Below are positions 1 to 36,257 of a DNA stretch of 36,257 bases, piece by piece. Source of the stretch: Thermovibrio sp. (GTDB lineage Bacteria > Aquificota > Aquificia > Desulfurobacteriales > Desulfurobacteriaceae); assembly GCA_015488335.1 (NCBI GenBank), contig WFNZ01000057.1:1-36257 (forward strand), in the 5' to 3' direction. A program made the position numbers and the translations under genes. The notes under the pieces are model-generated. The model was not told the DNA's origin and made no database searches. It saw only the letters and a list, made by a program, of their open reading frames with translations. Positions within the stretch are counted from its first letter, which is position 1; every line of letters starts with the position of its first letter.

Positions 1-131
1 GGGTCGTCTGTGAATACTCCAGTTCTTGTTTCTTCTGTTGTTTGGTTGTTTCCTCCTCCGCCTCCACCACAGCTTGCCAGAATAAAGACAGTTGTTGCAA
101 GTCCTAAAAGGGTTCTTATTTTTTCTTTCAT
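1..131 (-). CDS. Lipoprotein, N-terminal part only (truncated by window edge)
   Basis: The ATG at 131-129 follows a strong ribosome site (AGGAGGG, about 8 bases upstream). The 43 visible residues are a classic type II signal peptide: a basic start MKEKIR, a hydrophobic core, and a lipobox LASC with the lipidated Cys at residue 21. A run of six glycines and a polar NNQTTEE linker follow, as is common for surface-tethered lipoproteins. The last visible residues (GVFTDDP) resemble the start of a short surface-protein motif, but this is too short to name a family. It lies 47 bases downstream of the glycosylase gene on the same strand. Seen: lipobox and ribosome site. Inferred: membrane-anchored, envelope location. 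Function unknown because the gene runs off the window. Confidence 0.75.
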   Translation of the reverse strand, partial: MKEKIRTLLGLATTVFILASCGGGGGGNNQTTEETRTGVFTDD

Positions 132-178
132 TCTCTTTCCCTCCTGTTGTTTTTAGATTTCTAATATTGGATTTTAGA

Positions 179-835
179 TTAATCAATTTTAGAAAGACAG
201 TCAAGAGAGAGAGGACAATTTTTACAGTTCGGTCTCTTTCTGCATTTTGTTTTTGAATGTTCAACGATGAGGGCGTGGAGCTCCCTGTAAACTTCAAGGT
301 TTTCTTCAACCGGTGGAATTTCGCTCTCTACAAGGCTTTTAACGGCTTCATAACTTAATTTTTCGGTTTCAGTTATCCCTAACCTGTAAAAGAGCCTTTT
401 TGTGTAGGCGTCTACTACAAACGAGGGTTTATCAAGGGCATAGAGGAGTATGCTGTCTGCCGTCTCCTTTCCAATTCCCTTTACTTTAAGGAGCTCCTTT
501 CTTAACTCTTCCTTTTCTCTCTTCTTCAGTTCCTCAATTCCGCCGTTTTCCAGTATAAATCTGCTCAAATTTTTCAGGTATCCAGCCTTTTGACGGAAAA
601 AGCCGGCAGGTTTTATGAGCTCCTGAAGTTTCCCATTGGGGCACGATAAAACAGCCTCTGGAGTTAATAGGTTTTCCCGTTTCAGGTTCTCTACAGCCTT
701 TTCTACGTTTTTCCAGTTCGTGTTCTGCGTTAAAACGGCTCCAACGCACACTTCAAAGGGGGTATCTGCCGGCCACCAGTTCTGTTTTCCGTAAGTTTTC
801 AGTAGAACTTTATAAATCTCCGTTATACTTTTCAT
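179..835 (-). CDS. Endonuclease III-family (HhH-GPD) DNA glycosylase, probably monofunctional
   Basis: Base-excision repair glycosylase of 218 aa, about the length of E. coli Nth. Visible features are a helix-hairpin-helix KGIGKETAD at about residues 119-127, the catalytic Asp at D142 (FVVDAY), and a C-terminal iron-sulfur cysteine set at C198, C204, C207 and C213. The Cys spacing is C-x5-C-x2-C-x5-C rather than the x6 first gap of classical Nth. The position of the lyase lysine in E. coli Nth (K120) is E124 here, as in the MagIII-like branch, so a lyase-free glycosylase acting on alkylated purines is more likely than a true endonuclease III. The exact substrate is inference. The gene is divergent from the PHP gene with only 30 bases between starts. 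Confidence 0.85.
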   Translation of the reverse strand: MKSITEIYKVLLKTYGKQNWWPADTPFEVCVGAVLTQNTNWKNVEKAVENLKRENLLTPEAVLSCPNGKLQELIKPAGFFRQKAGYLKNLSRFILENGGIEELKKREKEELRKELLKVKGIGKETADSILLYALDKPSFVVDAYTKRLFYRLGITETEKLSYEAVKSLVESEIPPVEENLEVYRELHALIVEHSKTKCRKRPNCKNCPLSLDCLSKID

Positions 836-865
836 ACTTCAGAAATCTATTTCGGAGTTTGAAGA

Positions 866-1528
866 ATGATAGATCTTCACACGCACACGTTTTTTAGCGA
901 CGGGGAGCTCCTTCCCAGCGAGCTTGTAAGAAGGGCAGAGGCCATAGGCTACAGGGCAATTGCCATAACAGACCACGCAGACTTCTCAAACTACAAATTT
1001 CTGTTAGAGAGGCTATACGAAACCTTAGAGGTTCTCAACGAGAATACCTCGGTTGTTGTCATTCCCGGCGTTGAGATTACGCACGTTCCACCTGCGAAAA
1101 TTCCAGAACTGATAGAAAGGTGCAGGGAAGCTGGAGCTAAAATCGTTGTGGTCCACGGAGAGACTGTTGTTGAGCCTGTTGCTCCGGGAACAAACAGGGC
1201 CGCAATTGAGGGGAGGGCTGACATCCTTGCCCATCCAGGCCTCATTACTCGGGAAGAGGTTGAGCTTGCGAGGGAGAACGGCGTTTACCTTGAGATTACG
1301 ACCCGCAGAGGCCACAGCATAACGAACGGTCACGTTGTGAAACTTGCTACAGAGGTGGGAGCTCCCCTGGTCATAAATACAGACTCCCACTCACCAGGAG
1401 ACCTTGTTACAAGGAGCTTTGCAATAACAGTTGGCGTTGGTGCCGGCCTTACAGTCCAGCAGGTTGAGGAGTGCTTTGGAAACAGCGAGGAATTAGTTAA
1501 GAGGTTGACTGGGAGAGAGCTCCGTTAG
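866..1528 (+). CDS. PHP-domain metal-dependent phosphoesterase (histidinol-phosphatase-like)
   Basis: A 220-aa single-domain PHP protein. Metal-binding motifs run in the expected order: HTHTFFSDG at residues 4-12, TDHAD at about 35-39, GVEIT, VHGET, HPG, and NTDSHS near residue 171. This is the full trinuclear-metal set, so the enzyme should be active on phosphoesters. Members of this group are often labelled histidinol phosphatase domain proteins, but the substrate cannot be read from sequence, and no histidine-biosynthesis gene is nearby. ATG start with GGAG about 9 bases upstream. The 3' end probably carries the promoter of the following tRNA-Sec gene. Family call firm; substrate unknown. 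Confidence 0.85.
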   Translation: MIDLHTHTFFSDGELLPSELVRRAEAIGYRAIAITDHADFSNYKFLLERLYETLEVLNENTSVVVIPGVEITHVPPAKIPELIERCREAGAKIVVVHGETVVEPVAPGTNRAAIEGRADILAHPGLITREEVELARENGVYLEITTRRGHSITNGHVVKLATEVGAPLVINTDSHSPGDLVTRSFAITVGVGAGLTVQQVEECFGNSEELVKRLTGRELR

Positions 1529-1531
1529 AAA
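1505..1531 (+). promoter_or_regulatory. Possible promoter of tRNA-Sec
   Basis: TTGACT at 1505-1510 and TAGAAA at 1526-1531, spaced 15 bases, lie inside the end of the PHP gene. A start point near 1538 would sit just before the tRNA 5' end at 1543. The -35 is good, but the -10 and spacing are poor. Confidence 0.3.
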
Positions 1532-1542
1532 TTTAACTTCCT

Positions 1543-1637
1543 GGAGGCGGACGGGGGCTGGTGTCCCCCCCGGACTTCAAATCCGGTGGCCCCGCTAAGA
1601 GCGGGGTGGTGGGTTCGATTCCCATCCGCCTCCGCCA
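1543..1637 (+). tRNA. selC: tRNA-Sec (anticodon UCA)
   Basis: A 95-base tRNA that decodes UGA as selenocysteine. It folds by eye into an 8-bp acceptor stem (GGAGGCGG at 1543-1550 with CCGCCTCC at 1626-1633), a G-rich D stem (1553-1557 with 1565-1569), an anticodon stem CCGGA/TCCGG with TCA at 1577-1579, a long variable arm (CCCCGC/GCGGGG, 1590-1606) and a T arm with TTCGATT loop. The discriminator is G1634 and CCA is encoded at 1635-1637. The 8-bp acceptor, UCA anticodon and long variable arm are the hallmarks of bacterial tRNA-Sec and exclude tRNA-Ser. It implies selA, selB, selD and at least one selenoprotein elsewhere; none is in this window. Its last base directly abuts the radA stop codon on the other strand. 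Confidence 0.97.
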
Positions 1638-2945
1638 CTAAACGAGGAGTTTCTCAGGAATTTCAGATATATGCTTTATTCCTTTAGCAACTTCAAATCC
1701 GTTCTTCTCTGCCTCTTTCTGGCGGAGCTCCTCTAACCTTACCTTTCTTACTTCCCCCGTTAAACCTATTTCCCCAAACAGCGCAACTTCCGGTTTTACA
1801 GGTCTGTCAAAATAGCTTGAGATAATTGCTGCGGCTACCGGCAGGTCTACGGCAGGCTCATCAACCTTTACTCCGCCAACAACGTTTACAAAAACGTCAA
1901 AATTCCTTAAGGGAATGCCAAGCTCTTTTTCAACGGTTGCAACAATAATGGAGAGCCTGTTGGCGTTAATCCCCTTTGCCTTTCTCTGTGGAGTTGTGAA
2001 AACAGCCCTTGTTACAAGTGCCTGAACCTCTAAAAGGATTGGCCTGCTACCTTCTATTCCTGCAAAAACAACGGAGCCTGCCTTCTCCTTCGGCCTCTCC
2101 TCTAAGAAAAACTGAGAAGGGTTTGGAACCTCTTTCAGTCCGGTTTCCGTCATCTCAAAAACGGCTAATTCTCCTGTTGAACCGAACCGGTTTTTAATAC
2201 TCCTAAATATTCTGAAGTTGTATCCCCTATCTCCCTCAAACTGGAAAACGGCATCAACTATGTGTTCCAGAACCTTTGGCCCTGCAATTGTTCCTTCCTT
2301 TGTAACGTGCCCCACTATGAAGCTGGTTATCCCTTTTCTTTTTGAGAGGTTTGTTATGAAAGCTGCACACTCTCTAACCTGAGAGACTGAACCTGCTGCA
2401 GACTCTATGTAGGGAAGGTAGAGGGTCTGAATGGAGTCGTAAATGGTTAAAACGGGGTTTACCTTTTCAACCTGTTTGGATATCTCTTCTAAGTTGTTCT
2501 CTGAGTAGATAAAAAGGTTTTCTTTTTCAGCCTTTAACCGCTTTGCCCTCAGTGCTATCTGTTCCGGAGATTCCTCCGCCGTTACGTAGAGGACCTTTCC
2601 CCTATCTGCAAAAAGGCTTGCAACCTGAAGGAGAAAGGTTGATTTCCCGATTCCGGGCTCTCCGGAAATCAGTGAAACTGAGCCTTTTACTACTCCACCG
2701 CCTAAAACTCTGTCAAACTCTAGTATCCCAGTTTTCTCTCTCTGCTCTTGGGAGCTCCCAACTTCCGTTATGGGGACAGGGGAAGATGTTGATGGGCTTA
2801 CCCACGAAGAACGGTGTTTGGGCTCTGTCCTTCCAACTTCCTCAACCAAACTGCTCCACTCTCCACACTCGGGGCACTTTCCTACCCATTTGGGAGTTCT
2901 GTATCCACACTTCTGGCAGACGTAAACAGTCTTTTTCTTTGCCAA
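1638..2945 (-). CDS. radA: DNA repair protein RadA
   Basis: RecA-like branch-migration ATPase of 435 aa, the usual RadA length. An N-terminal zinc finger has C10, C13, C24 and C27. Walker A is GEPGIGKS at 95-102. The RadA-specific KNRFG motif (IKNRFGST) follows, and the C-terminal third is the Lon-protease-like domain (NVVGGVKVDEPAVDLPVA region). It helps process recombination intermediates alongside RecA. The start is TTG with AGGTG about 5 bases upstream, giving MAKKKTVYVC as in homologues. The gene follows feoB by 19 bases on the same strand, so it may be partly co-transcribed with feoAB; this is context only, with no functional link known. Its 3' end meets tRNA-Sec head-on with no spacer. 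Confidence 0.95.
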   Translation of the reverse strand: MAKKKTVYVCQKCGYRTPKWVGKCPECGEWSSLVEEVGRTEPKHRSSWVSPSTSSPVPITEVGSSQEQREKTGILEFDRVLGGGVVKGSVSLISGEPGIGKSTFLLQVASLFADRGKVLYVTAEESPEQIALRAKRLKAEKENLFIYSENNLEEISKQVEKVNPVLTIYDSIQTLYLPYIESAAGSVSQVRECAAFITNLSKRKGITSFIVGHVTKEGTIAGPKVLEHIVDAVFQFEGDRGYNFRIFRSIKNRFGSTGELAVFEMTETGLKEVPNPSQFFLEERPKEKAGSVVFAGIEGSRPILLEVQALVTRAVFTTPQRKAKGINANRLSIIVATVEKELGIPLRNFDVFVNVVGGVKVDEPAVDLPVAAAIISSYFDRPVKPEVALFGEIGLTGEVRKVRLEELRQKEAEKNGFEVAKGIKHISEIPEKLLV

Positions 2946-2964
2946 GTTTCACCTAAAATTCAGT

Positions 2965-4989
2965 TCACAAAAGAACTTTTGCTACGTGATATGTGATAAA
3001 GGCCAGAATCCAGGCCATTGTTAAATCTATTGCAATTACTCCTAAAGTGAACTTCCAGCTGTTACTCTCCTGCCTTATTGCAGCCATCGTTGCAGCGCAC
3101 GGCGTGTAAAGAAGCGTAAATACCAAAAACGCCAGAGCACTTTCCGGAGTAAAAACACTTCTGAGAACTTCAACAAGCCCCGACTCTCCCGTCCCGTAAA
3201 GGGTTCCAAGGGTTCCGATAACGACCTCTTTCGCCAGAGCTCCCAGTATCAGTCCAACAACCGGTTTCCAGTCGTAGATCCCTATGGGATGAAATAGAGG
3301 AGTTAGAGCTTTTCCTACATGGCCTATTAAACTGTTTTCACCGGCATATTTCGCACCGGGAGGGAGCGAAGCAAGTGCCCAGACGAGAACTGAAACGGCG
3401 AATATTATCGTTCCAGCCCTGTAGAGGAAGTCCTTTACCTCAATCCAGGTTTCGTTGAAGACAACGTTCCAGGAGGGGAGTTTGTAAGAGGGGAGCTCTA
3501 TAAAGAACTCATCCTCTTCCTGCCTGTAAACAAACCTTGACATAAAAAAAGCAAGGAGAAGGGCAAGAACTATTCCAAGCAGGTATAGTCCCATTATTAC
3601 CGTTGCCTGGTGTTCTTTAAAAAAGGCGGCAACAAATACTGTATAAACCGTTAGCCTTGCACTACACGACATCCAGGGAATTGCGGCCATTGTGACGAGC
3701 TTCTGAAAAGGAGACCTCATTGCCCTTGTTGCGTAAACGGCTGGAACGTTACATCCAAATCCTAAAATCATTGGTATAACGGAAGCACCACTAAGGCCAA
3801 AAACTTTAACAAAGTTGTCCCAAAGTGCTGCAGCCCTTGCCATGTAGCCTGAGTCTTCAAGGATTGACATCAGAAAGAAGAGGATTCCAAGTATTGGAAG
3901 AAAGACAACAACAGCGCCAACTCCACCTAAAATTCCGTCGTTTATGAGTGAGAGCAGGGGCTCTGGTAGAAAGCTTAGATACGTCTTAACAAGTTCCGGT
4001 AGCCAGTTGCTGAAAATTCTGTCTATCAGCTCTGTGAAGGGCTGGCTGAATGCGAAAGTCAGTTTAAAAACCAACCACATTATGAAGAAGAAGATGGGAA
4101 TTCCCGTTATGGGGTTTGTTATTACGCGATCAATCTTATCGCTCAGTGTTTCAGATTCGGCCGGCGAGGAGCTCCCTACAACCTCTTTAGCAATCTTAGA
4201 GGCCAGTAAAAACCTTTCTTTTGAAACAAAAGTTGGAAGATCCAGGCCAAACCGCTCTTTTACTTCTTTCTCTATTTGTTCTATTTCTTCTAAAATAGTT
4301 TTACTATCCTTTAGATATTTTTCAGCAATTTTTAAGATTTCTGGATCTTTCTCAAGGAGTTTTATCGCAAACCACCGTAAATTGTAGGGGAAGTTTGAAT
4401 CAACCTGATTTTCTATTTTAAGTTTTAGTAGATCTATAGCTTCTTCTAAAAATTCAGAATATACGGGAGTAAAACCTTCAGGTTTTATATCTCCCGTTGC
4501 CATCTGCAAAAAAATTTCTGAGAGGTCGTTAAAACCTTCTCTTTTAGCAGCGGAAACACTAACGACTGGAAGTTTCAGTATTTTTGAAAGCTTCTTTTTG
4601 TCTATTGAAAATTTCAGTTTCTCAAGTTCATCAATTTTGTTTAGAGCAATTACAGGTTTAATTCCCATATCCAACAGTTCAAGGGTCAGGTAGAGGTTCC
4701 TTCCAAGGAGGGTTGCATCAATAACGTTTGCAACAACGTCGTAGTCGCTGCTCAGTAGGAAATTCCTTGTAACCCTCTCTTCAAGGGAGTAGGAAGTGAG
4801 ACTGTATATACCGGGAAGGTCTATGAGTTCAATATCAAAACCCCGAAAGTGGTATCTGCCAGTCTTCTTCTGGACGGTTACTCCTGGCCAGTTCCCAACC
4901 ATCTCATTTGTTCCGGCCAGGGCGTTCATAATGGCTGTCTTTCCAACGTTCGGATTACCTACGAGAGCTACCCGTATCTCCCTCTTCAT
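2965..4989 (-). CDS. feoB: Ferrous iron transport protein B
   Basis: Inner-membrane Fe(II) transporter with an N-terminal G domain, 674 aa. The G1 motif GNPNVGKT is at about residues 10-17, the G3 region is DLPGIYSL, and the G4 motif is NKID. A helical linker leads to the membrane part, which starts near residue 285 (ITNPITGIPIFFF). It contains the two gate-like repeats expected of the family, including the cysteine-bearing segments GFGCNVPA and PWMSCSAR. It is somewhat shorter than E. coli FeoB (773 aa) but complete. Its start overlaps the feoA stop by 4 bases (ATGA), which points to translational coupling. It is driven by the feoA promoter. Confidence 0.96.
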   Translation of the reverse strand: MKREIRVALVGNPNVGKTAIMNALAGTNEMVGNWPGVTVQKKTGRYHFRGFDIELIDLPGIYSLTSYSLEERVTRNFLLSSDYDVVANVIDATLLGRNLYLTLELLDMGIKPVIALNKIDELEKLKFSIDKKKLSKILKLPVVSVSAAKREGFNDLSEIFLQMATGDIKPEGFTPVYSEFLEEAIDLLKLKIENQVDSNFPYNLRWFAIKLLEKDPEILKIAEKYLKDSKTILEEIEQIEKEVKERFGLDLPTFVSKERFLLASKIAKEVVGSSSPAESETLSDKIDRVITNPITGIPIFFFIMWLVFKLTFAFSQPFTELIDRIFSNWLPELVKTYLSFLPEPLLSLINDGILGGVGAVVVFLPILGILFFLMSILEDSGYMARAAALWDNFVKVFGLSGASVIPMILGFGCNVPAVYATRAMRSPFQKLVTMAAIPWMSCSARLTVYTVFVAAFFKEHQATVIMGLYLLGIVLALLLAFFMSRFVYRQEEDEFFIELPSYKLPSWNVVFNETWIEVKDFLYRAGTIIFAVSVLVWALASLPPGAKYAGENSLIGHVGKALTPLFHPIGIYDWKPVVGLILGALAKEVVIGTLGTLYGTGESGLVEVLRSVFTPESALAFLVFTLLYTPCAATMAAIRQESNSWKFTLGVIAIDLTMAWILAFITYHVAKVLL

Positions 4990-5204
4990 ACCTCTTTCAC
5001 CTCAATCTTTGCTGCCATTCCCTTTCCAAGGGCGATTCTGCTTCCCGCTACCTCAACAATAAGGGGTCCGGGTGGGGACTTGACGACTTTGATGGGAGCT
5101 CCCGGGTAAAGTCCAATAGCAGATAGTCTGTTTCTGACTCCCATCCCACCTTCTATATCAACAACCTGAACCGTTTTCCCTTCAGGAACATCTATGAGTT
5201 TCAT
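4986..5204 (-). CDS. feoA: Ferrous iron transport protein A
   Basis: A small cytosolic SH3-like partner of FeoB, 72 aa. The body reads as a typical FeoA beta-barrel: a hydrophobic start (MKLIDVPEGKTVQVV), GMGVRNRLSAIGLYPGAPI in the middle, and IALGKGMAAKIEV near the end. ATG start with AGGAGG about 9 bases upstream. It is the first gene of feoAB and has its own near-consensus promoter with an overlapping palindrome. No FeoC-like gene follows; radA comes next. Confidence 0.93.
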   Translation of the reverse strand: MKLIDVPEGKTVQVVDIEGGMGVRNRLSAIGLYPGAPIKVVKSPPGPLIVEVAGSRIALGKGMAAKIEVKEV

Positions 5205-5219
5205 ACTCCATCCTCCTGT

Positions 5220-5239
5220 AAGTTAGATAGTATTAACTT
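5220..5239. promoter_or_regulatory. Palindromic operator candidate over the feoAB -10
   Basis: AAGTTA (5220-5225) and TAACTT (5234-5239) form a perfect 6-bp inverted repeat around 8 bases. The site covers the whole -10 and the likely start point, the usual place for an iron-dependent repressor such as Fur or a DtxR/MntR-type protein. The repeat is seen; the regulator is inferred. It does not match the E. coli Fur box well. Confidence 0.5.
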
Positions 5240-5255
5240 TATTTGTAATTGTCAA
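5227..5255 (-). promoter_or_regulatory. feoAB promoter (sigma-70 type)
   Basis: On the minus strand TTGACA (5255-5250) and TACTAT (5232-5227) are separated by exactly 17 bases. The -35 is perfect and the -10 matches five of six. The start point would be near 5220, just upstream of the feoA ribosome site. Confidence 0.8.
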
Positions 5256-5318
5256 CTTCAAAATCCTGTTAAAGATTCAATTGAAGCAGAGATATAAAAT
5301 TTTGGCTAAAAAACGGGA

Positions 5319-5993
5319 ATGGGGTTGAAAGTCATGAACCTGGTGATAGTTTCTGTTGTTATTTTCATCTTAATTTCACTGTACCTTGTATGGCCTATTA
5401 TTCGCCAGAAAGATAGGTTCATATTCAGTGAAGATGAGCTGAAAAGGAGTTTGCAGGAGATTTATAAGAATGTTAAAGGAGAAGTTTTTGTCCATGCAGG
5501 GGAGGCCAATGTTAAAACTTATTCTCAATTGAAACCTGTAATTGAGAGTTTTCTCAACAAGAATCCACAGAATAGAGTTATTTTCGTTATAGGACCAATT
5601 ATTTCTATTAAACCAGAAATATACAAGCGGTTACAGAAGAATAAATTTAGTGATTTAAAAGTGGAAGAATTGCACCCTCTTTTTGATTTACTCTTTAAAT
5701 ATCCGGATAAAGTTAATATTTATTATAAAAAAGATGACAGTTTCAAAGATATAAACCACTTTGCTATAGGTGGTAATTACCTGTATATGGAGGCTTTTCA
5801 TAAGCCACTTCAGGAGAGGAAAGCCATACTTGTAGAGAGCCCTGTGTCAAGTCTGCGGAAAAAATATGATAAATTTAAAAAATTACTCTTAAATAGTAAA
5901 AGCAAAATAATTAGATTAAGTCCTGATAAAGAAAAGTTAAAAAAACTAATAGAAAGTGGACAAATAAAGTTCAGTGACTTCCGGGCTGCTTAG
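5319..5993 (+). CDS. Unknown membrane-anchored protein, possibly a degenerate PLD-like domain
   Basis: A 224-aa protein with one N-terminal membrane segment (about residues 6-26, then WPIIRQKDR) and a cytosolic or periplasmic domain rich in Lys and Ile. The region VFVHAGEANVKTYSQL...VIFVIGPIIS and a later NHFAIGGNYLYME followed by H resemble the layout of phospholipase-D-like domains, but a proper HxKxxxxD motif is absent. I treat that as a hint, not a call. The start is either ATG 5319 or ATG 5334 (MNLVIV), neither with a strong ribosome site. Codon use is strikingly A/T-rich (many AAA, AAT, ATA), unlike feoB or ppa, which suggests later acquisition or low expression. It is followed by 14 bases and the broken gene at 6008. 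Confidence 0.6.
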   Translation: MGLKVMNLVIVSVVIFILISLYLVWPIIRQKDRFIFSEDELKRSLQEIYKNVKGEVFVHAGEANVKTYSQLKPVIESFLNKNPQNRVIFVIGPIISIKPEIYKRLQKNKFSDLKVEELHPLFDLLFKYPDKVNIYYKKDDSFKDINHFAIGGNYLYMEAFHKPLQERKAILVESPVSSLRKKYDKFKKLLLNSKSKIIRLSPDKEKLKKLIESGQIKFSDFRAA

Positions 5994-6007
5994 CTTACGG
6001 AGGGAAA

Positions 6008-6397
6008 ATGACAGATGCTGCTGTCCTGACAATGATTTCTACTCTAATTTTGATGGTTTTAACACTGTCAAGTGTTATTTTATTTCAGATACCTCTTTTA
6101 GATTCCTCTTTTCTTGTTTACGAGAAATTTCATATTGGTAAAATTGTTGTTGTAATACATAAATTGGTTAGTAGTTGGAGTATAGTGATAGGTATCCTGT
6201 GGCTTTTTTATTTCTGTTTTTTTGACAGTTCCACTTTTTCAAAATGTAGCAAGGGTTAAGTTTTTATTTATTCATTAAGCTTAGAATTAGTTGCTGTTTT
6301 ACTTATACTCTCCGGGTTTATTGGCTTTGCGATTCTCCGTTTATTACCTCCAGAAGTAATCGCCATAAATAGAACTAAAAAGGAAGTCGGGTTATAA
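6008..6397 (+). pseudogene. Small integral membrane protein gene, apparently frameshifted
   Basis: The ATG at 6008 has GGAGGG upstream and opens a hydrophobic reading frame (MTDAAVLTMISTLILMVL...) that runs to about 6200. It then degrades to FCFFDSSTFSKCSKG and stops at TAA 6257-6259. The +1 frame from about 6200 reads more like a membrane protein (FFISVFLTVPLFQNVARVKFLFIH) and stops at 6276. The original frame then resumes as LSLELVAVLLILSGFIGF...KKEVGL to a TAA at 6395-6397. Two compensating one-base shifts, near the T-run at 6193 and at about 6270, would give one protein of about 129 aa with three or four membrane segments. It may be a true pseudogene or homopolymer sequencing errors. Family not recognised. 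Confidence 0.6.
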
Positions 6398-6420
6398 TCC
6401 TCCCAAAATGTATAGGGAGG
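6393..6420 (+). promoter_or_regulatory. ppa -10 box and ribosome-site palindrome
   Basis: TATAAT lies at 6393-6398; no good -35 is visible. Directly after it CCTCCC (6399-6404) and GGGAGG (6415-6420) form a perfect 6-bp inverted repeat with a 10-base loop. The right arm is the ppa Shine-Dalgarno, 6 bases before ATG 6427. If transcription starts upstream of 6399 the hairpin would hide the ribosome site; from this -10, the start would fall near 6405 and remove the left arm. Confidence 0.5.
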
Positions 6421-6426
6421 TTTGAT

Positions 6427-6951
6427 ATGGACGTAAAGAAAATACCACCAGGAAAAAAACCACCGGAAGATATCTACGCAGTTATTGAGATTCCTCAGGG
6501 TTCCAACGTTAAGTATGAGGTTGATAAGGAAAGCGGAGCTGTTTTTGTAGACCGTTTCCTCTTCACTCCCATGTTCTACCCTGCAAACTACGGTTTCGTT
6601 CCAAACACGCTTGCAGACGACGGAGACCCGATAGACGTTCTGGTCATCTCAAGGCAGCCTGTTGTTCCCGGAAGCGTTATAAGATGCAGACCAATAGGCG
6701 TTCTTGTAATGGAAGATGAAAACGGTAAAGATGAGAAAATAATTGCTGTTCCAGTTAATAAGTTAGACCTCACATTTAAGAACGTTAAAGAGATTACAGA
6801 TCTTCCAGAAGCCACACTCAACGAAATTAAACACTTCTTTGAGCACTACAAAGACCTTGAACCCGGAAAATGGGTAAAAGTTAAAGAGTTTAAGGGAAGC
6901 GAAGTTGCCAAAGAGATGATAATGAAGGCCGTTGAGAACTTCTCAAAATAA
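6427..6951 (+). CDS. ppa: Inorganic pyrophosphatase
   Basis: Cytosolic family I pyrophosphatase of 174 aa, the normal bacterial length. It hydrolyses PPi to two phosphates and so pulls biosynthetic reactions forward. The signature DGDPIDVLV, which carries the three metal-binding aspartates, lies near residues 65-73. [29 protein letters not shown] and the C-terminal [17 protein letters not shown] helix segment are all present, and none of the key residues appears missing. ATG start with GGGAGG 6 bases upstream. It appears monocistronic: a promoter element lies just before it and a GC-rich hairpin just after. Confidence 0.96.
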
Positions 6952-6958
6952 CGACTCT

Positions 6959-6975
6959 GCCCCCAACTTGGGGGC
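6959..6975 (+). terminator. Hairpin after ppa, probable terminator
   Basis: GCCCCCA (6959-6965) and TGGGGGC (6969-6975) form a 7-bp stem with a 3-base loop, 7 bases after the ppa stop. The following bases are TTATAT, so the U-tract is weak; a stronger T-run comes only at 6994. Confidence 0.6.
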
Positions 6976-6980
6976 TTATA

Positions 6981-7007
6981 TAAAATCATTCTGTTTTTTG
7001 CCGATAA
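6981..7007 (+). promoter_or_regulatory. Sigma-28 (FliA) promoter of the chemotaxis receptor
   Basis: TAAA at 6981-6984, 15 bases, then GCCGATAA at 7000-7007. This is an exact match to the flagellar sigma-28 consensus (TAAA-N15-GCCGATAA). It sits 33 bases before the TTG start of the receptor gene, leaving a leader of about 25 bases with AGAGG. Confidence 0.88.
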
Positions 7008-7040
7008 GTTAACTGTGAATCACTATTCAAAGAGGATGAC

Positions 7041-9332
7041 TTGAAGTTTCTAAACAGACTTTCCCTGGGAAAACAGGTAGCTCTTGCTGGAGTTTTGGGG
7101 ATTCTCTTTCTTGCTGTTGTTTTGGGATATTTCTCTTATCAGAGTTCAAAGAACAACCTTCTTAAAGTCGCTTCTCAGAAGCTTGAGGTAATAACAGAGT
7201 CAAAAAAACAGCACATAAACGACTACTTTGACTATATGGGAGGACTCTTACTATCAGAAGCCCAGAATTCAGCAACTCTAAGTGCATTAAAAGAACTGAC
7301 CAGAGGTTTCTATCTGCTTCAAGAAGAAATCCCTGTTGATTTAAACCAGGTTAAAAAAGAGCTCATAAGAGAGTACGAACAGAACTACCTCAGCAGAATT
7401 GATACATCAATACCGGGAACGGAGCCAATTAAACCCGTTGAATACTACCTGCCTAAAAACCCTAACGGGCTGATTGCTCAGTATATCTTCATAGTGAAAA
7501 ACCCATACAAAATCGGAAAGAAGAATCTCCTCTCAGAAAACAAAGAGTTTGACTGCACGTATATGAGAGCTCACGCGAAATACCACAAAGACTTTAACTC
7601 TTTACTTAAAAACTTCGGCTTATATGACGTTTTTCTGATTGATAAAAACGGAACTGTGGTATATACGGCTTTTAAAGAAAAGGACTTTGCTACAAATTTG
7701 ATATCGGGACCTTATAAAAATTCCGGACTTGCCAAAGCATTTAAAGAAGCTCTTAGTTCTGGAATCAGCAAGGTTTTCTTCTCCGATTTTTCGCCATACG
7801 AGCCGAGCTACAACCAGCCAGCAGCTTTTATAACCACCCCAATTTTTGACAGAAGCGGAAAAGTTGCTGGAGTTCTGGCCTTCCAGCTTCCAATTAACAA
7901 AATAGATAGTATTGTGAACTTTAACTACAGGTTTAAAGATGTTGGACTTGGAGAGACAGGAGAAGTCCTGCTTGTAGGTTCTGATTGCAAACTTAAAAAT
8001 AATATTAGATTTTTAGATAAAATTGATAACCCGATTGTTAGAAGGGCAGGAACTACGATAGGAATTCTTGAACTAAAGGACAAAGCAGCTCAGCTTGCCT
8101 TCAGCGGTAGGAAGGGAATTGTTGAAACCGTAGATGTTCTTGGGAAGAAGGCTCTGGCAGCTTTTGCTCCTATTGACGTTTACGGAAAACGATGGGCTAT
8201 CATCTCCGAGATTGAAGAGAGTGAGATACTGTCTGACCTGCTTTCTTTCAGGAAAAACAGAGCTCTCTTAATGTCTCTGGCCTCTCTCTTAATCTTAGTT
8301 GTGCTATTCCTCCTGTTCGTTAAGGTAAACATCATAAGACCTCTAAACCACTTCCTTGAGATGACTAAGGAACTTTCAGAGGGAAGTGGGGACTTAACCA
8401 AAAGGTTACAGGTTGAGCCAGATAAGAATGACGAGATAAATTTGGCTTCCAAGTATTTCAATATCTTCCTTGATAAAATCAGGGAAATTGTCAAGAAAGC
8501 CCGCAACTCCGCAGAGAACAACCTGGAGACTGCTGAGGAGCTTCGCAAGAACTCAGAACTCCTCAAGGAGAAAATCCTTAAAGAGATGGAAGATATAGCA
8601 AGATCTTCAGAGCTTGCCGCCAACATTTCAGTTCCCATTAAGGAGTTTGAGAAGCTCCTATCAAAATCTCAGAAAGACATTGAGAAAGCGCTGGAAGACC
8701 TTGATAACGCAAAACGCATTATCAATAAACTTCAACAGATAGTTGAAAATACAAGTGAAGAGAATGCAAAATCTGTAAGAGAACTCCAGGAACTTAACAA
8801 AAAGGCAAAAGACATAGAGAACATAATCAGGATAATAGAAAACATAGCAGAAAAGACGAACCTTCTTGCTTTAAATGCTGCCATTGAAGCGGCAAGAGCA
8901 GGGGAATCTGGTAAAGGATTTGCCGTTGTTGCCGATGAAATCAGGAAGTTAGCAGCTCAAATTCAGAAAAACACCGAGTCTATTGGTCAGATTCTCACGA
9001 ACATTATGGATGCTGTCTCTGAAGTTACAAACAGTATAAGCAAGAGAAGTCAGGAAAATAACAGATACTTGCAGGATATTTCCTCAAAAGTTATGGATGA
9101 GATGGAGAGAGTGTCTGAAGCTATGGATGAGACGGCCGAAGTCCAAAGGACGATATTTAATACTTCATCTCAGATAATCTCAGACCTTGAAGAGCTTACA
9201 ACTCTCATTCAGGAGATGGATGTCCACTCCAAAGAAAACGTAAAAGTAATTGAGGAAACCTTAGACAAAATAAGAACTATCTACAAAGAGGCTAAAGAGC
9301 TCCACGAGATTCTAAACCAGTTCAAAGTTTAA
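7041..9332 (+). CDS. Methyl-accepting chemotaxis protein with dCache-like sensor
   Basis: Transmembrane chemoreceptor of 763 aa. Order: short cytosolic start, TM1 (about 12-32), a large extracytoplasmic region (about 33-404) that reads like a double Cache sensor ([14 protein letters not shown] and [11 protein letters not shown] are typical strands), TM2 (about 406-427), HAMP (about 428-480), and a coiled-coil signalling domain. The tip, [24 protein letters not shown] at about 613-636, is the conserved CheA/CheW contact region. The start is TTG at 7041 with AGAGG upstream; an ATG at 7036 is out of frame and stops at once. Ligand unknown. Expression should be tied to flagellar class-3 genes through the sigma-28 promoter. 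No che or fli genes are in the window. Confidence 0.95.
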
Positions 9333-9336
9333 TCTG

Positions 9337-9423
9337 TGGTGCCCGGGGCGGGAATCGAACCCGCACGGCCTTGCGGCCAAGGGATTTTGAGTCCCTCGCG
9401 TCTGCCAGTTCCGCCACCCGGGC
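9337..9423 (-). tRNA. tRNA-Leu (anticodon CAA)
   Basis: An 87-base class II tRNA on the minus strand. The acceptor is GCCCGGG (9423-9417) with its partner CCCGGGC (9347-9341), followed by discriminator A and an encoded CCA (9339-9337). The anticodon stem AGGGA/TCCCT holds a CTCAAAA loop, so the anticodon is CAA, reading UUG. The long variable arm TTGGCCGCAAGGCCG and the GGTTCGATTCC T loop confirm tRNA-Leu. UUG is common in this window, including as a start codon. Confidence 0.96.
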
Positions 9424-9502
9424 TTAAGTGTTGAGAGGTACGTCCTCAAACTCCCCTGAAATTTGATTCTATAATATAGGCAAAATGTCTGGGAGAGTGA
9501 AG

Positions 9503-10318
9503 ATGAACGTTAGGGTAGGTTTTATCGGCGGCGGAAATATGGCTGAAGCCTTTATAGATGCCCTTGTCGGTGGGGAGTTTTTACTTCCATCTCAGATAAC
9601 TGTTTCAGACGTTAATGAGGAAAGGCTGAAACTCCTTTCAGAAAAGTTCGGCGTGAAAACAAGTTTAAAGAACTTAGACGTTGTTGCAAACAGCGACGTT
9701 ATCTTCCTTGCAGTTAAGCCTCAGGTTCTCTCTGCCGTCTTAAAGGAGATTTCAGAGGCAGTTTCTCCTGCTCAGATTCTTGTCTCAATGGCTGCTGGCT
9801 ACCCTATCAGGAAAATTGAAGAGTTTTTGGGAGACGATAGGAAGATTGTTCGGATTATGCCAAACATTCTGGTAAAGGTGAGAAAAGGAGTGATTGCCTA
9901 CTGCGATAATTTCAGGCTTTTAGACGAGGAGAAGAAGCTGGTCAAGGAACTTCTCTCTCCCTGCGGTAAAGTGGTTAACGTTGAAGAGAAGCTCTTTGAC
10001 GCCGTGACGGCGGTTTCAGGGAGCTCCCCGGCCTTCCTCTTCATTGTAATTGAGGCCATGTGCGACGGAGCTGTAAGGACTGGGCTTCCAAGGGATGTTG
10101 CAAAAGAGCTCATTGTTGAAACCCTTATAGGCTCTGCCGAAATGGCCAGGAGTGAACACCCGGAAGTTCTAAAAGATGCCGTTACATCACCTGCCGGAAC
10201 AACAATTGAGGGCGTTGCCAAGTTAGAGGAAAAAGGAGTGAGGAGCTCCTTTATAGAGGCTGTAAAGAGTGCCTTTGAGAGATCAAAGGAAATTACTAAA
10301 ATGATTGAAGAGCTCTGA
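9503..10318 (+). CDS. proC: Pyrroline-5-carboxylate reductase
   Basis: Last step of proline synthesis: reduces pyrroline-5-carboxylate to L-proline with NAD(P)H in the cytosol. The N-terminal Rossmann motif is VGFIGGGNMAEAF. The family signature falls in the C-terminal half (AVTSPAGTTIEGVAKLEEKGVRS), with AVSGSSPAFLFIVIEAM before it. I prefer ATG 9503 (MNVRVGFIGGG, 271 aa), which has GGGAG 8 bases upstream; ATG 9485 would add six residues but lacks a ribosome site. TATAAT at 9470-9475 would give a leader of about 20 bases. The stop overlaps the next start by one base (TGATG), so the two genes form an operon. Confidence 0.93.
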   Translation: MNVRVGFIGGGNMAEAFIDALVGGEFLLPSQITVSDVNEERLKLLSEKFGVKTSLKNLDVVANSDVIFLAVKPQVLSAVLKEISEAVSPAQILVSMAAGYPIRKIEEFLGDDRKIVRIMPNILVKVRKGVIAYCDNFRLLDEEKKLVKELLSPCGKVVNVEEKLFDAVTAVSGSSPAFLFIVIEAMCDGAVRTGLPRDVAKELIVETLIGSAEMARSEHPEVLKDAVTSPAGTTIEGVAKLEEKGVRSSFIEAVKSAFERSKEITKMIEEL

Positions 10319-11058
10319 TGTTTACCCTTCCTGAAAAGCGGTTCTACAGGGTACTCCAGAAGCCAAAGGGATTCAAGGCCTTTAACGTTGTTGCAGGGGA
10401 AAGCGACCTCTGGATAGCCGTTTTAGAGAGTGAATACAGAAGAGGTGTTGAAGAGGAAATCCTTTCTACTCTCATATCTGTTCGGGAGCAGATAAAGGCC
10501 TTTGGAGAGAAAAATCCTGAATTTTTTAAATCTCTAACCCCCGTTAATCTCCCAACCTTTGTTCCTGAAATTGTAAGAGTTATGGGGGAAGCCTCTAAAA
10601 AGGTTGGAGTTGGCCCAATGGCAGGGGTTGCCGGGGCTGTTAACCTCTTTATCGGCAGAAAACTTACAGAGCTTGGATTTTCACAGTTCATCATAGAAAA
10701 CGGCGGTGACCTCTACATAAGGGTTGAAAGGCCGGTTGTTGTCTCTCTCTTCTCTAAAAATCCGAAACTTTCGGGGAAGTTGGGGGTGGAGCTCCCCCCA
10801 GGAGAGTGGGGCGTTTCAACCTCTTCAAGTAAAATTGGCCACTCACTTAGCCTTGGAAGAACCGAGCTGGCAACGGTTATTGGTAAAGACCCGGTAGTTA
10901 CAGACTGCAGCGCCACATACCTTGGAAACAGCAAAACGGTAATTGAGGCGAAGAAAAGAGCAGAAGAGCTGCTGAAAATAAACACAGGTGCCGTTGCCCT
11001 CATAGAGGGAAAGTTTGTAATGGCCGGAGAGGTTAAACTCGTCCGCTTGACTCAATAG
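10318..11058 (+). CDS. UPF0280 family protein (ApbE-like fold)
   Basis: A 246-aa protein of the uncharacterised UPF0280 family, distantly related to ApbE FAD:protein FMN transferases. Recognisable blocks are GPMAGVAGAVNLFIG near residue 100, ENGGDLYIRV near 125, and HSLSLGRTELATVIGKDPVVTDCSATYLGN near 180. No signal peptide or membrane segment, so it is probably cytosolic. Its ATG overlaps the proC stop by one base, which suggests translational coupling, but no link to proline metabolism is known. The reaction has not been established for the family. Family call fairly firm, function open. Confidence 0.8.
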   Translation: MFTLPEKRFYRVLQKPKGFKAFNVVAGESDLWIAVLESEYRRGVEEEILSTLISVREQIKAFGEKNPEFFKSLTPVNLPTFVPEIVRVMGEASKKVGVGPMAGVAGAVNLFIGRKLTELGFSQFIIENGGDLYIRVERPVVVSLFSKNPKLSGKLGVELPPGEWGVSTSSSKIGHSLSLGRTELATVIGKDPVVTDCSATYLGNSKTVIEAKKRAEELLKINTGAVALIEGKFVMAGEVKLVRLTQ

Positions 11059-11111
11059 TAGCTCCAAAGTATAACTTAATTGCAATATTTGAATCGTAAG
11101 AGAGGAGCGTT

Positions 11112-12443
11112 ATGAGGATAAAGCTTGCGGCACTTGTTCTTCTCCTTGCAGGAACGACAAACGCCTTTGGAATAACATTAGACGAAGCTGTGAAAACCGC
11201 CCTTGAGAAGAACAACCTTTTAAGGGCAAAGAGGGAAGAGGTAAAGGAGAAGTTCTATGACTACAGGATGGCAAAAGCCCGCCTACTGCCAAGGGTTGAC
11301 CTCTTTTCCGAATACAACAAAACAACAGACCCACCGTACGCCATAATGAACAGGATGGAAGTAAAAAAGCTTGACATGATGGGAACAAACTTCAACGACC
11401 CGGGGAAGTCGCAGCTCTTTAAAACCGGTCTGAAAGTAACCGTTCCTATCTGGTTGGGCGGAAAGCTTAGAACTGCCGTTGATTTAACGAAAAAAGAGGT
11501 AAAAGCCGCAAAAGAGCAGCTCAAAAAGGATGAGAACGCGGTTATCTATAACGTTGTAAGGGCCTACTACTCGGTTTTAACTGCAAAAGCTTTTGTTGAG
11601 ACCGCTCAGCTTGCCGTAAGGGATGCAGAAAAACACCTGAAAGATGCAGAAACGGTTTACAAGGCAGGAATCGGCTTAAAGTCAGACGTTTTAAGGGCAA
11701 AGGTTTACTTAGAGCAGATGGAAGAGAACCTTGTAAAGGCAAAGAGCAACTACAGTGTTGCCCTTAGAGCTCTGGCCGTTGCTATGGGAGAGTTCCCTAA
11801 AGGGGAGATTTCTGTAGAGGGAGACCTTACCTATAAACCTTTTAACTTTAACCTTGATGAGCTTATAGAGACGGCCATAAAGAACAGGCCTGAACTGAAA
11901 GAGCTAAAGGTGAGGCTCTCTCAAACGAAAGATATGGAAAAACTGGCAAAAGCAGACTTCCTTCCGCAGGTTGGAGCCTTTGGAGAGGTTTTTTCCGCAG
12001 ACGATACGGCTCCCTGGAACAAAGAGAATTCCAGCTGGGCTGTTGGAGTCAGGGCTTCAATCAACCTCTTCAGCGGCGGTGAGAAACTCTACAGGCTGAG
12101 AAAGAGCAGAATTGCACGGCTGAAGGTTAAAGAATACGAGGAGAGGGCTAAAAAGGGAATAGCCTTTGAGGTTTCTAAGGCTTACTACAACTTTATCTCT
12201 GCCAAAAAGAGGGTTGACCTTGCAAGGGCTGCAATAGCCTCGGCTCAGGAATCCTTGAGGATAGTTGAGAAGAGATACAAGAACGGGCTTGCCACAATAA
12301 CGGAGCTCCTTGATACTCAAACAGCCCTCAACCAGGCACGGAGCAACTACGTGGCAGCCCTTTCAGCCTACAGGCAGGCCATTGCACAGGTCTACTACGC
12401 CGCCGGAATTCTCCCCGAGCGCTACCACGACCTTGTTGAGTAG
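11112..12443 (+). CDS. TolC-family outer membrane efflux protein
   Basis: Outer-membrane channel component of an efflux or type I secretion system, 443 aa, normal TolC length. It begins with a Sec signal peptide (MRIKLAALVLLLAGTTNAFG, cleavage near 19-20). The mature part has two repeats of long helices rich in Ala, Lys and Glu with beta strands between, e.g. TGLKVTVPIWLGGK and VGVRASINLFSGGEKL, the usual duplicated TolC layout. RYKNGLATITELLDTQTALNQAR near the C terminus is a strong family motif. ATG start with AGAGGAG 4 bases upstream. No adaptor or RND pump gene lies next to it, so its partners are elsewhere or it is shared among several systems. Confidence 0.9.
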   Translation: MRIKLAALVLLLAGTTNAFGITLDEAVKTALEKNNLLRAKREEVKEKFYDYRMAKARLLPRVDLFSEYNKTTDPPYAIMNRMEVKKLDMMGTNFNDPGKSQLFKTGLKVTVPIWLGGKLRTAVDLTKKEVKAAKEQLKKDENAVIYNVVRAYYSVLTAKAFVETAQLAVRDAEKHLKDAETVYKAGIGLKSDVLRAKVYLEQMEENLVKAKSNYSVALRALAVAMGEFPKGEISVEGDLTYKPFNFNLDELIETAIKNRPELKELKVRLSQTKDMEKLAKADFLPQVGAFGEVFSADDTAPWNKENSSWAVGVRASINLFSGGEKLYRLRKSRIARLKVKEYEERAKKGIAFEVSKAYYNFISAKKRVDLARAAIASAQESLRIVEKRYKNGLATITELLDTQTALNQARSNYVAALSAYRQAIAQVYYAAGILPERYHDLVE

Positions 12444-12498
12444 ATTTTCTACTTGGCATAGATTGTTATGCTGGAAAGCGTTTCGGGAGAAGTAAGCT

Positions 12499-12699
12499 AT
12501 GGGAGAAATTATCATAAAGGTTCCGGGAGACATTAAAGAAGTTATAGAGGTTTCCGACTACTCGGTTGTTAAAGAGATACTGAAGCTGAAAGATCGTACT
12601 CCAAGAAAAGAATGGAAAGAGAAATTTAAAAAAGGAAAAGAAAAACTGTTAATAGAGGACGTTTTTGCAGATGAGGATCTGAGCTGGTGGGAGTGGTGA
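12499..12699 (+). CDS. Antitoxin-like protein of a MazEF-type pair
   Basis: A 66-aa charged protein in the usual antitoxin position just before a MazF-like toxin. The N-terminal half (MGEIIIKVPGDIKEVIEV) is strand-like and the C-terminal half is Lys/Glu-rich, ending in an acidic tail with tryptophans (DEDLSWWEW) that could fill the toxin cleft. I see no clear AbrB, RHH or Phd DNA-binding motif, so the call rests mostly on context. ATG start with GGGAGAAG about 8 bases upstream. It overlaps the toxin by a few codons. A weak inverted repeat, GCATA/TATGC at 12456-12471, lies upstream and could be an operator. Confidence 0.65.
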   Translation: MGEIIIKVPGDIKEVIEVSDYSVVKEILKLKDRTPRKEWKEKFKKGKEKLLIEDVFADEDLSWWEW

Positions 12700-13019
12700 A
12701 GGTTGAGCAGTATTCTGTCTGGCTTGTAAATTTAGACCCTACCGTTGGTTCAGAGATAAGAAAAACCAGACCGGCTCTCGTAATCTCCCCAGATGAGATG
12801 AACGAGGTTTTGAAAACGGTTATAGTAGCTCCGATGACAACTAAAATTAGAGGTTGGCCGACGAGGGTAAAAATAAATTTCCATGGGAAAGAAGGAGAAA
12901 TAGCTTTAGACCAGATAAGGACAATAGATAAAAGAAGACTTGTTAAGTTCTTAGGAAAGATTGACCCGTCTAAAGTTTTAGAGGTAAAAGCCGTTTTAAA
13001 AGAGATGCTCGTTGATTAA
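12687..13019 (+). CDS. MazF/PemK-family toxin (endoribonuclease)
   Basis: A 110-aa protein of the MazF family, which cleaves mRNA at short specific sites when its antitoxin is lost. The signature is complete: VWLVNLDPTVGSEIRKTRPALVIS at about residues 10-33 with the catalytic-site arginine and PALVIS strand, then VIVAPMTTKIR, and GEIALDQIRTIDKRRL near 70-85. The GTG at 12687 is used here (TGAGG 10 bases upstream); GTG 12696, overlapping the antitoxin stop as GTGA, is equally possible and gives MKVEQYSVW. The 3' end is only 4 bases from the convergent transporter gene. Confidence 0.85.
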   Translation: MGVVKVEQYSVWLVNLDPTVGSEIRKTRPALVISPDEMNEVLKTVIVAPMTTKIRGWPTRVKINFHGKEGEIALDQIRTIDKRRLVKFLGKIDPSKVLEVKAVLKEMLVD

Positions 13020-13023
13020 TACC

Positions 13024-14349
13024 TCAAATAACAAAATAACAGATTAAAGCGATTACTACTGCAAAAGTTATGTTTAGCATAAACCCCACTTTCAACATAT
13101 TTTCCTGCTTTATCTCTCCGGTTCCGTAGACTATTGCGTTTGGTGGAGTTGCAACGGGAAGCATAAAGGCGCAGGAAGCGGCGATTCCTGCAGGGATTGC
13201 AAGCTCTTCAGCCGGAAGGCCTAAACCTTTTGCTGCCGATATGAGAATAGGAACGAATATAGCAGCCGTTGCCGTGTTGCTCATTAACTCCGTCATGAAA
13301 ATCATAAAGAGAGTAACAGACAGGACCAGGAAGAATGGAGAAAAGCCGCTGACGGTTTCTACAAAAATGTGGGCTATGAATTTGCTGGCCCCTGTTACTT
13401 TCAGAAAGTGGGAGAGGGTAATTCCACCGCCAAAGAGAATTAACGTTCCCCAGTCTGTTCCCTCTTCTATCTCTTTCCAGTTTACAAGGTTAAAAACAAA
13501 GAGTAGAACTACGGCCAAAACGGCGACGGCTGCGTCAAAGTATTTGTGGACTCCTAAAAGGTGAGAGATGGGTTTGCTGAAGAGCCAGCCCAAAACCGTT
13601 ATAAGAAATACAGTAAGGACGAGAGTTCTCTCCCTGCTTATCTCTAACTTTACCTCTTCAAAGGCAAGTCCCCCTTCAGTCTTTGGCCTGAGGTAGAGAT
13701 AGAGAATGAGGAAAAGGAGGGGAAGCAGAATCAGAACCGTTGGAAGGCCAAACTTGAGCCAGTCTGTAAATCCAATTCCAAGGTCTGCCGCTGTTATTCC
13801 GTTTGGCGGACTTCCAACAAGTGTTCCTATACCTCCAACACTTGCAGAGTAGGCAACTCCTAACAGGATAAAGTGTTTCAATCTCCAATCTTTTCCTTTA
13901 ACAGCTCCTATTACTCCGAGGGCTAATGGAAGCATCATTGCCGTTGTTGAGGTGTTGCTTATCCACATTGAAACGAATGCCGTTGCTGTAAAGAGGAGAA
14001 AGGCCGATAAAAGGAAGGAGCCTTTTGAGAAGGAAACGATTTTGTAGGCTATGAGCCTGTCTAACGAGTATTTGGTAAGGGCAGTTGCAAGGGCAAAGCC
14101 GCCAAAGAAGAGGAAGATGATCGGGTGGGCAAAAGAGGAAAACGAGCCTTTAACTGAATCTACTCCTAAAAAAACTCCAAGAAGTGGAACTGAAAGGGCT
14201 GTAACCGGCAGAGGCAGTATCTCAAATATCCAGAAAACGGCAGCAAAGAGGAGGATAAAGAGTCCTTTTTTAACCTGAGGCTCAACTCCTGAAAGAAGAA
14301 GAACTGCAGAGAGCAGGAAAAAGAGAATAAGGCCGGCTATTTTCTTCAT
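13024..14349 (-). CDS. SLC13 (DASS) family sodium:carboxylate/sulfate symporter
   Basis: Inner-membrane secondary transporter of 441 aa with about eleven hydrophobic segments. Both SNT sodium/substrate motifs of the family are visible: SNTSTTAMMLP near residue 130 and SNTATAAIFVP near 365. The loop signatures SPPNGITAADLG and TPPNAIVYGTGEI are also present, and the internal duplication is clear. Likely substrates are C4-dicarboxylates, citrate or sulfate; the sequence alone does not decide. It follows pyruvate kinase by 7 bases on the same strand, so the pair is an operon, which slightly favours a carboxylate over sulfate. The end is convergent with mazF. Confidence 0.88.
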   Translation of the reverse strand: MKKIAGLILFFLLSAVLLLSGVEPQVKKGLFILLFAAVFWIFEILPLPVTALSVPLLGVFLGVDSVKGSFSSFAHPIIFLFFGGFALATALTKYSLDRLIAYKIVSFSKGSFLLSAFLLFTATAFVSMWISNTSTTAMMLPLALGVIGAVKGKDWRLKHFILLGVAYSASVGGIGTLVGSPPNGITAADLGIGFTDWLKFGLPTVLILLPLLFLILYLYLRPKTEGGLAFEEVKLEISRERTLVLTVFLITVLGWLFSKPISHLLGVHKYFDAAVAVLAVVLLFVFNLVNWKEIEEGTDWGTLILFGGGITLSHFLKVTGASKFIAHIFVETVSGFSPFFLVLSVTLFMIFMTELMSNTATAAIFVPILISAAKGLGLPAEELAIPAGIAASCAFMLPVATPPNAIVYGTGEIKQENMLKVGFMLNITFAVVIALICYFVI

Positions 14350-14356
14350 AACTTCC

Positions 14357-15757
14357 TCACTTAACGGTTACAACCTTTAAAAGGTTCGTGGTTCCCGGAA
14401 CTCCGGTGGGAGCTCCCGCCAGAACAATTATCCTGTCTCCCTTTTTAACCAATTTTCTCTCTTTGGCCGCTTCTATTGACCTTGTGATGATTTTATCTGT
14501 TGACTCTGCCGGAACTGTTAAGAGGGGTTTAACTCCCCACACAAGGTTGAGCCGCCTGAAGGTTTCCCTGTCGTGGGTTACTGCGTAGATGGGAACGGGA
14601 GGGCGGAACTTTGCGACTGCTAAGGCCGTTGCTCCGCTCCTTGTAAATGGAACAACAGCCTTTACTTTTACCTCCCTTGAGAGGTTGCAGGCCGACTTTG
14701 CCAGTGAGTCCTGAAGTGAGTCTGCCGGGAATTCTGAATACCTCTTGTATGGGTATATTTTCTCGGCCTCGGCGGCAACTTTTGCCATAGTTCTGATTAC
14801 CTTAACCGGATATTTGCCAACGGCGGTCTCCTCGGAGAGCATTAGGGCGTCTGTTCCGTCTAAAACGGCGTTTGCTATGTCTGTTACCTCAGCTCTTGTT
14901 GGAACGGGGAGGTCAACCATAGACTTGAGCATCTGGGTTGCAGTTATTACGGGCTTCCCCGCCTCGTTGGCCTTTCTTATGAGCTGTTTCTGGATCACCG
15001 GGACTTTTTCAACGGGGAGCTCCACTCCCAAGTCTCCCCTTGCAACCATTATCCCGTCTGAAACCTTCAGGATTGAGTCAATGTTCTTAACGGCTTCAGG
15101 CTTTTCAATCTTTGCAATTACGGGAATCTCTTTTCCTAAAGCTTTTAAGAGGTCTTTCAGCTCCAAAACGTCCTCAGCCTTCCTCACAAACGAGAGGGCT
15201 ATAAGGTCAACTCCCGCCTCAACGCCAAACTTAACATCCTCCCTGTCCTTTTCCGTTAAGGCCGGAACGGAAAGCTTTGTGTGGGGAAGGTTCACCCCCT
15301 TATGGGAGGTTAGGGGCCCGCCGACCAGAACTTCACAGATAATGTCTTTGCCCTTTACTTCCTTTACTTTTAGACGGAAAGCTCCGTCTGCAAGGAGGAT
15401 TGTCTCTCCCTTTTTGACTTCCTCATGGAGTTTCGGGTAGTTGACCGTTATCTTCCCCTTTTCCGGCTTTCCCGTTGTGAGAACTACCCTGTCTCCCCTG
15501 TGGAGGAACAGGGGCTCTTTTTCAAGCTTTCCTATCCTTATCTTCGGGCCGCACAGATCCATCAGTATGGGTAGGGGTTTTCCCGTCTCCTTTTCAACTC
15601 TCCTTACAAGCTCTATTCTCTCCCTGTGCTCTTCTTGAGTTCCGTGGGACATGTTCAAGCGAACGACGTTGAGCCCTGCATCTACCATCCTTTTTAGAAC
15701 TTTCAGGTCGGTTGAAGCGGGGCCTAAGGTTGCGACAATTTTTGTTTTCTTCTTCAA
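14357..15757 (-). CDS. pyk: Pyruvate kinase
   Basis: Converts phosphoenolpyruvate and ADP to pyruvate and ATP. At 466 aa it is normal for the bacterial enzyme. The start KIVATLGPAS, the MDLCGPKIRIG region, the active-site block VIAKIEKPEAVKN with the catalytic Lys, MVARGDLGVELP, and TDIANAVLDGTDALMLSEETAVGKYP are all present and in order. The C-terminal regulatory domain ends in TTNLLKVVTVK. The start is TTG with AAAGGAG 7 bases upstream. It is first in a two-gene operon with the SLC13 transporter. It is divergent from thpR, with 58 bases between them, where promoters for both must lie; none is close to consensus. Confidence 0.96.
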   Translation of the reverse strand: MKKKTKIVATLGPASTDLKVLKRMVDAGLNVVRLNMSHGTQEEHRERIELVRRVEKETGKPLPILMDLCGPKIRIGKLEKEPLFLHRGDRVVLTTGKPEKGKITVNYPKLHEEVKKGETILLADGAFRLKVKEVKGKDIICEVLVGGPLTSHKGVNLPHTKLSVPALTEKDREDVKFGVEAGVDLIALSFVRKAEDVLELKDLLKALGKEIPVIAKIEKPEAVKNIDSILKVSDGIMVARGDLGVELPVEKVPVIQKQLIRKANEAGKPVITATQMLKSMVDLPVPTRAEVTDIANAVLDGTDALMLSEETAVGKYPVKVIRTMAKVAAEAEKIYPYKRYSEFPADSLQDSLAKSACNLSREVKVKAVVPFTRSGATALAVAKFRPPVPIYAVTHDRETFRRLNLVWGVKPLLTVPAESTDKIITRSIEAAKERKLVKKGDRIIVLAGAPTGVPGTTNLLKVVTVK

Positions 15758-15815
15758 GGCTTTACTCCTTTAGGGTCTGTTATAGAATATTTTAACTCCT
15801 TAGAGGGAGGAGGAC

Positions 15816-16361
15816 TTGAAAAAGAGGCTCTTTGTGGGAACTCTTGTCTCAATTCCAGAGTTTAAAGAGGTTAAGAGGTTCATCTCCTCTTTGAAGATTG
15901 AGGGAAAGTGGGTTGAGGAGGAGAACCTCCACTTTACATACAGGTTCTTGGGAGACGTTGAAGAGGAGAAAATTCCTCAAATTGTCGGTTTTCTGAAGCA
16001 GAAGCTCAAGGGAGCTCCCTCTCCGAAAGTGATTTACAGGGGGCTGGGAGTTTTCCCAAACAGAGAGAGGCCGAGAGTTCTCTGGGTTGGGGTTGATTCT
16101 GAAGGGGTTAAAGAGGTAAAAAGCCGTGTTGATAGGGCTCTAATGCCCTTCGGCTTTCAGGTTGAGGAAAACTTTACCCCCCACGTTACCCTATTGAGAA
16201 TAAAGAAGATGAGGCACAGGGGGAAGTTCAGCTCATACCTCTTTAAAATGAAAGAGTTTGTCTTTGCAGAGAGGGTAGAGCCGAAAGTTGCCCTGATTGA
16301 GAGCAGGCTGACAGAGAAAGGTCCTATCTACTCCGTTTTGGAGGAGTTCTGCCTTGGTTGA
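15816..16361 (+). CDS. thpR: RNA 2',3'-cyclic phosphodiesterase
   Basis: A 2H phosphoesterase of the LigT/ThpR family, 181 aa. The two catalytic motifs are HFT (H39, in ENLHFTYRFLG) and HVT (H122, in PHVTLLR), about 83 residues apart as expected. It opens 2',3'-cyclic phosphates on RNA ends; the natural substrate in bacteria is unclear. The start is TTG with GGAGGAGG 5 bases upstream. It is first in a string of eight or nine plus-strand genes, and its end overlaps the DUF445 start by 8 bases. Confidence 0.9.
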   Translation: MKKRLFVGTLVSIPEFKEVKRFISSLKIEGKWVEEENLHFTYRFLGDVEEEKIPQIVGFLKQKLKGAPSPKVIYRGLGVFPNRERPRVLWVGVDSEGVKEVKSRVDRALMPFGFQVEENFTPHVTLLRIKKMRHRGKFSSYLFKMKEFVFAERVEPKVALIESRLTEKGPIYSVLEEFCLG

Positions 16362-17505
16362 GCTAATAGTTCCCCCTGCGGTGGGAGCTCTCATCGGCTA
16401 CTTCACAAACTACGTCGCCATAAAGATGCTCTTCAGGCCTTACAGGGCTTACTACGTTTTTGGAAAGAGAATTCCCTTTACACCCGGCCTTATTCCATCT
16501 AAGAGGGACAGGCTTGCCGATGCGATAGCTAAGGTGGTTAAGGAGAACCTCTTAACTGAGGAAACCCTCAGGAAACGCCTCAACGAGGAGAAGATAAGGG
16601 AGAGCCTGCGGCAGCTTGTTGAGGGCTTTTTGGAAAGCTTTAAAGAGAACTCCGGTGAGTTCCTCTCAGAATTCTCATCCCGTTTCGGAGACAGAAAAGT
16701 GGGAGAGGTTTTCGGAGAAGTTTTAGATGAGGGAACAGAAGGAGCTGTAAACTTCATTTTCAAACAGCTCCACGGGAAGAAGGTTGGAGAGGTTATTCCT
16801 CAGAGTTTAAAGATGGAATTTGAGAAGTTTTTAGACGAGAAGATTGACCAGATAGTTGATTACTTTGCAGAGGAGTCAAAGAGGAGCGAGTTCAGGGATG
16901 TTGTTTATTCCCTTATAAGGGAGAACCTTTCAAGGCTCAGGGAATTTATCCCGTTCCTTACAGATACAATGGTCTCATCGTTCAGCGAAAGGCTTACAAA
17001 CCTTGCTGTTGATCTAATAGAGAAAACTTCAAGTTCCCCAGACTTTAAGCTAAAGGTCTCAAAACTCATCTGGAGCAGAGTTCAGGATTTAATGAACAGG
17101 GAAATAAACACGGAAGGTGAAGGTTTTAAAAAGTTCGGGGAGATTTTAGAGAGAGCTCTCTCTTCATATGTTTTACAGCTAAAGGAGAGGGAACTCCGCC
17201 AGTTCCTTGAGGGAGAAACCTCTTTGAAGGTCTCTCAGTTTTTAGGGAGGTTGATAGCTGAGAACAAAGAAGCCCTCTCCTCTTTTATAACAGATGAGCT
17301 TTTGAAGGTTATTGAGAGGGAGCTCCCGGTAATCCTGGAAGCCATAGACATAGAAGGGCTTGCTCGTGAAAGGATAAACAGCCTTCCGATAGAGGAGGTT
17401 GAAGGGATGGTTTTAAAATTGATAGATGAGGAGCTCCGCTACATCACCCTCATGGGAGGAGTGCTGGGAGCTCTCATCGGGGCAGTTCAGATACTCATCA
17501 TTTAG
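16354..17505 (+). CDS. DUF445 family membrane protein
   Basis: A 383-aa protein of the DUF445 (YheB-like) family. The N terminus VPPAVGALIGYFTNYVAIKMLFRPY is the family signature, a membrane segment followed by a conserved patch. KRIPFTPGLIPSKRDRLADAIAKVV follows. A long charged helical middle leads to a C-terminal membrane anchor (YITLMGGVLGALIGAVQILII) that mirrors the N-terminal one, so both ends sit in the inner membrane. The start is TTG overlapping thpR by 8 bases, with GGAGG upstream. Function unknown in the family. Confidence 0.88.
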   Translation: MVELIVPPAVGALIGYFTNYVAIKMLFRPYRAYYVFGKRIPFTPGLIPSKRDRLADAIAKVVKENLLTEETLRKRLNEEKIRESLRQLVEGFLESFKENSGEFLSEFSSRFGDRKVGEVFGEVLDEGTEGAVNFIFKQLHGKKVGEVIPQSLKMEFEKFLDEKIDQIVDYFAEESKRSEFRDVVYSLIRENLSRLREFIPFLTDTMVSSFSERLTNLAVDLIEKTSSSPDFKLKVSKLIWSRVQDLMNREINTEGEGFKKFGEILERALSSYVLQLKERELRQFLEGETSLKVSQFLGRLIAENKEALSSFITDELLKVIERELPVILEAIDIEGLARERINSLPIEEVEGMVLKLIDEELRYITLMGGVLGALIGAVQILII

Positions 17506-17513
17506 GAGGGAAA

Positions 17514-18899
17514 ATGATAAAGTTCGGAACGGACGGATGGAGAGGTGTAATCTCAAAGGACTTTACCTTTGAGAACCTTCGGAAAGTTGCAGTTGCCCAC
17601 GGCCTTATGCTGAAGGAAGAAGGAGCGAAAAGGGTTGTTGTCGGCTACGACCTGAGGTTTCTCTCTGAGGAATACGGAAAGTTTGTTGCGGAGACGTTGG
17701 CAGGAATGGGACTTGAGGTTGACCTTTCAGACGGTTTCTGCCCGACTCCTGCGGTCTCTTACAACACAAAGTATGGAAATTACGACAACGGAATTGTCAT
17801 AACGGCTTCCCACAACTACGGGAAGTACAACGGCTACAAGGTAAAAGAGAGCTTTGGAGGAGCTGCAAGGACGGAAATAACAAGGAAAATAGAGGAAAAG
17901 CTCCCCGAAGCTGAAAAGATGGAAAGACCCGTTGGGGGGTTCAAGACAAAAGACCTTGTTTCTCCTTACGTTGAGGGGGTAAGGGAGCAAGTAGAGCTCT
18001 CCCTCTTTAAGGAGAAACCTGTAAAAATCGTCCACGACCCGATGTACGGAGCCCAGCAGGGGCTTATGTACAGAGCTCTCCTTGGAACAAAGGCCGAGCT
18101 CACAGAGATTCACGCCTACAGAGACCCCCTCTTTGGGGGGAAACACCCGGAACCCATAGTTGAGAAGAACATAACGGCCTTGATGGAGAAAGTGCGAGCA
18201 GTTAAGGCCGACATAGGAATTGCCCACGACGGAGACGGAGACAGGGTCGGAATAGTTGACGAAAACGGCCATTTTGTTAACTCCCAGATAGTCTATGCCC
18301 TGCTTCTTCTCCACGTTGTTAGAAACAAGGGAAATAGAGAAGGTGTTGTTGTTAAAACCGTCAGCACAGGCTATTTAGTAGATAGGGTCTGCAGGAAGTT
18401 GGGGTTAGAGCTCCTTGAAGTTCCAGTTGGATTTAAGAACATCAGCGAGGTAATCGTTAAGGAGAAAGTCCTCTTTGGAGGAGAGGAGAGCGGTGGATAC
18501 GCCCTCGTTGACTACCTGCCGGAAAGGGACGGCCTCTTAATGGGGCTATTAATGGTTGAGAAGATGCTGGCAGAGGATAAGACCGTTTCGCAGATGGTTG
18601 AAGACCTCTTTAAAGAGTTTGGAACAGCCTACTACAAGAGGATTGACCTGCCGGTTTCAGAGGAAGAGAGGAAAGCCCTTGAAAGGCTCAAGGAGAACCC
18701 GCCGAAAGAGTGGAAAGGGCTGAAGGTCAGCAGAGTTTTAACAATAGATGGAGTTAAGATAATCTTTGAGAACGACTCCTGGATTCTCTTCAGGCCATCT
18801 GGAACTGAGCCCGTTTTCAGGGTTTACGCAGAAACTCCAGATGAGAAGACAACAGAAGAGCTTTTAAACTGGGGCGTTAGTTTAGTTAAAACCAATTAG
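17514..18899 (+). CDS. Phosphoglucomutase/phosphomannomutase family protein
   Basis: Alpha-D-phosphohexomutase of 461 aa. All four active-site regions are there: the phosphoserine loop TASHN with S99, the metal loop DGDGDR near 240, the sugar-binding loop GGEESGGYALVDY near 323, and the phosphate-binding loop RPSGTEP near 430. The residues after TASHN are YGKYNGYK rather than the commoner NPxxxNGxK, which is unusual but seen in some thermophile members. It interconverts hexose 1- and 6-phosphates; glucose, mannose or glucosamine specificity cannot be told. ATG start with AGGAGG about 5 bases upstream, 8 bases after the DUF445 stop. Confidence 0.93.
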   Translation: MIKFGTDGWRGVISKDFTFENLRKVAVAHGLMLKEEGAKRVVVGYDLRFLSEEYGKFVAETLAGMGLEVDLSDGFCPTPAVSYNTKYGNYDNGIVITASHNYGKYNGYKVKESFGGAARTEITRKIEEKLPEAEKMERPVGGFKTKDLVSPYVEGVREQVELSLFKEKPVKIVHDPMYGAQQGLMYRALLGTKAELTEIHAYRDPLFGGKHPEPIVEKNITALMEKVRAVKADIGIAHDGDGDRVGIVDENGHFVNSQIVYALLLLHVVRNKGNREGVVVKTVSTGYLVDRVCRKLGLELLEVPVGFKNISEVIVKEKVLFGGEESGGYALVDYLPERDGLLMGLLMVEKMLAEDKTVSQMVEDLFKEFGTAYYKRIDLPVSEEERKALERLKENPPKEWKGLKVSRVLTIDGVKIIFENDSWILFRPSGTEPVFRVYAETPDEKTTEELLNWGVSLVKTN

Positions 18900-18908
18900 G
18901 AGGGAGAG

Positions 18909-19802
18909 ATGGCAGAAGGATACAGCTACAGCGAAAGGCAGCCTCAAGTGATGAAAGACTACGTTTACGTTCTTGGAGAGGCTGTAAAGAAGGCGCCGGA
19001 GCTCCGGGGCGTTCCAACCGGCGTAAAAGGATTAGATGATCTTTTTTTCAAAGTTGAGGTTGAAGATGGGAAACCTGTCCGCAAGCCCTTAGGGGGAATT
19101 CCCGAATACGCCGTTGTAAACCTTACGGGAATGCCCGATACCGGTAAGAGCCTTATGGCCGAACAGTTCACGATAAAACAGGCCTCTATGGGGCAGAAGG
19201 TCTGCTTTGTAACGGTTGAGAGCCCTGCAAATTTCGTTGCAGCGGGGCTGAAGGAGAGAGCTCTGGCAATGGGGGTAAACTTTGAGGAAATTGAGGATAA
19301 CATCATCCTGATAGATGCGGCCAGCAACTCAAGGCTGAGAGACGACATCCCTACAATGCTTGATACCCTTGCTTACGTTTACAGAACCTACCACTGCCAC
19401 AGAACGGTGATAGACTCAATTACGGGGCTATATGAAGCGAAAGAGATGCTTGCCCGCTCAATCGTAAGAGCTTTCTTTAACTTCATGAAGAAGTGGTATC
19501 AGACCGCCATCTTCGTTTCACAGAAGAGGAGCGGACACGACGAGCTCTCCGCAGAGGCCGCCGGAGGCTACGCCGTAGGACACATTGTAGACTGCACAGT
19601 GGTTCTATCAAAAGAGATTCTCCTTTCACCTTCAAGGGCAAGGGCTTTCAAGAAGGAGCTCGGAGACATTCTGAGACTTTTCAGGATAGACGGCTGCAGG
19701 CTCTGTGGTCACGATACGAGGCTCCACCTGATGGAGATTACAGAGCTTGGCCTGGTTGAGATAAAAGAGCCACTTGTTGAATACCTGAGGGGAAGGAAGT
19801 GA
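18909..19802 (+). CDS. KaiC/RecA-like ATPase with C-terminal zinc-knuckle-like motif
   Basis: A 297-aa single-domain RecA-superfamily ATPase of the KaiC/RAD55 type. PTGVKGLDDLF at 36-46 is typical of the family entry, Walker A is GMPDTGKS at 74-81, and the Walker B-like strand is RTVIDSITG. A GGYAVGHIVDCTVVLSKE segment resembles KaiC strands. The C-terminal part contains CRLCGHDTRLH, a possible metal or RNA-binding knuckle. No second KaiC domain is present and no kaiA or kaiB is near, so a clock role is not suggested. ATG start, AGGAGG just upstream, 9 bases after the mutase. Its stop overlaps the next start (GTGA). Function unknown. Confidence 0.8.
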   Translation: MAEGYSYSERQPQVMKDYVYVLGEAVKKAPELRGVPTGVKGLDDLFFKVEVEDGKPVRKPLGGIPEYAVVNLTGMPDTGKSLMAEQFTIKQASMGQKVCFVTVESPANFVAAGLKERALAMGVNFEEIEDNIILIDAASNSRLRDDIPTMLDTLAYVYRTYHCHRTVIDSITGLYEAKEMLARSIVRAFFNFMKKWYQTAIFVSQKRSGHDELSAEAAGGYAVGHIVDCTVVLSKEILLSPSRARAFKKELGDILRLFRIDGCRLCGHDTRLHLMEITELGLVEIKEPLVEYLRGRK

Positions 19803-20248
19803 AAACAGTTTCAGTTATAGGTGATGGGGGAGCTCCCGAGGGGAGTCTCCTCTACGAAACAGCAAGAGAAGTAGGGCGGCTTGTTGCAGAGAGGGGATAC
19901 GTTCTAATTACCGGCGGGCTTTTCGGCGTTATGGAAGGGGCATCAAGGGGAGCAAAAGAAAAAGGGGGACTTACCGTTGGAATACTTCCACACTATGAAA
20001 ACCTCTCTAATCCTTACGTTGACATTAAAATTCCTTCAGGAATGGGTCATGCAAGAAACGTTATAGTTGTTTCATCGGCAAGTAAAATAGTAGTTGCAGT
20101 TGGGGGAAACTACGGAACTCTCAGTGAAATAGCCCACGCATTAAAGCTCGGGAAAAAAGTTGTGGGCTTTAGAACGTGGGAGATAGAGGGAATTGAGAAC
20201 TATGAAAATAGTAAGGACTTTGTTGCTTACCTTAGTTCTCTGCTTTAG
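19799..20248 (+). CDS. TIGR00725-type LOG-like Rossmann protein
   Basis: A 149-aa protein related to the LOG/lysine-decarboxylase-like superfamily. It shows VSVIGDG at the start, LITGGLFGVMEGASRGAKEKGG, and the family loop VGGNYGTLSEIAHALKLGK, which corresponds to the PGGxGT nucleotide-binding motif. True LOG proteins release cytokinin-type bases from nucleotides, but this short group has no proven activity. The GTG start overlaps the previous stop by four bases. Its 3' end overlaps the next gene by about 47 bases. Fold call firm, function unknown. Confidence 0.82.
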   Translation: MKTVSVIGDGGAPEGSLLYETAREVGRLVAERGYVLITGGLFGVMEGASRGAKEKGGLTVGILPHYENLSNPYVDIKIPSGMGHARNVIVVSSASKIVVAVGGNYGTLSEIAHALKLGKKVVGFRTWEIEGIENYENSKDFVAYLSSLL

Positions 20249-21497
20249 CTTTGGCCTTTTTAGTAAGGTTTTACCAGAAACAGATGCAGGAGTTAAAAAT
20301 AAACCTTCTCCGCCTGTGTCGGTTTATAACCTTCTTCTGAAACTTGAAGAAGATTTAAAGTCAGGAAAACCCAAATCCACCATTCTTTTAGACCTGAGAC
20401 AGATTGAAAAGGCTAAAGGAAGTCTTCCTGTTTCTTATATACCCGATTTAAACTACTTGATGGGTTCGCAGGTAGAGAGAGTTCCAACGACAGAACTTAC
20501 TCTTTTCAAAAAGTTGGCCTATTACATCTATCCGTTGGAAGTTGCTCTTAAAGTTTTTCTATTTCTTCTCCTTTTTTATACGTTTATCTTCTATTTTCAG
20601 AATACTGAAATCCAGCCTCTTATGAAGAGAGTCCTTACTGTAGCTGGAGTTTCCTTTTTAGTTTTGTCTTTTGTTGTCAATATTGGCTCTCTGATTTATG
20701 TTGTTGTAGGGTTTGGTTTTATACTTTTAGCAGTTTTGAAGAAAAAACGTTTAAGTTTCTACTTATTATTAGCTGCTTCTCTCCTTTTTATTTCACAAGT
20801 AATTTACGATAATGCTTTTCAAAGAGTAGAGTCAGACAACTTACTGTACTACATCAAAGTAAGTAGAGACGGTTATGCTCCAGACTATCTAATTAAGAAA
20901 GTTTTTTTGGATGAGAGAAGTTCAACTGTTGAAAGCGTAACTTCTCAGCTTGCCCTTGGCAAAGTTGATGCGGTTAAAAGGCTTGAAAACTTAAAGTTCT
21001 CTGATCCTCTTCGTCAGTCTATAGTTTTTAACGATTACGGTTACGTCTACTTTCTTTTAGGGGATTTTAAGAGAGCTCTCTCTCTCTTTAAGAGCGCTTT
21101 CAAGCTCTACCCTTCTCCAGAGTTAAAGTACAACCTCTACCTGACCTACTCTTCCCTTCTCAAGTTAGAGGAAGCCAACCGTTTAAAGGGCGAACTCCTT
21201 AAAAAAGGAATTTCAGTAGAGAAACTGCCGCCTGTCCCTGTTCTTATTCACCTGTCTGCTCCTCTGCCGGGTTATGTTTTCCCGTTTGATTACCTTATCG
21301 GTTTTCTGTTAGGAATTCTTGCTGGCGTAGTCTTCGCCCGGTTTTACCTGGCTACTTTTGGCAATTTTGAGCCGGAGCTCCTTTTAGTTCCCGGTATGAG
21401 AGCGTTTATAAACTCTCGCGTAAGACACATTTTCCTTGCATCCCTTATAGTTTTCCTCGTTAATATAATCTTAGGAAGATTGATATGCAGCGTGTAA
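20202..21497 (+). CDS. Unknown inner-membrane protein with TPR-like segment
   Basis: I do not recognise this 431-aa protein. It starts with a signal peptide or anchor (MKIVRTLLLTLVLCFSFGLF) and has a periplasm-like stretch to about residue 110. Then come about four closely spaced membrane segments (about 112-205), a soluble part with a TPR-like pair (DYGYVYFLLGDFKRALSLFKSAFKLYP, then PELKYNLYLTYSSLLKLEEA), and two more membrane segments near the C terminus. I chose ATG 20202 with GAGGG 11 bases upstream; TTG 20193 is possible. It overlaps the upstream gene by 47 bases and the downstream one by 13, so the three are coupled. A role in envelope assembly is plausible but unproven. Confidence 0.72.
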   Translation: MKIVRTLLLTLVLCFSFGLFSKVLPETDAGVKNKPSPPVSVYNLLLKLEEDLKSGKPKSTILLDLRQIEKAKGSLPVSYIPDLNYLMGSQVERVPTTELTLFKKLAYYIYPLEVALKVFLFLLLFYTFIFYFQNTEIQPLMKRVLTVAGVSFLVLSFVVNIGSLIYVVVGFGFILLAVLKKKRLSFYLLLAASLLFISQVIYDNAFQRVESDNLLYYIKVSRDGYAPDYLIKKVFLDERSSTVESVTSQLALGKVDAVKRLENLKFSDPLRQSIVFNDYGYVYFLLGDFKRALSLFKSAFKLYPSPELKYNLYLTYSSLLKLEEANRLKGELLKKGISVEKLPPVPVLIHLSAPLPGYVFPFDYLIGFLLGILAGVVFARFYLATFGNFEPELLLVPGMRAFINSRVRHIFLASLIVFLVNIILGRLICSV

Positions 21498-22327
21498 AGG
21501 GGCGGCTGAACAGCTTAGATGATTTAATAATTTTTATTGATAGATTAAAAGAGACGGGTGGGCTTTTAGACCTTTATCTTCCCTATTTTAATGAGGAAGT
21601 AGAGATCTGTTACGATGGAATAAATTTTCACCTCTCTACAAATATCTCAGATTTTCCAGAGAAGAAGGCACTGAAAGTTTTTATAGAAAAGTGGCTTTTA
21701 AACGACCTATCCCCTGAATTTGAGTTTATAGAGGGAGAGCAGTGTACATCTGGAATACCGGTTTTTGAAGATGAGCTGCTTCAGGTTATTAAAGACCCTT
21801 TTTTGGAGATGGTGAAGGAGCTCCCCTCCTACTTTGAAATAACAAAGATAGACGTTAAAAGAGTTCCTTCGTTTTTGGTGGCTCACTGGACTGCAAGACG
21901 GCCTGTTAGTAGAGAAGAGGTTTACAGATACGGCTTGACTCTCTCTGACATTTTAAGGTATATTGAAGCAGGTTTAATAGAAATTAAACAATTTACGGTT
22001 ATGGAGAGTTTCCCCTATAAACTTAGGCTTTTTGTTCAGGCTCTGGCTCTTCTGGTGGTTATCTACTTTGCTCTCCCTTTGGGCTATTTGAAGTTTAACC
22101 GACTGAAAGTTCCAGAATCTATCAACTGGGGACTGAGAGACCAGATAGTAAAAGGCAAAGTGAGGGAGAAACTGCCGGTTAAGGGGTGTTTGCGAACCAA
22201 CTTCTACTTGATGGGAGATAAGGTCGTCAATCCTGGAATTGACGGAATTGTCGGAACAGGAGACGACATTGCTGTTAAACTCCCTGACAGCGGTTACAGA
22301 CCTGTATTTGCCCTTCCGGTGAAGTAA
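21485..22327 (+). CDS. Unknown single-pass membrane protein
   Basis: A 280-aa protein I cannot assign. Residues 1-180 look like a soluble cytosolic region with mixed helices and strands (LNSLDDLIIFIDRLKETGG at the start, VSREEVYRYGLTLSDILRYIEAG later). A single membrane segment follows (about 186-204, FVQALALLVVIYFALPLGY), then a short extracytoplasmic tail ending NPGIDGIVGTGDDIAVKLPD. That last piece resembles the glycine-aspartate loops of calcium-binding or pilin-like tails, but a family call is not justified. It begins inside the previous gene and ends in TAATG shared with aroK, so it is tightly coupled on both sides. Confidence 0.7.
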   Translation: MQRVKGRLNSLDDLIIFIDRLKETGGLLDLYLPYFNEEVEICYDGINFHLSTNISDFPEKKALKVFIEKWLLNDLSPEFEFIEGEQCTSGIPVFEDELLQVIKDPFLEMVKELPSYFEITKIDVKRVPSFLVAHWTARRPVSREEVYRYGLTLSDILRYIEAGLIEIKQFTVMESFPYKLRLFVQALALLVVIYFALPLGYLKFNRLKVPESINWGLRDQIVKGKVREKLPVKGCLRTNFYLMGDKVVNPGIDGIVGTGDDIAVKLPDSGYRPVFALPVK

Positions 22328-22866
22328 TGAAAGTAGTTTTGATAGGTTTTATGGGTAGTGGCAAGTCAACGGTAGGAAAACTCCTTTCAAAAAAGACCTC
22401 TCTACCTTTTGTAGATCTTGATTCGGTTATTGTTGAAAGAGAAGGTAGAACCATTCCAGAGATTTTCAGAGAGGAAGGAGAAGAGTTTTTCAGAGAGTTA
22501 GAAAGGGAAATGTTAATCTCTGAACTTCGTAGAGAGGGAAGTTTTGTCCTCTCTACCGGAGGTGGAGCTCCTGCCTACAGGAACAACATGGAAGTTATAA
22601 ACTCACTTGCCACTTCTGTTTTCCTCTACGCTGATTTTGAAACCCTATACGGCAGGATTTCAGGGGACGGGAATAGACCTCTCGCTTCCCTTGAGAAGGA
22701 GAAACTGAGGGAACTCTACCAGAAAAGGCTTCCCTTTTACAGAAAAGCCCACTTTACAGTTGACACAACGGGAAAAACGCCAGAAGAGGTTGCCGAAGAA
22801 GTTATTTCACTCTTATCCGTCGGGAAAGGTAAACCCAACCAAGAAGGGCAAGGAGGCCAGACATAG
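22327..22866 (+). CDS. aroK: Shikimate kinase
   Basis: Phosphorylates shikimate at the 3-hydroxyl with ATP, the fifth step of aromatic amino-acid synthesis. At 179 aa it is normal length. Walker A is GFMGSGKST at 7-15. The shikimate-binding block is STGGGAPAYRNN near residue 78 with the conserved GGG, and DLDSVI and RPL are also in place. The C-terminal tail past residue 160 (SVGKGKPNQEGQGGQT) is unstructured-looking. It is produced by the 65 bases that overlap the convergent UPF0104 gene. ATG overlaps the previous stop by one base. It is the last gene of the operon that starts at thpR. Confidence 0.94.
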   Translation: MKVVLIGFMGSGKSTVGKLLSKKTSLPFVDLDSVIVEREGRTIPEIFREEGEEFFRELEREMLISELRREGSFVLSTGGGAPAYRNNMEVINSLATSVFLYADFETLYGRISGDGNRPLASLEKEKLRELYQKRLPFYRKAHFTVDTTGKTPEEVAEEVISLLSVGKGKPNQEGQGGQT

Positions 22867-23701
22867 TAAAGAGAAGAAGGTGAAAGTAGAAGGCTACTGT
22901 TAGAGCGTAGCTTCCCTTAAATCCTAAAAGGGCAAAGCCTCCAACAAGACCTGCCTCGTAAGTTCCAAAACCGCCAATGCTGTGAATGGGTAGAACCGTT
23001 GTCAGCTCTCCGAAAGTCGCTGCAAAAGTGCTCTCAAAGAAGTTAAGGTTCAGCCTTCCTGCCTTCATTATGAAGTAAAAGGCGGTGAACTTTGTAAGCC
23101 AGTTGAGGAGGGAATAGAGGAAAACAAAAATAAGGTTCCGTGCCGACTTGAACTCGTAAAAGAAGAAAAAGAGGGCTGAAGCGAAGCCGAAACGCTTTTT
23201 TAAAAGTTTTAAAAGTTTAAAACCCAAAATTAACGTTAGAACTATGAGAATACATAGAAATAAGGAGACCCAGAGGAACTTCCTGTTATTTACCGAAACC
23301 CCAAACGTTGCAATCGTGAACAGGATTGAGAGGGAAAGTAGGTCAAAGAGCCTTGCAACAACAAGGGCTGCAGAGGAGATTACGCCTTCAACTCCAAATA
23401 GCTTTTTGAGGATTATCGGAAAGGAGGCTTCCCCTGAGCGAAAAGGGAGTAAGTTGTTAAAAAAAGTGTGTACAGCCATAACTGCTGCAAGGTCTTCCGT
23501 TTTGATTTGAGGAAAGAAGAGCGTAAATCTCTTTGCCCTGAAGTAGTAGGTAAGGGTATAGAGGAGAAGAGAGAGGATGAGGAACGGAAGGTAGAGCTCT
23601 CCTAAAATCCTCTTCAGGTTGTGAAAAACGTCGTACTCGTAGAGGAAGTAGAGGAAAACGGCAAGAATTATTAAGGAAACAGCTAAACTACCCCTCTTCA
23701 A
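22802..23701 (-). CDS. UPF0104 / lysylphosphatidylglycerol synthase-type membrane protein
   Basis: A 299-aa polytopic inner-membrane protein with about eight hydrophobic segments, matching the membrane (flippase-like) domain of the MprF/UPF0104 family without the catalytic domain. The signature IHSIGGFGTYEAGLVGGF lies near residue 245, and FFNNLLPFRSGEASFP near 75 is also characteristic. Such proteins are thought to move lipids or lipid-linked intermediates. It is last in a three-gene minus-strand operon, overlapping the glycosyltransferase by 14 bases. A role in flipping the sugar-lipid made upstream is a reasonable inference. Its 3' end overlaps aroK tail-to-tail by 65 bases. Confidence 0.82.
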   Translation of the reverse strand: MKRGSLAVSLIILAVFLYFLYEYDVFHNLKRILGELYLPFLILSLLLYTLTYYFRAKRFTLFFPQIKTEDLAAVMAVHTFFNNLLPFRSGEASFPIILKKLFGVEGVISSAALVVARLFDLLSLSILFTIATFGVSVNNRKFLWVSLFLCILIVLTLILGFKLLKLLKKRFGFASALFFFFYEFKSARNLIFVFLYSLLNWLTKFTAFYFIMKAGRLNLNFFESTFAATFGELTTVLPIHSIGGFGTYEAGLVGGFALLGFKGSYALTVAFYFHLLLFTMSGLLALLGWVYLSRRIRVK

Positions 23702-24653
23702 CGTTGAGAGCTCTCCTTACAACGTAGGGTTTCTTGTTCTGGGATTCAAAGTAGATCCTCATCAGCATCTCACTTATCAGGCCTGTTGTGAACATCTGAA
23801 TTCCGGCAAGGATGAACATAACAGAGATGATGAGCAGAGGCCTGTTCCCTATGGAGTGGCCTGTTAACTTCAGGATTACAAGGTAGGTAAAGGGGAGAGC
23901 TCCCAGCAGAAACAGAACTATCCCCAGGAGACCGAAGAAGTGGATGGGCTTCTGGAGAAACTTCTTCATAAACCAGATGAAAAAGAGGTCGGAGATAACT
24001 TTAAACGTCCTTGAAATTCCGTACTTTGACTTCCCGTAGATCCTAGGGTGGTGCTCAACGGGTATCTCAATAATCCTGTCAACGGAAGTTACTGTTGAGG
24101 CAAGGGCTGGGATGAACCTGTGGAGCTCCCCGTAGAGCCTAACCCTCTTTATTACATCACTCCTGTAGGCCTTCAGCGTGCAGCCGTAGTCGTGGATCCT
24201 TACGCCCGTTAACTTTCCAATCAGCCAGTTTGCAATTTTTGACGGAAGCTTCCTTGAGATTGCTGCGTCTTTTCTGTTTTTCCTCCAGCCGCTGACTACG
24301 TCGTAGCCCTCCTCAATCTTCTCAAGGAGCCTTGGAATGTCTTTGGGATCGTTCTGGAGGTCTCCATCCATAGTAATTATTACGTCTCCCGTTGCGTAGT
24401 CCATTCCGGCAACCATTGCAGGAGTCTGGCCAAAGTTTCTGGCAAACTCAATAATCTTAACCTTTTTGTCCTTTTTCGCCAGCTCCTCTAAAATCTCCTC
24501 TGTTCTGTCTGTGCTTCCGTCGTTTACAAAGATTATCTCGTAGTCGTAGGGAAGAGAATCAAGAACCTCTTTCAGCCTCTCGTAGAGAATCGGAACGTTC
24601 TCCTCTTCGTTGTAAACGGGAATAACAACAGAAACCTTCTTAACCTTTTCCAT
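23688..24653 (-). CDS. Family 2 glycosyltransferase, DPM1/ArnC-like, with two C-terminal membrane segments
   Basis: A 321-aa GT-A enzyme that moves a sugar from a nucleotide donor to polyprenyl phosphate. Typical features are VSVVIPVYNEEENV at the start, FVNDGSTDRT near 45, the DxD metal site MDGDLQNDP near 96, YGKSKYG near 213, and two membrane segments after about residue 233. This layout is that of ArnC, GtrB and dolichol-phosphate mannosyltransferase. The sugar is unknown. It overlaps the ArnT-like gene upstream and the flippase-like gene downstream by 14 bases each. The trio forms a neat make, flip and transfer set, probably for lipid A or another envelope polymer. Confidence 0.92.
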   Translation of the reverse strand: MEKVKKVSVVIPVYNEEENVPILYERLKEVLDSLPYDYEIIFVNDGSTDRTEEILEELAKKDKKVKIIEFARNFGQTPAMVAGMDYATGDVIITMDGDLQNDPKDIPRLLEKIEEGYDVVSGWRKNRKDAAISRKLPSKIANWLIGKLTGVRIHDYGCTLKAYRSDVIKRVRLYGELHRFIPALASTVTSVDRIIEIPVEHHPRIYGKSKYGISRTFKVISDLFFIWFMKKFLQKPIHFFGLLGIVLFLLGALPFTYLVILKLTGHSIGNRPLLIISVMFILAGIQMFTTGLISEMLMRIYFESQNKKPYVVRRALNVEEG

Positions 24654-26199
24654 AGAGCCTCTCCTTCGGGTAGTTGGATATTACAACTATGGAGTGTTTG
24701 GGAAGGAGCTCCCGCCTTTCATCTATCCTGTAGTATTTAATTCCTTTAAGTTTTTGGAGTCTATTTTCCCTCGTAATCACAACAACGGGTTCTTTACTCT
24801 GAAGGAGTTTTTCAACAGTTCTGACGTTTAAATCCCTTAATCTACCTTCCCTGTAGTAGTAGACAATTTCGGGGCTTGAGAAGTCTAAAAAGACAACTCT
24901 ACACTCTTTGCAGTGCTCTTTAATTTCTCTAACTTCTTTCCCTATGAAGGGTTTTGCCCTCAGCGGTTCAAGTGCTGGCAGCGTAACCCACTTAAAGAGA
25001 ACCATTCCCGTCAAAAAACCCAAAGTTATCGGTTTAAGGGCATCCTTCGTCCAGATTGCCCACCACACGCCTATGAGTGGGGGAATCAGGAAAAGAAGAC
25101 CTACAGGTGGCCAGTGTTTCAGTTCCCAGAACACACCACCAGCAAGGGCAAGAGTTGTGAAGAGAAAGGCTGTAAGGTAGAGTGAGAGCTTTTCCCTCAG
25201 GTTGAACAGATACCAGGTGGTTATAACGGCAAAAGCGGGGAAGGATGGAAGGAGGTAATGGGCAAGTTTTGTGTGTGCTATTTGGAAGAAGAGAAAGACT
25301 GTAAAGAACCAGACTGTTGAAAACTCCAAAACGTTGTCTCCCCAAACCCGTTTTTCCTTGAACAGATAGTAGAGTGCAAACGGGAAAAATAGAGAAAAGG
25401 GGAGGTAGAGCCAGAAGTAGTTGACAAAGTAGTACCACCAGGCCGTTGGGTGGCCGGGAATTTTCCCTGTAAATCTGTGGATGTTGTGGAAAATTATGAA
25501 GTCTTTGAAAAACTGGTAACCGTGTTTTTGGAGAATTGCTCCATACCAGGGCAGAACAACGGCAAAGTAGATTCCAAACCCTGAAAACCAGGGAATCTCC
25601 TTCAGAGTTTTAATAAGGTCTCTCCTTAAAGCGAGATAGAAAATGGCAATGAGACCGGGAAGAACAAGCCCTACAGGTCCTTTTGTAAGGGTTGCAAGGC
25701 CTGAAAAGAGGAAGGCAAGCCTGTAAAAGTTTGCGCTTTTCCTGTGGTATCCCTCAAAGAAAAAGATGAGAGCTCCCTCTATGAAGAAGGTCAGGGCGAT
25801 ATCTGGCATTGCAACAGAGGACATAACGATGAAGTCAAGGAGTGAAAGGAAAACTAAAGAAGACCAGAATGCAAACCTCTCACTCCTCCACCTTGAGAGC
25901 CACCAGTAGAGAAGGAGAACGGCGAAAACGCCGCACAGTGAAACGAAAAACCGGCCGCCAAACTCGTTAATTCCAAAAATTTTATACCCAAGGGCTATCA
26001 GCCAGTAGATCAAGATCGGTTTATCAAACCTATACTGGTAGTTGTAGTAGGGGGTGATGTAATCTCCGCTCTTTACCATCTCATAAGCGGCCTCAAGGTA
26101 TTTAGGCTCGTCCTTGTCAAAGGCAGAATAAAGGCCATTTGGTGCCACAAGGAGAATGAACGAAACAATTAAGAGAATTAACAGGTTTTTCCTTTTCAT
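24640..26199 (-). CDS. ArnT-like membrane glycosyltransferase (GT39/GT83, PMT type)
   Basis: Integral membrane transferase of about 519 aa that uses a polyprenyl-phosphate sugar as donor. The N-terminal segment NGLYSAFDKDEPKYLEAAYEM holds the acidic pair of the first periplasmic loop (DE), which binds the donor phosphate in ArnT and PMT enzymes. FDKPILIYWLIALGYKIFG and TKGPVGLVLPGLIAIFY are also typical. About eleven membrane segments precede a soluble C-terminal domain. I chose ATG 26199; a GTG at 26211 would add four residues, and neither has a strong ribosome site. It is first in the operon with the DPM1-like transferase and flippase-like protein, which probably supply its donor. Confidence 0.88.
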   Translation of the reverse strand: MKRKNLLILLIVSFILLVAPNGLYSAFDKDEPKYLEAAYEMVKSGDYITPYYNYQYRFDKPILIYWLIALGYKIFGINEFGGRFFVSLCGVFAVLLLYWWLSRWRSERFAFWSSLVFLSLLDFIVMSSVAMPDIALTFFIEGALIFFFEGYHRKSANFYRLAFLFSGLATLTKGPVGLVLPGLIAIFYLALRRDLIKTLKEIPWFSGFGIYFAVVLPWYGAILQKHGYQFFKDFIIFHNIHRFTGKIPGHPTAWWYYFVNYFWLYLPFSLFFPFALYYLFKEKRVWGDNVLEFSTVWFFTVFLFFQIAHTKLAHYLLPSFPAFAVITTWYLFNLREKLSLYLTAFLFTTLALAGGVFWELKHWPPVGLLFLIPPLIGVWWAIWTKDALKPITLGFLTGMVLFKWVTLPALEPLRAKPFIGKEVREIKEHCKECRVVFLDFSSPEIVYYYREGRLRDLNVRTVEKLLQSKEPVVVITRENRLQKLKGIKYYRIDERRELLPKHSIVVISNYPKERLYGKG

Positions 26200-26261
26200 T
26201 ACCGTTTCCACCGGTTAAATTCTGTGGTAAGAAAGTATAGCCTAAGGCGTGGAGAGTAAAG

Positions 26262-26516
26262 ATGGTTTACAGGAAGCTCTTGAAGTGCTCAACCTGTGGG
26301 AATGTTGGAGAATTTGAATACATAGGCTCCCGAGATGTTAACAGAGAAGGAGAAGTTTCGGATATAATCGGCTCTACCTCTATGTGGATAAGCTACTACA
26401 GGTGCCCTAATTGTGGTTCTGTAGAGGTTGAGTTCGGTCCTGTGGGAGAGAGGCCAGACGTTCCAGAGGAGGTTTTCAGGGAAGTTGGAAAAGACGGGAA
26501 AGAGGTGGGAGAGTAG
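26262..26516 (+). CDS. Small zinc-ribbon-like protein
   Basis: An 84-aa protein with two CxxC pairs, CSTCG near residue 9 and CPNCG near 48, about 39 residues apart. This is a typical zinc-ribbon arrangement. Between them lies a short acidic and aromatic stretch (EFEYIGSRDVNREG, MWISYYR). The C-terminal tail is acidic. The ATG has GGAGAG about 5 bases upstream. It starts divergently from the ArnT-like operon, 62 bases apart, and its 3' end overlaps the next gene's start. The two plus-strand genes are therefore likely co-transcribed. Function unknown; metal binding is inferred. Confidence 0.7.
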   Translation: MVYRKLLKCSTCGNVGEFEYIGSRDVNREGEVSDIIGSTSMWISYYRCPNCGSVEVEFGPVGERPDVPEEVFREVGKDGKEVGE

Positions 26517-28095
26517 CTTTCTTAGATGGTTTCTCTCTCTTCTTTTTATCTCCTTTCTGGTTAATATAGGAGTTTTAGTTCTTATTCACGAGGAGCCCCG
26601 GCGGGGGATTATCACCTTTGAGATGCTTAAGAGCCACAACTTTCTCCAGCCTACAGTTCTTGGAATTCCCTACTTTAAAAAACCCCCTCTCCACGAGTGG
26701 ATAACGTCTCTGTTTTCCGTCCTTTCCGGAACGGTCTGCGAGTTCTCTCTCAGGCTTCCTTCCGCTTTATCTGTTGTTTTAACCTCTGTCCTGATTTTCT
26801 TGGCGATGAAGAGAAGTTTTGGCGAAAGGATTGCCCTGTTCAGTAGCCTTATTTACCCCACCTTCTACGTTGTTCTGATAGGCTACGGGACAAAGTGTGA
26901 GCCAGATACACTTTTCTCCTTCTTTGTTTCTTTTGCCGTCTTTAGCTGGTTTTACCTGTTTGAGAGGGGAAGGGAGCTCCCCGCCTGGTTCTCAGGCTAC
27001 TTCTTCACATCCCTTGCTCTCTTAACAAAAGGGCTTCCGGCGTTTCAGTTTTTTCTGTTCTTTGTATTTGCCTATTTTCTGGTAAAGAGGGACTTAAGAA
27101 AACTCCTTTCCATTCAGCATTTAATAGGCCTAGTTTTAGGTCTTTCTCCCTTTCTCCTCTGGCTTTTTGCAGTTAAGACGGATCAGGCAGTAAAAACCCT
27201 CTTTTCAGAGGTTCTCTCAAGAGCTCCCGGTAGAGTTTCAGGGATAAAAGCCCTGAAAAACTACTTCACCTACCCATTCAGGCTCATTTTGGCAACGTTT
27301 CCCTGGTCGTTTGTTTTCATCTACTCTTTGCTTAAAAAGAAAAGAGATTTACTGAAACTTCCAGGAGGTGAGAGTTTAAGAGTTTTTCTTTTTGCCTTTA
27401 CCCTTGATGCCCTTCTTTACTGGCTCTTTCCGGGAAGCCGGTTGAGGTATCTGATTCCTGCACTTCCCCTTCTTTCAGTTATTCTGGCCTACTACCTGGT
27501 TGACTATCAGATAGTCCACAAGAGAGCTAAAGAGATTGTACGGTTTACAGCAGAAATTGTTGTTCCTTTGGCTATAGTTGTTGGAGTTATCGTAACTAAA
27601 AATCCATCAATCATACTTGAATCAACCATAGAGTTTATTTTTATTCTCTACGCCATCTATTTCTTGTTTCTTCCAAGGTTTAACTTTACCTACATTGTTA
27701 TCCTTATCTCTGTTCTAATGCTGATTTTAAGAGGATTCTACAGCTCTTACTACTACCCGATTGCCCAGTTTAAATACCCCCCTGTTAGGGAAGTTGCCGG
27801 GGAGATCGTTAGAGATTCTGCAGGGTATCCCCTCTACACGAAAACGACATACCTTCAGCTCTGCTTTTACGTTGAGAGGGGAAGGAATGAAATCTTAAAG
27901 TTCAACCCCAAGCCACCAGAAGGAGCCCTCTTCCTTTCTCAAAGGCCGGAAGGTAACGTTTTAAAGGAATACAGGTTGGGAAGACACAGGTTTTACCTCT
28001 GTTCTTACGGTATTACCTCTTTAAAGCCTCAAGGAGCTCCTGAAGGCCAGAAGAAGCGCTCTCCCTCAGAGTTAAATCACAGTAGGGGGAAATAG
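26485..28095 (+). CDS. Second ArnT-like membrane glycosyltransferase (GT39/GT83)
   Basis: About 536 aa, same architecture as the transferase at 24640 but on the other strand and clearly diverged. After the first membrane segment it reads EEPRRGIITFEML, the acidic first-loop motif of PMT-type enzymes, and then PYFKKPPLHEWITSLF. TKGLPAFQFFLFFVFAYFL mirrors the second motif. About ten membrane segments and a soluble C-terminal tail follow. I chose TTG 26485 because AGGAGG lies 12 bases upstream and the protein then starts just before the first membrane helix; the open frame reaches back to 26428. The last 83 bases overlap the convergent sirtuin gene. Confidence 0.83.
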   Translation: MEKTGKRWESSFLRWFLSLLFISFLVNIGVLVLIHEEPRRGIITFEMLKSHNFLQPTVLGIPYFKKPPLHEWITSLFSVLSGTVCEFSLRLPSALSVVLTSVLIFLAMKRSFGERIALFSSLIYPTFYVVLIGYGTKCEPDTLFSFFVSFAVFSWFYLFERGRELPAWFSGYFFTSLALLTKGLPAFQFFLFFVFAYFLVKRDLRKLLSIQHLIGLVLGLSPFLLWLFAVKTDQAVKTLFSEVLSRAPGRVSGIKALKNYFTYPFRLILATFPWSFVFIYSLLKKKRDLLKLPGGESLRVFLFAFTLDALLYWLFPGSRLRYLIPALPLLSVILAYYLVDYQIVHKRAKEIVRFTAEIVVPLAIVVGVIVTKNPSIILESTIEFIFILYAIYFLFLPRFNFTYIVILISVLMLILRGFYSSYYYPIAQFKYPPVREVAGEIVRDSAGYPLYTKTTYLQLCFYVERGRNEILKFNPKPPEGALFLSQRPEGNVLKEYRLGRHRFYLCSYGITSLKPQGAPEGQKKRSPSELNHSRGK

Positions 28096-28819
28096 GTGTT
28101 TCCTGAGGATTTACCTCAATGAGGAGAGCTCCCTTTCTCTTTGCAATCAGGGGTAGCGATGCGGCCGGCTGAACCACTCCAGAGGTTCCAACAACTATGA
28201 GAACGTCACAGTTTTCAGAGAAACCAAAGGCCTTCTCAAGGGCATCTTCAGGTAAACTCTCTCCAAACCAGACGACTCCGGGACCAACAATCTCGCCACA
28301 ATTTGGGCACCTGGGGAGTTCCCCTTCATCAACCCTTCTGAAAACCTCTTCCTTCAGCTCCTCCTCAGAGATAGTTCTCAGAAAGCTCTTTGAAGCAAGG
28401 GGATAGAGATTTCCGAAAGCCTCTGCATGGTAGTGTTTTCCACAGAAACGGCACTTCCCGTCAAAGATGTGGCCGTGGAGCTCCACAAACCTTTTATTTC
28501 CTGCTTCTCTATGGAGGCCATCAACGTTTTGGGTAATATGCAGGAACTCTGGAAAGAACTTTTCCATCTCTACGATTGCGTAGTGAGCCAAATTAGGCCT
28601 TGCATTTGCAATCAAATGCATTCTCCACAAATACCACTTCCAGACCAGATTGGGATTCCGGGAAAAAGCCTCAAAAGTTGCAAGCTCAGTTGGGTTAAAC
28701 TTGTTCCAGAGCCCATCTTTTCCTCTAAATGTGGGGATTCCACTTTCAGCACTTAAACCGGCTCCAGAGAGAACACATACTTTTTCCCGCTTATTTAGGT
28801 GTTTAATAAGTTCAACCAT
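28013..28819 (-). CDS. NAD-dependent protein deacylase, Sir2 family (class III-like)
   Basis: Sirtuin of 268 aa that removes acyl groups from lysines using NAD. The NAD-binding GAGLSAESGIPTFRG is at about 19-33, TQNVDGLH near 96-103, and catalytic H115 is in ELHGHIF. Zinc ligands are C123 and C126, then C171 and C174. VVGTSGVVQPAASLP is the late Rossmann block. A YxxR motif (Y63, R66, in KWYLWR) matches the pair that gives CobB and SIRT5 their preference for acidic acyl groups, so desuccinylase activity is likely. ATG start with AGGAGG about 10 bases upstream. Confidence 0.93.
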   Translation of the reverse strand: MVELIKHLNKREKVCVLSGAGLSAESGIPTFRGKDGLWNKFNPTELATFEAFSRNPNLVWKWYLWRMHLIANARPNLAHYAIVEMEKFFPEFLHITQNVDGLHREAGNKRFVELHGHIFDGKCRFCGKHYHAEAFGNLYPLASKSFLRTISEEELKEEVFRRVDEGELPRCPNCGEIVGPGVVWFGESLPEDALEKAFGFSENCDVLIVVGTSGVVQPAASLPLIAKRKGALLIEVNPQETPISPYCDLTLRESASSGLQELLEALKR

Positions 28820-28891
28820 TTTTAAAGTTCCTCCTGTTGAAAAATTCTAATATTAGATACCCTGTCAAACTAACAATTTACTGGGGGGAAG
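28820..28891. promoter_or_regulatory. Divergent control region between sirtuin and Cys-rich gene
   Basis: 72 bases. A perfect 12-bp palindrome TCTAATATTAGA lies at 28846-28857. On the minus strand a perfect TTGACA (28869-28864) is present, but the -10 is poor. A similar word, TCTAATATTGGA at 160-171, precedes the lipoprotein gene. Probably regulatory; the factor is unknown. Confidence 0.4.
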
Positions 28892-29404
28892 TTGTATTGG
28901 AGTAAATTTTATTCCCTGGAGAACCTTTCCACTTTACCAGATGGAAAGTTTGTTTTCAGCATCTACCTTCCAGAGGATTTGTTTTTTGCCCTTGTAAACG
29001 CCAGGGGTGTTAGAACTTATTGGTTGGGAGTTCTAAACAGCTCAACTCTGGGTAGAAAACATGGGAAAGAACTTGTAGTAAGGTTTTATCTCCATCACTA
29101 TAGAGGTTTTACAGTTAGTGTTATCACCAGAATTCTCTATATGGGAATAGCCAACTCCATGAAAAAGGAGGTACCGACTCTTTTAACCCACAATCCCTGT
29201 CTCAAGTATCTCCTCTCTGATGGTATAAAACTCGGTATAGCTGTAAAGCCTGTACCAAATTTTGAAGACGGAAAAGCAGAGATAGAGAAATTCCTCTCAG
29301 AAACCTGTGGATTCTGTTTTCCTGCTTCCTGTGGGTGTGGTTTATGTGAAGAACTAGGAGGAATTTCCGTTCCTACGTTTATAGGCCGTACAGAGATCTG
29401 CTAA
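28892..29404 (+). CDS. Unknown protein with C-terminal cysteine cluster
   Basis: A 170-aa protein I cannot assign. The first 135 residues look like a globular alpha/beta domain with many aromatic residues and no membrane segment or signal peptide. Near the C terminus five cysteines occur as C-x2-C-x4-C-x-C-x2-C (in ETCGFCFPASCGCGLCEELGG), with a sixth Cys as the last residue. Such a cluster could bind zinc or an iron-sulfur centre. The only usable start is TTG 28892 behind GGGGGGAAG. It is divergent from the sirtuin gene, and tRNA-Leu(CAG) lies 1 base after its stop on the other strand. Confidence 0.65.
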   Translation: MYWSKFYSLENLSTLPDGKFVFSIYLPEDLFFALVNARGVRTYWLGVLNSSTLGRKHGKELVVRFYLHHYRGFTVSVITRILYMGIANSMKKEVPTLLTHNPCLKYLLSDGIKLGIAVKPVPNFEDGKAEIEKFLSETCGFCFPASCGCGLCEELGGISVPTFIGRTEIC

Positions 29405-29405
29405 G

Positions 29406-29492
29406 TGGTGCCCGGGGCGGGATTTGAACCCGCACGGGCGTGAGCCCACAGGATCCTGAGTCCTGCGCGTCTGCCAATTCCGCCACCCGGGC
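29406..29492 (-). tRNA. tRNA-Leu (anticodon CAG)
   Basis: An 87-base class II tRNA on the minus strand, nearly identical in its acceptor, D and T arms to the tRNA-Leu at 9337. The anticodon loop is CTCAGGA within stem CAGGA/TCCTG, so the anticodon is CAG, reading CUG. Acceptor GCCCGGG pairs with CCCGGGC, the variable arm is long, and CCA is encoded at 29408-29406. The two genes may derive from duplication with anticodon change. Confidence 0.96.
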
Positions 29493-29559
29493 TTTCTGCC
29501 ATACAAAATTTAGTCAATCTGGCAAAATTAACAACACTTTTTCTGAAAAGGAGGTTGTC

Positions 29560-30402
29560 TTGAAGTTTGTGGGAGCCCACGTCAGCACTGCCGGTGGCGT
29601 TTTTAACGCCCCTCTCAACGCTAAAGAAATCGGGGCAAAAGCGTTTGCCCTTTTTACTAAAAATCAGAGGCAGTGGAAGGCCAGACCATTAACCGAGGAA
29701 ACTATTAACAAGTTTAAGGAAAACCTTAAGAGGGTAGGCATTAAACCGGAGCACGTTCTACCACACGACAGCTACCTGATAAACCTTGGAAGCCCCGAAC
29801 CTGAAAAGAGGAGAAAATCCTTAGAAGCGTTCATAGATGAGATTGAAAGGTGCTACCGGTTGGGACTCAAATATCTGAACTTTCACCCGGGAAGCCATCT
29901 CAAGAAGGTTTCTGAGGAAGAGTGTTTAAAGATAGTTGCGAACTCTTTAAACGAGGCTATTTCAAGGACTAAAGATGTTGTCTTGGTTATTGAGAATACA
30001 GCAGGTCAGGGTTCTAACGTAGGCTACAGGTTTGAGCACATTGCACAGATTATAGAGCTTGTTGAAGATAAGTCCCGTATAGGGGTGTGTTTAGATACCT
30101 GCCACCTCTTTGCTGCCGGCTACGACATCAGAACCCGGGAAGCTTACGAAAGGACGATGGAAGAGTTTGACCAGATTGTAGGGTTTAAGTATTTGAAAGG
30201 TATGCACCTGAACGATGCCAAATCACAGCTTGGGAGCCGTGTTGACAGGCACCACTCAATTGGAAAGGGAAACATTGGTTTAGACGCGTTCAGGTTCATA
30301 ATGAACGACCCGCGGCTTGACAACATTCCGTTGATTCTTGAAACGATTGACCCTTCAATCTGGAAAGAGGAGATAGAGCTCCTCTACTCCCTCGTTGAGT
30401 AG
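29560..30402 (+). CDS. nfo: Endonuclease IV (AP endonuclease)
   Basis: Zinc-dependent AP endonuclease of base-excision repair, 280 aa. It begins [34 protein letters not shown], the standard Nfo start. [45 protein letters not shown] and DRHHSIGKG carry the metal ligands and are all intact. The true start is TTG 29560, with AAAGGAGG 5 bases upstream; the open frame extends back into the tRNA but has no ribosome site there. It works downstream of glycosylases such as the Nth-family protein at 179. Confidence 0.95.
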
Positions 30403-30456
30403 TTGAGTTTCTCCCTGCGTGGCAGTAATTTGAATTAAAAAGATTTGGAGGGAGAG

Positions 30457-31116
30457 ATGGTCTTTAGAGACAGGCGCCACGCAGGGGAGCTCCTTGCCCG
30501 TGCAATTTTGGAGAAATTTGACGGAACTCTTGTAAACCCGGTTGTTGTTGCAATTCCCAGAGGTGGAGTTGTTGTTGCAGAGCCGATTGCTGAGGCACTG
30601 GGAGCTCCCATTGAGCTCGTGATACCGAGGAAGATAGGAGCTCCCTTCAACGAAGAGTTTGCCGTTGGGGCTGTAACAGAAGTCGGATATGTCCTTCTGA
30701 ACCCCTCCGTTCCGTTTGAGGCTCTGGGCATAACTAAAGATTACATAGAGAAAAAAGCCCGTGAAGAGATTGGAGAAATTGAGAGGCGCAGGGAGAAATA
30801 CCTTTCAAGTCTAAAAAGGATTCCTTTGGAAGGTAGAGATATTATCTTGGTTGATGACGGGATAGCAACGGGATTAACAGTAAAAGCTGCAATCTCTTCT
30901 TTAAGGAGACAAAACCCCAACAGGGTAATCCTTGCAGTTCCCGTTATGCCGGCAGATAAAGTTCCGGAGTTTAGAGAGCTCGTTGACGATTTAGTAGTTC
31001 TATACGCTCCTGAGTTCTTTCAGGCGGTGGGGCAGTTTTACCAGGATTTTTCACAGACAACAGATGAAGAGGTTATTGAAATACTGAGGAGAAACAGGGA
31101 AATGGCGGGGGAGTAA
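30457..31116 (+). CDS. Phosphoribosyltransferase-family protein
   Basis: A 219-aa type I PRTase-fold protein. The PRPP loop is IILVDDGIATGLTVKAAI near residue 130. The N-terminal part, FRDRRHAGELLARAI then VVVAIPRGGVVVAEPIAEALGAPIELVIPRKIGAPFNEEFAVGAV, is typical of a widespread group often annotated simply as phosphoribosyltransferase, with no known nucleobase substrate. ATG 30457 has GGAGGGAG directly upstream. Its stop codon lies in the loop of the strong hairpin at 31101. Function beyond the fold is unknown. Confidence 0.86.
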   Translation: MVFRDRRHAGELLARAILEKFDGTLVNPVVVAIPRGGVVVAEPIAEALGAPIELVIPRKIGAPFNEEFAVGAVTEVGYVLLNPSVPFEALGITKDYIEKKAREEIGEIERRREKYLSSLKRIPLEGRDIILVDDGIATGLTVKAAISSLRRQNPNRVILAVPVMPADKVPEFRELVDDLVVLYAPEFFQAVGQFYQDFSQTTDEEVIEILRRNREMAGE

Positions 31117-31126
31117 CCCCGCCATT
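31101..31126. terminator. Hairpin between two convergent genes, bidirectional terminator candidate
   Basis: AATGGCGGGG (31101-31110) pairs perfectly with CCCCGCCATT (31117-31126), a 10-bp stem with loop GAGTAA that contains the stop codon of the phosphoribosyltransferase gene. It is GC-rich in the middle with A/T at the base, and the opposite gene ends at 31129. It can serve both directions, though the T-tract is short. Confidence 0.7.
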
Positions 31127-31128
31127 TG

Positions 31129-31491
31129 TTACATTCCGCAACCAGAACATCCGGAACAGCCGTGGCCGTGTTGCTTTGGCCCTTCAATGGCTTCCTGAAG
31201 AAGGGCGTTAACGGTTTCAAGCATCTGGCTGAACTTCTGGTTCGCTTCCAGATACTCCTTTCCTACGGGGTGCTCTGCAAACTTGTTGAACGCTTCCTCA
31301 AGCTGCTGCATAGCTTCAGGGCTTCCAGACATCTGTGCCATCTGTTGAAGTCTCTGAACTTCGTTTAAGAGCTGGCTTGCCTCCGGATCCATTCTGAGTT
31401 TGGCTTCGGCGGCCCTGAAGTTTGCAAGCTCTTCACTTTCTGCAATTGCCTGAGCAAGCTCAGACGCTTTTTTGATTACCTCTGCAGACAT
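31129..31491 (-). CDS. YlbF-family protein with Cys/His-rich tail
   Basis: A 120-aa helical protein of the YlbF/YmcA type. The body is a long amphipathic helix pair (ELANFRAAEAKLRMDPEASQLLNEVQRLQQMAQ, then FAEHPVGKEYLEANQKFSQMLETVNALLQEAI). The C terminus is HGHGCSGCSGCGM, a Gly/His/Cys tail that could bind metal. YlbF and YmcA act with RNase Y in Bacillus; no direct evidence exists here. The ATG at 31491 has AGGAGG 5 bases upstream; an in-frame ATG at 31518 lacks one. Last in the minus-strand string after the nucleoside phosphorylase. Confidence 0.82.
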   Translation of the reverse strand: MSAEVIKKASELAQAIAESEELANFRAAEAKLRMDPEASQLLNEVQRLQQMAQMSGSPEAMQQLEEAFNKFAEHPVGKEYLEANQKFSQMLETVNALLQEAIEGPKQHGHGCSGCSGCGM

Positions 31492-31541
31492 ACTGCCTCC
31501 TGTATCCGTTGTTTCCAATTGAATTTATGCTGTAATTGGTT

Positions 31542-32813
31542 TTAAACCACCTTTCCTTTGATGAGCTTGGGTTTTTCTACCGGTTCTTTAGAAAATTGGA
31601 AAGCCGAGAGGAACTTGATACTGAGGTTTTCTACACCTCCTGCGTTGTAGTAGATTTCCCCTATTGGCTCGTCTTTTTCCACTTTATCTCCAACTTTTTT
31701 GAAGAATGCAAGGCCTACAGAGTAATCTATTTTGTCTCCTGCCTTTCTTCTTCCTCCTCCCATCTCAACTATGAGCCAGCCTAAGGCTTCTCCATCTATA
31801 CCTAAAACGTAACCATCAGCTGGAGATTCAACAACGAACCGCTTTGCTCTTATTTCAGGGTAGGGGTTTCCTCCCAAGTACTCTACCCAGTTTATGAACC
31901 TCTCTGCTGCTCTGCCGTTCTTAATCACCTCTTCAGCATCGCTTTTTCCTTTTCCAAAGGTTCCCCTGCCCGTAAGTTCGTATAGAGCCCCTACAAGTGA
32001 GGAGACTACCTCCAAAAGATCCGGTTGAATAGTTCCTCTTAAGGAGTCTAAAGCTTCACGAACTTCAAGAGCGTTTCCTGCAAAAAGACCTAAAGGCTGG
32101 CTCATCTCGGTTATGAGAGCTCCCGCCCTCTTCCCGTAGAGCTTGCTCACCTGAACAAGCCCTTCTGCAAGGGCTTTAGCCTTTTCCATTGTCTTCATAA
32201 AGGCTCCGCTTCCTACCTTCACGTCAAAGACGATTGCCTCTGTGTTAACGGCCAGCTTTTTACTGAGAATGCTTGAAACGATTAGCGGAATGCTCTCAAC
32301 AGTTGCCGTTGCGTCTCTGAGAGCGTAAATCTTCCTGTCTGCCGGAGCAATTTCAGGCGTTTGAGCAGAGATTGAAAAGCCGAACCTCTCTGTGACTTCC
32401 GAAATTTCTTTATCGGAGAGCTCCACCTTCATTCCGGTGCTCTCAAGCTTGTCTATTGTTCCCCCGGTAAACCCTAAAGCCCTTCCTGCAAGGAGTGGAG
32501 CCTTAAAACCGAGCTCTGCGAGAACCGGAGCGATAATAAGAGAGACCTTGTCTCCAATTCCTCCTGTGCTGTGCTTGTCAACGAGGGTTCCTTCTGCTTT
32601 TACAACGACCTGTTTACCGGAACGGAGCATTGAATCTGTGAGGTATAGGGTCTCATCGTAGTTGAGCCCCTGGAAAAAGATGGCCATTAGAAGGGCTGCC
32701 ATCTGGTAGTCGGGGGTTTCTCCCTTTGTGTACGAGTTCACTATAAATTCAATCTCCTCTTTGGAGAGCTCTCTTCCATCCCTTTTCTTCTTAATGAGCT
32801 CTTTAAAGACCAT
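31542..32813 (-). CDS. Pyrimidine-nucleoside (thymidine) phosphorylase
   Basis: Splits pyrimidine nucleosides with phosphate to a base and (deoxy)ribose 1-phosphate. At 423 aa it is normal for DeoA/Pdp. The phosphate-binding block KHSTGGIGDKVSLIIAPVLAELG near 80 is the family signature. The N-terminal helix bundle (RDGRELSKEEIEFIVNSYTKGETPDYQMAALLMAIFF) and DVKVGSGAFMK near 200 are present. The C-terminal lipoyl-like domain contains VGDKVEKDEPIGEIYYN. Pdp (broad) or DeoA (thymidine) cannot be separated by eye. ATG start with GAGGAAA. It is 13 bases after the M50 gene. Confidence 0.93.
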   Translation of the reverse strand: MVFKELIKKKRDGRELSKEEIEFIVNSYTKGETPDYQMAALLMAIFFQGLNYDETLYLTDSMLRSGKQVVVKAEGTLVDKHSTGGIGDKVSLIIAPVLAELGFKAPLLAGRALGFTGGTIDKLESTGMKVELSDKEISEVTERFGFSISAQTPEIAPADRKIYALRDATATVESIPLIVSSILSKKLAVNTEAIVFDVKVGSGAFMKTMEKAKALAEGLVQVSKLYGKRAGALITEMSQPLGLFAGNALEVREALDSLRGTIQPDLLEVVSSLVGALYELTGRGTFGKGKSDAEEVIKNGRAAERFINWVEYLGGNPYPEIRAKRFVVESPADGYVLGIDGEALGWLIVEMGGGRRKAGDKIDYSVGLAFFKKVGDKVEKDEPIGEIYYNAGGVENLSIKFLSAFQFSKEPVEKPKLIKGKVV

Positions 32814-32826
32814 AATTTCCTCTCAA

Positions 32827-33453
32827 TCAGGTTAAAAAGAACATTGCTCTAACCATTCCGTTTACCAGAGGAACCAGAATCCAGTTCAGAACGGGGCTTA
32901 TCAGGAGGATTATGAGAATTATCGGGCCGTAAGGTTCAATCTGTTTATACTTGATCCAGAGTTTAGGAGGAAGAAGTGCTTCAAGGATTTTTGAGCCGTC
33001 TAAAGGAGGAATTGGGAGGAGATTGAAGACTCCGAAGGCGACGTTTATAAAGACGGCGTATTTAACCATCAGGAATAGGGGTTCGGCTACGGAAGGGGGA
33101 AGTGCTGAAAACGGAAAGTATTTAAGGAACAGGACAAAAATAAATGCACTCAAGAAGTTTGCAAAAGGGCCTGCGAAAGCTACTAAAATCTCTCCCACTT
33201 TCCAAGATGGAGCTCTTCTGAAGTTCCGCGGGTTTACGGGAACCGGTTTTGCCCAGCCAAAGTGGACCAGGAAAAGGGCAATGAAACCTAAAATGTCTAT
33301 GTGGGCTAAAGGATTGAGGGTTAACCTTCCTGCAAGTTTTGGTGTGTGGTCTCCAAGCTTGTAGGCAACGTATCCGTGGGCGAACTCGTGAACGCTCATT
33401 GCCCACAGAATTCCAGGAACGGCTATTAAGAAGTTCAGTATCCAGTCGTGCAA
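32827..33453 (-). CDS. Site-2 protease family (M50) membrane metalloprotease
   Basis: Intramembrane zinc protease of 208 aa, the short cytoplasm-facing type common in thermophiles. The zinc motif HEFAH has H22, E23 and H26 in a membrane helix. LTLNPLAHIDILG follows, and the third ligand is in NLLPIPPLDGSKILEALLP, the NPxPxDG-like motif. Four to five membrane segments, no PDZ domain. The substrate is unknown. Ten bases after the AMMECR1 gene and 13 before the nucleoside phosphorylase gene. Confidence 0.9.
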   Translation of the reverse strand: MHDWILNFLIAVPGILWAMSVHEFAHGYVAYKLGDHTPKLAGRLTLNPLAHIDILGFIALFLVHFGWAKPVPVNPRNFRRAPSWKVGEILVAFAGPFANFLSAFIFVLFLKYFPFSALPPSVAEPLFLMVKYAVFINVAFGVFNLLPIPPLDGSKILEALLPPKLWIKYKQIEPYGPIILIILLISPVLNWILVPLVNGMVRAMFFLT

Positions 33454-33463
33454 CGTCTCCTCC

Positions 33464-34069
33464 TTAAGAGATTTTCTCCTCTACAACTTCCCCGTAGGGT
33501 TCAGTTTCTGTAAATATCTGCCCCTGAAACTTATAGAACTGGCACCTTGGGTCAAGCCAGCAGTTTGGTGGAAGGCCTGCCTTTACGCAAGTTTGAGCCA
33601 AAAACTCCTCCTCGTTCCAACCCCACTCTACAGGAACCTGTGGGAGCAGGAGTCCGCTGGCGTATCCACACCGAACTATCAGGCCGTCCCTTCCAACTTT
33701 TATGGCCTTGGGGAGCTCCTCTGGTGGAACCTCTATCGGCTGGGGTGGGGTAAGAACTGTTACCTCAAAGAGTAATTTTGGAAGTTCCTCAACTCCAACC
33801 GGGTAAAACCGGGGGTCTCTTGTTGCTGCAGAGATTGCCGCATCTATCGTTGCAAGGACTAAGGGCATTATCGGTTCAGGGTAGCCTATACACCCACGGA
33901 GCTCCTTCTGTGGATACGTTTTCAGCGTAACAAAAACTCCCCTGTTCTCGTAGAGGTCTGGAGGCGTTTCAGGGGGCGGTTCTATCTTTACTCCCCTTCT
34001 CAGGTATTCCTCAACGGCATCCCTTGCAAGTTTTACGAGAAACGTTCCTCTTTCAAGGTCAAACAACAT
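33464..34069 (-). CDS. AMMECR1 domain protein
   Basis: A 201-aa protein consisting of one AMMECR1 domain. The conserved core RGCIGYPEPIMPL (about residues 58-70) is the family hallmark. GVFVTLKTYPQKEL precedes it, AAISAATRDPRFYPV follows, and the C-terminal part is LLPQVPVEWGWNEEEFLAQTCVKAGLPPNCW. The family is conserved in all domains of life; the function is not settled. ATG 34069 with a very strong GGAGGGAG site, which can pair with an upstream CT-rich arm. Confidence 0.92.
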   Translation of the reverse strand: MLFDLERGTFLVKLARDAVEEYLRRGVKIEPPPETPPDLYENRGVFVTLKTYPQKELRGCIGYPEPIMPLVLATIDAAISAATRDPRFYPVGVEELPKLLFEVTVLTPPQPIEVPPEELPKAIKVGRDGLIVRCGYASGLLLPQVPVEWGWNEEEFLAQTCVKAGLPPNCWLDPRCQFYKFQGQIFTETEPYGEVVEEKIS

Positions 34070-34070
34070 C

Positions 34071-34120
34071 TCTCCCTCCTCAACTGTTTTCTGAAATTAA
34101 ATGTAGGAAGGGAGAGGGAA
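34071..34120 (-). promoter_or_regulatory. Leader with ribosome-site-masking hairpin before AMMECR1
   Basis: In the 54 bases between crcB and the AMMECR1 gene, minus-strand TCTCCCTTCCT (34115-34105) can pair with AGGAGGGAGA (34080-34071), one T bulged, loop about 24 bases. The right arm is the AMMECR1 Shine-Dalgarno. Hidden-site or coupling control is inferred. Confidence 0.4.
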
Positions 34121-34123
34121 AAG

Positions 34124-34498
34124 TTAAAGCTTGAAGATTGACTGAAAGAGGGCCATTCCAGAGAGGGTTGCTGTTATGCAGAGAACCACGTTCAGTGTGA
34201 TGTTGAGAAGGGCTTTTGCTATGAGCCCTTCCTGAAGGAGAACAGTTGTTTCGTAGCTGAAGGTTGAGAAGGTTGTGAGAGCTCCTAAAAATCCCGTTAT
34301 GAAAAAGGCTTTCCACTGAGGGGCGATTATGTTTTCAAACAGGGGAACTAAAAAGCCTATGAGGAAGCTACCCAGAACGTTAACAGTTAACGTTCCAACG
34401 GGAAAAGTTGTTCCAGCAATTTTTTGGGCAAAACCGGCTATCAGAAACCTTGAGATGGCACCGAAGAAACCGCCCAGTCCTACAAAGAGCCAGGTCAA
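34124..34498 (-). CDS. crcB: Fluoride exporter CrcB/FluC
   Basis: A 124-aa, four-segment membrane protein of the Fluc family, which exports fluoride as a dual-topology dimer. Signature blocks are GGFFGAISRFLIAGF near 9, TLTVNVLGSFLIGFL near 38 (with the polar-track Asn), and GFLGALTTFSTFSYET near 70 (with the central Na+-site loop and conserved Thr/Ser and Phe). It is a single gene rather than the paired crcB of some species. It starts 1 base after the 2-phosphoglycerate kinase gene, and no fluoride riboswitch is visible because there is no room upstream. Confidence 0.93.
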   Translation of the reverse strand: MTWLFVGLGGFFGAISRFLIAGFAQKIAGTTFPVGTLTVNVLGSFLIGFLVPLFENIIAPQWKAFFITGFLGALTTFSTFSYETTVLLQEGLIAKALLNITLNVVLCITATLSGMALFQSIFKL

Positions 34499-34499
34499 T

Positions 34500-35645
34500 T
34501 TACACCTCTACCTCTTTCAGAAGTTGCTCTGTAATGATATCAAGGGCTCTCTTTCTGGTTTCGTCAAAATCTATGTTTTCAACTACAGGAACGCCCTTTT
34601 CCTTTGCCTTGCTGTAGATAAAGTCCTGAATCTTCCTTATGGCTTTAAAGTTTTTCAGGTATTTCTTGCTGGTTCTCTGGGAGCTCTTCTCCCTTGATGA
34701 GAACCTTCCCCTGTGGAGCTCCTCGTCTAAAGTTGTAAGAATTATATGGACAACGTAGGCTTTATCCTTAAAGAGATCTGCAACTCCCGGTATCAGGTGA
34801 ATTCCCTCAACAACCAAACTCACGTTCTCTTTTATCGCCCTGTTTACAACGGCTTTTACTCCCGTTAGAACCTTATCGCTCTGGTCTAAAAACCCGTAGA
34901 TTATCCTTTCTTCTTTAGGAGTCTCTGAAAGCTGAGGGAGGAAATCCCCTGCCTCGTAAGAGGAAACGTGGAGGGAAGGGGCAAGCTCCTTTGAAACCAT
35001 CTTCCTCATAACTTCCCTTATGGAGTCTGTAGAGGCCGTTCTGTTTATCTCTAAAGTTCCGGCAAGCTCAGAGGCGAGCCGCGATTTCCCTACTCCCGTA
35101 GCTCCGCCTATCAAGATAATTATCGGCTTCTCTAACTTTTTGGCCTTCCGCCACAGGAGGTATCTCTTTGAGAATTCTTCACCCAACCTCTTTTTAATGA
35201 GCTTTGCCGTTAGCTGTCGGAGCTCCGCTCTCTTAACTCTGAACTTTCCCTTCTTTACGAGTGTGTCGTGAACCTCTTTCGCAATCTCAAAAGCTTCATT
35301 AGTATCAACTCCAGCAGAGCGGATAGAGGCCGCAAGAATTCCCCTTGAAAAGGGAACGAAGGCCTTTCCACACTCCTCACAGACAAGAACTTCTCTTTCT
35401 TTAACCTGAGCCTTGTATCTGTTGGCAACCTTTTTACCGAACTTTTCTTTAAGGGTTTTAAAAACCAGGTCTATAAGTTCGTCTGTTGTAACTGTTCCAC
35501 TTAACTTTGCTGAAACGGAGTCTGCCACTCTGTAGGCGTCTTCAACCGATAGTCCCACTTTCATTAAAGACCTTGCAAGAACACCCTTAGAGAAGGGATA
35601 CTTTTCGCCTGAACCGTCTACTACAAACCGTTTTTTCTTTGCCAT
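34500..35645 (-). CDS. 2-phosphoglycerate kinase with two N-terminal ATP-cone domains
   Basis: A 381-aa kinase. The P-loop is GGATGVGKS at 180-188, followed by RTASTDSIREVMRKM and LVVEGIHLIPG near 286. This is the arrangement of archaeal 2-phosphoglycerate kinases that make 2,3-bisphosphoglycerate, the precursor of cyclic 2,3-diphosphoglycerate. Two successive ATP-cone-like modules precede it (about 7-80 and 85-165; KYPFSKGVLARSL and FVPFSRGILAASI are their matching cores), with a CEEC pair between them. The cones suggest nucleotide-level control. ATG start; the mltG end overlaps it by 25 bases. The heat-solute role is inference. Confidence 0.85.
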   Translation of the reverse strand: MAKKKRFVVDGSGEKYPFSKGVLARSLMKVGLSVEDAYRVADSVSAKLSGTVTTDELIDLVFKTLKEKFGKKVANRYKAQVKEREVLVCEECGKAFVPFSRGILAASIRSAGVDTNEAFEIAKEVHDTLVKKGKFRVKRAELRQLTAKLIKKRLGEEFSKRYLLWRKAKKLEKPIIILIGGATGVGKSRLASELAGTLEINRTASTDSIREVMRKMVSKELAPSLHVSSYEAGDFLPQLSETPKEERIIYGFLDQSDKVLTGVKAVVNRAIKENVSLVVEGIHLIPGVADLFKDKAYVVHIILTTLDEELHRGRFSSREKSSQRTSKKYLKNFKAIRKIQDFIYSKAKEKGVPVVENIDFDETRKRALDIITEQLLKEVEV

Positions 35646-36257
35646 TTCCTGAACTTTTCAACGTTTTTTAAGTGTTGATTATAGCTCCTGCTGAAAACGT
35701 GACCGCCCTTTCCTGTAGCGACAAAGTAGAGGTAATTGACATCTGCCGGGTAGAGTGCAGCTCTTATGGAGGAAAGTGATGGATTACAGATAGGGTAAGG
35801 AGGTAATCCTTTAACGTAGTAAGTATTGTAAGGGGATGGAACCTTGAGATCTCTGTAGGTTAGTCTCTTAACATCTTTTCCCTTCAGTTTTAGGGCGTAG
35901 ATAACAGTTGGGTCGCACTGGAGCTCCATTCCCCTTTTCAGTCTGTTGTAGATAACCGCAGCTATCAGTGGTCTTTCTAAAGGTATTGAAGTTTCCTTTT
36001 CAACAATAGACGCAACGGTTACTATCTGGAGGAGGTCTGGCTTTCCAAGGGCATCTCTTACTTTTTTTGGAGGAGTGTAGTTCCTGAAAAGAGGTTCCAC
36101 AACCTCTTTAAACCGTTTAACTGCAACTTCAACAGCCTTTCTGCAGCCATCTTTCTCGTTTATGTAGTAGGTATCTGGAAAGAGAAACCCGTTTAGAGAC
36201 GGAACACCGAGCTCTTTCAGGAAACTTTTGTCTTTTGATAGAGAGAGGAGTTCCCCC
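35621..36257 (-). CDS. mltG: Endolytic transglycosylase MltG, C-terminal part (truncated by window edge)
   Basis: Cuts nascent peptidoglycan strands and so sets their length; membrane-anchored in the periplasm. The open frame continues to the window edge and begins ...SFLKELGVPSLNGFLFPDTYYINEKDGC. FLFPDTY is the family entry motif. The catalytic glutamate is in VTVASIVEKET, and ERPLIAAVIYNRLKRGMELQCDPTVIYAL, SPYNTYYVKGLPPYPICNPSLSSIRAAL and YLYFVATGKGGHVFS complete the YceG fold. The N-terminal anchor is beyond the window. It is the first visible gene of the minus-strand string. Its last 25 bases overlap the kinase start. Confidence 0.93.
   Translation of the reverse strand, partial: GELLSLSKDKSFLKELGVPSLNGFLFPDTYYINEKDGCRKAVEVAVKRFKEVVEPLFRNYTPPKKVRDALGKPDLLQIVTVASIVEKETSIPLERPLIAAVIYNRLKRGMELQCDPTVIYALKLKGKDVKRLTYRDLKVPSPYNTYYVKGLPPYPICNPSLSSIRAALYPADVNYLYFVATGKGGHVFSRSYNQHLKNVEKFRKWQRKNGL

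Follow-up and report, generated by a model that had tools for sequence, protein, structure and literature searches.

To our knowledge, the priming and the regulation of pseudopilus assembly are still poorly understood. A combination of a winged helix, a single membrane span, a domain after the span and an adjacent partner gene is found in the ToxR/CadC-type regulators. For cyanobacteria, one report describes binding of the PATAN domain to the pilus motor PilB (PMC10519157), and in another paper the binding of PixE to PilB is given as a hypothesis (PMC7690835). In Myxococcus, PATAN proteins and SgmX, a protein with 14 TPRs that MglA recruits at the cell pole, are named in the control of type IV pili (PMC11580455).

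The window analysed here, a stretch of 36,257 nucleotides from Thermovibrio sp., contains two overlapping genes for membrane proteins, O1 and O2. The two form an inseparable pair, which is well supported by the gene comparisons below. So far overlooked, the pair may serve the type II secretion machinery as an accessory component.

Gene organisation and occurrence

O1 is located at 20202–21497 on the forward strand, starts with the ATG at 20202 and encodes 431 amino acids with six predicted spans and TPRs. O2, at 21485–22327 on the same strand, encodes 280 amino acids with one span. Coordinates, strand and overlaps of both genes were checked and agree with the initial annotation. O1 and O2 share 13 nt in the window (21485–21497, forward strand) and 7–19 nt in all 20 genomes carrying them, the start codons in these comparisons being our choice. 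The TIGR00725 (SLOG/LDcluster4) gene at 19799–20248 (forward strand; NCBIfam TIGR00725, E=1.2e-40) is upstream context outside the O1–O2 unit. Its end overlaps the start of O1 by 47 nt (20202–20248, forward strand), as in 13 of the 15 genomes with both genes at the locus; the exceptions have 56 nt (G002) and 80 nt (G018), again with start codons of our choice. Downstream, O2 overlaps the shikimate kinase gene aroK (22327–22866, forward strand; Pfam SKI, E=2.1e-44) by 1 nt in the window.

Compared with genome G003, dN/dS is approximately 0.10 for O1 (0.152/1.447) and 0.055 for O2 (0.074/1.339), with dS near saturation. Because dN/dS is low and orthologues of both are present in 20 of the 22 family genomes, O1 and O2 are not chance open reading frames but, judged by their sequences, real genes under purifying selection. 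The same 20 Desulfurobacteriaceae genomes carry both orthologues, always adjacent and overlapping (start codons as above), and both are missing from the other two, G007 and G017; no relative was found in which the genes are separated or do not co-occur. A neighbourhood search across Aquificota, run on 136 genomes, restricts the pair to this one family within the phylum. The O2 profile matches 20 of these genomes, all in the family (f1). The O1 profile matches 70, and in the 50 outside the family the listed matches lie within model positions 224–390, in or around the TPR. Beyond the phylum, one scan of genome contigs with the single O2 sequence gave one close relative, and a DNA search of plasmids gave no match, so that more distant homologues may exist elsewhere.

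The evolutionary distances of O1 and O2 are correlated: the partial correlation is 0.82 (n=20) after control for aroK and 0.66 after control for aroK, KaiC and PGM together (0/2000 permutations; n=13, the genomes with a sufficiently long PGM and with KaiC in the fetched stretch). The divergences of the two genes are linked more tightly than the divergence of their neighbours would explain. The initial annotation had suggested a joint product, perhaps an envelope complex. Adjacency, overlap, joint absence and correlated distances agree with the joint product; the envelope complex is compatible with the data and putative, and we infer that O1 and O2 would bind each other physically.

The order O1–O2–aroK, with tight spacing, is constant in 20/20 genomes and could speak for a role of O1 and O2 in shikimate or aromatic metabolism together with aroK. 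However, G007, G017 and the sister-family genomes G022 and G023 all keep aroK while having no O1–O2 pair, and the membrane, TPR and pseudopilin-like features suit a soluble pathway badly, so that we regard such a role as very improbable. The genes upstream of O1 are not constant. In genus g7 (4 of the 20 genomes), the sequence stretches ahead of O1 showed none of PGM, KaiC and TIGR00725, and the TIGR00725 gene is missing in G012; in all these genomes the pair and aroK are still together. The conserved-looking operon first described is thus retained for O1–O2–aroK but not in every genome for the genes ahead of it.

Structure of O1

The description of O1 as a polytopic TPR-bearing protein is borne out. 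It consists of a signal-peptide-like start (by eye), an N-terminal helical region, four spans, a TPR domain and two further spans. The first four spans (residues 114–202; 20541–20807, forward strand) are predicted from hydropathy, and the TPR domain (residues ~255–335; 20964–21206, forward strand) from TPR models. The last two spans (residues 365–428; 21294–21485, forward strand) enclose a conserved PGMxxFIN loop. A KKKR stretch at residues 180–183 would place the TPR domain on the periplasmic side. Searches of O1 with hmmscan (Pfam, NCBIfam and PHROGs) gave generic TPR as the only family. When E values as high as 1 are admitted, all 20 orthologues match TPR_1 and TPR_2 (1.3e-7 at best), and the TPR of the window O1 is below the Pfam gathering scores (best E=5e-4). 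In the PDB, consensus TPR proteins are matched by the O1 profile (4.2e-45 at best), and the rows shown are TPR proteins or TPR-scaffold designs. Whole-protein AF2 models from two-sequence alignments are poor (mean pLDDT 37.7 for O1 and 43.1 for O2); the usable parts are residues of about 115–168 in O2 and the TPR of O1, its best-modelled part (pLDDT 51–76 in 10-residue blocks over 261–340).

Structure of O2

One hydrophobic span followed by a Gly/Asp tail was expected for O2 and is found. Residues 1–90 (21485–21754, forward strand) form a divergent DUF4388/PATAN-like region with invariant C42, W70, F79 and C87, followed by a winged-helix-like segment (residues 111–170; 21815–21994, forward strand), the span from hydropathy (residues 182–200; 22028–22084, forward strand) and the GspG-like tail (residues 229–264; 22169–22276, forward strand) with a PGxDxxxGTxDD loop. 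No credible family was found for O2 by hmmscan (Pfam, NCBIfam and PHROGs), and even with matches as weak as E=1 admitted, T2SSG and DUF4388 appeared for none of the 20 O2 sequences. The view that no family is recognised therefore holds for hmmscan, apart from the generic TPR of O1, but not for profile–profile comparison, in which the tail is GspG-like and the N-terminus, more weakly, DUF4388-like. Isolated matches in the O1/O2 scans, such as GapS6a (in 2 of the 20 members, E=0.0022 at best), were taken as chance, and so was YvdT, the sole weak PDB match of the O2 profile (E=0.03).

DUF4388 (PF14332) is, we assume, the PATAN domain. The reference set comprised 36 sequences (29 of 30 loci, one having failed the length filter, six paralogues and one long protein). 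Its profile aligns with O2 residues 3–53 at 50.8% probability (score 30.9), compared with at most 6.6% for the nulls, in which the maximum score was 21.2 for 150 shuffles, 22.3 when reversed and 19.4 for 68 control windows. The probability is 36.3% with the longer slice 1–178 and only 0.5–10% with single-subfamily profiles. The N-terminus of O2 thus weakly resembles DUF4388/PATAN at the profile level; in the AF2 model (2-row alignment), residues 1–100 have pLDDT blocks of 24–36.

The middle segment is the best-modelled part of O2 (pLDDT blocks 57, 85, 84, 67, 56 and 59, with 85 and 84 for residues 121–140), and in the model it looks like a winged helix. The best PDB match of the O2 model in VIA-align is the winged helix of RPC39 (Z 3.7). 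The list has 14 rows (Z 3.7–2.0), with the winged helices of RPC39 and PriA among the upper rows and BirA at Z 2.2; the remaining rows are mixed and weak. This segment shortly ahead of the span, together with the single span and the adjacent membrane partner, would fit a ToxR/CadC-type membrane-tethered transcription regulator with the winged helix in the cytoplasm and a periplasmic calcium-loop sensor, O1 being the ToxS-like partner. The third helix (O2 153–163, LSDILRYIEAG), however, contains a single basic residue next to two acidic ones, unlike the usual DNA-recognition helix. In addition, the winged helix has a further, PATAN-like domain ahead of it, and ToxS is far smaller than O1. We consider a regulator of this type distinctly unlikely.

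The charges flanking the O2 span give no clear topology signal (1–4 K/R in the N-flank and 1–4 in the C-flank over the 20 proteins). We prefer the N-in orientation, as O2 shows no sign of a signal peptide and its tail looks like a domain from outside the cytoplasm, although the invariant C42 and C87 of the head could argue against it.

Relation of the O2 tail to GspG

At the profile level, the O2 tail appears to match the major pseudopilin GspG (T2SSG, PF08334). Against 27 GspG of related genomes (27 of 28 loci, L134 left out), hhalign gives 95.9% over just 35 columns, compared with at most 1.4% for 14 control families and at most 6.4% for 150 column shuffles. The tail profile was built from 18 of the 20 C-termini; G009 and G014 were left out as their motif is lost, and G004, likewise without the motif, was kept. 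In 24 whole genomes, it also matched gspG in 15, at the places located by PF08334; with O2 itself set aside, gspG ranked first or shared first place (E 5.7e-4 to 0.019, per one genome). PF08334 locates gspG in 20 of the 24, five of which the tail profile misses (G011, G024, G025, G027 and G030), and there are five further weak matches outside gspG (G012:C46, G014:C36, G023:C57, G024:C10 and G013:C1). The PGxDxxxGTxDD loop is present in the strict form in 15 of 20 orthologues and in the loose form in 17, with none in G004, G009 and G014.

By its sequence, O2 is not a GspG. N_methyl is not among the families matched by the 20 O2 proteins in hmmscan, and no G|FTLxE-like site occurs in ESFPYKLRLFVQALALL, the sequence that leads up to the span and enters it; the GspG encoded in this genome matches N_methyl at E=3.6e-9. 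It may also be that the tail was borrowed to stabilise O2 by binding calcium and plays no part in filaments.

Possible link to the secretion machinery

The genome has a type II secretion-like cluster with GspC-like, secretin with GspD N0, GspE with MshEN, GspF, PilM and PilO genes, and a separate gspG. We propose, tentatively and at a weight well below even, that O1 and O2 are two subunits of a Desulfurobacteriaceae-specific inner-membrane complex tied to the type II secretion/type IV filament machinery. In its topology, O2 would resemble a prepilin that is not cleaved and bears a large head in the cytoplasm: a PATAN-like domain and winged helix on the cytoplasmic side, a single span, and on the periplasmic side a short domain built as in the calcium-loop end of GspG. 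The TPR domain and the N-terminal helical region of the six-span O1 would face the periplasm. The complex would be located at the base of the machine, where the O2 head may contact the assembly ATPase, as PATAN is reported to contact PilB in cyanobacteria, and the pseudopilin-like tail may dock on the pseudopilus base or report its state. O1 would hold the O2 tail or a client with its TPR, and assembly or secretion would be tuned across the membrane. A narrower version, which we think quite unlikely, is a non-cleaved dummy pseudopilin mimicking GspG, whose PATAN-like head engages the assembly ATPase while the TPR partner holds its periplasmic end, as a regulatory or priming element of such a machine.

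Neither the pattern of loss nor co-variation with GspG supports the link. G007 and G017, which have neither O1 nor O2, keep ATPases of GspE/PilB and PilT size, and G007 also keeps gspG. In the PF08334 survey, which covered the genomes other than G019–G021, gspG was not found in G017 (without the pair) or G015 (with the pair), both of which are incomplete assemblies. The O2–GspG co-variation beyond aroK is 0.25 (16 genomes) and 0.02 without the two g7 genomes; given O1 as well, it is −0.16 and −0.10. Secretion genes as neighbours of O1–O2 give no link either, aroK being the sole constant one. Together with the retention of the ATPases where the pair is absent and the persistence of the pair in three of 20 genomes that have lost the tail loop, these results favour a membrane complex with another task (for example, envelope stress or scaffolding) that merely recruited a GspG-like calcium-binding hairpin, to serve as a stable domain in the periplasm, and a PATAN-like head. 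Against it, among the relatives found, O2 comes closest to a secretion pseudopilin at one end and, at the other, to a domain that reportedly binds the pilus motor. We give this broad alternative more weight, somewhat short of even, and a place at the secretion/pilus machine is the most likely specific mechanism.

If the link is true, one protein, O2, combines a motor-binding-type head with a pseudopilin-type tail, and a thermophilic lineage that branches deeply would have a new way of coupling the ATPase of a filament with the pseudopilin. The priming and regulation of the pseudopilus could then be approached through a complex of only two proteins, small and thermostable. If it fails, O1 and O2 remain two new membrane protein families that occur as a pair in one lineage, with the caution that GspG-like tails exist outside pseudopilins.

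Comparison with known systems

O2 and the ToxR/CadC regulators both have a winged-helix-like segment ahead of their only span, a further domain beyond it and an adjacent partner gene; O2 differs in the extra N-terminal domain and in the non-basic helix at the recognition position, and DNA binding would be putative only. SgmX and the PATAN proteins of Myxococcus resemble O1–O2 by analogy only, with TPR and PATAN proteins both around type IV pilus control, and O1 differs from SgmX in being polytopic with a TPR domain predicted to be periplasmic. The DUF4388/PATAN proteins (such as the G000 paralogue on contig C52, and the PATAN regulators PixE, PixG and LsiR of cyanobacteria) show profile similarity to O2 residues 3–53, and G6, W70 and F79 of O2 are, by eye, at places corresponding to the family pattern G...W..G.F. 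Compared with them, O2 is below hmmscan detection, is membrane-anchored, has two invariant cysteines and has no receiver domain. The part of GspG that runs from VPKDAWGN as far as the SPGPDGEEGTDDD loop is aligned with O2 229–264. Both proteins have a membrane helix followed by a C-terminal domain, whereas O2 has about 180 residues ahead of the span, a much shorter part after it and a C-terminal extension beyond the loop.

Locus organisation

The two open frames proposed in the initial annotation are present as claimed, O1 at 20202–21497 and O2 at 21485–22327, both on the + strand. They belong to a gene run reading PGM (17514), KaiC-like (18909), TIGR00725 (19799), O1, O2, and aroK (22327). 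From the KaiC-like gene (NCBIfam TIGR03878, E = 2.7e-131) onward, neighbours overlap by 4, 47, 13, and 1 nt, the last three being TIGR00725/O1, O1/O2, and O2/aroK. The order O1, O2, aroK, with O1 and O2 adjacent, is kept in 20/20 genomes, and the O1/O2 overlap is 7–19 nt. The upstream block is variable; the four genomes of genus g7 (G011, G016, G019, and G021) have different genes before O1, and in G012 TIGR00725 is missing between KaiC and O1. The conserved unit is therefore O1-O2(-aroK) and not the whole operon, so that the earlier impression of a conserved operon holds for this unit in all 20 genomes and only in part for the upstream genes.

After aroK, the window (22802–28819) carries an LPG_synthase_TM gene, a GT2-like gene, two PMT-family genes, and a SIR2-like gene, an order common to 12/20 family loci (several others are cut by contig ends); this segment looks like a lipid/glycan-modification locus. 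Elsewhere, a PemK/MazF-family gene (PF02452, E = 1.9e-31) is located at 12687–13019, and a single protein at 34500–35645 carries an AAA/zeta-toxin-like P-loop domain C-terminal to an ATP-cone domain. The open frames at 5319–5993 (224 aa, starting with a membrane-span-like stretch) and 28892–29404 (170 aa) gave zero Pfam matches at E up to 0.001.

Distribution and constraint

O2 was found in 20 of 61 related genomes and full-length O1 in the same 20, every one in the Desulfurobacteriaceae (sampled with 22 genomes); four more O1 matches, in other families, cover the TPR only. A phylum-wide search of 136 genomes with 20-row profiles found O2 in 20 and full-length O1 in the same 20, and a further 50 genomes had an O1 match located, among the matches listed, in or around the TPR. 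O2 is 86% identical to the copy in the MAG "Desulfurobacteriaceae bacterium". Two family genomes have neither gene. In G017, PGM-KaiC-TIGR00725 is followed directly by aroK. G007, whose genome is a single contig, has no O1 or O2 ahead of aroK; a two-gene insertion (212 aa and 532 aa), which truncates TIGR00725, occupies the interval between that gene and aroK in which relatives have O1/O2 (locus L174 9028–11474; G007:C1 about 1055027–1057473). It may be an element of the IS607/IS605 type, which it resembles. Genome searches found no full-length O1 or O2 elsewhere in G007 or G017. G007 and G017 share a genus with G012, its third member, in which the pair is kept, so one or two loss events may account for the absence.

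Comparing the window with G003 gives a dN/dS of about 0.10 for O1 and 0.055 for O2 (dS 1.3–1.4). Pairwise O1 distances correlate with those of O2 at 0.93 (20 genomes); the partial correlation is 0.82 given aroK and 0.66 given aroK, KaiC, and PGM (13 genomes), the latter value being reached in 0/2000 permutations. For aroK and O2 given KaiC and PGM it is 0.32. The two genes are a genuine, closely coupled pair, confined within the phylum to this family and subject to constraint. The co-variation argues for a common task of the two proteins and perhaps for their contact.

Topology and domains

O1 has a signal-peptide-like start (judged by eye), four spans, the TPR region, and then two spans. As KKKR (residues 180–183, between spans 3 and 4) is expected inside and the signal peptide would be cleaved, the N-terminal region and the TPR would be periplasmic and the PGMxxFIN loop inside. 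O2 has a single span (residues 182–200), whose flanking charges do not decide its orientation; we infer N-in, C-out. O1 and O2 probably form a joint inner-membrane complex.

Residues 1–98 of O2 matched a combined profile of 36 sequences of DUF4388, which we take to be the PATAN domain, at 50.8% (score 30.9). The nulls reached at most 4.7% (score 21.2) for 150 column shuffles, 6.6% (22.3) for the reversed profile, and at most 2.4% (19.4) for 68 control-family windows. A longer slice (1–178) gave 36.3%, single-subfamily profiles gave 0.5–10%, and hmmscan found DUF4388 in 0/20 O2 proteins. From these profile comparisons, the head is probably a divergent PATAN-like domain. Residues 115–168 are the best-modelled part of O2, confident around 121–140 only, and in the model weakly resemble winged helices. 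DUF4388 matches occur in 15/22 family genomes and were not found in G014, G015, G017, and the four genomes of genus g7; the window's genome encodes a separate DUF4388 protein of 296 aa (L135 2926–3816, contig C52).

The C-terminal profile (178–280) of 20 O2 sequences matched 27 GspG sequences of related genomes with 95.9% probability over 35 columns. Against 14 unrelated families, made up of O1 and 13 genes from the neighbourhood, neither C-terminal slice exceeded 1.4%; the three DUF4388 sets gave 0.2–9.6%, and 150 column-shuffled tails at most 6.4%. The matched segment surrounds the calcium loop (VP-KDAWGNDFIYISDGKHFTLISPGPDGEEGTDDD in GspG of the window's genome vs, for example, LPVKDAFFNNIYYKNGYLISPGPDRKLGTSDD in O2 of G016). 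In reverse, a profile of 18/20 O2 C-termini searched against 24 whole genomes matched gspG, besides O2, in 15, coinciding with Pfam PF08334 sites (E-values, scaled to a single genome, 5.7e-4 to 0.019). In 5 others of the 24 genomes, PF08334 detects a gspG that the tail profile missed. As a yardstick, the divergent G014 copy of O2, outside the profile, scored E = 3.4e-4. Of the 20 O2 orthologues, 15 carry the loop in its strict form and 17 in its loose form. The loop is lost in G004 (L053 9395–10219), G009 (L057 8114–8923), and G014 (L062 3000–3812), where the remainder of O2 is kept, a natural test of its necessity.

Possible relation to secretion and pilus machinery

T2SSE-family matches in the window's genome number five; two have the size of GspE/PilB, two that of PilT, and one falls under the cut-off. 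One GspE/PilB-size gene is clustered (L151 232–8410, contig C9) with a GspC-like gene (T2SSC and PDZ), a secretin with a GspD N0 domain, GspF, PilM, and PilO; the PilM- and PilO-family genes occupy possible GspL/GspM places. gspG is located on another contig (L152 14155–14586, C35), where the 18 kb read contain no further gsp gene that could be recognised. The published genome of Thermovibrio ammonificans is reported to have pili genes and all of the type II secretion pathway (PMC5441870). T2SSE-family matches above the cut-off occur in 22/22 family genomes (PilT-size only in G015, which is 62% complete). As these include the pair-less G007 and G017, O1/O2 are not required for having them. No co-variation of GspG with O2 beyond aroK was detected (0.25; 0.02 without genus g7), with low power because GspG is very conserved. 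The heaviest alternative, some other kind of membrane complex that has borrowed these domains, is a serious possibility, somewhat short of an even chance. An accessory role in a type II secretion or type IV filament machine is the likeliest specific mechanism; joint complex and role together, as one statement, we regard as rather unlikely.

O1/O2 were not described, among the matches listed, in literature on PATAN/DUF4388, calcium in GspG/pseudopilins, or Desulfurobacteriaceae pili and type II secretion. As to the O2 head, work on Synechocystis reports that PATAN domains bind the T4P extension motor PilB (PMC10519157), and PixE–PilB binding is put forward as a hypothesis in another paper (PMC7690835). 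As to the tail, calcium in T2SS pseudopilins is said to take the role that disulphides have in pilins (PMC5131608, citing Korotkov 2009).
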